From positions 1,240,001 through 1,304,000 of the forward strand of contig OX621163.1 of NCBI GenBank assembly GCA_951640195.1: 64,000 nt of DNA. Reading direction: 5' to 3'. The stretch comes from Porpolomopsis calyptriformis (lineage: Eukaryota > Basidiomycota > Agaricomycetes > Agaricales > Hygrophoraceae). The number at the start of each line of letters is the position of its first letter. The first letter of the stretch is position 1. The translations under genes were made by a program, and so were the position numbers. Shown piece by piece: positions 1-64,000 of the stretch. Below the pieces are notes generated by a model. The model searched no databases. It worked only from the letters and a program-made list of their open reading frames with translations, and had not been told where the DNA came from.

Positions 1-92
1 CGGAGGCAGTAAATGAGGGAGTTTATCGTAGAGAGTATTTATCGTAGAGAGTATCCAGTATGTATACATCATTGGACGCCAGGTCTCGATGT

Positions 93-777
93 TCATCGGA
101 TGTTTTGTTCCTTCAGTCTTCGTTCGATCTTCGCCCGATAGTTGAGGTAGATACCGCACGATGGGTTGGGTGCATACCGACAAAGCTCAAATATTACGAG
201 CTGTTCATGAAAGCCGGGGTTTAGCCATATCTGATCCCGCGCTGAACAGTGTACGCTTAGAAGCCTGGTCCAAGTGGGGAATAGACACTACTCACCGCGT
301 CGGACAATCTCCAACGCTTCTGTAGCACTCAGCTGTCGAGAGTACATCACTGTGAATGGGCGTCAATGACGGTCTCCCGGAAAGGAAAGAAACTTACGAT
401 AAGCTGCGATGACCGCAGCACTCCTGGACAAGCCCTGGACACAGTGAACGAGGACGACGCCTTGCGATCTGAGGGCATGATCTATGAATCGACACGCGCT
501 TGGAAGGTGTATGAGCAGATCGGCATAGTCCACGTCTTCGACGGGTATGCGCATATGTGTAATACCTGATTCCGGCAACTCGGCCGGAATGGCATCGTCA
601 CAGACGGACAGGATGTGTGATACACGACGTTCGGTCAGGGACCTTGACGATCTAGCCGCCATGATACTGACAGAAGAAAGAAAAGATGAGAAGAAGCGAG
701 AGAGAGAGGGCCGAGAGGACTTACTTCCCCAAATAAAGTCTGCCGTCGATGATAGCGTTGACGTTCTTCCAGCCCAT
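93..777 (-). CDS. Dual-specificity protein phosphatase
   Basis: Four exons (777-725, 666-398, 349-296, 241-93) with GT-AG introns join in frame to give 174 residues. The N-terminus reads MGWKNVNAIIDGRLYFGN, the usual opening of a small DSP domain, and the active-site loop HCVQGLSRS matches HCxxGxSRS, with the catalytic Cys and the phosphate-binding Arg present. A YLMYSRQLSATEAL helix follows, as in family members, and the C-terminus is a short basic tail. The protein is essentially only the catalytic domain, so it should dephosphorylate Ser/Thr/Tyr on a partner that cannot be named from sequence. The start is the first ATG before the conserved domain. The family call is firm; the specific orthologue is not. 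Confidence 0.9.
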
Positions 778-1698
778 TGGGAGTTACTTGAGATTTAACG
801 AGCTCTTGTACGAACTCATGACTCGTACTTGTACTACGCGCCATCCTCTCGACGGACAATGACCAAGGCCGTTGGGAGGTCCGGATACGACAGTTGCCGT
901 AGTGGAAGAGTAAGTCTGTATGTCCCTGCGCAAAACCGCTTGGAAAAGGATGGCAGTGTGGACGAATAGTGACTCACAGCCTTCCTATGCCGCGAGAAAG
1001 ACCATCCAAGAAATACAGGAACAAACAAGGGCACGATGTGATTACATAAGCAAGGTGAGCCCGGTTTGCTGTGCCTTTTGCGAGCGTTTAGGCCATAAAA
1101 GGTAAGAAATGTTCGGAAGCTGGACTGGGCCGCGACACATCCATGTTGTTTCAACCTCTATCTTAGACCACATGAAAGGCCGTCATTCGTGCCTGGTGTG
1201 CACGTAATCATTGATGGAAGGAACATGCCTGGGGTTGTGTACTTGAGAGAAGCGGAATATTCACAGCAGGTGTATTCCGTTGAGGCAAACGCTGTGGACC
1301 ATTACGGACAGCGGCGGAACGGAACGAGCACGGGGAGGATCCGCTTGCAAGGCGACAAAAACGTTCCTGTCGCTGGACTGCCATATGTAACTCCTTGCGA
1401 TTACGGTACCGCGTGCGGTCAGCTCTGGACGATGCGGTGTGAAACGGAGGAGATTGGGAGGAACAGCGGGTCAAACGAAAGCAATGCAATTAATCGTCGC
1501 TGGACAGGGCGCACACTACCCAATGCGAGGAGGGCGTGGACTTGGGACGTTCAACAGCCGGGTGCTCTGGTAAGCGAAAGTGGATTATATAATACGACAA
1601 AAACATATTATCAGGTCGTGGCCCTCATCGGTTGTTATCACCATGAAGATTGAGTGGGAATCGGTTCGACAGCTTCTCTTTCTTTGCCGAAACTGCTG
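778..1698. other. Intergenic stretch, no supported gene
   Basis: Only short open frames occur on both strands, none with a recognisable domain or convincing splice model. A TATA-like ATTATATAAT near 1586-1595 lies about 105 bp before the next start codon and probably belongs to that gene. Confidence 0.5.
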
Positions 1699-2112
1699 AT
1701 GGACCACTCCCAGGACAAACAAAGTGGCAGACCGAAGGTGTCTACCATGCATGGTTGGCTGGCCAAGATGAGAGGAACACTGCTCGGAGATGAAGCTCTC
1801 AGAAGTCGGGGAATGAAGGAGATGCGAGACGCTCGCGCTATGCGGCGTTACAGGCGCAAGAAGGAAGCTCAGCGGAAGCGCTCGATTTGCGCCACCTTAT
1901 TCTCTCTCCTTGGCCCCAAACACCGCCAGTCGAGACCACCCGTTGTCTCCCCTCGAAGAGGTTATCGACCGCGCAGTCTTGACGACAGTCGCAGCCGAGA
2001 AGCCAAGAGGAGTCACTCATACACGCCACACCCTACACGGAGGAGTCATTCCTCACCGCAATACCGTCGTTATGGACGAGTGTCTCGAGACGATAGACGT
2101 CGACGAATGTAA
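1699..2112 (+). CDS. Small basic Arg/Ser-rich hypothetical protein
   Basis: A single-exon frame of 137 residues from the ATG at 1699; an in-frame upstream ATG at 1654 is less likely. The N-terminal third (HGWLAKMRGTLLGDEALRSRG, then a run of Arg/Ala/Met) resembles small fungal proteins built of one helix that often follow the pattern 'G-LLGDE-RGM-E'. The C-terminal half is rich in Arg, Ser and His and looks disordered. No signal peptide or membrane segment is present. A TATA-like element lies about 105 bp upstream. The function is unknown; a nucleic-acid-binding role would be a guess from charge alone. Confidence 0.6.
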   Translation: MDHSQDKQSGRPKVSTMHGWLAKMRGTLLGDEALRSRGMKEMRDARAMRRYRRKKEAQRKRSICATLFSLLGPKHRQSRPPVVSPRRGYRPRSLDDSRSREAKRSHSYTPHPTRRSHSSPQYRRYGRVSRDDRRRRM

Positions 2113-2193
2113 AGTTTCATCGCAAGTTATTTATCCGGATCTGGGACATGTATCTATGTACATCATATTACCGTAATATTAAGCTCGTCGAGA

Positions 2194-2434
2194 ATGACTG
2201 ATGATGTCCACCTGCCGTCCGGAGTGAAAACGTAAGCAAGAGACTGGACTGGTTTGCGGCGCAGAAATTGCCCACCAATGCCAAGTTGGGACTGACAGAA
2301 CGGCGGGATGTTTGAGCGTTCGATTTATGAAGCATGGCGAGTTTTGCAACGCCGTTCCGATACCACATAAGCCTCCGGAAGATCCGGAGAGATGGCCACT
2401 GGTTGAAGGAGGACAAATTAACCCACTTTCGTAG
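2194..2434 (+). CDS. Candidate 57-residue protein, two exons
   Basis: A model with exons 2194-2231 and 2299-2434 uses a GTAAGC donor and a CAG acceptor and stays in frame for 57 residues, ending at TAG 2432-2434. The C-terminal part (PHKPPEDPERWPLVEGG) has the low-complexity-free look of a real small protein, but I do not recognise the family and there is no membrane segment. The intron's putative branch point is poorly placed, so the model is tentative. The same bases also allow other frames. Confidence 0.3.
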
Positions 2435-2715
2435 GGAGTGAATGCAAAAAAAAAAATTACCGATAGTTGTTTGTCAGGGACCGACGACCGATGACTTTCG
2501 TCGTTTATTCCGTCTCTTCCTTTTTTTTCTCAGACCCGAATCGACCAAATTAGACTTGTCATCTTCCAAGTTTACAGGTGGGCCATCCAAGTTCAAGAGG
2601 GGTATTCCCGCGAATGTGCGCGACGGTAAAAAGATGGGTGTGGCAAAGCTTTGCATACGCGTGTCTTCCGTGTCTGTTGCGAGGACATGAAGGTATAAAG
2701 CGACCAAGCTGTTTA

Positions 2716-3456
2716 CTACATACCAGACGGTAGGATGGGAGAACCCTGGCGATCAGGTTGGTTGGAGAGACAACCTGTATTCTTTGAGTCTTTGCCATGA
2801 GATAGCACAGCAACGGACACCGAGAGAGGTCCACCATTGGCCTCGGCCAATTTCTTCAGTTTCTTTCTCCGTCTTTTCTTCTCAGATTTGGAGAGCTCCG
2901 GAGAGGAAGCCCTCCGTACATGCCCATTTTCACAGGTCTCCATCTTGACGTCGTCCGCCCCCGACGGTTGACGGATTGTCGAAAGACTTTTGTGTCTCTT
3001 TCCGTTACGCGGACCGCTGAATGCATCCAGCTTGGCTTTCTTCTTGATAGCACGGGCTCTGCTCTCTTCTTCGTCACTTGAATTCTGCTTTCTTGCCTCC
3101 TCCTCCTCCTCCTCCTCCTCCTCCTCTCCCCTAGCACGTTTATTCTTTGTTTTCGTCAAACGATTTTTTAAACGCGCTGTTTCTCGATGGGAGACAGCAT
3201 TTTCTGGAATGGGTGCGCCGACACCGAGTCTGCGACAAGTCAGCTGAACGTCTTCGGTTTGAAAAGTGTGTTAGTACCTAGGTGGCCGACGCATGTATTC
3301 CTCGAGCATTTTTTCCGTATCCTGACGGGATTTCCCTGAAGAGTTGAGAGATGGACTGATCCACGAAGAAGCCAATTCATGAGCAAAGGCCATGGTAAGA
3401 TCAACCTGAGCTTGGAGTGCCTCCATATCAAAAGCATCGTCGCCGGTGCTGGCCAT
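2716..3456 (-). CDS. DUF3245-family nuclear protein
   Basis: Exons 3456-3278 and 3229-2716 join in frame to give 230 residues. The N-terminal block (MEALQAQVDLTMAFAHELASS, then EEYMRRPPRLGVGAPIPE across the splice, then ARLKNRLTK) is the conserved core of the fungal DUF3245 family. The remainder is strongly charged: a run of about ten Glu from a CTC repeat on the plus strand, followed by Lys/Arg stretches such as KKRRRKKLKK that look like nuclear localisation signals. The molecular role is not established for this family. The start codon faces that of the Gemin2 gene 89 bp away, so they probably share a promoter. Confidence 0.75.
3097..3125. repeat. (CTC)n trinucleotide run
   Basis: An uninterrupted run of about ten CTC/GAG triplets inside the DUF3245 gene. 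It encodes a poly-glutamate tract on the minus strand and is likely length-variable between strains. Confidence 0.9.
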
Positions 3457-3545
3457 GCAGCCAGCAGATCTGGTGTTGCTGCAGAGTCCGAGAAGGCTGA
3501 AATTGGTAACCGCTGAGAGGATCGCCGTGACTCCAAACCACCATC

Positions 3546-4823
3546 ATGATCAAACGTAAAAGAGAACGTTTTGACGATTCCGACGACGAAGAGCCTCTGT
3601 CAGGTCGACAAATTCTGCCAGTTGCAGATCTTCCTTACGATTTCGACCAAGTTCCTGTTGATGGAATGCAGTACCTGTTCACCGTGCGGTATGACGGATA
3701 TTACTCCAAGGTCGCGTTCCTCAATGGCTTTGTGTAACAGACGCGATGCAAGACAACTACCGCACGTAACTCGTGTGGCCAACCCATACCAAAGCAAGGA
3801 ACCATCACCCGATGGGCCCTTGCGGAAATCAAAACACCCAGGATTACCTTCTGACGAATGGCGCGCGTTGTTTGAAAAACGCTTCAAGAATTTCCACGCG
3901 GTGAGTCCTCTTCCCTTTTTTTACGACTAATGAAGGTTACAATCCGAAAGTACAGAATGTCTTGGAAGCCACTTCACGTGTAGACTGCCCCCCACTGGTT
4001 TCTCAAGGACCACTTATGCCAGAAATGCGGGAAAGGGCTTGCTGGTGGGCATTTATTGAAGGAAAGCCTGAATCGGATTGGAACCCTCCCAAAGCATCGA
4101 GGCGGAAAAAGAATACGCAATACCAGGGACGGTATCGAAGAGAGATGCGTGGTTTTTGGGACGACACGGACTCTGAGCCGCGCGAGAATCACCCTCCGCA
4201 AGAAACATGGCATATCAACGATGAAGGGGAGGTCGAGCTAGCGTTGAGAATCGATCCCTCTGAATCGCTACCGACCCCATCGGGAACGCCGATTCCCCTA
4301 GATGGCTTTGACCATGGCCCGCCAGACGAAAATGAACACCAGGAACCTGCGAACCCCATTCGTCGTGAACCGACACCGAGTTTGATGAAGTATGTAGACC
4401 ACGTACGTCGCTGGGCCCTGCCACTCTGCGTGCGATCTGATCAATGAATTTTCCTAGCGAATGTCTCTCCACCTTTTGATGTACTTCACGCATTGGATCA
4501 ACGTTCATCTGAAACAACCCGAGGTTGAATCTTCCAGGATGACCGAAACCCATGCCCGCTGGATCTTTGCCCTTCTCTCCCGAGTGGAGAGCTACGTGTC
4601 TGCGGACGACATGAGTCTTTTGCGAAATCTGGCGCGTGCCTCCCTCGCACTGCTGAAACGACTGATACAGATGCGGTCTGATGCCCAAGACGGCGATGTG
4701 GATGTGAAGCGCATGGGTCCCATGAGTGAATGCTCGTGTTGGATGATCGTCTGTGCGATCGTTGGAGTATGGGGCCAACGGGATCTTTGGGTTGATGCAG
4801 AGGCTATGCTGTTTAGTATTTAA
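3546..4823 (+). CDS. Gemin2/SIP1 (Brr1-like) snRNP assembly factor
   Basis: Four exons: 3546-3688, 3741-3900, 3956-4402, 4458-4823. The conserved N-terminal block reads LPVADLPYDFDQVPVDGMQY, then FTVR joined by splicing to RDARQLPHVTRVANPYQ, which is typical of fungal Gemin2/SIP1. Exon 3 carries MRERACWWAFIEGKPESDWNP, and the last exon is helical (SLHLLMYFTHWIN, then ARWIFALLSRVE). Gemin2 binds the Sm-protein pentamer during spliceosomal snRNP assembly; yeast Brr1 is the distant counterpart. The donor at 4403 (GTACGT) was chosen because it alone keeps exon 4 in frame. About 370 residues, usual for the family. Confidence 0.85.
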
Positions 4824-4905
4824 TGTTAGCGCCACCTTGTCAATTTCTCAGCCTGACTTTGTCCGCCACGCCACACTCCTTCACCCTAAAAAAAAAAAAT
4901 CTAAT

Positions 4906-5570
4906 ATGCTCGCCATTCACGCCATCGTCCTTTCCATCGTCGCCTCTGTCTCGGCCTATATGGTCACCTTTCCCAATCAAAGTCAAGGGTGGACCAATGT
5001 CGGGAATCAGACCGTCCAGTGGCAGCGTGTTAACACCGACCCCCTCAACTTCACCATCGTTCTCGTCAACGACGTAAGCGCGACGAACTCTACTTTCATT
5101 GTCTCTCACCCCCCCCTCTCTTCTCTCAGAACACAGGCTACTCCCAGATGTTAGCTGCCCTCGTGGACGGGACCTTGGGCCAAACTTCGGTCAACCCGCC
5201 GAGCGGTGGGTGGCCTGTAGGCCCCGCATTCCGAGTGAACCTAGTCAAGGATCCAAACGACCTGAGCACGATCTACGCCCAGTCCTCCCAATTCTTAATC
5301 AACGCCACATCCCAAACCACGACCGGAATCCCGACGATGCAACCGTGAGTAATAGTAGGCCTGGACGTGTCTCACTGAAGACGAGTGTTGTTTTCTAGTG
5401 CTACTGGCACTACCATCTTTCCGCCCACCACGACAGACACCGGTACTCTCAACCCTACCTCTACCGGTGTTTACCAAGGTTCATCCCCAAATGGATCCCT
5501 TCGAGCGATGATCGTTCCCACCACGGTGCTGGGTGCTGTTACCCTCGTCCTGAATCTCTGCCTCGCTTGA
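4906..5570 (+). CDS. Kre9/Knh1-type GPI-anchored cell-wall protein
   Basis: Three exons with introns of about 55 nt. Residues 1-17 (MLAIHAIVLSIVASVSA) are a signal peptide. The mature N-terminus (YMVTFPNQSQGWTNVGNQTV, then WQRV...NFTIVLVND, then NTGYSQ) matches the Kre9/Knh1-like beta-sandwich domain common in secreted Agaricomycete proteins. A Ser/Thr-rich linker and a C-terminal hydrophobic stretch (IVPTTVLGAVTLVLNLCLA) suggest GPI anchoring. The likely location is plasma membrane or wall, with a role in beta-glucan organisation inferred from the family name only. Several N-glycosylation sequons (NQT, NFT, NAT) are visible. Confidence 0.8.
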
Positions 5571-5716
5571 ATTTCATCATCTTTTTTTCTTTTTTTTGGA
5601 CGGATATTTTGACATATTCACTCGTTGATGCACCTCTTCGGACTGTTTAATATGTGGACGAGTAAATTCTTTTTTTTTTTCCATAGTTTGCAATCAGAGT
5701 CAATATTTAGCTTTGC

Positions 5717-6832
<1,116 letters not shown>

Positions 6833-6837
6833 TTGTA

Positions 6838-8099
6838 TTATAAATCGAACAATGTTAGCGCATTTTGGCCTCTGACACGGTCTTTCTCGGGTTGGCCCCA
6901 GCCTTGAACGTGATCGATAGCGTCCGAATTGTCTAGCGCGCTCTTCCATTTCTCGGTGGGTTTGAGGGGAGGGAAAAAGGGATGATCTGTGCCGAACAAG
7001 ATGCGGTTACTGCCGATCTTCCTGTCTGGTACGGATATGGGTGAGGACGGGGAGTGGTAACGGTCCGCGCGGGCTATGACGTCGCTGAGGAAGGCGAGTT
7101 CCTCGGGGCCATAGGCGACGGCGTCGAACCAGAGTTTTCCGAGATAGTAGCGGGCATCGTGCTTGAGGCGGGAAGCGACGAGAGGGTCATGGTCAATGCA
7201 GGATGCTAAACGGGACGACAAGAGGGGGAGTGCGCCGGCTGAATGGGCGAGTAGGAGACGGAGGGAGGGGAAACGGTCGAGGACGCCGGAGAGGATGAGG
7301 CGAGTGACGGCCTTGATGGGGTGAGAGGGATGAAGGAGGAGACTGAGAGGACGCTTACGATCGTGGTCTCAAAGGGGAATCCGAGGGCAAGAGGGAGGAC
7401 GTGGCCGTTGTCGAGTTTTCCCCACGCTTTTGGGTCAATGGCATAGTGGGGGTGGAGGAAGAGGACGAGGCGAGCGTTGTCGATGGCCTCCCAGAGTGGG
7501 TTGAGGGCAGGATCATCGAGACCATTGCCTATGCCGTGTGTGCCGATGATGATGCCCTTGATGTGAGGCAATGCAGAGATTTGGGTGATGGAGTCTAAAA
7601 GAGCGGATATGGTGATAGCGGGGACAAGGGGGAGAAGACCGAAAGCGTAAAAGCGTCTGAGGGAGGAGTCGGGTAAAAGTGGAGATGAAGCACAGTATTG
7701 GTCGAGGTCGTTGTTGAGATTGCGTGCTAATTGGGGTGCGGTGGAAGGAGAGAGAAAGTCGAGCCAGGGGTTGGCAGGACTGAGTAGTGATGAGAGGGGG
7801 AATAAAGCAAAAGAGAGGTAGCGAACCTGAGTATTGATATGTGGATGCTATGTCTGTTCATGAACTGAATTTTCTCGTTTTGATCCCAGTACTGGAATTG
7901 ATGAGAATAGGCAGTGTAAGAGATGTGTATTGTACTGTACCTGAGGACCGATTGGACGACCATTTTTCTCGTTTTCAAAAATGAACAAACGATCTTGACC
8001 ATTTTCTGTGATAATACGAGGAACACAAGTCCTTTTACGAAGTAAATTCGTATATCTGAAAAGATAAACGTGAGTATGTACATCGATCGTCAATCTCAT
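6838..8099 (-). CDS. ACMSD-type amidohydrolase-fold decarboxylase
   Basis: Four or more exons. The start MRLTIDVHTHVYL carries the HxH metal-binding pair of the amidohydrolase-2 superfamily; then RKRTCVPRI, SPANPWLDF, GIIIGTHGIG, LVLFLHPHY (metal-binding His), a RLLLAHSAG segment, and FGTDHPFFPP with the catalytic Asp near the C-terminus. This order is that of 2-amino-3-carboxymuconate-6-semialdehyde decarboxylase (ACMSD); fungal homologues also include uracil-5-carboxylate decarboxylases, so the substrate is uncertain. Gene ends lie 5 bp from the end of the QPRT gene. A short upstream ORF overlaps the start codon. About 360 residues, normal for the family. Confidence 0.85.
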
Positions 8100-8153
8100 A
8101 TTTTCACACTCCGTAGTACATCGATCGTTAATCTCATATTTCATACCCAATTC
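8078..8153. repeat. 38-bp tandem duplication at a start codon
   Basis: Two adjacent copies of a 38-bp unit beginning GTACATCGATCG on the plus strand. The first copy contains the start codon of the ACMSD-type gene; the second duplicates it upstream, out of frame, creating the uORF listed separately. Confidence 0.85.
8096..8137 (-). promoter_or_regulatory. Upstream ORF overlapping the ACMSD start (ATGA)
   Basis: A 13-codon frame starts at 8137-8135 and stops with TGA at 8098-8096, overlapping the main ATG (8099-8097) as ATGA. Its first seven codons copy the main N-terminus through the 38-bp duplication. If the leader includes it, it could couple translation of the main frame to termination of the uORF. 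Confidence 0.5.
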
Positions 8154-8217
8154 ACACTCCGATTATCATCCCGGTTTTTAACGCAAACTCTCAACAAACT
8201 CACACTCATTTTTAAAA

Positions 8218-9333
8218 TGTCTCTTTATAAACGTCTCGTTAAGAGCGACAACCCTCACAATCCAACCCTTTCTGTTCCCCTTCCACTAACTGCTCCTTCG
8301 CCCTCTCCCTCTCCCTCGTCCCCTTCCCCTTCCTCTACACCTTCCTCCTCGCCTCCACCTCCGCCCCCGCCCCCTCCCCCTCCCACTCCCTCCTCGACAT
8401 CACAACCCCAGACCACCCCAAAACTCACTTCCTCTCCACAATCAGAGCCCACAGTATCCACCCCATCCCTTCAACCCACCACCACATCCACCACAACAAG
8501 TCTTGTCATACCATCCACTTCCACCTCATTGTTCGTATCCATCCATCCATCTTGTCCCCACTAACCTTCTATCAGCTCTCCCCTCGATACCCCAACCTCG
8601 GCCTCTCCCACCTCTGCAACCCTTCGATTGTCCGCAGAATCCATCGAACCCCAGACCACCTTTTTCGCCACTTTCACCGGTACACAGGCTCTCGCAACTT
8701 TGTCCGACTCCTCAGAGCCATCCGAAACACCCACACAGCAGTCTTCCCATGCGTATGTCCTTGCCCCTCCATTTTGACATCCATTCACCATCATCTAGTT
8801 TCTTCGCCAACAAGGCTGCAGTCGCCGGCACATTCTCCGTCGTCAGCCTCGTCATCCTCGCTCTCTTCGTCGCCGCAGCACTCATGCTCATGAAAAAACG
8901 CAACAAATGGGAAAAGGATGACATCGCTTACTTTGAAAAGTATTCACAACAGGATACCGGCGCTGGTCCCCCCGGAGATGCCACTTCCGAAGGTCATGAG
9001 TCTCACATGATGGAGGCCATGACCCCAGCCCCAATCGACGCATACCCAGATCGTCAGATTCACTACGGCACTATCGATTCTCAACACATCAATCAAGATG
9101 ACTACCCTGTCCACTATCCATCCGGAATCGTCGGCTACCCTCCACAGGACCCATCCTATCAAGACCATCCTCCATTCAATTCCACCTTCTCTCCCTTCTC
9201 CGATCCCCACCCAGCATTAGCCCCTCCCGTCTCTTTCCGCACCCCTGCCACCCGAGGATCAGGATACAACCAATCCATCGATTCTTTCTACGGCGCCACA
9301 GGTGCCGACGACTCGTCGGTTAACGCGTTGTAA
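8218..9333 (+). CDS. Single-pass membrane protein with Ser/Thr/Pro ectodomain
   Basis: Three exons (8218-8539, about 8577-8752, about 8800-9333). The N-terminal half is Ser/Pro/Thr-rich, with an (SP)n stretch and a run of eleven prolines. A transmembrane helix (GTFSVVSLVILALFVAAALM) is followed by a basic stop-transfer KKRNKW and a cytoplasmic tail rich in Pro, Tyr and His. This layout is common for Agaricomycete surface proteins resembling wall sensors. No signal peptide is evident from the ATG at 8218, so orientation is inferred from the positive-inside rule. No function can be assigned. Confidence 0.75.
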
Positions 9334-9498
9334 ATTTCTCGTTTATTTAACCATTACCCTGATGAGCATCCCCCAACCTTCTTCCAATCATTTTTTCATT
9401 CCTTGTCCACAGTGACTTATTTTATTATTATTTTCTGGCCATGCTCATCTACGTATAGTCGTTTTGTTAATTATAAGAAATTTCTAAACTGAGTTGCC

Positions 9499-10639
9499 AT
9501 GTTCCATCGTCTTGGCCTTCGCGCTTTATCCACCGCAACCCGTCAAGCCTTTGTTGAACGACTCGATTCCCATCCTGGTATTTTCTGTCTTTCCCTTAAC
9601 CGACCCAAGAGCAAAAACGCAATCTCTCTCAATCTCTTGCAGGTGAACAATCTCGCCAGTCATTCAACCACCCCCTTCATTTTTTACATCTAGGAGTTTA
9701 GAGATGGCTTGAATACAGTCTATTTCGACCCAACGCACGTTCTGGATTCTCGTTTAAGCTGTCTAGCTCACCACCTTCACTCCTAGCGCCCGCGTCCTCA
9801 TTTTACGATCGACAACCGACGGCTGTTTCTGTGCCGGTGCCGATCTGGTGGAACGACGGTCGATGACCGAAACTCAGGTCCTCAAGTTTCTCTCCGACTT
9901 GCGCGACGCGTTCGGGAAACTCGAGGCTCTGCCCATGCCCACCATAGCCGCGATCGACGGCCCGGCACTCGGTGGCGGTCTCGAGCTCAGCCTGGCGTGC
10001 GATTTGCGTGTGGCAGGTGCGGAATTGAAACCTTCGTTGAGACTGTTTCTCAGTGTTATGTTACAGCACATTCGGTGTCGAAAATCGGTCTGCCGGAAAC
10101 TAGCCTGGGGATCATCCCAGGAGCAGGCGGGACACAACGTCTCACTCGTCTCCTCGGTTTGGCAAAAGCAAAGGACTTGATATTTACCGCCCGCATGTTG
10201 ACGGCGACAGAAGCCCATGAATGTGGTAAAATATACCATCTCACCATCGGACCCGACTTGCACTCATATATCCAAGGTCTTGTCGATTATGTATCTACCC
10301 CGGGCACAACTGCCTTCGACCGCGCGTTGAAGTTGGCCCAGGAGATGGCTTCGAATGGTAACCTGCACTCTCTTGTCTCTTCCCCCAGTCGTCCTTACTT
10401 CTCTCCCCCAGCTCCTCTCGCCCTTCGCGCCGCGAAGAAGGCCATCTCGCGCGCAGAAGACCTCGCCCTTGAACCAGGTAACCTTCTCTTCCCCCCCCCC
10501 GCCTTTCAGCAAGTCATATTCCCCCACAGGCCTCGATTTTGAACGAGCGTCTTATGAAGCCTTACTCACGAGCAAAGACAGGATGGAAGCCCTCGAAGCA
10601 TTTTCCAAGAAGAGGCGTCCAGTATTTAAAGGGGAATAA
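9499..10639 (+). CDS. Mitochondrial enoyl-CoA hydratase/isomerase (AUH-like)
   Basis: About seven exons. The start MFHRLGLRALSTATRQAFVE looks like a mitochondrial presequence. Crotonase motifs follow in order: LNRPKSKNAIS, RVLILRSTTDGCFCAGADL (oxyanion-hole loop), IAAIDGPALGGGLELSLACD, LPETSLGIIPGAGGTQRL (catalytic Glu region) and a C-terminal helical block ending KRRPVFKGE. The pattern suits AUH-type methylglutaconyl-CoA hydratase of leucine breakdown; another short-chain hydratase is possible. The second intron (9735-9786) keeps frame only with a GC donor. Ends 25 bp from the convergent Sec10 gene. Confidence 0.9.
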
Positions 10640-10663
10640 ATATAATCCAAATAAAAAGATGTA

Positions 10664-13600
10664 TCAAGCCCCAAATGACGACATTGAGAAACCACTCGCA
10701 AAGCTAGCGGGGATCGTCGGGAGCGTGGGCATACCCATCGTAATCCCCTCTCCCAATTTTAGCCCTTCTAGTTCTTTCATCATAACGCTCAATCTTCCTA
10801 CCCCCAAACGCTCCTTCAAGCTCCCCCCGCCACCGCCCTCGGTGCCAGCTTCGCCTCCATCATTGAAGCCCTTCTCGAACTGACCCCAGTCACTTCGCTG
10901 AGCTAAATACGGCTTAAGCAACGTGGGCTCGATCCTCCCCAAGTAGTTTTCGGTGATGTACGACCTAAGAATTTCTGGCCGGACCAAGAAGACGTTGCCG
11001 AGTTGGCGAATGAACTCAAATCGTTCATGGAGTGATCCGATTCCGAAACTGCTGATCGTGTCTTGGTATGACTTCAAATCTCTGTACATCATCCATCAGC
11101 CAAACTGAAGGGTGCGCTAAAAAAAAAAATTTACTTTGCCAGCATCAACCCTCCTGTCGCGCTGACAGGGAATTTTCGCAAGTGATCAAGCAAAAGGCTG
11201 GAAATGCTGAGGCATTAATGACACCGCCTTCTCCATAAGCGAGACAGACAGACCTATGAAATGCAACCCCGATTTCCGTCAGAAAAACTTCGAGATTTTT
11301 GCCACTCAAGTTTTTCTGGGCGGCGTCACGGACTTTTTCCAAAACATCACAGCATGCTTCGCAAGGCTCCGTGTTCACTCGAGCGAACGACAGGTCGTCA
11401 TTCCGCGGTTTGAAGTCGTTGCGCTTTTGCTTTGATAATTGATTCGACAAACATGAGACGATTGCTATATGATCAGTGAGCTCAGATTGAGGTGATTGAG
11501 AGAGAGAGAAAGACCGACAGTCGGTGACACGCTGTAAGAGACCATTGGCCTCCCCTTCAATCCTGCTGACCGTCTGATTGTTGAAGATGACCATCTCACG
11601 CCGAATCGTAACAGAGGAACTGGCTAACGGTAAAAGTGCCGTGTTGATATACTGTTGCCAAAGATGGCAAATAAGATCGACGGATCGCAGAACGGTCAAG
11701 GGTTGCAAACTGGGCTCGGACTTGGCATCGGCCGCGTCAAGCCGCGCTTGAGCGCTGTGCGTACGCTGTTAGGAAGAGCTCACACGAAACTAAACCTCTT
11801 ACGTTTCAATAGCTGCTTCAACATAAGCATTTCCAAGCGCCTCTGCCAAAGCTCGCAACAGGGCAAAAGTATTTTTGGCACTGAAATGTCTGGTCAGCCT
11901 CGCGGTAAAAGAAAAAGAAAACGAGGTTGTATACGCACACATCGTTAGGTGAACTCAGCTCGACGCATCTGCCGATAGCTTCTGCGTGCCATTTGAGCAT
12001 AGTTTCAGCCGTATCTATACTCAGTTGACCATCTTCTTCTCGCGCAGACTCTTCACCAGGTTTATCTTGATTTCGATCCGTAGCAATCCCCCTGAATCTC
12101 ATGAGCGCAGCGGCAGCAGCCTGAGCTGAGGTGGCGGGGGCACCGCCAGGGGTCGTGGTTGAGGCAGCGGCGCTAAGTTGATTCATCACACGGTCAAACA
12201 CAGAGGACTTTCCTTTGTGCGTCTTTTCCTGGACAGACGGGGAGGTATTCAGTTGACTAGAAGACACGTTTGGGACTTACATGATAGCGCGTGAAGTTAA
12301 CGAGTAGTCCTGAATAAAGTGTTCCCAGACTCCGACTTTCCCGTTCGAGATATCTTTGGCCCTCCGTGTATGGCACGAAAAGCTCCTCTAAGGAGGTTTC
12401 CAGCATAGAGCTGACAGTGGATGTCCCTGTCGTAGACGTACTTACGCTGCTAAGTAGCGATCGTTGGAGACCTGTCGATTCAGCTGATGATCGTGTAATC
12501 CCGGATGGTAGTTCATAAGCTTTGAGATCATCGACTAAGAGGGATGCTCGCGTATGAACAAGCTGTAGAACACGAAGATAGGCTAAATCGGATAATGTAG
12601 CACTTCTGTTAAGGAGCTGTTCCATGTATTGTTGAATCTTCATAAACAGATCAGTGTGGCCAGAATCCGCGAGAGAAGAGAGAAAGTCTTACGGATTGCG
12701 CAAATACTCGTTGCAAGAAGACTTGCATTACAACCGGGGGATGTGGAAATACCGCCTTGACAATTTGGGCTTCTTGGTCAACGGTCACTCGGATCTCCTC
12801 AAATAAATCGAGAAGCCCAGATTCACTCTTTGGAGGTGTAGCATCTGGATCAGGTAATGATTCCCAACTACGAGAAAGCGATGAACAAAGACAAGAAGTT
12901 ATATAGAGGACAACGAACAGCATAGTATCATCGGCTTTCTTCGTCTCTCGAACACGGTTGATGAAAAAGTCATGCTGATTGACATATACTTGAACGCAAG
13001 ATGATCCGCCATTGAACTCGAGTAATGTTTGGGCGCAGTGCTAGACAGCGAAACCGAGCGTCATCAGCACGCTGGTATCCCTCGGAGAAAAGAAATAACA
13101 AACATGCATCATCTTAGGATCCCCTTTCCGATAACATCTGTCGAAAAGGTATAGCATATCTTTCTCGAACTTTTCGCAGTATTTTTCGATCCTCTCGCGG
13201 GTCTATCGTGATATCAATTGTCTCTTCGGGGAGGTAGAAAAGAAAGAAAATAACGAACTTGATCAGCGGAGGGTAAATCAACTTCTTTCGCTACAGTATT
13301 CAAGCGCCTCAAGATGATGGCAACCTGACGTCTGCCTTCTTTGCCCTCTTTCTTCAGAGAATCCAAACGTGATGTATCGTCTCGAGAAAACTGGTTGTAG
13401 TAGTCTATCAAATCGTGTGCAGCCTGCGCTCTTTGGCGTTCGATGTGCACCGTCTCGAGCTGCTCGCCTAATCCACTTCAGCATTGGATGATAGATAGAA
13501 CATTTAACCCGACTCACCAATTCTGATGGCTGTGCTTCCAACTTCGTCCATCCTGCCTTCCATTCCAGAAAACGATTGACCGACGGACTAAACTTGATGG

Positions 13601-14052
13601 TCAGCCGAGCAACTATCATTGTGGGACTACACCGACGTCAAATCCTCTGTTAAATTCGGCCATCTTTCTCGAGTACTCTCGTTCTGAAACCCTGACACCT
13701 TTCTCCATTTGCTCCGTCTTTACTTGAACATCTTTGCGAACTGCGATGAGTTGGTCTGTGGCGGCTTCAAATGTTCTTATAAACGGTCTGGGGTCAAATG
13801 CTACGAAGAGCGTCAAGATCATTGTCACATTCGATTTCAAAAATACATACGTCCCGGATCAGCTTTGGATCGAGCTATCAGTTTCTCTGAAACTGATCCA
13901 ATGAAGTCAGTAACATCAAATTTTCCCTAAAGATGATTCAAAGCTGAGCTATGAATTCCACTAACCAAGGGAAATACTCGGACCTCAAAAATACTGAGTT
14001 TGAGGTGTTCGGTCACACTGGGTTCTAGTGAGAGACTGGAAGGCCTTTGCAT
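10664..14052 (-). CDS. SEC10: Exocyst complex subunit Sec10
   Basis: Many exons, about 880 residues. The N-terminus (SLSLEPSVTEHLKLS, then GKFDVTDFIGSVSEKLIARS, then DPRPFIRTFEAATDQLI) and the coiled-coil HIERQRAQAAHDLIDYYNQF are typical of fungal Sec10. Middle exons carry MLYLFDRCYRKGDPKMMH and MLKWHAEAIGRCVELS; the C-terminus has DLKSYQDTISSFGIGSLHER and RSYITENYLGRIEP. Sec10 is a core subunit of the exocyst, tethering secretory vesicles to the plasma membrane at sites of polarised growth. The start at 14052 (MQRPSSLSLEPS) matches the family. Divergent from Rix1 with roughly 80 bp between start codons. Confidence 0.93.
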
Positions 14053-14134
14053 GGCAATCGCAACAGTAGATTGGTATAGTTTGTTTACATTTGTTGAAAA
14101 CGGAAGCCAATAGCCTCCGCCGACTTTGACATCC

Positions 14135-16746
14135 ATGGAAGTTCCACATCCATTAAAAACTTTGCTGCAATTGCAGCTCGCCTCAGACGCTTCGGCAGTT
14201 CTTCACTTACCATACCTACTCACATCCTTGTCACCGGAATGTTTCCTACCCTCACCTCACCTCCACAAGTGGACGGCAAGAATCAGTTCACTTATTCACT
14301 CCAGAGACCCTGGTTGTAGATGGGCTGGCCTTTGTATAGCGTACAAGATGTCTACACTCTCCACGTCTGTTATGACCGAATGTGCACAGAATTGGCTTGC
14401 CGTCGCACTACCGATGCTTTTGGTCGGTGCATCTACATTCATTCCCTCTATGTTGCAACTCACGCGGTAACAACAAGAAAACCGATCCAACACCCACTTT
14501 AAAAGCAGCCGTCCGCCTTTTAAGGCATATTCTTGTCACTGCACCAGACGTCCCGGAATTTCAAAGACAAGTTGTAACACCCAACGTCCCTAAAATCAGC
14601 CAGGCACTGATCGAACTAGCCGAAAACCATCCAAATAGCGAACTAAAGGTGCGGTAGCCGAGATCAACTTAGTACGTACACATCGAACACCCAAGCTCTA
14701 GATTCTGGCATTGGCTACTTTAACTCGGCTTATACCTCTGTATCCAAATCTACACCGCCCTTTACACGCCAACTTGTTGACTCTTTCATCTAAATATCTC
14801 TGCGGCTCAGCCCCTACTCCGACGAGTGCGATCGTGTTAGAAACCACCTCGCAACTCTTTGCTACTTTACACTTTACAGGGGGTAAAGTAGCTGCAGCTA
14901 ACCTATGGAGGAAATCTCTAAACGAGACATTGGAAAATGCACGAAGCACCTTCCTCGGGTTGAGATCAACATTTCCAAATGAAGGTTGCTCGCTGTTCTC
15001 TACAATAGCTCTACCATTTGTTGATAAATCCTTTCAGTCCATGTTCCTGATTTGGCTGGCGATCCGCTGGCGTGGATTCCTCTCGCACTTGATCGCCTAC
15101 GGTGCTGCATTACTACGCTATGTAACCTCTTGAAGTAAGGTTACATGTCGCTTCGAGCAAACCGATACTGATTTCCAGCCCAGATCGACCACCAATAGAG
15201 CGGTCCATCTACCAATCGGCGCATTGGTTAGTTTCGCCACAACTCTTCTTAGCTGCACAGCCGAAGAACAGGTAATCAATGTTTGTCACATTGCCGTTTC
15301 TCAGACTGAAAGTTATCATAGTCAGAGGGTTACATAGAACCCACCACACGAGCCATGGAAAGTTCGGTGATTCCAGTTATTTGGAAACTCTCCGGTGACC
15401 TTCTTGTTTGTCTGGCAGAATGGTGAGCAATGTCATCCTGATACCTCTCAGGTCTGACAACATTTTGCTGTAGCACTGGCCACTATTTGACTCCTCATGC
15501 GCCGAAATTGGTCACCTATCTTACATATCATCTTGAGAAGAACCTGCTACCGCAAGTGTTTTGGGTTCTCAGTAACATTAACCCTAAACTCAAACATCTG
15601 TAGCTCGCAGCGTATTGTCTTTTTGCAGACTCTTCACGGGGTCCTCAGTCATTCCCGCCCAATCCATGCTCCTTTAATTCTCAGCCGCCTGTCAAGGGTG
15701 ACGCTATCATCACTATCTATTATTCTCGCCAGTCCGCAAGAAAGCTCGAAGTCAAAAGACGTTTCCGTTAACAGAAACAAGGGGAGGAAGAGAGCACGGA
15801 GATACGAAGGTGACGAAGTATTCAAACTCTCGAAAACAATGATATGCAAGACGCCCGAGGAAGGCCGCGTGCTGCTTGAGGCTCTGGACAGTATGCGCAA
15901 GTCTTCTTTAAATCTGTTGCATGATGCCTAAAGAAGTTCTTAGTTACGCGACTTTTGTTGATGAACCCCAACCTCCCCCAAGGCATGGCATCACTATCAT
16001 CCCGTATTCTCCTATCGATCCTTGTCTCCCTTCCTCAATTATCACCAGCTTCTCTATCACCCGATTTATCTTTACATGGTAGACTTTCAGAAATGGTGCT
16101 GGCTCTCTGTGCGGCCATTGGCTCTGGAACGACCAGCACGATGAGCAAGAGTTTGGGGCTCGTGATTAGGGCCAGCACAAAAGACCATGTGAGTTCTCCC
16201 CAGCTTTCCCTTGCTGATATTAAAACATGCAATCAGGGACCATCGCTTGGCGCTAGCTTTGATATTTTATTACACCCAAGGCTGCCACCCCTTCTTCGAT
16301 CCCTTCCTGAACTTGAGTCGTTGTCCTTGTTTCGGACAGAGGAAAGTCGGGAAGAGACTGATGCACGTAATTCTCTGGGCTTGCAAGTTGCAGATCCCAG
16401 ACCACCGATACAAACAGCAAATTCTGGCGACAAAATGGACATGCGATCGTCACCTCCTCCGATCACACCGGTCTTGGATCTACCACGTTCCCAGCCCTCG
16501 CCGATCTCAGCCACGCCTTCTAACCCCCACACCTCAGACCCACTGCGAGTTGTAGCTGATGTGGTTGTTGCTGGGAAGCCGGGGCAAGCTCCAGAATCTA
16601 TTTCATCGCCCGAGTTCGTGCAGGTGGGAGAAAGGGTCGAATTGACTGCAACAACTTCCCAGCTCTCCTTGGCTTCTCGATACATTGACGATGATGGGGA
16701 GGACGAAGAGATACCAGCCATAAATATGGAGTCTGATTCGGATTAG
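14135..16746 (+). CDS. RIX1: Rix1 pre-rRNA processing protein
   Basis: Multi-exon, about 700 residues. The RIX1 domain occupies the N-terminal half: LASDASAVLHLPYLLTSLS, CRWAGLCIAYKM, TLKAAVRLLRHILVTAPDVP, FQRQVVTPNVPKIS, LALATLTRLIPLYP, and HLPIGALVSFATTLLSCTAE after an intron. The C-terminal part is Ser/Pro-rich and ends in an acidic stretch (DDDGEDEEIP). Rix1 acts with Ipi1-Ipi3 and Rea1 in ITS2 removal and late 60S remodelling in the nucleolus and nucleoplasm. Start at 14135 (MEVPHPL) is preferred; an in-frame ATG lies at 14126. It shares a short divergent promoter with SEC10. Confidence 0.85.
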
Positions 16747-16896
16747 CCAATTTAGACTGCTCGCGGCATAATTAAATCCGAACACGCCTTCGATTTTGGG
16801 CGCTGTTGCCAACGTGAACATTATCGTCGTCAGAATCGTGGTCTTCTGTTTGATTCCATTTCTCGTCTTGAGAAATTTTACTCATCTAAATTAAGG

Positions 16897-17731
16897 TCAA
16901 TGATTCGTCAAAGTATCCTCGATTGGGGACGAAACTTTTTCCAGAAAAGCCTGGGCTATAGTGCACTCGGGATCAAGATAATTAGCACGCTCAAAGTTAG
17001 CTTGAGCGTAGCGGAAGAGAGCGGGATCGAATAAATTCTGAGCTATTACTCCCAACGTTAGAGAGAAAATGATGACCTGCGTGATTGTTACCGTCAAGTA
17101 GTCCAGGCGTTGGCGGGGGTTGTGCAAGATAAAGCGAAGTTAGTCCGGCGTACAGATGTAAGACGGGGTCGTCCTGGTAAGGGAAAGATGGCAGGTATCT
17201 GTTCAAAACGACAGGGTTATATATGTGGGTCTCGGATGCTGGATGAACGCACAGCTCCAGTTCACTTAACGCCTCCCTATATTTCTTTGACGAAATTAAA
17301 CGTAAGACGAGCTCCTTGAGAATCGATTCGCGCTATGCACGTGAAGGGTTGAGATTAATGGGGACGCGATTGAAAGCTCGGCTTGCCGCGTCAGGGTGCT
17401 GTAACATCATAGCACGCAAAAATTCGAGTTGCTGAGGATTATTTTCACCTTCGTTGATGTTGGAGCCTAGGATGTGCACAGCTGTGGTCCACATTTCCAT
17501 CCACGGCACTTCCTTACATCGCGCAAGTATAGCCCACGCTCGTTTGGATCGAGGAACGTCGCTCCTTTGGAGGCAAAGCTGTAAAACATCATGCAAACGT
17601 CGTATGTGTACTTTTCGTGTGCTGGATGCATTCTTTGCACCAGGCAAGGCGAAGAGAAAAGTCTGCTCGAAAGCCATCTCAAGTAAAGCAAACAAGGACA
17701 AATTATCTCGGGTCGACCAGCCTCCAGGCAT
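16897..17731 (-). CDS. RNA polymerase I initiation factor Rrn11-like
   Basis: Several exons, about 215 residues. HIRRLHDVLQLCLQRSDVPR, AKRAWAILARCKEV (Ser variant here), WTTAVHILG, QLEFLRAMMLQHPD, then ILKELVLRLIS, YLPSFPYQDDPVLHLYAGLT and YAQANFERANYLDPE resemble the TPR-like Rrn11 subunit of the Pol I core factor. Core factor recruits Pol I to the rDNA promoter. The ATG at 17731-17729 abuts the ATG of the divergent gene at 17732-17734; an internal ATG (MAFEQTFLF) could be used instead. One internal intron would be only about 33 nt. The family call rests on pattern, so it is moderate. Confidence 0.7.
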
Positions 17732-18857
17732 ATGGACGACGACTTGACATTTGGGACATCTGTCTGGGGAACTAGCGACCCAGTTCCCCTCTCTTCTCAT
17801 CAACAATCAATACCGAACATTCCGTCCCTATCTTTAGCCCAAATCAATTCATCTGACGATTTTGATGACTTCGGACCCTCGGTACAGACGGCGGCGGACG
17901 AGAATGACGAATTCGGTGACTTTGGGGAGTTTGGGGAGTTTGGCGACGCACAAGGAGAGGTCACTCAGGACTTTCCTCTCGATGTGTTCGCCAAAGAGGT
18001 TCCTAGACCTGGGCCATTGAAGTTAGATCCAATGCCTTCGAGAGCGGAGCTTGTAAAGCAAGTGAACGATATCCTTCGGCCAATATGGGGAGATGTTGAT
18101 ATTTCCCAAGTAACATCGCAGGAAGAACTTAGACAAGTGGAAGGCATAGGACAGATATTGGTTACACCGGAAAGGTAATTCCATCCCCTGAAATTTCAAA
18201 AGTCGCCACCTCAGCTTCCAGCATGTAACAGCCGGAATTTTTATAATGCTTTGATGGAAATCCCCCCGCTGAAGCCTCCGAACTGGAAACAATCCAAAAT
18301 TCGCCGACAGCACCTTATCGCCCTCGGTATCCCCGTAAATCTCGACGAAGTTCTTCCCCGTGCAAACGGCAAGCCACTTCCCCCTTTACAGATCACTACA
18401 CGACCGCCATCTGCGCCTCCAGTGCCCAAAACTGGTCAGCATTTCAACAACCCATTGGATTCATCACGCGCTGGGACTCCACGTAGCGGAACACCGCAAG
18501 GAAGACATATCGCATCCCCTTTTGGACCCAAGCCAGAGCTTGACGAACGAAAGATTACAGAAGTTTTGGCGCTCGAGTCAGGTATGTGAAACAGTTGTGA
18601 CATCGATATGAAGAGTGAATGTCATTTTGGTGATAGACACCCTCACTCTACTTCCTATTGTTACCCTCGAGTCCCACCTAGCAGACATACGTGCCCAAAT
18701 TGCACAGACCTCAGGGTTGCTCAAACATTTGCTGCAGACGCGGGAAACATTACAGCAAGACTCGGAAACGTACAATAAACTCATAGCGGAACTGGTGGGG
18801 GAAGCACAGAAGATAAAGACAGGCAAGAGTCGGTCATCTGGGAAACGAGGCGGATAA
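17732..18857 (+). CDS. DUF5102 / Laa2-like trafficking adaptor
   Basis: Three exons. The acidic N-terminus holds repeated DFG/EFG units (DDFDDFGPS, EFGDFGEFGEFGD), typical of motifs that bind the gamma-ear of AP-1 and GGA adaptors. A conserved middle follows (VKQVNDILRPIWGDVDISQ, then SRNFYNALMEIPPLKPPNWK, then RRQHLIALGIPVNLDEVLP), and a C-terminal coiled coil (ESHLADIRAQIAQTSGLLKH). This matches the fungal DUF5102 family that includes yeast Laa2 (Ybl010c), a partner of the AP-1 accessory protein Laa1. Role inferred: clathrin/AP-1 transport at the trans-Golgi. Its start codon directly abuts that of the divergent Rrn11-like gene. Confidence 0.65.
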
Positions 18858-18966
18858 CATATATTTGAATGTTCTCACTGCTATGTCAATGATCTGCTGT
18901 ATAAATGTTCCCACACCTTTTTGACGCGTCACGCGACTTGGCCAAATTTTTTGTTAGCAGGCCATT

Positions 18967-21900
18967 ATGAACATTGCTCACTCGTTGCCTTCAACGGTGT
19001 CTAGCGTATCTTTCTCTTTTTTGTCAGCTGAAGATATCCGACGCATCTCAGTCAAGCAACTCGTGAATCCTATTCTCTTGGATGAACTAAACAGACCAAA
19101 CATCGGAGGTCTCTACGATCCTGCCCTCGGACCAGCTGACAAGCAGGACATGTATGTTTAGACGATCGTTGTTGTCGTTGACGAGGCTCAGTGCACCCCT
19201 GTAGTTGCGCAACATGTCAGCTCACTTATTTCACTTGCCCTGGCCATTTTGGTCACATCGAATTACCTGCCCCGGTGTTCCATCCGTTATTCATCTCCAA
19301 CGCATTTAATCTTCTGCGAGGAACATGCTTATTCTGCCATCGGTTCAAAATGAGCAGAACCGTCGTACGTATCATTCCATTCCAGTTGCGCGCGATCGTG
19401 ACGTCTTTGGTCAGATGTGTAAATACGTGGCTAAATTCCGCTTGCTCGAACATGGTCTCTTGGAAGCTGCTATGAATGTCGATGATCTTCATTTTCAGAC
19501 AAGACCAAAAGGTGACGAAGAGGGTGAGATAAAAAGTGAAACTGTCAAAAGTTTCCAGGAACGCGTTCATTTATTCGTTTCGATTCATTTGTACCGCGCT
19601 TCTGGCAGCAAGCGCGATCATTACAAAGACGGTCTCATTTACCAAGCACGAAAAGACCTGATCTTGCAATTCCTTAAAGCGAGTGCCTTGAAGCAATGCA
19701 AGAATGAGGGATGCCGGGCGTAAGTGTCCATTTTTCTCTTGTGATATGACTAACCTCTTTACCCTCAGTCATGGCTACACTTTTCGGAAGGACGGTCATA
19801 CTAAAATAGTCGAATACGATTTGTCTCGACGACACAAACAACAACATTCTGCTGCAAATCTCAAACGCCCTGATGTGCTCTTGCAACAGAGGGTTCACAG
19901 CGTGAACATTTCTCGCTTGGATCGAAGCGAGGAGATTGTTTCGGATATTGAAATGTCGGAAAGTAAATCCACCGGCGAACCTTCTCTCTCCGAGGAGTCA
20001 GAAGAGGAAAAAACCCTAATACTAGAACAACTTCCTCGATCAGCAAGTGGAAGACTCAAAACATCTCGAGGCCGCAACGAGCGCGTCGTTTCTGCAGAAG
20101 AGTGCCGCGCTCATCTCCGAAAACTGTTTCAGACAGAAGTAGTCATCTGTTCACTACTTTTTGGAGGACATGGACCGTTCGCTGTCATATCCCCCTCGGG
20201 GTTATCAGTCCCTTCCGCTGATATGTTTTTCATGGAAGTTCTCCCTGTAACACCTACCCGCTTTCGCCCTCCTGCCAAAATGGGCGAAACACTTTTCGAG
20301 CATCCCCAGAATGAGCTCCTGACCCGGGTTCTGAACACCTCTTACCGTCTTCGCGATCTGAATGCCGATTTGCGCGCCGCTTCACAAAATATCGAGGAGT
20401 TTGACAAGGTCACTCGGAGAAAAGTGTTAGGTGCATTACTTGATGCCCTCATGCAATTGCAAGTCGATGTCAACAGCTACATTGATAGTAGCAAGAACCC
20501 AGCTCCCGTCAAACCAGGCAAGCTGCCCCCAGCTGGCGTTAAGCAAGGCTTAGAAAAGAAGGAAGGACTATTCCGCAAGCACATGATGGTACAAGTTTTA
20601 TGCCTACGAAATCAACCCGGCTCATTGTGTTTGATAGGGAAAACGTGTCAATTACGCTGCCCGTTCGGTCATTTCCCCCGACGTCAATATCGATCCAAAT
20701 GAGATTGGGATCCCTCCCGTTTTTGCCCGGAAATTGACGTTCCCTGAACCCGTCACCCCAGCGAATTTCCACGAACTGCGGCAGTGGGTTATTGCAGGGC
20801 CACGAGGCTATCCTGGGGCAACCATAATCGAATACGAGGATGGACGTCAACAGTCACTTGTAAGAACCTATATTTCTTGTTGTCGCGCTGTCTTCATCGT
20901 TTGAAAGGATAAACTTAGCGTCGAGCAACGGACAGCAATTGCAAACCAATTACTAACACCATCTGAAGGCGATCGCACGAGCGTAGTACGCCGAGGTCTC
21001 TATACTTCTACTCCATCCATCAACAAGAAGGTATACCGCCATCTCCGGGACGGCGACTTCTTGATCGTTAATCGACAACCAACACTGCATAAACCTAGTA
21101 TGATGGCTCACAAAGCCCGTATCTTACAGGGAGAGAAGACTATTCGGATGCACTACGCAAATTGGTTCGTTATCGGTCTCTGCGATGATCTATAATGCTC
21201 AAATGACAACCGCTAATAGCAATTCGTATAATGGTAGGGTAAATCTTCTTTTGACATTATCTGTTCTCACCGAAGTCTGTTTTATCCAGCTGATTTCGAC
21301 GGAGATGGTATGTAATTTTCACATATGCTTGTTTTCTGGACTCAGGTATTCTCTAGAAATGAATATCCATTTTCCTCGTATGTATTCCTCCTGAATGCGA
21401 TGGCTCGGGAACGATGATTCTGTTACTTAGAAAACCAGGTTGCCCGCGCAGAAGCCATGGTCATTGCCAATACAGACGATCAATATTTAGTCCCCACCTC
21501 TGGGAAACCTCTTCGAGGACTAATACAGGACCATGTAGTGGCTGGTGTCTGGATGACCTGTCTGGATACCTTTTTCTCACGCGAAGAATACTTCCAGCTG
21601 CTATACGGGGCACTCAAGCCGGAGGACGACTCGTACCACCACGGTCGTTTAGTGTCGTTGCCTCCCACCATTTGGAAGCCCATTCCATTATGGACAGGAA
21701 AACAAATGGTGCCTTTAATTTCAATTGTCAACGCCGAGCTACAACTTATTCTTGGATCAGATATCTACGGTACTCAAGAATATCACGCCTTCTAATGCTG
21801 AGGGCCTCAACTTGAACGCAAAGGCTAAAGTGCCCGCCCATCTTTGGGGTAAGGACTCAATTGAAGACAAAGTAATATTTGTAGATGGGGAGTTACTCTG

Positions 21901-24899
21901 CGGGGTCCTCGACAAGTCGGCCTTTGGCGCAACAAGCTTCGGTCTGGTCCATTCAGTTTATGAGCTATATGGTGCCGAGATCGCAGGCAAGCTTCTCGGC
22001 ATCCTTAGTCGACTCTTCACCAAGTTCTTGCAACACCGAGCATTCACGTGTCGAATGGACGATCTCGCACTAACACCAGATGGCAATGCGAGAAGAATGG
22101 TCTTGTTGCGGCGCGGGCGGAATCTTGGCACCGAAGGTGCCATAGAGAATTTTCCTTCCCTAAAGTTCATCCCAGAGGCCGAAATACCGACGGCTCTGGC
22201 TTCTTCGATGGAGAGTGTGCTTCGGGATGATAACAAGATGGCTGGCCTTGATGTTACCGTCAAGGTAAAACTTGACGAACTCACGAAATCAATCGCAGAC
22301 ACATGCATACCCCATGGCCTCCTACGCAAGTTTCCCCATAATCACATGCAGACTATGACGCTTTCGGGTGCCAAAGGAAGTGCAGTCAATGCTCAGCAGA
22401 TTTCATGTGCGTTAGGTCAACAAGTATTAGAAGGTCGTCGAGTGCCTGTTATGGTTAGCGGAAAAACCTTGCCCTCCTTCAAACCGTTCGAAACTACGGC
22501 CATGGCGGGAGGATACGTGGCGAGTCGTTTCTTAACAGGCATTAAACCCCAGGAATTTTACTTCCATTGCATGGCTGGTCGTGAAGGACTCATCGACACG
22601 GCTGTTAAAACGGCACGCTCTGGCTATCTCCAGCGATGTCTGATCAAACACCTTGAAGGTATCCGTGTGCACTACGATCATACCGTTCGTGGTAGCGACT
22701 CCTCTGTTTACCAATTCAACTATGGCGGCGATGCGCTCGATGTAACGAAGCAGACACATCTTTATCAGTTCGAGTTTTTTGCGCGAAATGGAGTGTCTTT
22801 CGTTAATCGCTACCGACCTAAATCCATCCAGGATAGCGTGGATAGTGACGAGGCCCTTAATTATATGAAGAAAGTCATCAAGAAGTCGCTTGTTCGCCCG
22901 GACAAATATACCCCGGCAAGGCGAGAGAAGTATCTCCCGGCGCTATCCAAGTATAGTCCCACTCTTTATCTTGGGAGTACATCCGAGAAGTTTGCCGAAT
23001 CGGTTGAAGATTATATCAAAGCCAACCCAGACAAACTTCTTAAGTCAAAGGAACCCGAAGGTATCCAGACCATCAGGCGACAGCCTCTGATGTCGGGTAA
23101 AAATTTCCGCCTACTCCTGAACTTCAAGTACATGCGAAGCGTGGTAGACCCTGGCGAGGCCGTTGGCTTGCTAGCGTCTCAAAGGTAACCCTGAGTTCTC
23201 TACGCAGTCTCGAATAACATACTGATGAAAACCAATCGTAGTGTTGGTGAACCATCGACTCAAATGACATTGAATACGTTCCATTTCGCTGGTAAATTGC
23301 TTCATTTGGTCTCTAAAATATGCATCTAAACATTGTTAAATGCGCAGGACACGGCGCTACAAATGTCACCCTCGGTATCCCGCGTCTCCGAGAAATCATC
23401 ATGACTGCCTCTCATAAACCTAAGACGCCATCAATGAACTTGGAAGTAATGCCTGGTGTTAGTGCTGCAGATGTTGATACGTTTTGCAAGAGAGCCAGTC
23501 GACTCGCAATGTCGCAAGTCGTTGATCGTATCACGGTAACAGAAGCCTTCATCGTCAGTGGTGAAGCAAGGCGCACGAGATTCACTGTCGCCATTGCATT
23601 TTTCCCGAAGAAGGAATATGAAACTGAGTACGACATTCAGCCATCTGGCATTCTGGAGGCGTTTGCTGTGAAGTTCCCGCTCATGCTGAAGAAAGAGATG
23701 AAAATGGAGATGAAAAAATTGGACGCTGGCCTCAAAAGCCAAATCGCTGAGCTCGGGAAAGGGAAAACCTTGAGGACTCGGAGAGATGCTGACGACGATG
23801 ACGGCGAGAGTGAGTCCATGATCGGGGGAAAAGACCGCGACAATCAAAGCGATGTCGATGCCGAAGACTGGAAGAGGTCAAGACGGAAACAACACCAGAC
23901 ATCATACGAGTCTGATGGGGGGGACGAGGATGAGGATGACAGTGATGAACACAATGACGACGCCATCATTGCTGATTCCGATAAGGAAGGGAACGACGTC
24001 GAGGATCCCGAAGTAGGAATCCTACTTAGACGATCAGGCGACCTTGCAAAAAAAGCGAAAATGGTGGGGCGCCATTTTGTCCGTAACATGAAGCAGGTAT
24101 CATCGTTCAAGTTCACCGAGGCTGGGTGCACTTTTCAAATCGAGGTGCGCCAGTTTATGACATCCGTTGACAACGGTCAATAATTCTTTACTCCAGTTCG
24201 GAGATGATTTGCCCAAGTTATTACTCGTCGGGATTATCGAGCGAACTTGCCGGAAGACAATTATTCGTGAAATACCTTCCATAACGGACTGTTTCAAATT
24301 GACAGAAGAGGGTGGAAACAAAATCAAGGTAAGTCCTTGTGGATTTTCACTGCCAACTGAGACTACATTATATATTGTTCAGCTTACAACGAACGGCTCT
24401 AACTTCCGAGGTTTCTGGCGATATGCTACCCACTTTCGGAACCCGATAATCAAAGAGAACGACATATATTCTAATGACATATATGAGATTCTCCAAACTT
24501 ACGGAGTCGAGATGGCGCGTGCTGCTGTCCTGCGGGAAATGAGCGGCGTGTTCGATGTATATAAAATCGACGTTAATGTCCGGCATCTCGAGCTCATTGC
24601 GGATTACATGGTGTGTTATTTTCATTTCCGCAAAGCATTTTCACGTTGACCAGGGTTTTCGAGAAAAGACATTCGAGGGTGGCTATAAGCCCTTTAATCG
24701 CACAGGGATTTCTACAAACCCTTCCCCCCTCCTGAAGGCGTCGTTCGAAACTACAGCAACATTCTTGTCAGACGCCACACTGTATGGCGATTTTGATGAT
24801 CTAACGACACCATCCGGAAAAATTGTTTTGGGTCAGCCTAGCTTAACTGGGACGGGCATATTCGATGTGAATATGATGATAGAAAGCACAAATGCCTAG
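18967..24899 (+). CDS. RPA190: RNA polymerase I largest subunit
   Basis: About 14 introns, roughly 1,700 residues. The clamp zinc site ([17 protein letters not shown]) lies near the start. The catalytic loop NADFDGDEMN is spread over three consecutive micro-exons (21220-21233, 21290-21307, 21357-21377). Further marks are [61 protein letters not shown], the trigger-loop region [20 protein letters not shown], and a Pol I-specific acidic insertion (about 23,780-24,030) before the C-terminus [20 protein letters not shown]. It forms the active centre of the enzyme that transcribes rDNA in the nucleolus. ACGCGT at 18924-18929 precedes the start by 38 bp. Confidence 0.97.
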
Positions 24900-24938
24900 C
24901 TGTCATATGAGTATTTCTTGAGGCGATAAACAATCGCG

Positions 24939-24958
24939 AACGCGTAACGTCACGCGTT
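24939..24958. promoter_or_regulatory. Paired MCB (ACGCGT) sites, inverted repeat
   Basis: AACGCGT and ACGCGTT form a perfect inverted repeat with a 6-bp spacer. ACGCGT is the MluI cell-cycle box bound by MBF-type factors in fungi. The pair sits about 120 bp upstream of the KEN-box protein gene. Confidence 0.55.
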
Positions 24959-25075
24959 ATTTGCGTTTATTTGGTGTCAACTGCTGCGTGTTCCCGGCCA
25001 GGCCTTTGCTCAACTTTTGTCTTTGTTTTTCTTCCTCGTGCACTCACCACCACCCAACCATCCCCAACGGACACC

Positions 25076-26028
25076 ATGAAACGCCCAGGACCTTTGCAAG
25101 AGATCCGTTTTCCATTCACTCCTAGCAACTTGGCGAGAATTAACTCTTTCAAGTTGAGACCCCGCAAGAGACGTCTCTCGGATTCTTCGACCATCCTCAC
25201 CCCAGCAAAGCGTCGCGCCATTCACAAACAAGCCACTCCTTCTCCAAGACGGAATCCCAGAGCTACCAGGTGTGCATCAAACGATTTGTTACCTTGCTTC
25301 CCTAACCTCTCCACAGCCAGGGGATTCCAGGCAAGAAGCTTGGTTTCATGTCCAGGTCCTCAAACAGTGCCACCGCGAGTATTACGACGACAGTGTCGTC
25401 TCCCTCTATCATTGCTCCGTTTTCTCACTCTGATCATGTTACGACAACGGGGAACCCTCAATTATCGTCTTCCACCAAGTCGTTCCGATCACCCCGACCC
25501 CAACTCCACCCCAGGTCCCACCCTTCCAAACCATCTCACCTTTCTGTGGCTGAAAACAGCCATTGCGTACCCCAGACGTCTCGTCCAGATCCTATTCCAA
25601 TCATGATTCCTCGCGAGATGCCACCTTCGCCGGACCCAAAGTCTGTTCACTATCCTGGATTCCGAGTGTATCGGGATACCCACACTGTATTGGATATTGC
25701 TCGACCTCCCGTCTCTGAAATAATGTTGGATTCGGAGTTCGATGATGAGGATAAGGAAAATATCCAACCCTCGAGTTCTCCTTCACCTTCCCCAGGATCG
25801 AAAGGGACGGCAACACTTGAGATGGTCAAGTCTACTCCACTTGCGTCTCAGCAGAAATTTACGGCCGGCAGCTTACGGTGGGAGGACACAATGCGAACCC
25901 CTCAAAGGGCTGACGTTGACATTGTCATGTCAACACCGATCGTGACCCCGAAGGACAGAACGGAAAGACGGAGGTGGCTGCAAGACGAGGTTGATGGTAC
26001 GGAGTGTGACGAAGAAATGATGCTTTAA
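25076..26028 (+). CDS. Putative cell-cycle protein with KEN box
   Basis: Two exons; the splice joins RNPRATS to QGIPGKKLGF. The roughly 300-residue product is Ser/Pro-rich and mostly disordered, with a basic N-terminus (KLRPRKRRLSDSS, LTPAKRR) and many S/T-P sites suited to CDK phosphorylation. A KEN box sits in an acidic context (FDDEDKENIQP), the classic APC/C-Cdh1 degron. A second conserved-looking block is VHYPGFRVYRDTHTVLDIA. I do not recognise a named family. The combination of a KEN box, S/T-P sites and two upstream MCB elements points to cell-cycle control, which is inference. Confidence 0.7.
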
Positions 26029-26406
26029 GCTGCCCAGCAACGTCCGCACCCATTAAACCCGTCAAGAACTCACCGGGATCTGGTGTATCTATTTCATTCA
26101 ATCTACAACCCGGAGGTTGCAATTTCACAAGTAGAGTATATATTCCCTCGTCTTTGTCGTTTATCTCACTCGTTTATCTTGTTTACAATCTTCTTACCCA
26201 ATCAGTTATGCTCCCTCGATAGATGTGCTGTATATTCCCCTACAACTAGTGCTACAGCTATCCCTAGAGCATTTCGAGTATGTTATTCGTCACGTACTAT
26301 TTCGTTGACACATACTATCGTTTACACCTTTTCTGTATACAATCCAATGTCTATAATTCCTCTTGTACCGTCATTATGGTCCAGTAGTGAAAGAGACTAT
26401 AAATTA
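26029..26406. other. Convergent intergenic region
   Basis: Between the 3' ends of the KEN-box gene and FMP27. AT-rich, with no supported ORF; probably 3' UTR and polyadenylation signals of both genes. Confidence 0.5.
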
Positions 26407-29400
26407 TCATAATAATGGCGTCTTCGCTCTCGCAAATCGTGAGGAAATCCTGCTGCTGGTTCCAGCCTCATCAGGCGGGGTTGGCTGAGAGTGCATGCAA
26501 CTTCAGGCATTTCAATACAGAATATGGTCACTTACTTCAGTAGAGGCTTCATCCATACTCTTTCTATTCCGGGACGAGGCACGACTAAAGAAACTCAAAA
26601 TCCGCGCTCGGCTCCTTGGCCGGCCAGGTCGATCAGAGTTATCCTCAGTGTCCGCCAATTCTGAGCCATCGGTAGATTCAGTTTTGGCTACTTCAAGAGA
26701 TGTTGTGCCGGCCGCGGGAGGGGTGGTCGTTTTGTCTGATGTTCTTCGCCGTCGACGGTGGGGTGAGTGAGTACGTGATCTCTTCTTGGGGAAATGGAGA
26801 GAGCTGTCGTATACCGTTGTTGTCACAGGTTTTGGGTTTTGGACATTGATGTGGGGCGCCTTCGATGCGATCCACTTTGTTTTTGAAATGAGTTCACGAG
26901 CAACGGGGAGCACGGGCACCAAGGGTTGCTGGAACACCATCCTGTAAAGAGAAAGAAAGATCAACACAAAAATATGACATGGCGCGGGAGTAATACTATA
27001 CCTTACCCACCCTCTCCAACCTGTATCAGAGGGGATGAATTGATCCACTAATTCTTCGAACTAAACAATGATGAAAACGACCCTACTAGCGCCGGAAAGG
27101 TGAAAACTCACACTCCAAGTTTGGTTGCGATATTCTAGATTATGAGTTCTGATGCTCGCGTTACGACACTCGAAAGACTGTTCTTTGGCAACGCTAAGAA
27201 GTAGGTGAAGACTAGAAAAGCCAAGTTGAAGTAATTCTCGGGTGGAGTGGTAGTTTGTCATACCTAGAGATTTTGACGAGTACGAATGTCTTTTGAGAAG
27301 AACGTGTCTTCATCTCGGCAGCACCCCCCAACAATTGTCCGGAAGATGAAGTTCTACCATTTTCTGTTCTGGTTATCGTTCCATCAAGAGGAAGCGGGGC
27401 AAGCGAAGGCGAGTGTGGGGGTGGACGGCGTACATCTGAAGAGTGAGTTCCTTCGAATAAGGGTTTGAACAGGGAATCCGCAGCTGCACTCCGAAGGTCT
27501 GTAAACGATCGTGACGAACCCAGCTTGCGAAGAGGCGGAACAATTAATCGATTCGGATTTGGACGAGATGTTCGTGGAGAATCCAAAGACGACCGCGAGA
27601 AGGACGACGAGATCGGTGTGGGGGAAACAATTTCAAGGTCTGTTGTTTCAAAAGATACGTCGGAACTTTGGGCTGCGATTGCCCGGTTTCTGGCTCTACG
27701 GGCGGGCCAAAAATATTCCATAATCCGACGACCAACTCTCGCGTCAAGTTGCAGGCGCATCGGATGAAAATTCAACTCAAATTCCTCGTAGATGGTGATC
27801 CCACCTACGGGAGGTAGGACTGTCCAATTGGAGATGAAGAAAAGTCCTCTCTGGTACGAATCTCATATCAAAAGAGGAAGAAAAACTAAAATCAAATAAC
27901 TAACCTTCAACAAGGGATGGTTGGCAGGCTCGTTATATTTGCAGAGAATCTCGGACCAAGTGGCGTCAGGGCAGCCGTCGAAAGCTTGAAGGTTTCCGAT
28001 GGCCAGATTGTTAACGGCTGAACTATCTTGTCGACTGAGCCAGGAAAAGTCAATATCGCGCACCGCCAATTTGGCGAGAAGATCTCGTTGATTATCCACC
28101 ATTCTCCACGAGATCTCGGTTGAGGAGGCGTGCAGTTGGAGGGCTGACTTTTGAGCAGTGTGATCATTGAGTCGATCTTGAGCCAATTTGATGGCTTCAA
28201 ACAAGCAGTCGAGCTCCTCCGCAAGCAAGAAAATGTGTGCTTTAAGTTTGAGTAGCTCCAATTTGCCGTGGTCGGTGAAATGGGAGCTTTTTCTTTGAAC
28301 CATTTGCTCCGTTTCCAAGGCTGCCCTTAATTGACCTTGCAGACCCTCGACAACATCCGCTGCGGAGTGAAGGGCGGTGAAGTCGTATGCAAAGAGAAGG
28401 GTTTTCAATTTGTCCAAGCGTATTTTGTGAGCTGCGTCAGAGAAAAGAATGAGTCGGGTCACAATGTTCGAGATGGCCTGGAAATGTTCTTCGCTTGCTG
28501 ACACCGTAAACTGCGGGATGTGAACTTGTATGAGATCCTAAAGATACGATAAATGAAGATCACGACTGAGCGTATTCTAAATACATACAGTCTGGTTTTG
28601 TAGGTGGTTGTCGTTCGGGACTGCCGATTTTTGCGGATTCGTCCGGGCCACGGAGGCAACATCGTTGAGCAAACGAAGACGGTTAAACTTGTCATAATGG
28701 AATGTTGCATCCGTTTGCGGAACCAGACGATCAAAATCACCGCTCTCGCAACGAAAATCAATCAGTGCCTCAAGGGGAAGGCATCCGTCCCCAGAATAAG
28801 TCGCAGAGGGTGAAAATGTTTGCAAACCCTTCAAAGACGAGTAACTCCTGTAAAAAGTTATCAATTGCGTCAAGCGCTGTATGTTAATAATTATCACCTT
28901 GACATAATCTTGCCACTAATCGGATCGTCTAGATTGGAGTTGTCCATGATGTTGAACGATTGAAGCTTGCCTTGGACAGCTGCCACTACACAAACTGATT
29001 CATCACTCCTTAGAACAATTTGGGGTTTCAGGAGAAGACAGAAATGGCTTTTTTGAAGGGAAATCCCCTCAGCCCATCCATCTAATGGGTCAACAAGTCC
29101 AGCAGGTTGAAAAGCCGTGTCATCGGATACGTCGATAGACGATTTCGGTGAAAGATTGCCTATTATCATCTTCCGCAAGGCTTGAGCCGCAGCCTGGGCT
29201 CCGCTAGCTGTGTTGCGTGACTTCTCTCCGACACGAGGAACACTTGATGCCAAAGTTGCCACGGCTTGGTCTCGGATAAATTTGACTGCACTGCAAGGAA
29301 TTCTGGTAAGCGAGCAAGTAAAGTGTATGGGTCGACGAACCGTGTTGCCATATGGTATTCGAGGCCCAGTCGAGCGCGCGAGCAATAATAGTACTGCATC

Positions 29401-32400
29401 ATGATCTGTAACCCAAGGTTATTTGGCTACATGATAGGACCAGAAAGGACAAACATCACGAATCGCGGTGCTCAGGAAGACTTTCGGGCAATGGATTTGG
29501 TATACATTTTCGAATTCAATCTGTTCACTTGGCGATACGGTGTCCGAGGGTATGTGATAACTCTGGCCATCATGAACATTTGCAGTATCGGAAGATAGAT
29601 CCGCCTTTCGCAAGTTGATGACATAGTCTTTCAGCAACTTTATCATCTTTTCTTGAACGGATTTCCGAATGTTCTTCGTTGCGAAGAGAAATCAGACCGA
29701 TCGAGTAAATTGAATGGCCTTTCGCACCTTTTCGGGAGTGGTAGACCCTACACTCTCCTTAGAGAAGTGATCGTTACTCGCTGCATTACGGAGCTCGGAA
29801 ATACGATCCATAGCTAAACTCGTTTGGACTTGAAGAACAGCTAAATTTATGCAATATCAATGAGATGTTGCTGCAAAGTAGATCAAATACTTACATGCTT
29901 CTTTTCCAAGCAAGCAAAAATGGGTATCCTCCGCACCGAACTTGCCGCACTCAGCTTCATCATCCGAAGCCTTACGATCCCGATTGAAATAAGTGAGGCG
30001 AGGACATTCAACAATCGGCAGAAGATGGATTGTCGGTGTGACAGAAGGAGACCAGTCAGTCTCGATAAAGTCGTCTATATCAAACCACGGCGACGAAGAT
30101 CCTAGAGTGGGAAGCTTGATGTTTCGAGTCCTGTAATTGCTATGTTCAGGTGGTGGCGTCACGGGAACGGATTTTTTCAAAGGTTCTTGGAAAACGGCAA
30201 GCATCGCGCGTAAATCTAGCCCTTTCAACACCACCTCAGCAGCGTAAACAGATTTGCGCCGCACAACTTTGGTAGTGCTGGGGATAAGGCCTGGGACGGA
30301 AGTCTCTTGATCTCGTTGATGCATGTCTGCTTGGAATTCATCAACCATGGCCTTGACGCCAACAAAAGGGGTGACTCCGTGAACCCAAGACTCCCTGGAA
30401 TCATCCGCGTAGGCATGCAGAATGTAGACTCGAGAAAGCGATATGCGGTACTTCAAAGTTGCTAAATGGCGTCCAAATTTTGGCGAATGAGATCTTTGCG
30501 GATAGAAACTTCCTTGTCGTATTGGGAGATTCAAGGCTCCGTCGAATGATGCAATCCAAGACCAAAAATGCGAGAATACATTGGGGGTGAGATGGAGGCT
30601 ACTGGGGGTCGGTCTTGCGGTATTTTGTACATTGTGTATTGAAGAGTTGAGAGAAACCGACATATGAATAAAATCGGAACGGAAACCATTAAAGGAATCT
30701 GTTAGACCCTACAATTCGAGAGGGTTAAACCTGCCTTCTAGAAAAAGGAATGATTGCTCACCTTTGGTTGTGGTAGCACAGTTTTCTTCTCTAGCCTGAC
30801 CTGATGATGAGGCCGAAAATCAAAAAAGCGGCACTTCCGGCGGAAGTCTGGGCCACTACAGGCTTTGCACTCAGGTCCGCAAGTCCGCTCTAAGACAATA
30901 CCGACACCAAAACGAACTCCAGAAGTGAGCTTCGCGCATACTTTCTTGAATCGTCTTGTCTCGTTCACCGTGGAGGGACTTCCCGGCTCCAGGCTCGCGC
31001 AAAAATCAGTACACAGAATGGTTGCGATAGGGTACGGTGAGGGAAACTTACTTCGGAATTGCAATCAACATAGAATCACTGAACACCTGCACTAATTCTT
31101 TGTCGTTGTTGATGTGATTAATCAGTAACTTTGGATGGCCTCGGAAACACAGCACGAATCCAGCCCCGGTACCGACTAGATTATAGGGGTCCCGAGATCC
31201 TGAACCAACGTAAACATAAAGATGCATGGAAATAAGAAACTTTGACCTTTGGCATGCAGATGGACATCGCCCGTAAAGGACACTTCGATAGACCAATGAA
31301 ATACCAACCTTATCTTCAAGATTGAAGTTAAATAATAGATATCAATGGTAAAAGAAATGAACGTACTTTATCCCAAAAGCCCAACGCGGGCGATGAGTCC
31401 CGAGGGGAACTGGACAATGAGTCAACGATTCGTATAATATCTTGAGTTGTTGGCCCGTAGCAAATCCCCCATGAGAACGCCGTTACGTCCTTAGTTGCCA
31501 CGCGAATGACCGGATTTGCATAAGTCTTCACTGGCATGATGGTCTTCGGAACTGATATTGATAGCGGAACACCGCTGATACAGTTGAATGGTTCGACAAT
31601 ACAGCAGTCCACCCAATCAACTGATAAAGGTGAACCCATCTCCTCGGCAATAGCGAGGTCGGTGTCAAATTCCAAGGCCGGAGAATTTGGGACTTGATTC
31701 GGGGGGATGTCAATCAACGGTAATGGGTAATCCCTGATAGTAATGCGCAAGGAGGATAGGGTAAAGTAGAGATGCATCGGTATCAACAGCGAAAATTGTG
31801 TTCCAGCCGGAATACCATTTCCCCGCTCTCGCATAAAGTCTGGCAGCTTATCAAACGGAAACGATGGCGGAGAAATATTCAAGGACAGATTGTGGAGCAT
31901 GACTCGAAACAAGGGGGGCATGGCATCAATTGGGGCGATGTGGCCGAGATGAGGGCGTCCTGCTGGAACTTTGCTGGGGTGTTCAATACGCAAGAGTTGT
32001 AAAATTTCTTCCTCCTTTTGAAAGCATTCCTGTTTCAGAAGACGATGTCGCAAACTCCAGTCAACTTCGTGGACTTGAAGGAGTCGTTGGTGGGCGTCCT
32101 CCACCGAGACAGTGTGATTCTGACTGAACTGGTAATCAGAATCAAGTTGGTTTCGTGATGACGAGGACGCTCCGTGAGAAGGTTGTGCCTGCTGAATGGC
32201 GGTTACTTTCAGCATGAATGCTTCCTCCCGGTCTCTTCTCTGCTTTGATGCGTCCAATCCTGCTCGCATGATTAGGTTGAGCTTGCTCTCAAACGAGTCG
32301 TCCGCTGCCTCAAGCGATACACAGCGAATGCGGAAGGCAAGGTTGGGGATCGCTTTAGCAACTTCTGGTTCGGGAGTAGACATTCTGATGCTATTTCCAG

Positions 32401-35400
32401 TGGGGATAGCGTGCGTTAGATGGCGAACGCATTTAATCGTAATCCCGAGGTCATATAATAACTCCGCTAAGATAAACCCAAACGGAATTCGCAAGCGAAC
32501 ATTGTCACCTTTGACAGAAATTGAAAGCGAAGGACTGGACACCTGAGAGATAGATGTGTCCCATTGTTGTAACCGAGCCAATTCCTCCCATTTATCGTCG
32601 GTAGTTTTGACAGGGGAAAGAGCAACACCGAGCACTAGATTATTCCACTTGACGCCAGTTCGACCTTCAGGCGAAGAGTACACAGTTATTGAGTCGATGC
32701 ATGAGTAGAGTTTTTGGTGGGGGAGGGTCCAAAGTATCTGCGTGGTCTTGATGGTTGCTTGAAAGAGACAGGAAAATTTGCCAGGCGAGCGATGACGAGA
32801 CTGCCTCCCAAAAATAGAAACCAAAGTTTGCGATGAAAGGAGCAGGTTGTATACTTGACCAAGCCCAAACGTGCCGCTGATATACGGTGCATCCATGGAT
32901 ATTCGACAAATATCCTTGACGCTTGGGGAGGCGGGACTCTGCTTTCTAGATATGATTATATCGGCCTTGCCTCTGGGAAGTTGCAAAATATCCTTCGCAG
33001 GCATCGAGGGGTCATCTCGCTCAGCAATGTTCGGATCGTCGATGGCATACTGAGTAGCAAGGGCGCTGCGCAATGCCAAATTCCATACCGATACTCTAAA
33101 TAAGGCATTGGAACTCAGGGTCACCAGTGATGCTTTGGCGGCTGAGACAGCTTCCACGATAGGATCCTCCCGTAAATATAACTTCTGCCGAATCTGCGAT
33201 TGCAAAGGAAGGTTTTTGAAATACTGGACATGAGCAGACTGCAGAGCACAGAATTGAACCGAGATCCCCGTACGAAATGCCAGACCACGAGAGATATCAA
33301 GGTCGTCGTTGGGATTCAAGTCGGGTGCAGTTATAAAACATACGAGGCGAGCTAGAGAAACCGTGATCGAACTTCCAAACGATGGACGGTCAAGTGAGGG
33401 AGTTTGGGTGGCTTTCGTCGAGTCCCTTCTAGTGATCGCAAAAAGTTTCTGGGTAGCAGCGATAACTTTCATCTGCCATAATTCAATGAAAAGAGCATCC
33501 GCTGAGCATTGAATATCAATAAACATAGATGAGAGGTCGATAGATGCAACACTGTTGTGGTCGTCACCGAGGCGACCAACTGCCCAACTTACAGCTTTTA
33601 CCTCAACGGTCTCCAGCGAAAGTAACGCAAGATCATCCATGAACTCGCATTCAGATAGGTAACGAGTCGAAAATTGTCGAGGCTCTTCGGGGATCGGGGG
33701 GGTGTACAACACCCGCACAAAGGTAGGTTGCAAGACGACCGAGACAGTGAGATTCAGCTGAAGCGACAAATCACCAGGAGGGAGTAGATTATGCGATGTC
33801 GAAAGAGATGAAGGCAAAAACTGAGTTTCTGCATGGACGATGAAACCATTTGTCCGCAGCTCGATGACGAACGGATCATTCTTTTGATCAGCACCAAGGG
33901 AGTGGATTATACGCCCACAAATCGTCCCGCATCGCACATTCAGAGAAACACGGGGTATAAAGAGAGGTGGATGGTGTTGGGGTGTCCGCTCCTTTTGTTC
34001 TGTGGGCTGCACTCGGGAAAGAAGATCTTGCAGATATTCCAAACGTTCCGACATCGTGACTTGACCCAAAGCGACTCTCGCAACAATCAACGCAGCATTG
34101 GGGTCGCCAGGCATGCAAATAGTCTCCGTTAGCCATGGTGACGGCCATTGTGACATTAAGGCCTGTACTTCGATAGAGCGAAGCAATAGCAAGCATACCG
34201 AATCCAGTTGAGAATTCGATCCGGCTCTTTCCAGGGTCAGTTTCTTCAATGAGAAACCAAATGCATACGCGTCCGTTCCATCCTTTCCCTCTTGTCCTAA
34301 CCATTCTCGATGAAGTTGATTCTGGGGGTTGCTCGATTCGGCGACAAAGGCGAGCTCGTGCAAAAAAGCGCTGGTCTCAGTTGCTTGGAGCTGACTGCTA
34401 GAACGAAAAGTGAGTGTGATGGTAGATACCCGCATTTTAAATATCGACAATAACGACAACCAAGACTAGAACTGAGTCAGAACCAATATCCACATGAAGC
34501 GAAAGTAATTACCGAATTTGTTGGCCTCGGTGTTTGAAATCGTTTATACCGACGACTAGGCAGCATTGACGCCTTCCGAGTTATAGTTGAGCAACAAAAG
34601 CATAAAATGGGGGTACACGCAACGAACCGAGAGAACTTCCAGAAAAGGCGAGTTTGGCAAGGCAGGATATTCGGAGGTTGTAGGATCTGGCGTTATGCCG
34701 ACCGATGGCAAGGATGGCGAGTGTAGGGGTGAAGGAAATACCGTAGATGGTGACAGACCGGAAGGTATCGGAGAGATAACAGGTTCATCACGTCCTTGAA
34801 TAGTATTGGCAAGATGACGTTCGCGATGAATCTTCAATGCCGTCAGTAAAGATTGAATGACGTCGACTGCCACAGAAAACCCTCCGATATCCAGGGTTGC
34901 ATTCAGACTGTGGGTTTCAATTTTTCCTCTTTTGGGACTGAAATGAGCGGCGGTAGCAAGATCAATAACCCCAGGCAAACTAAAAAATGTATCGGCGCCT
35001 TGACCACGAGATAAGTTGTTGAAAATGTAAGGGTAAAGTCGAATGCCCACCTGTTGATCCCACAAGGTTGGCAAGTTTCAGAGAAACAGAGGCGGTACCT
35101 TGAGTCTCTTCCCAGGCCCTCTCCCATGCTCGCCGGAAGCTAGTTGTGAGGCGTGATTTCCAAGCAGCTACCCTGTATGATCCTGAAGGCTTTTCTGATG
35201 TGCGACCGAGGTCTTTCTCTTCAGAATAATTTGGATTTTCCGACTGAGTAAACGCAAGCGATATGTTCAGTTTGGCTTCTTCAATGACAACACTTGTCTC
35301 TGGCAAAGCCGTAGAAGTTACCACGGCCGAACGGAGGTCAAAATCGACAGCTTGAGATATTGCAGGGAGATAGCGAATGAATATGCGTAAGCAAGCAACT

Positions 35401-35897
35401 ACAGTGGTCCGCAGGAGTGGCCGGATGAAAGGGTCAAACCAGGAGAATAAACTAGCCACAAAGGTCCAAAGACGTTGGGCAATGGGGGAAGGTGATAGGT
35501 CTGCAAGAGTCAGCTTGCGTCGACGGGAAGATGGTGATGGGTCATCCTCGCCAATCTCTAATTTTAAACCTTGGATTTTGACCTTGACCGTGACGGACAT
35601 TCCGCCGAGTCCCTCTGCAACTGAGCGGTATGATATACCAATTCGGTCCACGCGCCAAGTCTGCGAGCCTTTGCGAATATATAGGCCTCGGATTGACCGC
35701 AGGCTTATGCTGCGAACCCGAATGTGGTCGGACATGCGCGCGAGAATGAAGGGACCTATGTAGGTGCGAAATATGAGCGAGAAGGACACAAGCCGCACCG
35801 CCCATACTAATAAAAGTGTCGTCCATCGGCTATCTCCAGGAATCCCCAGCAGAAACACTCTTAGAATGTGGATGGTGTTCTGAAAGAATGCATCCAT
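26407..35897 (-). CDS. FMP27: Fmp27/Hobbit bridge-like lipid transfer protein (BLTP2)
   Basis: One very large gene, about 2,850 residues over many exons. The N-terminus has a membrane anchor (TTLLLVWAVRLVSFSLIF) followed by chorein-like beta repeats (VRSISLRSIRGLYIRKGSQT, ISYRS). The defining GFWDK motif lies at about 31,370, spliced to VFHWSIEVSFTGDVHLHAKG, SRDPYNLVGTGAGF and INNDKELVQVFSD. The C-terminal Fmp27 domain includes FHPMRLQLDARVGRRIMEYF and ARELISKTKWIASKAP. BLTP2 proteins form long hydrophobic grooves that move lipids at ER-plasma membrane contacts. The true start is ATG 35897 (MDAFFQNT). A last intron with donor GTAAGT near 26,530 moves the stop to 26407. Confidence 0.92.
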
Positions 35898-35975
35898 GTT
35901 CAAGTTCGACCTGCAAAGTCAAATAAGCGTTCATGTATCACAACTCCAACCGTGGCGGAACGTACATGTGGTAAG

Positions 35976-36209
35976 ATGAATAGGGCAAGAATATGTACTT
36001 TCGTGTTGGTTTCGCTCGGAGGGCGAATAGCGACGCTAGTTTGGATATTGAACGTGGTGGCAGTCATCAAACTCCATATATCCACTCTTTAGGCAATCGT
36101 ACTACCTATCATTATTGCAGCAATCTATTGGCTTACGGTATCAGAAATGCATTGGGGACGAAAGGAATTCGATGCAAAGGCCCTTCATGTTGGAAAAGAA
36201 TTTGGTTGA
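35976..36209 (+). CDS. Possible small membrane protein
   Basis: Two hydrophobic segments in the same frame, separated by one TAG: VLVSLGGRIATLVWILNVVA and AIVLPIIIAAIYWLTVS, the second followed by MHWGRKEFDAKALHVGKEFG and a stop at 36207-36209. Removing a 39-nt GT-AG intron (36054-36092) would join them in frame. That intron is shorter than most here and I recognise no family, so this is only a candidate. It lies between FMP27 and DPB2 on the opposite strand. Confidence 0.22.
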
Positions 36210-36365
36210 CACCTGCTCCCTCCCGACTTGACTGCCAGCCAAGATTCATCTCAAACGGGACCGTTTTGCAAAAGAAAAAGGTATTCTGTAGCTTTGTTGA
36301 ACCAAATCATTCCTCCTCCATTTCCAGTACGCTACGAGAGTGGTCAACGTAACTCGCTTCTTAAT

Positions 36366-38525
36366 CTAGGCGGCCACATACCACTCCTCTGAGTTTATTT
36401 CCGAAGGCTTATACGCAGAGAACCCCAAAGACTTCCTGACAAAACTTCCTGGGTTGAAGACATGACATCCGGTATATGTTAGCTTATATTGGTTGCAGTG
36501 ATCGGCAAGTACAAGCTGTGAGACGAGTTAGGCGTGAAACAGACTTGAGAGATTAAATAAAATAACTCACAGCAGTTGGCAACGGATAGAGTCGAAGTGC
36601 ATGATCGTAGTCAGAGAGGGTTGACTGGATGCTAGTGGCCAAAGGAGTAAGGTGACTCTGATCAAGAATAGTTTGCACAAGCTGTCTCAGTCAAGATGTA
36701 TATTTTCAGCAGGCCTCTTCGAAAGACGAGTTCACAATTGCTCACAAATCTATGCAAATTGTCGCCTTTAACGTGGGGTTTAGAGCCAATAATGTTCCTC
36801 AACATTCTGGACAGGGTGTCTTGTCTGAAAATGACAATCTCCTGATTGAGCAATTTGATACGACATGGATTTGTCGCAAAGTGGACTTTGGGAATTTTAG
36901 TTTTTAGCCGAGACACAAATGTGGAAAGCAAAGGTCGCCGAGGGAGAATTGAGTTGACTGCGATGTCAAGCGGTCCAGGGACGAACACAAAATGAGTGCC
37001 GCGGGTGATTGAAGGATAAGAAGCTATCAAGTCGGCTAAGGCATCGAAGTTTTCTGGAATCGGGCACGATAGAAGGGTGGTGGCGCAGAATAGTTAAAAA
37101 TGTCGATACCTTGATACCCTTGAATTTCTCTGCCACTGCCATGGGCAATTGGACGACTGGAGAAGTTACCACAAAGAACAATGACTTTGGGGATGAAGTT
37201 GTTTTCGATGCAATTGTCGAACATCTTTTGTAATCCGCGAAGTGTGCGTGGATGATCTAGCCAGACATCTGAGAGAAAGAAGATGTGTAAATCTGGGAGC
37301 TCTTCTCGGATGCGGACGGCAAACTGAGTCTGGATCATTATCAATTTTAACACAGCGATAAGTAATGTGACAGAGACGCATACATCTTCAAGCAAGGTGG
37401 TGGATCCTCGACCAAGAAAGTCAATATGACCATATATCGACCTGCGAGAGTCAAAATCTCAAATTAGGATTTAAGGAATCGACGCGAACCTGGCAGTTTC
37501 GCGGCTTTCACATGGTGGTTGACCGATTGCTATAACCTCTAGCGTGCTTTCCTCCGTGTATTCACCTTCGACCAGCGCAAAACAACCTTCCGTGAATAGC
37601 CCTTCTCCTGGTTCATCCTGATAAACTCCAGCATTCGCTTGACAGGGGAACGAAAGACAAGTTTTAACTGACCAAGTGAGAGAAGTCTAATTCGACCTGT
37701 CCATCCAAGTCCTCGAGCGTAATTTTACCCTCTTTTGAGTGTGCAAGCATCCCCAAGAGAAGAAATCTTTCTCCGACACGACCAAGAAGTTGTTTTGTGG
37801 ATTTCAACTGTAAGAGTGAAAGATTGACTGAGATGGCTCAGGAAAGATCAGAAAATCGTACAGTCACCAATCCCTCTCGGTTGTGTGAAGGCAGTGTAGA
37901 CGGCACGAAATGCTCGTTTCGAAGAACACATTGCTTGATAATGTTGAGCCGGTTGCGAATCGCCAGCACGCGGGATTCAGCTGAGCCTGATATAGTCGGC
38001 GGAATGCCTTCCCTGGTGAGAGAACAGCCTTTTTCAATCCAGTCAAGAAATCGGAAGAGATTTTTAGACCAACCTTTCAAAGGACCCGCGTTCTTGAGAC
38101 CAGTGCCAGAGTGGCATCTCATAGGCACTAATAAAAAACAGATGATTGTCTGGGTCAATAAATTCTTTCTCATTTTCATCCGAACCGCCTCCTTGATCCT
38201 GAAGGGTTTCGTATACTCTTTGAAGGATGTCCAACGAGACTTTCATAAGTGCATCTGGCAGGGTGAACGTTATAGGACATCATTGGATGAAATTACAACG
38301 CTTACCATCCTGTTTGTTATACTCTTTGGCTAATGTCTCGACCGACGATTCGGTGTCTTCGTCCAGGATCTCATACTGATCCAAAAGGCGTTCGAGAAAC
38401 TGAAGCGCGTCTGGACCCAGAGAATGGCTGTACTTTCGAAATACCTGGTATTGATCAGGTTAATGTGTTTACTTCACCTGAGAGGATTATACCTTGATTA
38501 TGGTCCGTTGGCGAGGATCTGCCAT
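36366..38525 (-). CDS. DPB2: DNA polymerase epsilon subunit B
   Basis: About ten exons, roughly 545 residues. The start [11 protein letters not shown] is spliced to [20 protein letters not shown], the helical N-terminal domain of Dpb2. The calcineurin-like (inactive phosphoesterase) and OB part shows [68 protein letters not shown] and the C-terminal [12 protein letters not shown] block. Dpb2 is an essential subunit of the leading-strand replicase and links it to GINS. Two ACGCGA sites (38548-38553 and 38578-38583), variants of the MCB, lie just upstream of the start codon. Confidence 0.92.
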
Positions 38526-38712
38526 GAGTGCGCTAACCGCTTCTTCGACGCGATGGTCCTTCACGTGACTTAGCACTACGCGATCTCATTAAACAGCCAA
38601 AAATTGTTTCGACCGTGATCCTCAATACCTCAGAAGTGTATCGCAAGTTGGGGTGATCGCACTTCAATGGCATGGTACCAGGAGAAGTGTGTTACTAGAG
38701 CACAATAAGTAA

Positions 38713-39238
38713 TCACAGATAAATGCCACCCTCGCCGTCGTCATTGGCGATGGTCGAGACGTCAACGTGGTCAGGAGTACCGATTACCGTCAATGGCTCT
38801 ACCGGATGAGAAACCGATATAGAGTCTGCCATCAGATCACAATGACCTGAGACTCCCTTTCGCAGTAAGGCTAACTGGAGGATGACAATTCGTTCTTCTT
38901 GAGAAGCACTATGGTCGGGAAACGTAAAGATCAATACGCTTTTCGTATATTGGCAGAAAACATCCATTACATGACAGTTTTGTTCTCCTCGATAGCCTCT
39001 TCGATTTGTGGGTCCATAAGCGAAGCCGCTGCTACGTGCTCATGTAGCATGGCCTGAGTTCTTCGTAGGTGGTTGAGCGAGTTTCTGAGACGGCCAATTT
39101 CTGTAAATTAAAGAGCGATTCTTTTGTGACCGCGAATGTAAAGACATTTCACAACCAACCTTCGTTTATAACCGACACGTCGAATAAGGTCGCTTGCGCC
39201 AACGTGAAAGGCTGATTGTGCCGGGGCGTGAAGTCCAT
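38713..39238 (-). CDS. Small coiled-coil hypothetical protein
   Basis: Three exons, about 130 residues. The centre is a helical pair: EIGRLRNSLNHLRRTQAMLH and, after an intron, SQEERIVILQLALLRKGV, with IEEAIEENKTVI between. The tail is acidic and ends DDGEGGIYL. The pattern 'LR-RTQ ... EEN..VI-SQEERI..L' is found in a small fungal family whose name I cannot recall with certainty. No signal or membrane segment. It faces RPL6 across about 340 bp containing an AACCCTAACCCT box. Confidence 0.6.
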
Positions 39239-39332
39239 TATACAATTTGGATCACGAATTTCTCAACAGTGGATGTACTGCGTGAATGCTCATCGAGAAT
39301 CTGAGTTGACTGACTGAGGTTGTGGAGGTGAT

Positions 39333-39347
39333 AACCCTAACCCTTAG
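39333..39347. promoter_or_regulatory. AACCCTAACCCTTA box upstream of RPL6
   Basis: Two telomere-like AACCCT repeats, about 60 bp before the probable leader-intron donor. Tbf1/Rap1-type factors bind TTAGGG-like repeats in ribosomal-protein promoters of many fungi, so this is a likely RP-gene element. Confidence 0.5.
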
Positions 39348-39576
39348 GTGCTTATCGCAAGCACAACAACTCGACCATCTCATCCTCATCAACACCGACA
39401 CTCAAGGTGAGCTTTCACTCAGATATCTATCATCATCGTGGTCGTCTCCCAGGGGAGAAACAGGAGGCAAGGTGACCATGAAATGGGCATTTCTTGGGAA
39501 AGATTTGGTGGATTCATATTCATACTTTTGGATAACTCTGGGACTTTGCGTTGAAAGCTTATGATCTTCTCCAAAG

Positions 39577-40355
39577 ATGGCACGTTCCAAGGAACTTGTA
39601 CCAGGTATCGGACGCCTCTCTCGTTCACGGGTAGCTTCATGCAGAGGTCTCTACAAGGGTCCCAAGAAATCAGAAAAACCCGTCCACCCTGAAGTAGCCA
39701 CTCACAAGGAAGTAGTAGTGGGAGGCGAGAAAAATGGTGGCAAACGTCTCGTTCCACTGTCGAAAGCGCCAAGATTCTACCCAGCCGAGGACGTTCGTGT
39801 GCCTAAAAAGAGTCGTAAATCACCCAAACCGACACGACTCCGGCCGTCCATTACCCCAGGCACCATTTTGATCTTGTTGGCAGGACGATTCCGTGGAAAG
39901 AGAGTGGTCTTTTTGAAGCAACTTGAGAGCGGGTTACTGTTGGTGACAGGGCCGTTCAAGATCAATGGCGTGCCGTTGCGGCGGGTCAACCAGGCCTATG
40001 TTATCGCTACTTCCACCAAGGTCGACTTCCTCGGCGTGACGGTCTGTTTTTTTTTTTTTTTCGTCTCCCAATTGTTTGTCTCTCATACAGTGCGAGTGGA
40101 TAGATCGATGAAAAGATCAATGATGCCTACTTCGCAAAAACTACCCCGAAAAGCTCGCGTTCGGCTGAAGATGAGTTCTTCGAAGGGGGAAAACCCAAGC
40201 CGAAAGAAGCCATCCCTGAGGCCAAGTCCTCAGACCAGAAGGCTCTCGATAAGGCCATCATCGCCTCTATCAAGAAGACTGAGAACCTCGGCAAATACCT
40301 CAAGTCAACCTGGGGTTTGTCGAAGGGTCAATTCCCACATCAACTCGTGTTCTAA
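39577..40355 (+). CDS. RPL6: 60S ribosomal protein L6 (eL6)
   Basis: Two coding exons. [70 protein letters not shown] and [17 protein letters not shown] are eL6 hallmarks; after the intron, [12 protein letters not shown] and [18 protein letters not shown] complete the C-terminus. The acceptor in use must be the AG at 40100-40101, not the earlier CAG, because only that keeps frame. A leader intron (donor GTGAGC at 39407, acceptor AAAG just before the ATG) is likely, as is common in ribosomal-protein genes. About 235 residues, normal length. Confidence 0.95.
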
Positions 40356-40520
40356 GGTTTGAGGAACGACGATGGAGGTCTGAAACGATGGAGATATCCC
40401 CTTGAGCCAGGAGTTATGATATACTGCATGAATGTAATTCTACATAGCTCCTGTACTTATCGTGGACTTGAAGCGTTTGAGCGATGTCTTTGCGGTGGCG
40501 GTTGCTTGATTGGAACGCTA

Positions 40521-41596
40521 ATGCTCCTCACCCGTCTTCCATCTCGTTTTCATATTGCCCGCAATGCCAGCACTCGTAGGAACTATATCACTTTGCAAAA
40601 ACTCGCCGAAGAATTCCTGGACCTCGCTGTTGCGCTGCCGCTACCTTCTTCACTGCCTCCATACTCCACCACAATAATCCTTGTTACTGTGTTTTCGCGA
40701 TTGGTGTTCACATTGCCAGTTTCGATATGGGTGCGTTCGCTGTTGATATAGGGATAACCGCCAAATTGCTTTACGCAGGCTAAAAAACGGGAATGGAGAA
40801 CGAGAGAAATCGTCATGCCTCAACTCGAGGCATTGAAGCCCTTATTGGCCCAGGGCGTTTTGCGAGAAATGCAGAGGGTAAGAGTGACTGGAACGAAGGC
40901 GGATATCAAAGCCGCGCATGCAAAACGACTCAAGCAACTGGTGCCTCCCTTGCCTGTGCCGTATTGTCCACGCTGACACCCGGCGCACATTTAGTTGACG
41001 GTTCGTCGAGACCAATTGTTGAAGGAGCATCGCTGCCGGCCACTTCCTACTATACTAGCTCCCGTGTTGACCCAGCTTCCGGTTTTCGTCCTCACCACTG
41101 CCGTTCTTGCAAAATTGACCCATCCCCCTACTCCCTTCGACTCCGAGTCGTTCCTGACCCTGACAACGTTGGCTCATGCAGATCCAACAACGACACTGCC
41201 CGTGGTTCTCGGCATCGTTACGATGGCAAACGTGGAGTCAGCCCGTTGGTTGATGCCCGAGGAAGAGCGGGAGCGAGAGAAAAAAGTCAGCCAGTGGAGT
41301 GCAGAAAAGCGCGCTCAAGGACATCTCGTTGTTGAGCCCAAAAAGAATGTGCAGTCGGCCCTGAGACTTCTCTCTGTGGGACGCATTCTTCTCGGGGCTT
41401 TAGTACCTGGCGTACGTATGTCTTCCGCTCACACCGACCCTCTCGAATTTACGGTTGCAACTAGAGTATCGTGCTCTACTGGGTTACCTCCGCGACGTTC
41501 GGCCTGATTCAAACCTGGCTGTTTGATTGGTGGGAATTACGCAGAAAGCGCAAGTTATTACTTCAACCCACAACTTCCCTCAAGTCTCGAACGTGA
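40521..41596 (+). CDS. COX18: Cox18 mitochondrial inner-membrane insertase (Oxa1/YidC family)
   Basis: Four or five exons. The start MLLTRLPSRFHIARNASTRR is a mitochondrial presequence. Membrane segment TIILVTVFSRLVFTLPVSIW is followed by KKREWRTREIVMPQLEAL (matrix loop), LPTILAPVLTQLPVFVLTTA, VLGIVTMANVESARW and a final hydrophobic region (SIVLYWVTSATFGLIQTWLF). This order is that of Oxa1/YidC proteins; size and the LLKEH...RPLP stretch fit Cox18, which exports the Cox2 C-terminal domain. An Oxa1 paralogue is the alternative. The TGA at 41594-41596 overlaps a GTGAGT, so a further exon cannot be excluded. Confidence 0.82.
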
Positions 41597-42141
41597 GTCT
41601 ATTTGGGTGGTCATCCTATATCCCAGTGGGTGCCAACAGACAGCGTGAGTGAACTTGCCATAATAATGTTGTGGAATGACAATAAACGTGGTCATGAGGG
41701 AACCCATTTCCATTGGAATTGTTGGGCACCCTGTGAATCTTCCTTGATCTAATATGACCGCTAATAGGATCTTCTGTCTATCATACTCTAAGCTGACGCA
41801 ATGTATACTTGTTTTGTAGGACCCGTGGAGATTCCGTACCTACACATGGTAGAGATGATCGCGATCTACAATCTAGTTGACCAGACAGTACGTCGAATGA
41901 CTTGCCTTCGACATTGAACATACGGCTGGATTTGATTGAAATTTAATAAATGCCATCCTGCGTCTATATGGACTGTCATTATCTCCGCGTCCTTGAACTT
42001 ACCCTTCTTGCAATTTAACCGAGAAAGCCTGAACGAAGACTCGAAAACATTGGTTAGCCTACATATCCAAAAACAGACTGGTATTTTTTTTTACAGTACA
42101 TGTACATCGACAAGAAACAGATCGTAGAATAATGGGTCGAA
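41597..42141. other. Convergent intergenic region
   Basis: Between the 3' ends of COX18 and the CENP-A gene. No ORF, RNA gene or repeat that I can support. Confidence 0.5.
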
Positions 42142-42870
<729 letters not shown>

Positions 42871-42936
42871 GAAAGAACAACAGAGAAACCAGACCGGCAA
42901 AGGCCGGATAAGTCCCTTACGCTATGCGGTAATAAC

Positions 42937-43054
42937 CGTGTACAGCCGAACGCTTACATCATGTACAGCGGGCACATCATATCGTGTACAGCCCATCCAT
43001 TTCAGTAATAACGGTTCAGGCGAACCATCAGTAATAATGGTTCGGGCAAACCAT
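42937..43054. repeat. Short tandem repeats and TGTACA palindromes
   Basis: Two adjacent 26-bp copies (43003-43028 and 43029-43054) starting CAGTAATAA and differing at three transition sites, preceded by three TGTACAGC words. They sit just outside the KDZ-class locus and could be subterminal repeats of a DNA transposon, but no matching set was seen on the far side. Confidence 0.6.
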
Positions 43055-43155
43055 TCCCAAAATTATATGGTATGCCTCAACTATATACTATCGTGTAAAT
43101 TACAGCCGTTCCGAAAATGTAAATAGTATAAAAGCTCGATAGGACACCAATATGC

Positions 43156-44300
43156 TTACTCCCCTAGCCCAAGCCTTGACTTATACTGTGCAATTAATGC
43201 ATCTTTCTGATCCATCTCGGCCTTCTGTTGCGCTAGCGCTTGGCGCACCGCTCGTGCCTCAGCATCAGCGGCTTCCGCTGTTTTCCTAGCCTGTGCCAAG
43301 GCCTTGCCCAACTCAAGAGCTTCCTTTTGTCTTGCGTTGACTAATCCGTTGATCAAAACATTGAATTGGTTGATGAGCTGTTGTGTGTCAGCTTTAGCCT
43401 CCCGCCGAAGGCGAGGTGATGTGTAGTGGATAAACTGGCCAGTTGCATTGGGTTGCTGTGCAGCAACAAAAAGCCAGCAATTTGTTTCGAGACTGACACG
43501 TTCAGCCTGATGTAAGAGTGTCAATTGATCATGCATAGATGGTATCAAAAAATTTACCCAGATCACAATATCCTCCATACAACGAGCAAAACAATGCACT
43601 GCTTTATTTGAGTCGGTCTCAGGTGGGCGTACTGGCTTGCTTCTAAGGACAGCTGAGGATAGTCAGCGAACGGTGTGAGAGGAAAATAGAGTTGACGACT
43701 CACTCCATTGATCGTTTCCACGTTTGGCGCCTTCAACGAGGCCGTGAAGCTGGTTATGATTCGTAATTCGAACACGGTTTTTTTTGTCAGGTGGGCTACT
43801 CTGAGGAGTTGAACAGAAGGTTGGAGATGGGTCGATGTTGGGAACCTTGGGCAAATTGTGATCATTGAGATTCATTTGAGCCAAAAATGAAAGAAGTAAA
43901 ACTCACTGTTGATACTACCATTGATACTACTGTTGAGGCACCTAATGGAGTCTCTGTGCATGATCGCTCCGGATCTTGGGTCTCTTCAAGAGTGTACTGC
44001 GAGAGAGACGGCGTCAGAACTTGATCAAGGCTGTATACTACAGTTTTCCCAATACATACCGCATCCGAGTTGCTGTTTTCCCATCCAAAAACCGGATTTG
44101 AGATCTCTTCCTGGACATTAGGACCATCAGTTGTAGTGTTTGCCTGCAATGTGATCAGCTGTGAGTCTGTTCCAAAAAAATGTTCCACATACCGACAACA
44201 GGTATTTTCTCCCTGTTTTTGTGTGTTCGCATTGCGTCCTCAGAGGATTTCTGGGGCATTTCCTACAATGACGAGAGCGGTGGTGGCGAGCAGGGCCCAT
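43156..44300 (-). CDS. Hypothetical protein at KDZ locus, Cys-rich N-terminus and coiled coil
   Basis: About five exons. The proposed start at 44300 gives MGPARHHRSRHCRKCPRNPL, then RTQCEH, a small C-x2-C...C-x-H cluster; the frame continues through DGPNVQEEISNPVFGWENS and KNRVRITNHNQLHGLVEGAK, then a block with WVNFLIPSMHDQLTLLHQAE. It ends in a long Ala/Glu-rich coiled coil. I recognise no enzyme domain. It is divergent from the KDZ-like gene with 183 bp between starts, so the two are likely co-regulated or mobilised together. A role in the transposon is inferred from position only. Confidence 0.55.
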
Positions 44301-44482
44301 TATTTCATGAGTTTGAAAGGTAAAAGACGAGAGAGAGAAAAAATAGCTACAAGTTTGTTTGGTTTGTTGATATCGAATGGTTTAATTTTACCGTCCGTGA
44401 GGTTGCAGATGGTGGAGAAATACCAAAGTGACTAGCGTCCGACATGTGTCCCAATATAGAAGTCCGGAAGTAGGTCACCTCA

Positions 44483-47400
44483 ATGTCGGGCGAGTCACCT
44501 GGTTCCCCCCTCGAGGCCATCCTGCTTGATTCACCACCAGTTTCGCCAGCGTCACTCTCTGTTGCCGTAGATTACTCACCCCTCTTTCCATCTGCCTCGA
44601 ACCCTACCACTCTTACTCCTGCGAGACACCCAAGGAGAAGACGGGCTCAGGATTCTCCACGGTGCAAACGTTCTTGCAGAAGGGTGCTTGAAGATCTAGA
44701 GTCCCAGCCAGAGAATTCAGACTGGACTTCGGAAGCAGTATTTGATACCTTAGGCTACACTTCAAGAGCTCCTTCCCCCTCTCCAATCCTGACTGCTACG
44801 CGGACGGGAGACCAAGATTATGAGAGATACGTGAATCTTGTTCTTGCCGATTGTCTCCCTTTCTACCAGATTTCATCAACTGTCTATGTTGTACAAGGAT
44901 GGGATCAAAAGAATAACAAGCCTACAGTGCGCCCTCTTATTGACTTCAGATGGACAGATTGCTGAGTCTGTTGTAGAAATATTGGCATCACTTGCAACGC
45001 AAACTGATTGGAGAAGAATGGGTGGTTGCCTGTTTTTGCCCAACTGGTACAACTGGTCTCTGTGTTCACATGCGTTTTGCCTGAGATCATGGGGAGGAGC
45101 AATTTTCAGACGACGACTCACAGCTTAATGGTACCTTTTCCATCTGAATCACACATTCACTTACTTGATCTTTTTCAGGGGACACTGATGAATTCATTCT
45201 TTTCTCACGCCAAGCCAGTGATGAAGACGTTTACCTCAATCTCTTCTCAATCACATATGAAGGTCAAACGTCTGTAAAGAATCGTGCCGTTGTTTCACAC
45301 CTTGGAAACAATACTGGGTCAGGGAAATGGGTATGTCAGAAAGACCGGGGCGATATCTGTGGGCACATCATGAAAGTGAGACATGGATTGCAGAAGCTAG
45401 TGCAGGCGGATCCTACAGCAAGGGATGAAATGGCACACGATAACGTGGCTGCCCTAGGTGAGTTGAATCTCTGTATCGACGGTCACTCCACTTACAATAA
45501 TTTTGAAGTCCCCCGCATCCGAGCAGCTACGACTCGTGGCGAAAAAGCAGTATCATACCTGCCTATACATCCACCCATCTGGGCATCCCTCCCTGGCGAC
45601 CCCAAGCTCTATTCACGGCCAACGCCCCTGCAGACCCCCCCCGATAATCTTCACCTCGATGACAAGTCATCCTGCTTATGTTCCTTACCACACACCCTGT
45701 ATTCTCCCTTTCTTGTGACAGAAGAACGTAGCTGCATAATCTACATGACTACCCAAGCCAAATCAGTGAAGATTCAACTGCAACCGTGCCCAACATGTTC
45801 GCGTAAGGCTCGCTGATTCATTGGCCCAGATCCCCATGACCAAGCTCTCTTCAATTTCAACAATCAAATCGTTTTTGCGCACAATCTTCTTGATGAATAC
45901 ACCAGCGCTTTTACAACTTCCGAGATGCCATTCGCTGCCTGGGTTATCACTGTGTCTCGCTGATATGAAGTCCACAAGTCCAGCATGCCATTCATCACTG
46001 AAAAGATGTTTCGAAGCGTGTGGTTCTCTTACACTCAACTGCAAATCCTAGACACTGATATGTATTGTCCCAAATGTGGGCCTGATCCACAAGACACCAT
46101 CTAGGATGGTGTCACCCTTGCGTTTAGCCAGAAACATCAGCTGCCATCACTACGTCCCCCAACTACGCCACATGAGACTTCTCTGCAGAGACAGGATGTA
46201 TGATACTGTGGTGGGCAGCAGTTAATACCTCAAGTACAGATTCGCAAGGCCATTCGTTTCATTGTTCAAGGCCGCTCTCTTGTGGTGAACTCAGATGATC
46301 ATTGGTCAGATGAAGAAGATGAGAACTGTAGCCAACGAACAAATAAAGCGAAGCAAGAATTGATGTCCTGTGTCGAAGCAATCCCAGACATCTGCTCAAA
46401 ACTCAATGCAGTCAATGAGTCTTTGAGTGTGCTATTCACCGAATGTTATGGCGTAGCAGTATTGCTTGCAGGAAAGGAGCCCCCAGCGGTTTACAAGCGA
46501 CTCTTTGTTCAGGTGAGCCAGTAAATTCATAGGATTTGATCATGCGATCTCACACCCAAATAGCTCGCCGCTGAAGAATCTGTGCTTCAGTTGGCCAATC
46601 GACCAGCATTGCAAGCACTCTCTTTGTTCATCTCCCAGCCGACATCTTTCAATGCGTCCCGTCTCGTTGGCATTCCATGTATCTATGATGTACTCGAGTA
46701 CCACAAGTCCCAACAAGAAACCTACCCGAATCACGTTCTAGCACTATGCCAATGGATATACAGTAGAGGGCAAGGGGCCCTCGATGGCCTAATTATGCAC
46801 CCGGCTCCACCGATTGATCCCCATGCAAACCAGGCTGTTCTCAGTTGGCAAGAGGTAAGACGCAAGCTTTGTTGCAATGACCGCCTCTGACTTTATTGAG
46901 ATCAGACCGGATGCTTCTACACCAAACCTCAAGTCCGACATCGTCCTAAATATCCTTACCTTGCAAATGACATGTCTAAGGAACCGAGTGGTCGACGAGG
47001 GGCCAAATGCTCCAAGTACTATGCACGATATGGTGAGCAGCACCTCACAGGAGGTATCATGTGTGTATGGTGCACACACTCCGTGTGCTATGGGTTTCAC
47101 TGCATCCCCAAGGCTGAGGGCCGAAACGATGTATTTTCCGCCATGATCACTCGGTGGGCCAAAGCCCCGCGCACCGTTGTCTACGATTTTGCATGTGCAT
47201 TGGGCCCATACTGCATGACCCGAGAACCAGATTTCTTTGCCGACACCTCCTTCCTCGTTGACGCCTTCCATGCCAAGGGTCATACTAGGTGTTCCCCAGC
47301 AGCGTTCCTTTCCACGTATGCTAACACTGACCCCCGCCTAGCTCGCATCAATTCCAGCACTGTGGAGTGCGGCAATGGGGGACTGCACCAGATCAGAAAA

Positions 47401-47541
47401 TCCGTCAGTTACATGTCTCAGGATCGCGCCATCAAGTATACTAAGGTTTTTCTTTCTGTCTGGAACCGATCTCGTATTCAGAAATTACTACAGCTGGAGA
47501 CAAGGGGAGGGGTAAATAAGGGTATTCTAGAACTACCCTAG
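44483..47541 (+). pseudogene. KDZ-class (Dileera/HMGXB3-like) transposase, decayed
   Basis: Multi-exon gene. The N-terminus is Ser/Pro-rich; a Cys/His block (GKWVCQKDRGDICGHIMKVR) and CPTC and CPKC pairs resemble the CxC cysteine clusters that accompany Kyakuja-Dileera-Zisupton transposases. The last part looks like the catalytic domain: GGIMCVWCTHSVCYGFHCIP, VVYDFACALGPYC, FLVDAFHAKGHTRCS and NSSTVECGNGGLHQIRKSVS, with candidate D, D and E residues. Three in-frame stops interrupt one otherwise continuous frame at 45814 (TGA), 46102 (TAG) and 46201 (TGA), all explicable by single transitions. The host family assignment is by pattern and moderate; that the locus is inactive is clear. Confidence 0.6.
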
Positions 47542-47692
47542 CTTATCTATACCAACAATGAAACTGTTCCGATCATTTGTATGGGCTGACAATCGAGATT
47601 CGAGTGTTGAAATCCCTGTTTAGATCATTGATGAGATGTCAGGTGATAATAAATAGAACATACGTACCAAGAATGCTCATCGTCCTCAATCC

Positions 47693-49040
47693 ATGATGAC
47701 TGACGATGTTCAGGAGAGCGAGATTGGTAAGAACTCAATGATAGGGTGAATGGAAGTGGGCTAAACATACCAACTCCCTAGCTGTGTTGGAGGGCATCAT
47801 CCAAGAAGCCATTGTGGAGGTCGAAAGCGCTACGAAGCACCTTGATGGTATAGTTTCAAAAGCTGCAGCAAAAACTAAAGGGGGAGGAAAAAGTCAGTCG
47901 TCAAACTCATTCTACATATACAAATAACTGACCTAGGATGTAGCTGCTGTTCAAACAGCCAAGGCACGCTTAGCAATGGCCGAGTCTCAGCTGACAGCAC
48001 TTCGAGATGAGCTGGCTCGTGCAAAAGCTGCCAGTGCTGACACGACAACCGATGGCACTGCATCAACATCGGGAGGGAGGGCTGAGGATGAGGCAGGGGG
48101 TTCCAGGGCATCGGAGGTGGACACACCCATCGCGTCTGTTGAGGCAGCTGAAGTATCCATGGGGTCAGACCCTTCGGCAGAGGGGATAACAGCAGCCAAA
48201 AAACGCACTGGAAGCGAGGGAGAAAGTATCCAGGAGGTCGAAACGCGCAAGCGCAAACGAGGGAAATATCGCGACAAAATGAGCGGTGTCAACATTGATG
48301 GGGATGAGACAGATGAACAGAAGACCACTTTAGGGGCTTCCGAAGGGGCTGCCAAGCAGCCGATCGACCTTGAGAAACTGACAGGTCAAATTTCACTCGT
48401 CTAGCGACATTGATGTGAATCTCACCACGATTATACCACAGAGATTGGACGCAAGGAGATAGATGAATTTTTACAAGACGTAGCAACAGGCAAGATCAGT
48501 GAGACGATAACGAGGGCTATTCGTGACCACCAAGAACTCCTTCCTGAAGCTGCAACCACGAACCGTCGCCTCGCCCTACATTGCTTGACAACCAATTGTG
48601 GAAACCGGATATGTATTTATCACCATATGACCAAGTTGGGGAAAGTTTTTGACGGCTCCGAGAACTCAAAGTTCAAGATTACAGGCATCCCTTTCCCTCG
48701 CACCGTTAATACAAAAGGGAAGAGAGGGATACAGAGAAAGGCAGGTTACCTCAACTGTGGCTGCTCAGAGGATGTAGCCCTCCTAGATTTCTACTTTTGG
48801 AAGACGTGGAAGATTAAGAGCGAGCAAGGTGATGTTGAGGAAGGGCTCAGTACTCAACGAGTTGATCCACGCCTCCGTCTTTTTTTTACCAAGTGCTACA
48901 CAGCAGACACGATGCTGACTGTTGATGACCTGTATGTGAGAGGTAGGAGTGTTGTGGAGGCTGAGAAACAGCATATCGAGGTGCAGATTCACAGGTTGAC
49001 TTTACAACTGGAGGTATTGAAAAAGAGTGAGGGTATGTGA
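47693..49040 (+). CDS. Hypothetical companion gene at KDZ locus
   Basis: About four exons, open throughout. The N-terminal half has a predicted coiled coil (KARLAMAESQLTALRDELAR) followed by a disordered Ala/Gly/Ser/Thr stretch and a basic segment (ETRKRKRGKYRD). The C-terminal half is more ordered: EFLQDVATGKISETITRAIR, LALHCLTTNCGNR, GIPFPRTVNTKGKRGI, NCGCSEDVALLDFYFWKTWK and a closing coiled coil. CNCGC-like cysteines could bind metal. I do not recognise the family. It follows the decayed transposase by about 150 bp on the same strand and, unlike it, has no internal stop. Confidence 0.55.
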
Positions 49041-49153
49041 TATTCAGTTTGATTTGAATACCTCAAACTAACTTGCATGCACAACTTCAACAGAGGAGAA
49101 GGAGGATAACATATGATTTGGGATCTTTATTGTAAATACGAGTGAATGATGTG

Positions 49154-49430
49154 AAATGGTATAGAGATACCATACCTCTAAGGTATGGTATTTCTGAACC
49201 ATACCCATATAAGGTATGGTATTTCTGAACCATACACTGACCCTCTCAAATGGTATAGAGATACCATACAAGTAAGGTATGGTATTTCTGAACCATATAC
49301 TGACCCTCTCAAATGGTATAGAGATACTATACCAGTAAGGTATGGTATTTTTGAACCATATACTGACCCTCCCAAATGGTATAGAGATACCATACCAGTA
49401 AGGTATGGTATTTTTGAACCATATACAGTA
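49154..49430. repeat. 63-bp minisatellite with hairpin-forming units
   Basis: Units start at 49154 (94 bp, with an internal 31-bp duplication), 49248, 49311 and 49374. Each holds ATGGTAT-AGAG-ATACCAT, a perfect stem, and GGTATGGTATTT..GAACCATA, another inverted pair. As 63 is divisible by three, long spurious ORFs run through it on both strands. Confidence 0.9.
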
Positions 49431-49434
49431 CAAT

Positions 49435-49486
49435 ATCTCATAATGCATAGCATTGGTTCCCGTCATTCACCAATGCATTATGAGAT
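49435..49486. repeat. 14-bp perfect inverted repeat
   Basis: ATCTCATAATGCAT (49435-49448) and its complement (49473-49486) flank a 24-bp loop. It directly follows the minisatellite and may be a transposon end or a remnant of a palindromic element. Confidence 0.7.
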
Positions 49487-49632
49487 TTATGCGATAAGAG
49501 ATGTGTCACGTTTGTGATGCCTGCCAAAAGTGTGACATGAAATTCGTAAGTTTGCTATCCCCGACCCCACAAACTAGTCAACATGGTTTGCTTCGCACTA
49601 CGGAATTCCATTTGCGAGAGCTGAGCTCTAAA

Positions 49633-51261
49633 CTAGCGCAGGGTGTGTGATACCTCCAGGGAGCACTCAGCTCCACTGTTGAGGCTTGCCTTCTCCAACT
49701 TCTCACACAAACCTATCATCTCAACGACACTCATCAAGTCCATCGCGTCGTTATCGCTGTCATCCGAGTCAACCTCAATCACCTCTCCACATTGGATAGC
49801 TTGTTCAAGCTTGACTTGAGCAATAATCTCCTGGTCTTCTTCAAATAGGTAAGGTGAATCACTGATCTCTTGTTCTTCAGTTGGATTGACCAAGTTTTCG
49901 AGAGTGGGAATGGGTCCGAAAATGCGGTTCCGCCTCTTCAGTTCGTTAACACATTCCATGAGGTCTTTCTCCAGGTCTTCACCCTGGGGGATTATTGCAA
50001 GAGGTAGGGAATTTGAAAGCGTAGATGTACCATTCTGGTTTGAGGCGTATTCCAGTTTTTCTATGGCATGAAGCGTGATCTCGATGTCATCCTCTGCTGC
50101 CATTACTGCAGCAAGGGCAGGTCTCCACTCGCCGTCCACATATTGATCCCCCAAACATACTTGTAATGCTTCTTCAGCACACAGTAACGACATATCAGTG
50201 CTTGCAAAGGTTCGGATGATGTCCCAAGCGGCACTGGTGTCCCTAGTATTTGACCGGAGAGTAATTGCAGGGATTCATAGGGTGAGTGGTGCTTGCTGTA
50301 TACCAGTGTGGTCCCAGCAATGCTCAATGGTTGCAGTGCTGATAGCTTGCCAGGCTTCTTTCGCCATCAGCATTGCTTCCAGTAGATTAATTTTGTAGAT
50401 ATCTCGCTCGCCAGCATCATCAAGATCAAGAGCACAGTGGCAGAAAGCCTTTCGGTAATGTGCTTTGAAGCACCGAATAATCCCAGCATCCAATGGTTGA
50501 ATAAACGACGTTAAATTGGGGCTGAAGAACTCGAGCTGAATATTGGTGGGCTGATAGGCAAACGTATGCCCCGAGAAGTTGTCCACTGTTAAGCACACTT
50601 TGCGGTTCTGCTCGTGCATCTTCAAATCAAACGCTTTAACCCATCTGTTTATTTCTAGTAAGATATTTATCAAGCATGCAAACATTGCGACACTCACTCC
50701 TCAAACAATTCTGCTGTCATCCAAGCCTTCTTGTTGTTCCGATAATAAAACCCATAATCAGCAGGGGTCCTCTTGAAACATCGTGGCTGCTTGGATTTTC
50801 CAATAAAAATCAATGGCATCCTCTCGCTACCATCGGCATTACAGGCTAAGCCAACAGTGATTCGGAATTTGCTTCTCTTCTTCCCACTCATCTGTTTTGC
50901 TGATAGGCCACAGTCAGGAGGTGCAAATGCGAACAGGCCTGATTCATCAAAATTCCATTGGTTTCTTTTAGAAAATGGCGCAAGAATTTCTCTCATGCGC
51001 TTTTGCTCATCCTCAACAGCAGCGAGATCAACTGACCCCGCCTCACCATGCCACCTGTATTCCTTGATCTTATACCTGTGATTGTGTGTTCAATCAATCC
51101 TATGAATATCCTCGGTGAATTTTAGCACTCACGTTTTACAGAAGGAAGCTACCCAGCCATCAGCAATCATACATTCTTCTTTCGGCACATTCAACTCCTT
51201 CTCAAACCGCTTCCTCTTTTCAACCAGCATTGGGCCATTCACCGTTGATACGTCTGCTTCG
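49633..51261 (-). pseudogene. Pogo/Tigger-type DDE transposase, N-terminus cut off
   Basis: Read on the minus strand: a CENP-B/Tc5-like DNA-binding part (EADVSTVNGPMLVEKRKRFE, EECMIADGWVASFCK), then the DDE_1 catalytic core with NFDESGLFAF, LTVDNFSGHTF and LTSFIQPLDAGIIRCFKAHY, carrying three acidic residues in the right spacing. The C-terminal part is acidic (EVDSDDSDNDAMD). At least two introns are visible; one junction near 50,230-50,290 does not stay in frame with simple GT-AG sites. The gene stops abruptly at its N-terminus where the old Gypsy LTR starts (51262), so the missing part should lie beyond 64,000. Confidence 0.8.
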
Positions 51262-51857
51262 TGTATGAGAACCGAACACAGAACAAGGTGCGAGGACGAC
51301 TATAAAGAGTCTCGACTCAGCCTATGATCGATAATCGTGGAAAGGGAGTCTTCGACCGTTCGCGAACAAGATCGATCGGGGAATCGGAAGGATCGGAAAG
51401 TCGAAAGAGGAAGTCTTAGAAGATCTAAAGAGGATCTAGACTCGAGAGCGAGAGAGAAGCGAATATCTAACTTGTTTTTTATCACTAGCTACAACATACA
51501 GTATATATATCTTCTAGTACAAGGATCCCTTTGAGTGTATATGATAAAAGGGGAGCCTCTCTAATGATCTAAGGGGAAAGTAGTGAATAGGAATGAAGGA
51601 ATCGAATGAAAAAGGGAGAAATAGAAGAGAACTGATGCCTTTGAATAGTGTCTTCCCTTTGATATACAAACTTTCATTCGCGTTCGGAAAGCTTCGATCA
51701 CGTTCGGAGCGTTCGATGATTCTCGAAGTCGTTCGGGATGTTTCGGGAGCTATCGGGAGCGTTTGGAGGGTTCGAGTTCATGTTCGAAGGACTTGGTAGG
51801 CATCTAGTATTCGTATAGTTGAATATACGGTGCTCAGGGGACGGAGGGGTCGTATCA
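51262..51857 (-). repeat. 3' LTR of the old Gypsy element
   Basis: Bounded by TGTATGAG on the left and CGTATCA on the right (plus strand), giving TG...CA ends and 596 bp. On its inner side it is directly abutted by a purine-rich tract of the minus strand, and on its outer side it interrupts the Tigger-type reading frame. The second LTR is outside the window, so boundaries rest on these two junctions. Confidence 0.6.
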
Positions 51858-51869
51858 TCTCCTCCTCAC
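51858..51869 (-). other. Polypurine tract of the old Gypsy element
   Basis: GTGAGGAGGAGA on the minus strand immediately before the LTR start TGATACG, the position where plus-strand DNA synthesis is primed. Confidence 0.6.
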
Positions 51870-52024
51870 TGAAATGTTGACTGTCCTCAGTCAATCACGT
51901 GATTTGCCGGTAGTTGCCAAGGCGCATTTATAAGTGTGACAACTGTGTCACATTCATCTTTAGACACGACCGTCTTCGAACCGCATACCACAACACCAAG
52001 AAAACTGCGACAAGCCGTTTAAAA

Positions 52025-53522
52025 ATGATGCAGAACATTATCAATATTGCGAAACAGAAGATTTGCGACCAAATGAGGTTGCTTCCGGATGGGGTTGCCG
52101 AACCCGAAGATTACAAAATCTGGGGGCAACAGTTTTGCAAGTTACTGGTGAGTTTTTGTTTTTCTAATTGTTTTCTTCCGCTAATCCATCTTTTAGATCG
52201 CATATAATCAGGTCATAAAGGCCCTGAAGCAAACATCAACGGACGACAAGGTCGTCGCGTGGCAAAAAGAGGCCTGCAAGACCTTCGACGCTTTCGAAGA
52301 GCGAGAGTGGTTGGAATGGGCGGGGGAGCTGCTGATGCCAAGGTTGGCAGAGGTGGTACGTCGCGAGGCCGAGGAGAAAGCGGAGGCGGAGAGGGTCGAG
52401 TGAGAGCGAAGGGCGGAAGAGGAACGCAAGACGAGGGAGAGGGTGGAGACGTCTGCGCGGGAGGAACGAGAGAGGGTCGAGCGCGAGGAGCAAGAGGAGC
52501 GAGAGCGAGCGGAGCGAGAAGAACGAGAACAGGAGGAACGGGACACGGAGGATCGGAAGCGGATGGAGGAAGCCTATGAGAGGCTCCTCCAGTCGCTTAT
52601 GGACGGGAAGATTGACGAGGAGGAATTCCATCAAGAAACAGAAAAGGCGACGGGTGAGAGTGGGATGAAGGCAGTGGAGGTGTCGGCAGACACACCAGAC
52701 ACGACGGGGGGGATGACGGAAACGACGGAGGATGGGCACCAGCCCTCGGTTGACGAAGACGAATCGGCGGCAGCAGCGCAATCGCTGACTGCAGAAGAAC
52801 TGGTCGAGCGGTCGAAGGCGGCGCATCGGGAGAGGATGATGGCGAAGGGACGGTTGCTCCCTGCGATCACGACGCGGGAGTACCGCAAGCGAAAGGCGGT
52901 AGAAGAGGCTTTGCGCCCGGTCGAGGGCAAAGTAAGTCTCTTTCTTTCTCTTATTTTTGTTTTTACTAATGGACTTCTTTATTTCGCAGTGTGATTTTTG
53001 CGAGAAGGTGGGTGCGGAGTGTGAGATCGGCCCCGCGGATCCGTTATGCGTCAAGTGCGTAACGGATAAGCGCGGCTGCTATTGGAAGGAGGAAACCCGG
53101 CTAGGGAAAAAGTTCAAGCCGCGGCCCAAGGCGACAGCGAAGGGCGCGACCAAGTCGGCGACGGCGGAAGAGTCAAAGAAGGGGGTTCGAAAGTCGGCGA
53201 GGGCCGTTTCTCGTAAGTGCTTCTTTTTCTTTTGTTTTCTTTATTCTAATCTCCTCTTTCTATAGGTCCAGTAGTCTATATCGATGAGACGCCGCCTTTC
53301 GAGGAGGAGATGGTGGGCGAAGGCTTGAAGGAAACGACGCGGCCGGTCGCAGGTCGGAAAGGGAAGGGGAAGGGGAAGGCAGTCGATGAAGAGAAATCGC
53401 GAGAGGTTTTGGCGGCGATCGCGGAGGAGAAAGCGCGCATAAAGGCGCGAATCGTCATTCTCGAAGAGATTTTGAGGGGTTTAGAAGAGAGGGAAGAGGA
53501 GATGGTCTTAGAGAATCTGTAG
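52025..53522 (+). pseudogene. Antisense Zn2Cys6/coiled-coil gene inside the old Gypsy element
   Basis: Four exons (52025-52147, 52197-52931, 52990-53212, 53266-53522) with clean GT-AG introns on the plus strand. Exon 2 encodes a long Glu/Arg coiled coil interrupted by one in-frame TGA at 52401-52403. Exon 3 begins with CDFCEKVGAEC, then eight residues, then C-x2-C-x6-C, an exact fit to the fungal binuclear zinc-cluster spacing. The tail is Lys-rich with GRKGKGKGKA. The gene lies between the polypurine tract and the pol stop, so it is internal to the retroelement but runs against it. Function unknown; DNA binding is plausible from the cluster. Confidence 0.65.
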
Positions 53523-53644
53523 ACTTGTCTTGAATAATTTGTAGCCTTTAGTCTTTTTCTTATAAATTTTGTATTTCTGTATCTAAAAAAAATGAAAGAA
53601 AGACTTTGGAATGAAAAAAGTGCGTAGCGATGTGTTACGGCAGG

Positions 53645-56177
53645 TTACAAGTCCTCGATCGCAATGCTATCGAGTGGTTCGCTAGCTAGCGAACGTTCCA
53701 TCTCTCTAAGTCGTGAAGTTGATATGTCGAGGAATCGTTCAGGAATTGCGATCGATCTTCGAGCGAAGTATGGGATGACTCTAAACGCAGCGATCGGGCG
53801 ATGTAAGATGGATCCGTCGAGCTCTGCGACGATATAAGCTTTTCCTAGGTTTCAGGATATCACGACTAGGGGTCCTAGGTATCGCAGACGCATCTTCCGA
53901 TTGAGAGACTTCTCGATTTTCGTGTTCTGAATGAGTACGAGATCGCCAGTCTTGAAATCATAGTCGCGAATGGTCTTCTCGTGTTTCTTCTCGAATCGAA
54001 CGGCGGATTGTAGGCGAGCAGCGAGAACCTTCGATCGAAGTTGCTCTAAGTCAGCGTCTTGTTTTTGTAGGGCGATCGCGCGTTGCGATATTAGATCAGT
54101 CGTCGAGAGAACTGAATCTGGAGCGGGAAGGAGATATGTCGCTTCGGAGATATCTAGAGGAAGCAATGGCTGAGATCCAGTGACGGCGAAGTAGGGTGAG
54201 CATCCCAATCGCTTTTGGGTAGTGACGCGCTCAGCCCAGAATACGGAGTAGGCTCCGATCGGCCATTGCGTCTGATCGCCATCGATGGCTTTGAATAGCG
54301 ATTGTCGCACGTCGAAGTGAGATCATTCGACTATTCCATTTGCGCGAGAGTTGTATCCGCTGATGCGAATGTGGTTGATTTGATAGCGCTTGGCGAGTGT
54401 TAAGAATTGCACTGGGAACGTGCGCATCTTGGCAACGGCTCAGACCACTGAGCCAAAACGTCGCAGAACTGGACTTACCCAGTTCGGTTGTTCCCAGTAT
54501 ATATACCATATTACACGTGACCGGCTAGAATCTGCTCGACGTTCATGAGAGACGGCCTCAGCGCGCTCGATCTCATGTCTCGAATTTCAGATCCGTGACA
54601 GCGAGGTGATCTATGGCTCCTAGGAAGGCTGTTCCATTGTCCGTGACGATTTCTCGAAGAGAGCCCCATCGACAAATTATATCCTCGAAGATCCATTCGC
54701 CAATCGATTTCGCTGTTTCCGAACGAAGCATTCGAAATTCGGGATAGTGGGTGAGGGAGCATCGCCCTTGAACGATATATCGAAATGGACCGGATCGGAT
54801 CGGGGCATGTGCATCGTGTCGACGTAGATTTTGGCGAATAGGGGAGCTGGCGTGGAGACGGTCGGAGGAATGAGGGCTTGCGTGGTTTGGCGAACCTGAC
54901 AGGTATGACATGTCCGAACGAACCAGACTATGTCGGGGGCCATATGGGGCCACCAGAAGTGTTCGGAAACGATCGATCGGGTAGTGAAGATAGCCTTGTG
55001 GCCTGTTCGATCGTGAAGTTCTGTCATGATCGCTAATCGGCGATCTGGATCAATGACTAATTTATGAGCTCCTTGTCTATCCTTTCGCCATAGTCGGTGG
55101 TTGTCGATAAAGAACTCTTCGCAGTATCGTATAAAACTCGCGTAGTCACTGTCAGACATGTTGCTTGGTCGTTCAAGATCTGAAAGCCATTTTCGAATGA
55201 GGAGAAGTCGTCGATCGTCTTGCTGAGCTGCTTCCGATTGCGGAACGATGTTGTAAGAATCGGTACGTTGGTGGATAGGGTCCTCCTCCTCCTCACTGAA
55301 ATGTTTACTCTGCAAGTAAACTGAGGTGGGCATTCGGAGGGTTTTCGTTTGGGGCGCGGGCGAATCGTTGATATGGTGCATTAGTCTGTGGACGCGATCG
55401 ATCCAATCATCGAAGTCTTTATCAATTGGTTCTTCGTCGTCTTGGTCATCGGGCTGTCGGGGGCGTCGAGAGAGACCGTCGGGACCGTGGTTCGAACCGG
55501 CAACGTGTACCAAGGTAAAATGGAACGTTAGGATCGCTACGATCCATCTGTTAATACTAGCTTGCGGCGCGATGTCTGGGTTCGCTAGCATTCCCTTGAT
55601 ATAGCGGGCGTCGACTTCTATAATGAGGTTCCACACGCTGATGAGGTAGAGTCGGAGCGATCGCAAGGCTCGATAGAGACCGTAGATTTCGAGTTTCGGC
55701 TGAGAGAACCGTCTTTCTCGATCGTTCAATGTGATCGAACCGAATCGATTATAGTACCGTTTCTTCGGATCGTCGGGATCGCATTGGCACAAGTGAAAGC
55801 TAACCGCAATATGTGATGTGTCGACGGCGAGTATGATGGGAGCGTCAGAAGTATAATCGAGAACTCGTAGAGCGGGCGATTCTAGAAGAGCTTGTTTTAA
55901 GTCCTCTTGAGCGGCGAGTTGATCAGGACCAAATTCGAAGGGCATATCTTTCCTAGTGAGCTTGACTAGGTGGTTTGCTCGATGCGCGAAGTTGCGAATG
56001 AAAATCCGAACGACGCCAATAGTGCCAAGGAAGGCTCGAACTTCGGAGAGGTCTTTACAGGGACCCCAATTTCGGATCGCTGAGACATGCGATTCATCAG
56101 GTAGTCGTCCTAAGTGAGTACATCGGTGTCCGAGAACGGTGGTTTCTTCTGCGCACAAGAACGATTTATAGCCTGAC
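53645..56177 (-). pseudogene. Old Gypsy pol, RNase H to integrase part
   Basis: Read from 56177 downwards: AEETTVLGHRCTHLGRLPDE, VRAFLGTIGVVRIFIRNFAH, RKDMPFEFGPDQLAAQEDLK, the RNase H-like APIILAVDTSHIAV and RERRFSQPKLEIYGLYRAL, GSNHGPDGLSRR, then integrase with HFWWPHMAPDIVWFVRTCHT, CQVRQ and EIVTDNGTAF. A frameshift lies near 54,750-54,790. After the solo-LTR insertion the frame resumes at KRYQINHIRISGYNSRANGI. In-frame TGA codons occur at 54325-54323 and 53854-53852, and the frame ends with TAA at 53647-53645. Its 5' half continues at 62864 after the nested chromovirus. Confidence 0.85.
54398..54600 (-). mobile_element. 203-bp solo-LTR-like insertion in integrase
   Basis: Flanked by the 5-bp direct repeat GCGAG (54393-54397 and 54601-54605). 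Read on the minus strand it starts TGTCACGG and ends TTAACA, with a TATA-like GGTATATATAC. Inside it is a 9-bp inverted repeat (54411-54419 with 54490-54498) and a GGCTCA..TGAGCC stem (54437-54454). Removing it and one repeat restores the expected integrase spacing. It has no ORF. Confidence 0.75.
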
Positions 56178-56547
56178 TGTCACGGACATCTTTTTTCCTT
56201 TTTCTCTTAGTCATACTTGATTAGTCTCTGTTCCGTCTATCCTTCCGTTTTACCATTCTATACATAGAGACTGATCACATGTACCTTCCTTCTGACTCTT
56301 CACGAGTCACATTCCGTTTCCGATATTCCTTTTGTGACTCTTCACTAGTCACATTCCGGATTCCGCTTTGTAATCGTACATACGACTGACTCATGGCGAT
56401 TCAGGTAGTTAGTATATAAAGCCTGATTTCTAGTCAGTAGGTTAAGTTCGATTCCTAGTTAGCTCCCCCACTCTTTAGTCGAATTCCATTTCCTCATCAG
56501 CCCCTCCAACGCGAGAAGTAAAACCCTTCGACTACCGAATCATAACA
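56178..56547 (+). repeat. 5' LTR of the chromovirus
   Basis: Starts TGTCACGGACATC and ends ACCGAATCATAACA. U3 holds two copies of a 24-bp motif with TGACTC and AGTCAC arms (56293-56316 and 56335-56358), resembling bZIP sites. TATATAAA is at 56413-56420, placing the transcript start near 56444, so R/U5 spans about the last 100 bp. Confidence 0.97.
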
Positions 56548-56548
56548 A

Positions 56549-56559
56549 GAATCGAACTT
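56549..56559 (+). other. Self-priming primer-binding site
   Basis: GAATCGAACTT, one base past the LTR end, is the exact complement of AAGTTCGATTC at 56444-56454, which lies 31 bp after the TATA box where the RNA should begin. There is no TGG typical of a tRNA 3'-end primer site. This is the Tf1/sushi arrangement in which the first 11 nt of the transcript prime reverse transcription. Confidence 0.75.
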
Positions 56560-56722
56560 CCTTCTTGCGCATCAAACCACTTCCACTCTGGATCCTGCCG
56601 AAGACTTAACAAGGTCAATCTTCTCATCCGCAGATTCAGATACTCCCTTTCAACCAATAGTATTCCAAACCCCCGCACAATCCATCATCCCCCTTTCCCC
56701 CTCATCATCATCACTGACATCA

Positions 56723-58150
56723 ATGTCTCAACAAGAGTACGAAGCTGATCAATCCGTTCCCGCACCAGGACCCAGTAACATCCCCCCTACCATTCAAGAA
56801 GAAGAAGAAGAAGACGTCGTCCCATTTAACATGGAACAAGAGCTCAGAGATTTAAGAGCACAAATCGACCAGTTCCGCGGTTGGTACTACAACGAAGTCG
56901 ACGTCAATGATGAGCTCCGAAAGGAGCTGAAAGCTCTCAAAGAAAGTCGACACGAAGAATCTGAACCAACCACCCCTCCCCCACGACGACGATCTGTACT
57001 TCGGGGACCTGGACTTTCCCCCTCGAATCCTTTCGTTTACCCCACAAGAAGAACCCAATCCGTCCAACTTACATCCCAACCAACCTTTCCCACTCAACTA
57101 CCCACCCAGACGACTGCTCCCCCCACACTTCCAGCCCCCACCAAAATCAAAATCGCCGATCCAACCGAGTATGATGGAACCTCCGAGAAGCTTGAAGACT
57201 TCATTCATCAATGTCGACTCAACTTTGTGATCAAGGACTACAACGATAAACAGAAGATCATCTATATGCTCTCCTACCTCGGTGACGGCAATCCACGGGC
57301 CTGGGGACGACTGTTCACAGAAGGAGTTGACAGGACGAGGAATTTCGTATGGGACTACGCAACATTTTTGGACGATTTTAGGGAAGCTTTCGGAAGGATC
57401 AACCCAGCGGCGAAGGCGCGGATCGAGCTAGAGAAAGTGAAGATGACAGGAACGATAGAAGACTACAACCTTCGGTTCATGCAACACGCAGCAAGAACTG
57501 AGTACAACGAGACCGCTCTACTTCGGTTTTACAAAGCCGGACTCCCCCAGCCGATCCGAACGCGGATCTACTCGATGGACAATATGCCGTCGACTTTGCT
57601 GGACTGGACGACGAAAGCGGCCCAGTTCGAGGAACAGTACCAGGAACAACGAGCCGAACAAGCATTGTGGTCAAGTCGAGATCAAAAAGGAAAGAAGTCT
57701 GAAACCAAATCGAGTCCACGAGGAAACCCTTCCCGCTCCATCACTACCACCACCACTTCATCCCCGATTAAACAAGAATCGAGAGAAGCCTCTCTCAAGA
57801 CAGCGAAACGAGACAACTCCTCCATCACTTGCTACAATTGTGGCAAAAAAGGACACTATGCCAACGAATGTCGAAGTCCACGTGCTGAAGACGTTCCGGC
57901 ACGTCAAGAATCCTCAAACTCTACTCGAGGAAAAGGAGGAAATCGCGGTCGAGGCAAAGGACGGAATGTCCGAATGATCAATCGGGTCGATACAGAAGAA
58001 TTGGAAGCGCGGATAGAGGAGGTACCAGAGGACGACGAAAAGGAAAAAAGGATGGCAAAGGACGACTTGAAGGATATGGGAATCGCAAATTGGAACAAGG
58101 AGAGATGGGCTGCGCTAGCTCGAGCGTTAAAAGAGCAAAAGGATTTTTAG
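56723..58150 (+). CDS. gag: Chromovirus Gag
   Basis: 475 residues. A coiled coil follows the acidic N-terminus (MEQELRDLRAQIDQFRGWYY, then NDELRKELKALKESRHE). The central capsid-like region runs from about residue 145 to 310 (ADPTEYDGTSEKLEDFIHQC, WDYATFLDDFREAFG, ALLRFYKAGLPQPIRTRIYS). One zinc knuckle, C-x2-C-x4-H-x4-C, is at about residues 370-383 (CYNCGKKGHYANEC), followed by an RG-rich basic stretch. It packages the genomic RNA into virus-like particles. The TAG at 58148-58150 overlaps the pol frame; a run of five T directly before it could allow a -1 shift. Confidence 0.95.
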   Translation: MSQQEYEADQSVPAPGPSNIPPTIQEEEEEDVVPFNMEQELRDLRAQIDQFRGWYYNEVDVNDELRKELKALKESRHEESEPTTPPPRRRSVLRGPGLSPSNPFVYPTRRTQSVQLTSQPTFPTQLPTQTTAPPTLPAPTKIKIADPTEYDGTSEKLEDFIHQCRLNFVIKDYNDKQKIIYMLSYLGDGNPRAWGRLFTEGVDRTRNFVWDYATFLDDFREAFGRINPAAKARIELEKVKMTGTIEDYNLRFMQHAARTEYNETALLRFYKAGLPQPIRTRIYSMDNMPSTLLDWTTKAAQFEEQYQEQRAEQALWSSRDQKGKKSETKSSPRGNPSRSITTTTTSSPIKQESREASLKTAKRDNSSITCYNCGKKGHYANECRSPRAEDVPARQESSNSTRGKGGNRGRGKGRNVRMINRVDTEELEARIEEVPEDDEKEKRMAKDDLKDMGIANWNKERWAALARALKEQKDF

Positions 58151-61100
58151 TCCGGCCAAGTGCTAAAAGCCCGAGCACTTTGGCTGTGTCCCATGTATGT
58201 GTACCACCATCTATGAAAAGTTTTCGTTTTCTTGGCACACTTGAACAGGGCAAAGGCGCTCTCGAATTCTATCTTTGGATCACGAGTGCCGACAATCTTC
58301 GACGAGTAGCTATCATAGCACTCATTGACTCTGGCGCCTCAGGGAATTTTATTGACGAAGCATTCGTTCGTCAAATGGAGATATCGACCTATCTGTTGGA
58401 TGAGGTTATACCGGTACGAAACGCTGATGGTTCCGAGAACCGAGGAGGTCCCATCACGCACGATACAGACCTGTTTATTGAGGCACCAGATCTATCCTTT
58501 CGAGAACGAATCCGGTTGGAGGTCACCAACTTAGGAAAAAAGCAACAGGTCATCCTCGGCTTCCCATGGCTCTTGCGACACAACCCCACCATCAATTGGA
58601 CAAAAGGCACCTTAACCTTTGCGTCTGGTGACACGCTGTTCAGTAGTATGCGAGTCGGAGTGTTGCCCCCACAGGAAGAACTCTACGTCTTCGATTCGAG
58701 TCTGAAACATGACTCCTTTATCCATTTGGTCGGAGTTGACCACTCCCGACCAGTTTCCATCGAGGAGGATATCAAATCCTTTATTCCCAGTCGTTATCAC
58801 AATTTCTGGCGTGTTTTTCATACCGCAGAATTCGACAAACTTCCTCCTCGACGTCCTTTTGATCATGCGATCAACCTCTACCCGAACACCAAGTTTCAAG
58901 TCGGAAAACTCTACCCCCTTTCCCCCTATGAACAGGTAGAACTTAATAAGTTTATCAACGAAAATCTCAGAACAGGTCGGATACGTCCATCGAAATCACC
59001 GCAAGCTGCTCCCTTCTTCTTTGCGAAAAAGGCTGAAGAAATCAATGCTAAAGGTCTCAGTGCTGGTCTACGTCCCATCCAGGACTATCGCTACATCAAC
59101 TCAAAAACCATTCCTGATCGTTACCCCCTTCCCCTTCTATCGGAAATCCTCCAAGTACCGAAGCTTGCTACTGCTTCACTCTTCACAGTCATCGATATTC
59201 GATGGGGATTTAACAACATACGACTCAAGGAAGGTGACGAATGGAAAGCAGCTTTCATCACCAATCGAGGACTCTTCGAGCCGACCGTTATGTTCTTTGG
59301 ACTACGGAACTCCCCAGCATCTTTCCAACGAATGATAGACGTTCTCTTTAAAGCCGTTCTGGACTCTGGCTGTGTCCACATTTATATTGACGACATTCTC
59401 ATTATGGGCGACACCCCCGAAGAAATTCGCCACTGGACTGACGAAACCCTTAAACTCATGGAGAAGAATCAACTATCCGCCAAACCCGTCAAATGCCAAA
59501 TGGAGAAGACCTCTGTTACATACCTTGGTACAATCATCAGTAAAGGTCAACTCGCTATCAATCCAAAAAAGGTAGACGCCATCATCAATTGGCCGACGCC
59601 CCAAAAGCTGCGAGACCTCCAATCCTTCCTTGGCACCACCAACTTCTGGCGTCGTTACATCAAAAGTTTCTCCTCAGTCGTTCGTCCCCTCTGTGGCCTT
59701 TTGCGGAAAGACCAACCTTGGGATTGGTCTCCCTTGTGTCAAAAAGCCTTTGAGCAACTCAAACATCTCGTCACTACAGCCCCTGTCCTTCTTACCCCGC
59801 GGCCAGACCTTCCTTACCTCTTGGAGACTGATGCCTCAGATTTCGGTATTGGCGCGGTCTTATCTCAGAAGCACGACAACGGTTGGCACCCCGTTGGCTT
59901 TTTCTCAAAGTCTCTACTCCCTGCCGAGTACAACTATCCTACCCATGATCTGGAGATGCTTGCAATCGTCACTTCCCTCAAATATTGGCGTTATCTTTTA
60001 GAGGGCGCAAGGGATACTGTGTTGATAAAGACAGACAATTTAGCGCTCAAGTATTTTATGCAGAACAGATCCCTCTCCAGACGACAAGCACGTTGGATGG
60101 AATTCTTAGGTAGATTCGACTTCAAGATCGAGTATTCCCCTGGAGTCAAAAACAAAGCCGATGGACTCTCCCGCCGACCCGACCACTGTCGTACAGAAAA
60201 AGAAGAATTAGAAGGCCAAGCCCTCCTCCCCCCCGAACGTTTCATCAATGCTATCATTTCCATGTCCGAACCTTCCTTTATGTCAAGACTTCGCTTCCCC
60301 GACTTCAACGAAATCCCAGAGGACATTCGCATCAAGTTATCCGATCCCTCTTCCGGTTACTCCTTCACTGACGGAATTGTGAGAGATGCAGGAGATCGTA
60401 TTGTTGTGCCAGCAGACGTATTGCTACGCACAGAGATAATTCGATTGACCCACTCCCTGCCCCATGGAGGCCATCCCGGAATCGAGAAGACACGTGAGCT
60501 TGTGTTGCGGAACTACACCTGGAGTAGTGCTGCCCCTGACATCCGTGTATTCGTATCATCCTGTCCGACCTGCCAACAAGTCAAGCTCTATCCTTCGAAG
60601 CCTGCAGGTCTCCTGGAACCCATTCCCCCTTCGTCTCGACCTTGGGAAGAAATCACCGCCGATCTAATCGTGGAACTCCCCCAATCATCTGGCTACGATG
60701 CTGTCTTAGTCGTTGTTGACCACTTTACTAAACGCGCTCACTTTGTTCCGACGACATCAAACATTTCTGCAGAAGGAGTCGCAAAACTCTTCAGGGACAA
60801 TGTATGGAAACACCACGGCTGGCCAAAGAAGATCATAACCGATCGAGGAACTCAGTTTGCTTCCAAATTTGCGAAAGCTCTCAACACTCATTTGGGAATC
60901 ATCTCCGGTCTATCCACCGCTTATCATCCCCAAACTGATGGTCAAACGGAACGCACCAATCAAGAACTCGAACAATACCTTCGTTTATATACAAACTTTA
61001 TGCAAGACGATTGGTCCAACTGGCTATCCCCAGCTGAATTCGCTTACAATAACCGACAGCACTCCTCGACGAAACACACTCCCTTTTACCTTGATACTGG

Positions 61101-61710
61101 CCAACATCCCTTCGTCCCATCTGTCCCTGCGGCCCCTACTTCCAACCCCGCAGCAGATACCTTCCACGATCATCTCACAGAAGCCCGTGAAGAAGCCACA
61201 AAAGCTCTAGAAACAGCGGCCGAAACCATGAAACGCTTCGCAGATCGTAAACGGAAAGATACCCAACTCCAAATAGGTCAATTTGTTTATCTTGATACTC
61301 GTAACTTAAAAACAGGTCGTCCAACCCTCAAACTTGATGTCCGACGCACTGGACCGTTCAAAGTTCTAGAGAAAATCGGAAAAATCTCTTATCGCCTGGC
61401 CCTCCCCTTATCATGGAAAATACACGACGTCTTTCACGTTTCACTCCTGAGACCCGCTAACATTAACTCCGATCTCCACCCAGAGGAAGTAGATGATAAT
61501 CTCCGTCCACCTCCAGATGTCATTCAAGAGAAAGAAGAATATGAGGTCGAACAAATTCTCCAACATCACGGGTCCACCCGACGTCGTACGTATTTGGTCA
61601 AATGGGTCGGCTATCCCATTGAAGAAGCAACCTGGGAACCGAAGAAGAACCTCCTCCATGCGAAAGAACGAATTCTAGAATACGAACAATCAATTCAAAC
61701 GGCGACCTGA
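58090..61710 (+). CDS. pol: Chromovirus Pol with C-terminal chromodomain
   Basis: Open for 1,206 codons in the -1 frame relative to gag, overlapping it by 61 nt; translation probably enters by frameshift, not at the ATG. Domains by residue: aspartic protease about 75-160 (LIDSGASGNFID), reverse transcriptase about 290-480 (FTVIDIRWGFNNIRL, YIDDILI near 430), RNase H about 570-690 (LLETDASDFGIGAVL, DLEMLAIV, IKTDN), integrase about 770-1050 (HGGHPG...CPTCQQVK zinc site, ADLIVE, ITDRGTQF, QTERTNQE as D, D, E), GPF module (RRTGPFKVLEKIGKISYRLA), and a chromodomain at about 1150-1200 (EVEQILQHH, TYLVKWVGYPIEEATWEP). The aromatic Trp/Tyr residues expected for methyl-lysine binding are present. All catalytic residues are intact. 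Confidence 0.97.
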   Translation: MEQGEMGCASSSVKRAKGFLVRPSAKSPSTLAVSHVCVPPSMKSFRFLGTLEQGKGALEFYLWITSADNLRRVAIIALIDSGASGNFIDEAFVRQMEISTYLLDEVIPVRNADGSENRGGPITHDTDLFIEAPDLSFRERIRLEVTNLGKKQQVILGFPWLLRHNPTINWTKGTLTFASGDTLFSSMRVGVLPPQEELYVFDSSLKHDSFIHLVGVDHSRPVSIEEDIKSFIPSRYHNFWRVFHTAEFDKLPPRRPFDHAINLYPNTKFQVGKLYPLSPYEQVELNKFINENLRTGRIRPSKSPQAAPFFFAKKAEEINAKGLSAGLRPIQDYRYINSKTIPDRYPLPLLSEILQVPKLATASLFTVIDIRWGFNNIRLKEGDEWKAAFITNRGLFEPTVMFFGLRNSPASFQRMIDVLFKAVLDSGCVHIYIDDILIMGDTPEEIRHWTDETLKLMEKNQLSAKPVKCQMEKTSVTYLGTIISKGQLAINPKKVDAIINWPTPQKLRDLQSFLGTTNFWRRYIKSFSSVVRPLCGLLRKDQPWDWSPLCQKAFEQLKHLVTTAPVLLTPRPDLPYLLETDASDFGIGAVLSQKHDNGWHPVGFFSKSLLPAEYNYPTHDLEMLAIVTSLKYWRYLLEGARDTVLIKTDNLALKYFMQNRSLSRRQARWMEFLGRFDFKIEYSPGVKNKADGLSRRPDHCRTEKEELEGQALLPPERFINAIISMSEPSFMSRLRFPDFNEIPEDIRIKLSDPSSGYSFTDGIVRDAGDRIVVPADVLLRTEIIRLTHSLPHGGHPGIEKTRELVLRNYTWSSAAPDIRVFVSSCPTCQQVKLYPSKPAGLLEPIPPSSRPWEEITADLIVELPQSSGYDAVLVVVDHFTKRAHFVPTTSNISAEGVAKLFRDNVWKHHGWPKKIITDRGTQFASKFAKALNTHLGIISGLSTAYHPQTDGQTERTNQELEQYLRLYTNFMQDDWSNWLSPAEFAYNNRQHSSTKHTPFYLDTGQHPFVPSVPAAPTSNPAADTFHDHLTEAREEATKALETAAETMKRFADRKRKDTQLQIGQFVYLDTRNLKTGRPTLKLDVRRTGPFKVLEKIGKISYRLALPLSWKIHDVFHVSLLRPANINSDLHPEEVDDNLRPPPDVIQEKEEYEVEQILQHHGSTRRRTYLVKWVGYPIEEATWEPKKNLLHAKERILEYEQSIQTAT

Positions 61711-61834
61711 TCACTCTTTCACGGTATCAACTCCCCTCGTTTATATTTTCACTTTTATCACCTCTTCCAAACTCCGACTCTTCCTTATAATCTCTTTCGT
61801 CTCCATCTTTCATTCTCAAGAAATCGATCTCGCT

Positions 61835-62413
61835 ATGCCCGCCGAACGCTCGCATCAAACTGCCCGCAAGTCTACTGGTGGTCGTCCACCCCGCACTCCT
61901 CGCATGTCCACTGGAGGGCAACCCCCTCGTCGCGCTCCCCCTCCGCTCGCTTCCACCTCCTCCGCTTACGGTGAAGCCGAGCTCGCCGGACAACTCTGGC
62001 AGCACAACCGTCGCGCACGAAATCGAAACCTTCTCATATGGCCAGAGGAAATCGTCGCTCCACCCATCCCGCCCGAGCAGATCATCGAGTCACTACAGAA
62101 AGATATCGATTACTACAAGAACGAGATTGCAAGACTGAACGAAGAATTGTACAACCAAGGAATGAGTTTGGACGGAAACAGAAGAGGGAGTGAGTACTGG
62201 CGAGAGCAGGCCAAATACTGGGAGGCAAAGTACGAGGAAGTCGCAAAGGTACTTCCCCATCTTGATTCTCCAGTTCCCCCTGTTTTCCCGGGTCCACTCA
62301 TCGTTCCCCCCGGTTCGTCGTCGAACCCCATCACCATCCCCGATGACGACGATATTTCCCCGGTCGACATTATTTCCCTGTCGACCATCGCCTCCAACAA
62401 GGACTCAATCTAG
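61835..62413 (+). CDS. Extra ORF with histone H3 N-tail mimic
   Basis: 192 residues in the position where env or accessory genes lie, 124 bp after pol and 80 bp before the 3' LTR. Residues 8-16 are QTARKSTGG, identical to histone H3 residues 5-13, so Lys12 here corresponds to H3 Lys9. A second weaker unit follows (MSTGGQPPR after KSTGGRPPR). Then come a coiled coil (EQIIESLQKDIDYYKNEIAR, YWREQAKYWEAKYEEVAKV) and a Pro-rich acidic tail (PDDDDISPVDI). No membrane segment or signal peptide. The 100 bp before the ATG are pyrimidine-rich, like a fungal promoter leader. Function unknown; a histone-like ligand for chromodomain or methyltransferase is inferred. Confidence 0.8.
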   Translation: MPAERSHQTARKSTGGRPPRTPRMSTGGQPPRRAPPPLASTSSAYGEAELAGQLWQHNRRARNRNLLIWPEEIVAPPIPPEQIIESLQKDIDYYKNEIARLNEELYNQGMSLDGNRRGSEYWREQAKYWEAKYEEVAKVLPHLDSPVPPVFPGPLIVPPGSSSNPITIPDDDDISPVDIISLSTIASNKDSI

Positions 62414-62457
62414 TCCTTCCCCTCCTCCACACCCTTCAACACTCTCGAAGCCGCCTC

Positions 62458-62476
62458 GAATTTCGGGACGAAATTC
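62458..62476 (+). other. 8-bp stem-loop before the 3' LTR
   Basis: GAATTTCG and CGAAATTC flank a 3-nt loop, 17 bp before the 3' LTR, next to a G/T-rich stretch where a polypurine tract would be expected. It may be part of the plus-strand priming signal. Confidence 0.5.
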
Positions 62477-62493
62477 CTTTTAGTGTGGGTGTA

Positions 62494-62863
62494 TGTCACG
62501 GACATCTTTTTTCCTTTTTCTCTTAGTCATACTTGATTAGTCTCTGTTCCGTCTATCCTTCCGTTTTACCATTCTATACATAGAGACTGATCACATGTAC
62601 CTTCCTTCTGACTCTTCACGAGTCACATTCCGTTTCCGATATTCCTTTTGTGACTCTTCACTAGTCACATTCCGGATTCCGCTTTGTAATCGTACATACG
62701 ACTGACTCATGGCGATTCAGGTAGTTAGTATATAAAGCCTGATTTCTAGTCAGTAGGTTAAGTTCGATTCCTAGTTAGCTCCCCCACTCTTTAGTCGAAT
62801 TCCATTTCCTCATCAGCCCCTCCAACGCGAGAAGTAAAACCCTTCGACTACCGAATCATAACA
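62494..62863 (+). repeat. 3' LTR of the chromovirus
   Basis: 370 bp; compared by eye with 56178-56547, I found no difference. It is followed at once by the CTGAC target duplication. Confidence 0.97.
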
Positions 62864-64000
62864 CTGACATTGTTCCACCACAGTATTTCATTCGCTGAAC
62901 TATTCGATTGAGATTCCCGAAGTGTTCCCATATGAATATCGAATTCCGTCGTTCTCTGGAATCGTTTCGTAGGATCTATTGGGGAGTACGTATCGAGTCG
63001 CGGGACCCTTCACAGGGATATCGTCGATATAAGGGATCGTAAACTCAGGAATCTCCGGTTGGAGGATATAGGTGATGTCGTCGTGAAAAACGGGCACAGA
63101 ATTCATCCATCCCATGGGTAGGGTAACTAGTCGATGAGCCCCATAGGGTGTCTGGAATGTGGTTAAATCGCGAGATGAAGGCGCGATCACTCATTCGTCA
63201 TATCTGACGTAAAGGTCAAACATAGCACTGCAGGATCGACCGCCGAACTGTTCAGCCAAGTGTTCGGGGATTGGCGTTACTCCCGAATGTCGAATCGTGA
63301 CTTGATTGAGTGGTTCGAGACTGTGAACGATTCTAAGTTCCTTCCCTCCTTTCTTTAGAATGGTGAACCATCGCGATCGGTAGGAGGAGTTCGAGGGTTC
63401 GTAGACACCAGCGTCGATTTTTCGCTGGATAACTTTACATACTTCGTGGTAGATCCCTGGGGGAATCGGAATATTCTTTTGTACCCAGGGCGTATGTGGT
63501 ATGACTGGGAGATCGATGGGAGGGAAAAAGTCGGATCTGAAATGTCCTCGTTCGGAGTCGTTCCAGGTGAAGGCGAGATCTTGTTTTCTCATGAAATCGT
63601 GAAGGAGGGCCCTTTCTTGAGGCCAAGAAATCTCCGGGGTGAGCTTTATCAAAAAGCTCCATCCGTTCGATCGTATATCGTTCAGTCGGGGTAAACGTGG
63701 GGGGGTTCGGGTCGAGTGTTGGCATATTCGTGAGTGGATCGCCAAGGATTTTCCTAATGATTCGGAACTTGTCAGGGAGTTCAGCTACTACGGAGCGAAC
63801 TTTCTTCGAGACAGGTTTATATTTCTTTTTCGATGCGAGGAAGGTTGCAATTTCCATTGATCGATCGAGCCGGTTGGAAACGGAAGGTCGATCGCTAGTT
63901 GATCGAGATTTAGAGATAAGGTCGGGGAGGTCACAAGCGGATAAATAAGCATGGGAAACTGTTGAAACTTTATTTGTTGCGCATAGAGGCGCACAGGAAT
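62864..64000 (-). pseudogene. Old Gypsy pol, reverse-transcriptase part (continues off the window)
   Basis: Read from the window end downwards: IATFLASKKKYKPVSKKVRS, FRIIRKILGDPLTNMPTL, a short frame change near 63,700, FAWND-like block (FTWNDSERGHF), IPHTPWVQKNIPIPPGIYHE, YEPSNSSYRSRWFTILKKGG, RIVHSLEPLNQVTIRHSGVT and FDLYVRYDE, then an in-frame TGA at 63193-63191, TLPMGWMNSVPVFHDDITYI and YIDDIPVKGPATRY. A second frame change precedes the junction with the nested chromovirus. YIDD is the RT active site. The protease and gag parts should lie beyond 64,000. Confidence 0.85.

Follow-up and report, generated by a model that had tools for sequence, protein, structure and literature searches.

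We found that the window, by which we mean the whole stretch of 64,000 nucleotides that was analysed, contains a Ty3/Gypsy LTR element of the chromodomain type at 56178-62863 (Table 1). It has the structural features of a chromovirus, namely the LTRs, a gag with capsid and zinc knuckle, the order reverse transcriptase-RNase H-integrase, and a C-terminal chromodomain. The 11-nt site that follows the 5' LTR makes self-priming of the element likely, as in Tf1. On either side of the element, at 54677-56158 and 62900-63857 (-), lies a remnant of another gypsy pol that it interrupts. With the CTGAC target site as the junction the two flanks can be joined, which shows that the element sits inside an old, frame-broken gypsy pol.

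Table 1. Features of the chromodomain element and of its accessory reading frame, in window positions.
Feature	Position	Strand	Details
Target-site duplication CTGAC	left 56173..56177, right 62864-62868	.	5 bp
5' LTR	56178..56547	+	370 nt, identical to 3' LTR
Likely primer-binding site	56549..56559	+	11 nt that can pair with a stretch of the same element's LTR (62760)
gag	56723..58150	+	Ty3 capsid-like domain and CCHC zinc knuckle (Pfam)
pol frame	58090..61710	+	Protease, RT, RNase H, integrase, chromodomain (Pfam)
Pol C-terminal chromodomain	61540..61689	+	Pfam Chromo, E 6.9e-13
Cage residues of chromodomain	Tyr 61540-61542, Trp 61603-61605, Tyr 61612-61614	+	
TTATAA box	61785..61790	+	50 nt upstream of ORF3 ATG
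ORF3	61835..62413	+	192-aa accessory protein, in the interval between pol and 3' LTR
H3-like stretch	61847..61894	+	ORF3 residues 5-20 against H3 2-17, 12/16
QTARKSTGG	61856..61882	+	ORF3 residues 8-16
Second half-repeat RMSTGGQPPRR	61901..61933	+	Met replaces the Lys9 equivalent
Two predicted helices	62072..62263	+	Residues 80-109 and 116-143, coiled-coil-like, with YWREQAKYWEAKY; low-confidence model
3' LTR	62494..62863	+	370 nt

An earlier note on this DNA had described an open reading frame between pol and the 3' LTR, a Pol protein ending in a chromodomain, and an accessory protein that, beyond its histone-like segment, is coiled coil with an acidic tail rather than a captured histone. Each of these descriptions agreed with our results, the last one, in the form of a helical body with an acidic tail, with Pfam and with a low-confidence structure model. 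In ORF3, as we call the additional frame, residues 8-16 read QTARKSTGG and match residues 5-13 of histone H3 at nine of nine positions, with Lys12 corresponding to H3K9. This identity had been noticed before, and we found that the likeness extends further, since residues 5-20 (RSHQTARKSTGGRPPR) share 12 of 16 positions with H3 2-17 (RTKQTARKSTGGKAPR); the position matching H3 Lys14 is Arg. The partial second copy of the repeat was recovered as well, as PRMSTGGQPPR with Met at the Lys9 position. A TTATAA box, located 46-57 nt upstream of the ORF3 ATG in 69 of the 75 extracted copies, is possibly the promoter of ORF3 itself.

Among the 43,103 16-mers in window frames of at least 60 aa, none resembles the H3 tail more closely than RSHQTARKSTGGRPPR. 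A phmmer search against PDB chains returned E values of 0.07 and up, which are weak because the match spans just 16 residues. The second-best window 16-mer (10/16) belongs to a host H3-variant gene at 42163-42870 (-), about 13 kb from the element, whose N tail is itself H3K9-like and which we infer to be CENP-A-like. For ORF3 as a whole, a single-sequence AlphaFold model (mean pLDDT 57.6, weak) predicts helices at residues 45-61, 80-109 and 116-143, no secondary structure in residues 1-44 and a disordered C tail. With E values up to 1 allowed, Pfam returned for ORF3 just a coiled-coil model, below its cut-off (E 0.17). A captured histone H3 gene was rejected, as no histone family appeared in the Pfam matches at E up to 1 and the low-confidence model suggests a helical body with a disordered C tail.

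The earlier note had placed the chromodomain in the same element as ORF3, and Pfam, the matches to solved sequences and the cage residues concur and assign it to the HP1 class. The nearest solved sequences to the Pol chromodomain include Oxpecker, CDYL and HP1/CBX1, and the Y-W-Y cage was found in 58 of the 59 copies read, the remaining copy having a stop at W. Judged by its sequence, this chromodomain is complete and of the HP1 class; its predicted structure is poor (pLDDT 59.1). Group I comprises the retroelement chromodomains that resemble the classical kind, and that of MAGGY binds H3K9me2/3 (PMC3350952). The three cage aromatics that characterise this group are present in the Pol of the family studied here.

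Copies in the genome and selection on the histone-like tail

The chromodomain family that carries the H3 mimic is referred to here as family A. Searching the 33.5-Mb genome with the ORF3 protein gave 128 matches, a number that includes fragments and some low-scoring members of a third family. From the fetched loci 75 ORF3 copies were extracted, and 74 were compared after removal of one fragment without an N terminus. A degenerate DNA pattern for QTARKSTGG occurred at 70 genome sites, comprising three host H3 genes and 67 ORF3 copies, and in this genome-wide pattern search exact coding of the motif was found nowhere outside family A ORF3 and the H3 genes; the reversed pattern, used as a control, had no genome match. 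The exact motif was present in all 15 copies that have an open frame of 1273 codons over the pol C terminus (from 150 matches scored of 823 candidates). At one of these, C1:3497026-3505070, the family A pol end and ORF3 are about 7 kb apart with the chromodomain and ORF3 of another family, family B, between them, and here family B probably inserted into family A. We also observed composite copies (L021 7788-10000 (-) and L016 2923-4989), in which an A-type ORF3 immediately precedes the end of an integrase together with an ORF3 of a second family. In these composites the A-type ORF3 has extra residues near the N terminus and the motif is kept in L021. The pair recurs with a spacing of 1694-1695 nt at C1, C4, C5, C9 and C11.

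Across the 66 gapless copies, the observed/expected ratio of CpG starts at about 1.1 and is as low as 0.23 among old copies, and the amino-acid changes of old ORF3 copies look largely like C>T/G>A decay. This loss of CpG would fit copies that have been methylated and silenced. The 74 copies were compared codon by codon with the window copy as reference, and changes reachable by C>T or G>A alone were counted as decay, a scoring that could mask some real replacements. Of the 666 codons for residues 8-16, 638 still encode the same amino acid, 28 carry changes of the decay type and none carries a change of another type. All nine residues are intact in 57 copies, at least one decay-type change occurs in 17, and T9, K12, S13 and T14 are kept in 74/74. 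Elsewhere in ORF3, changes of other types per 1000 codons amount to 38.5 (residues 2-7), 3.4 (17-20), 60.8 (21-34), 54.9 (35-80), 103.4 (81-140) and 83.0 (141-190). Four of the 182 nine-codon windows, starting at 8, 9, 43 and 44, lack such changes, so that ORF3 has two stretches of this kind, of which the motif is one. Because the copies have a common ancestry these counts are not independent events, and 26 copies are left at <93% nucleotide identity.

Rates of replacing and silent change were estimated from 34 of the 66 gapless copies, namely those with a start Met, no stop and at least 42 CpG, using the 457 pairs more than 5% apart. For residues 8-16 the pN/pS was 0.03, with 2.81 silent vs 0.21 replacing differences per pair. 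The other segments gave 0.09 (residues 1-7), 0.35 (17-34), 0.10 (35-80), 0.09 (81-140) and 0.45 (141-190), and the whole ORF3 gave 0.15. Raw pN sets the motif less apart, since three single-copy G>A-type changes count there: with the motif itself counted, 21 of the 182 windows have a value equal to or below that of the motif. As a pN/pS of 0.03 coincides with plentiful silent change, the constraint sits on the protein, and a DNA- or RNA-level constraint was rejected (motif pS 0.369 vs 0.297 for the ORF). In the one family and one genome from which all the selection evidence comes, the H3K9-tail mimic of ORF3 is under purifying selection at the protein level. The earlier expectation that the motif would be conserved while its flanks diverge is thus upheld within family A, where most neighbouring segments change more.

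In a divergent subfamily (L073, L075 and L076, 77-78% identical), extra residues lie just before the motif and the half-repeat is degraded; QTARKSTGG is kept in two of the three, and the third has one G>A-type change. Codons 24-27 of the half-repeat (ATG TCC ACT GGA) show zero change in the 34 intact copies, unlike the main motif with its silent turnover.

Sister families and insertion sites

Family B is a sister chromodomain family, 60-64% identical to family A over the Pol C terminus, and its own ORF3 has at least 150 matches (150 scored of 295 candidates). The ORF3 of the intact copy L095 starts MPATRSTQSPSPQVAIRRSGRIP; it occupies the same position, shares the MPAxRSxQ start and has a basic, Ser/Pro/Arg-rich tail, and TTATAA is also found 103 nt upstream of it. 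ARKS was absent from both family B ORF3 copies read, the intact L095 and the decayed L063. The ORF3 proteins of families A and B align with a local score of 66 (300 shuffles: mean 34.0, sd 5.4, max 53) and those of family A and the third family with a score of 111 (300 shuffles: mean 35.0, sd 5.9, max 59), while the score of 26 between family B and the third family is not above its 300 shuffles. The H3 mimic is absent from the third-family ORF3 in L016, L021, L082 and L084, and the integrase end before ORF3 has no Pfam chromodomain at E up to 1 in L016 and L021.

A rule that every chromodomain element has the mimic was rejected on the evidence of L095, so the mimic did not prove to be a general property of such elements, nor, with the third family in view, of ORF3. 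Relatives lacking ARKS, which the earlier note had named as evidence against its proposal, do exist between families, in family B, and were not found within family A. Since family B appears to manage without the mimic, the chromodomain does not seem to require it. As far as this genome shows, the mimic either originated in family A or has survived in that family alone.

We compared insertion sites with random places, using 95 places for family A and 150 scored of 295 candidates for family B. The family A list omits five composite copies, the C2:2686974 fragment, second pieces of split copies and weak third-family rows. For family A the median nearest neighbour was at 113 kb vs 126 kb for random places, and 21% lay within 20 kb vs 10.8% at random (random maximum 24.2%). 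For family B the corresponding values were 31 kb vs 78 kb, and 30.7% vs 15.9% (random maximum 26.7%). Family A is therefore at most mildly clustered, and family B is more clustered than random.

The genome collections searched for relatives consisted of prokaryotes and this genome, and the following results are no evidence of the absence of ORF3 elsewhere. None of 196 candidates from the ORF3 protein search reached E 0.001, none of 3512 candidates from a search with an 11-row ORF3 alignment reached E 1, and the viral-contig scans found no ORF3 relatives, three viral contigs being without the motif in frame. Pol relatives (P0001-P0003), with 53-58% identity over residues 1000-1206, came without neighbouring DNA.

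Possible roles and origin of the tail

HP1 reads the QTARKS segment of H3, which is contained in the ORF3 motif. SUV39H2 accurately reads R8, S10, T11 and G12, and T6, A7, G13 and K14 also matter (PMC8303541). All of these H3 residues are kept in ORF3 except K14. The host genome has one Pre-SET match above the Pfam cut-off and six DNA-methylase matches. A chromoshadow search for HP1 in the host genome gave no match, a negative that carries no weight either way.

On balance, we lean towards the view that the ORF3 tail is a selected H3K9-tail mimic, in which Lys12 is likely methylated by the host and held by an H3K9me reader. ORF3 would then be an accessory protein with a flexible N-terminal H3-tail mimic on a helical, probably self-associating body. 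Most likely, Lys12 would be a substrate of the host H3K9 methyltransferase (Suv39/Clr4/Dim-5 type), and the methylated tail could be held by the element's own integrase chromodomain, by host HP1, or by both. As an outcome, ORF3 might be coupled to the integrase, or silencing factors might be diverted. What the data show is the identity in sequence, the purifying selection on the protein motif, its presence beside a complete HP1-class chromodomain and a Pre-SET match in the host; that ORF3 self-associates, is methylated and bound, and thereby affects integration or silencing is what we infer. The sequence data do not tell apart the chromodomain, HP1 and the methyltransferase as partners. The conserved copy suggests that the element uses its ORF3 tail to deal with the host gene-silencing machinery.

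A more specific proposal, which we put forward tentatively and regard as doubtful, is that the element encodes both halves of an H3K9me pair, with a methylatable mimic in ORF3 and a reader in the integrase chromodomain, acting as a switch or in relief of silencing. If this is true, methylated ORF3 may occupy or cross-link the chromodomain and thereby switch between heterochromatin-targeted and free integration. Alternatively, ORF3 may pull HP1 and the methyltransferase off the element's own copies.

It is also conceivable, though unlikely in our judgement, that ORF3 is a decoy which ties up or blocks HP1 or the H3K9 methyltransferase and so relieves silencing of the element. The CpG loss in old copies, which suggests that the host silences this family, speaks for such a decoy; against it, H3 probably far outnumbers a retrotransposon accessory protein. 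In a variant of this idea, the half-repeat with its Met acts like H3K9M and traps the methyltransferase, as H3K9M traps Clr4 in fission yeast (PMC5030085). Met24 is kept in 73/74 copies, but selection acts less strongly on segment 17-34, where the half-repeat lies (pN/pS 0.35). The Arg8 equivalent of the half-repeat is His in 16 of the 34 intact copies, whereas SUV39H1 and SUV39H2 depend on R8 (PMC8303541), and this makes the trap less likely. Nevertheless, Dim-5 is harmed just mildly by R8 loss (PMC2797608), so the half-repeat might still bind a fungal enzyme.

Somewhat less likely still is that the tail imitates H3 for nuclear import or chaperone binding, or binds nucleic acid simply because it is basic, and that Lys9 methylation has no part in it. 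The H3 tail is an importin ligand, the ORF3 tail is basic and N-terminal, and the family B protein has a comparable basic tail after the same start without ARKS. A generic basic tail, however, would not keep Q, T, A, S, T, G and G through silent turnover, and the residue at the Lys14 position, which is important for H3 import, is Arg in ORF3.

We think it very unlikely that the tail is nothing more than a persisting fragment, captured or gene-converted, from an H3 (or CENP-A-like) gene of the host. In the host H3 genes (L089, L090 and L091) an inferred intron (GT...AG) directly follows the KSTGG codons, and in L091 (C2:3412700-3413100) one inferred 25-nt exon covers just QTARKSTGG. In one of the ORF3 types 7/8 codons agree with those of an H3 gene, but six ORF3 types were compared and a match of at least 7/8 arises in 0.85% of random codings; the other five types match 4 to 6 codons at best (three H3 genes each). 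The flanking residues match H3, although by eye no such match is apparent in the flanking codons. Codon usage favours neither capture nor convergence as the origin, and a scrap fails as a full explanation because unselected sequence would not show a pN/pS of 0.03. Chance likeness in a low-complexity basic tail, to which the phmmer E values as expected for a 16-residue match might point, was rejected as exceedingly improbable given nine consecutive identities within a match that ranks first among all window 16-mers, 70 vs 0 reversed-pattern matches genome-wide and selective maintenance of the motif.

Comparison with known histone mimics and chromoviruses

The fungal chromoviruses (MAGGY, and the basidiomycete clades MarY1, Tcn1, Laccy and others) share with the present element the gag, the pol order and the C-terminal chromodomain, and chromovirus chromodomains of group I likewise carry three cage aromatics. 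In the literature passages covered, no H3-tail mimic is reported for an additional ORF of a fungal chromovirus, and among the best matches in the open-access literature searched there was no case of H3-tail mimicry by a retrotransposon.

Among viruses, H3-tail mimicry is described for influenza NS1 (ARSK) and SARS-CoV-2 ORF8 (ARKS). Like ORF3, both are accessory proteins with a short H3-tail copy (PMC10208167), and the mimicry by ORF8 is disputed (PMC10833455). The copy in NS1 and ORF8 spans about four residues, whereas ORF3 has nine in a row and 12/16 overall. In addition, unlike NS1 and ORF8, ORF3 sits in an integrating retroelement with its own HP1-class reader. Cellular H3K9 mimics methylated by G9a/GLP are also described, namely WIZ, LIG1, CDYL and ACINUS (PMC10611923). 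These resemble ORF3 in having an H3K9-like motif in a non-histone protein, but their core motif is about four residues long and they are products of the host rather than of a mobile element.

Reported viral H3-tail mimicry thus rests on short and sometimes disputed motifs, whereas the motif of ORF3 is a long one that dozens of copies carry and that is visibly under purifying selection. Next to family A the genome has the sister family B, whose ORF3 is related but does not have the motif. The relation of chromodomain elements to host H3K9 methylation is an old question, and it becomes directly testable here. Viral mimicry of the H3 tail is known; what is unusual in this element is that the mimic and a domain of the reader class are paired in one element.
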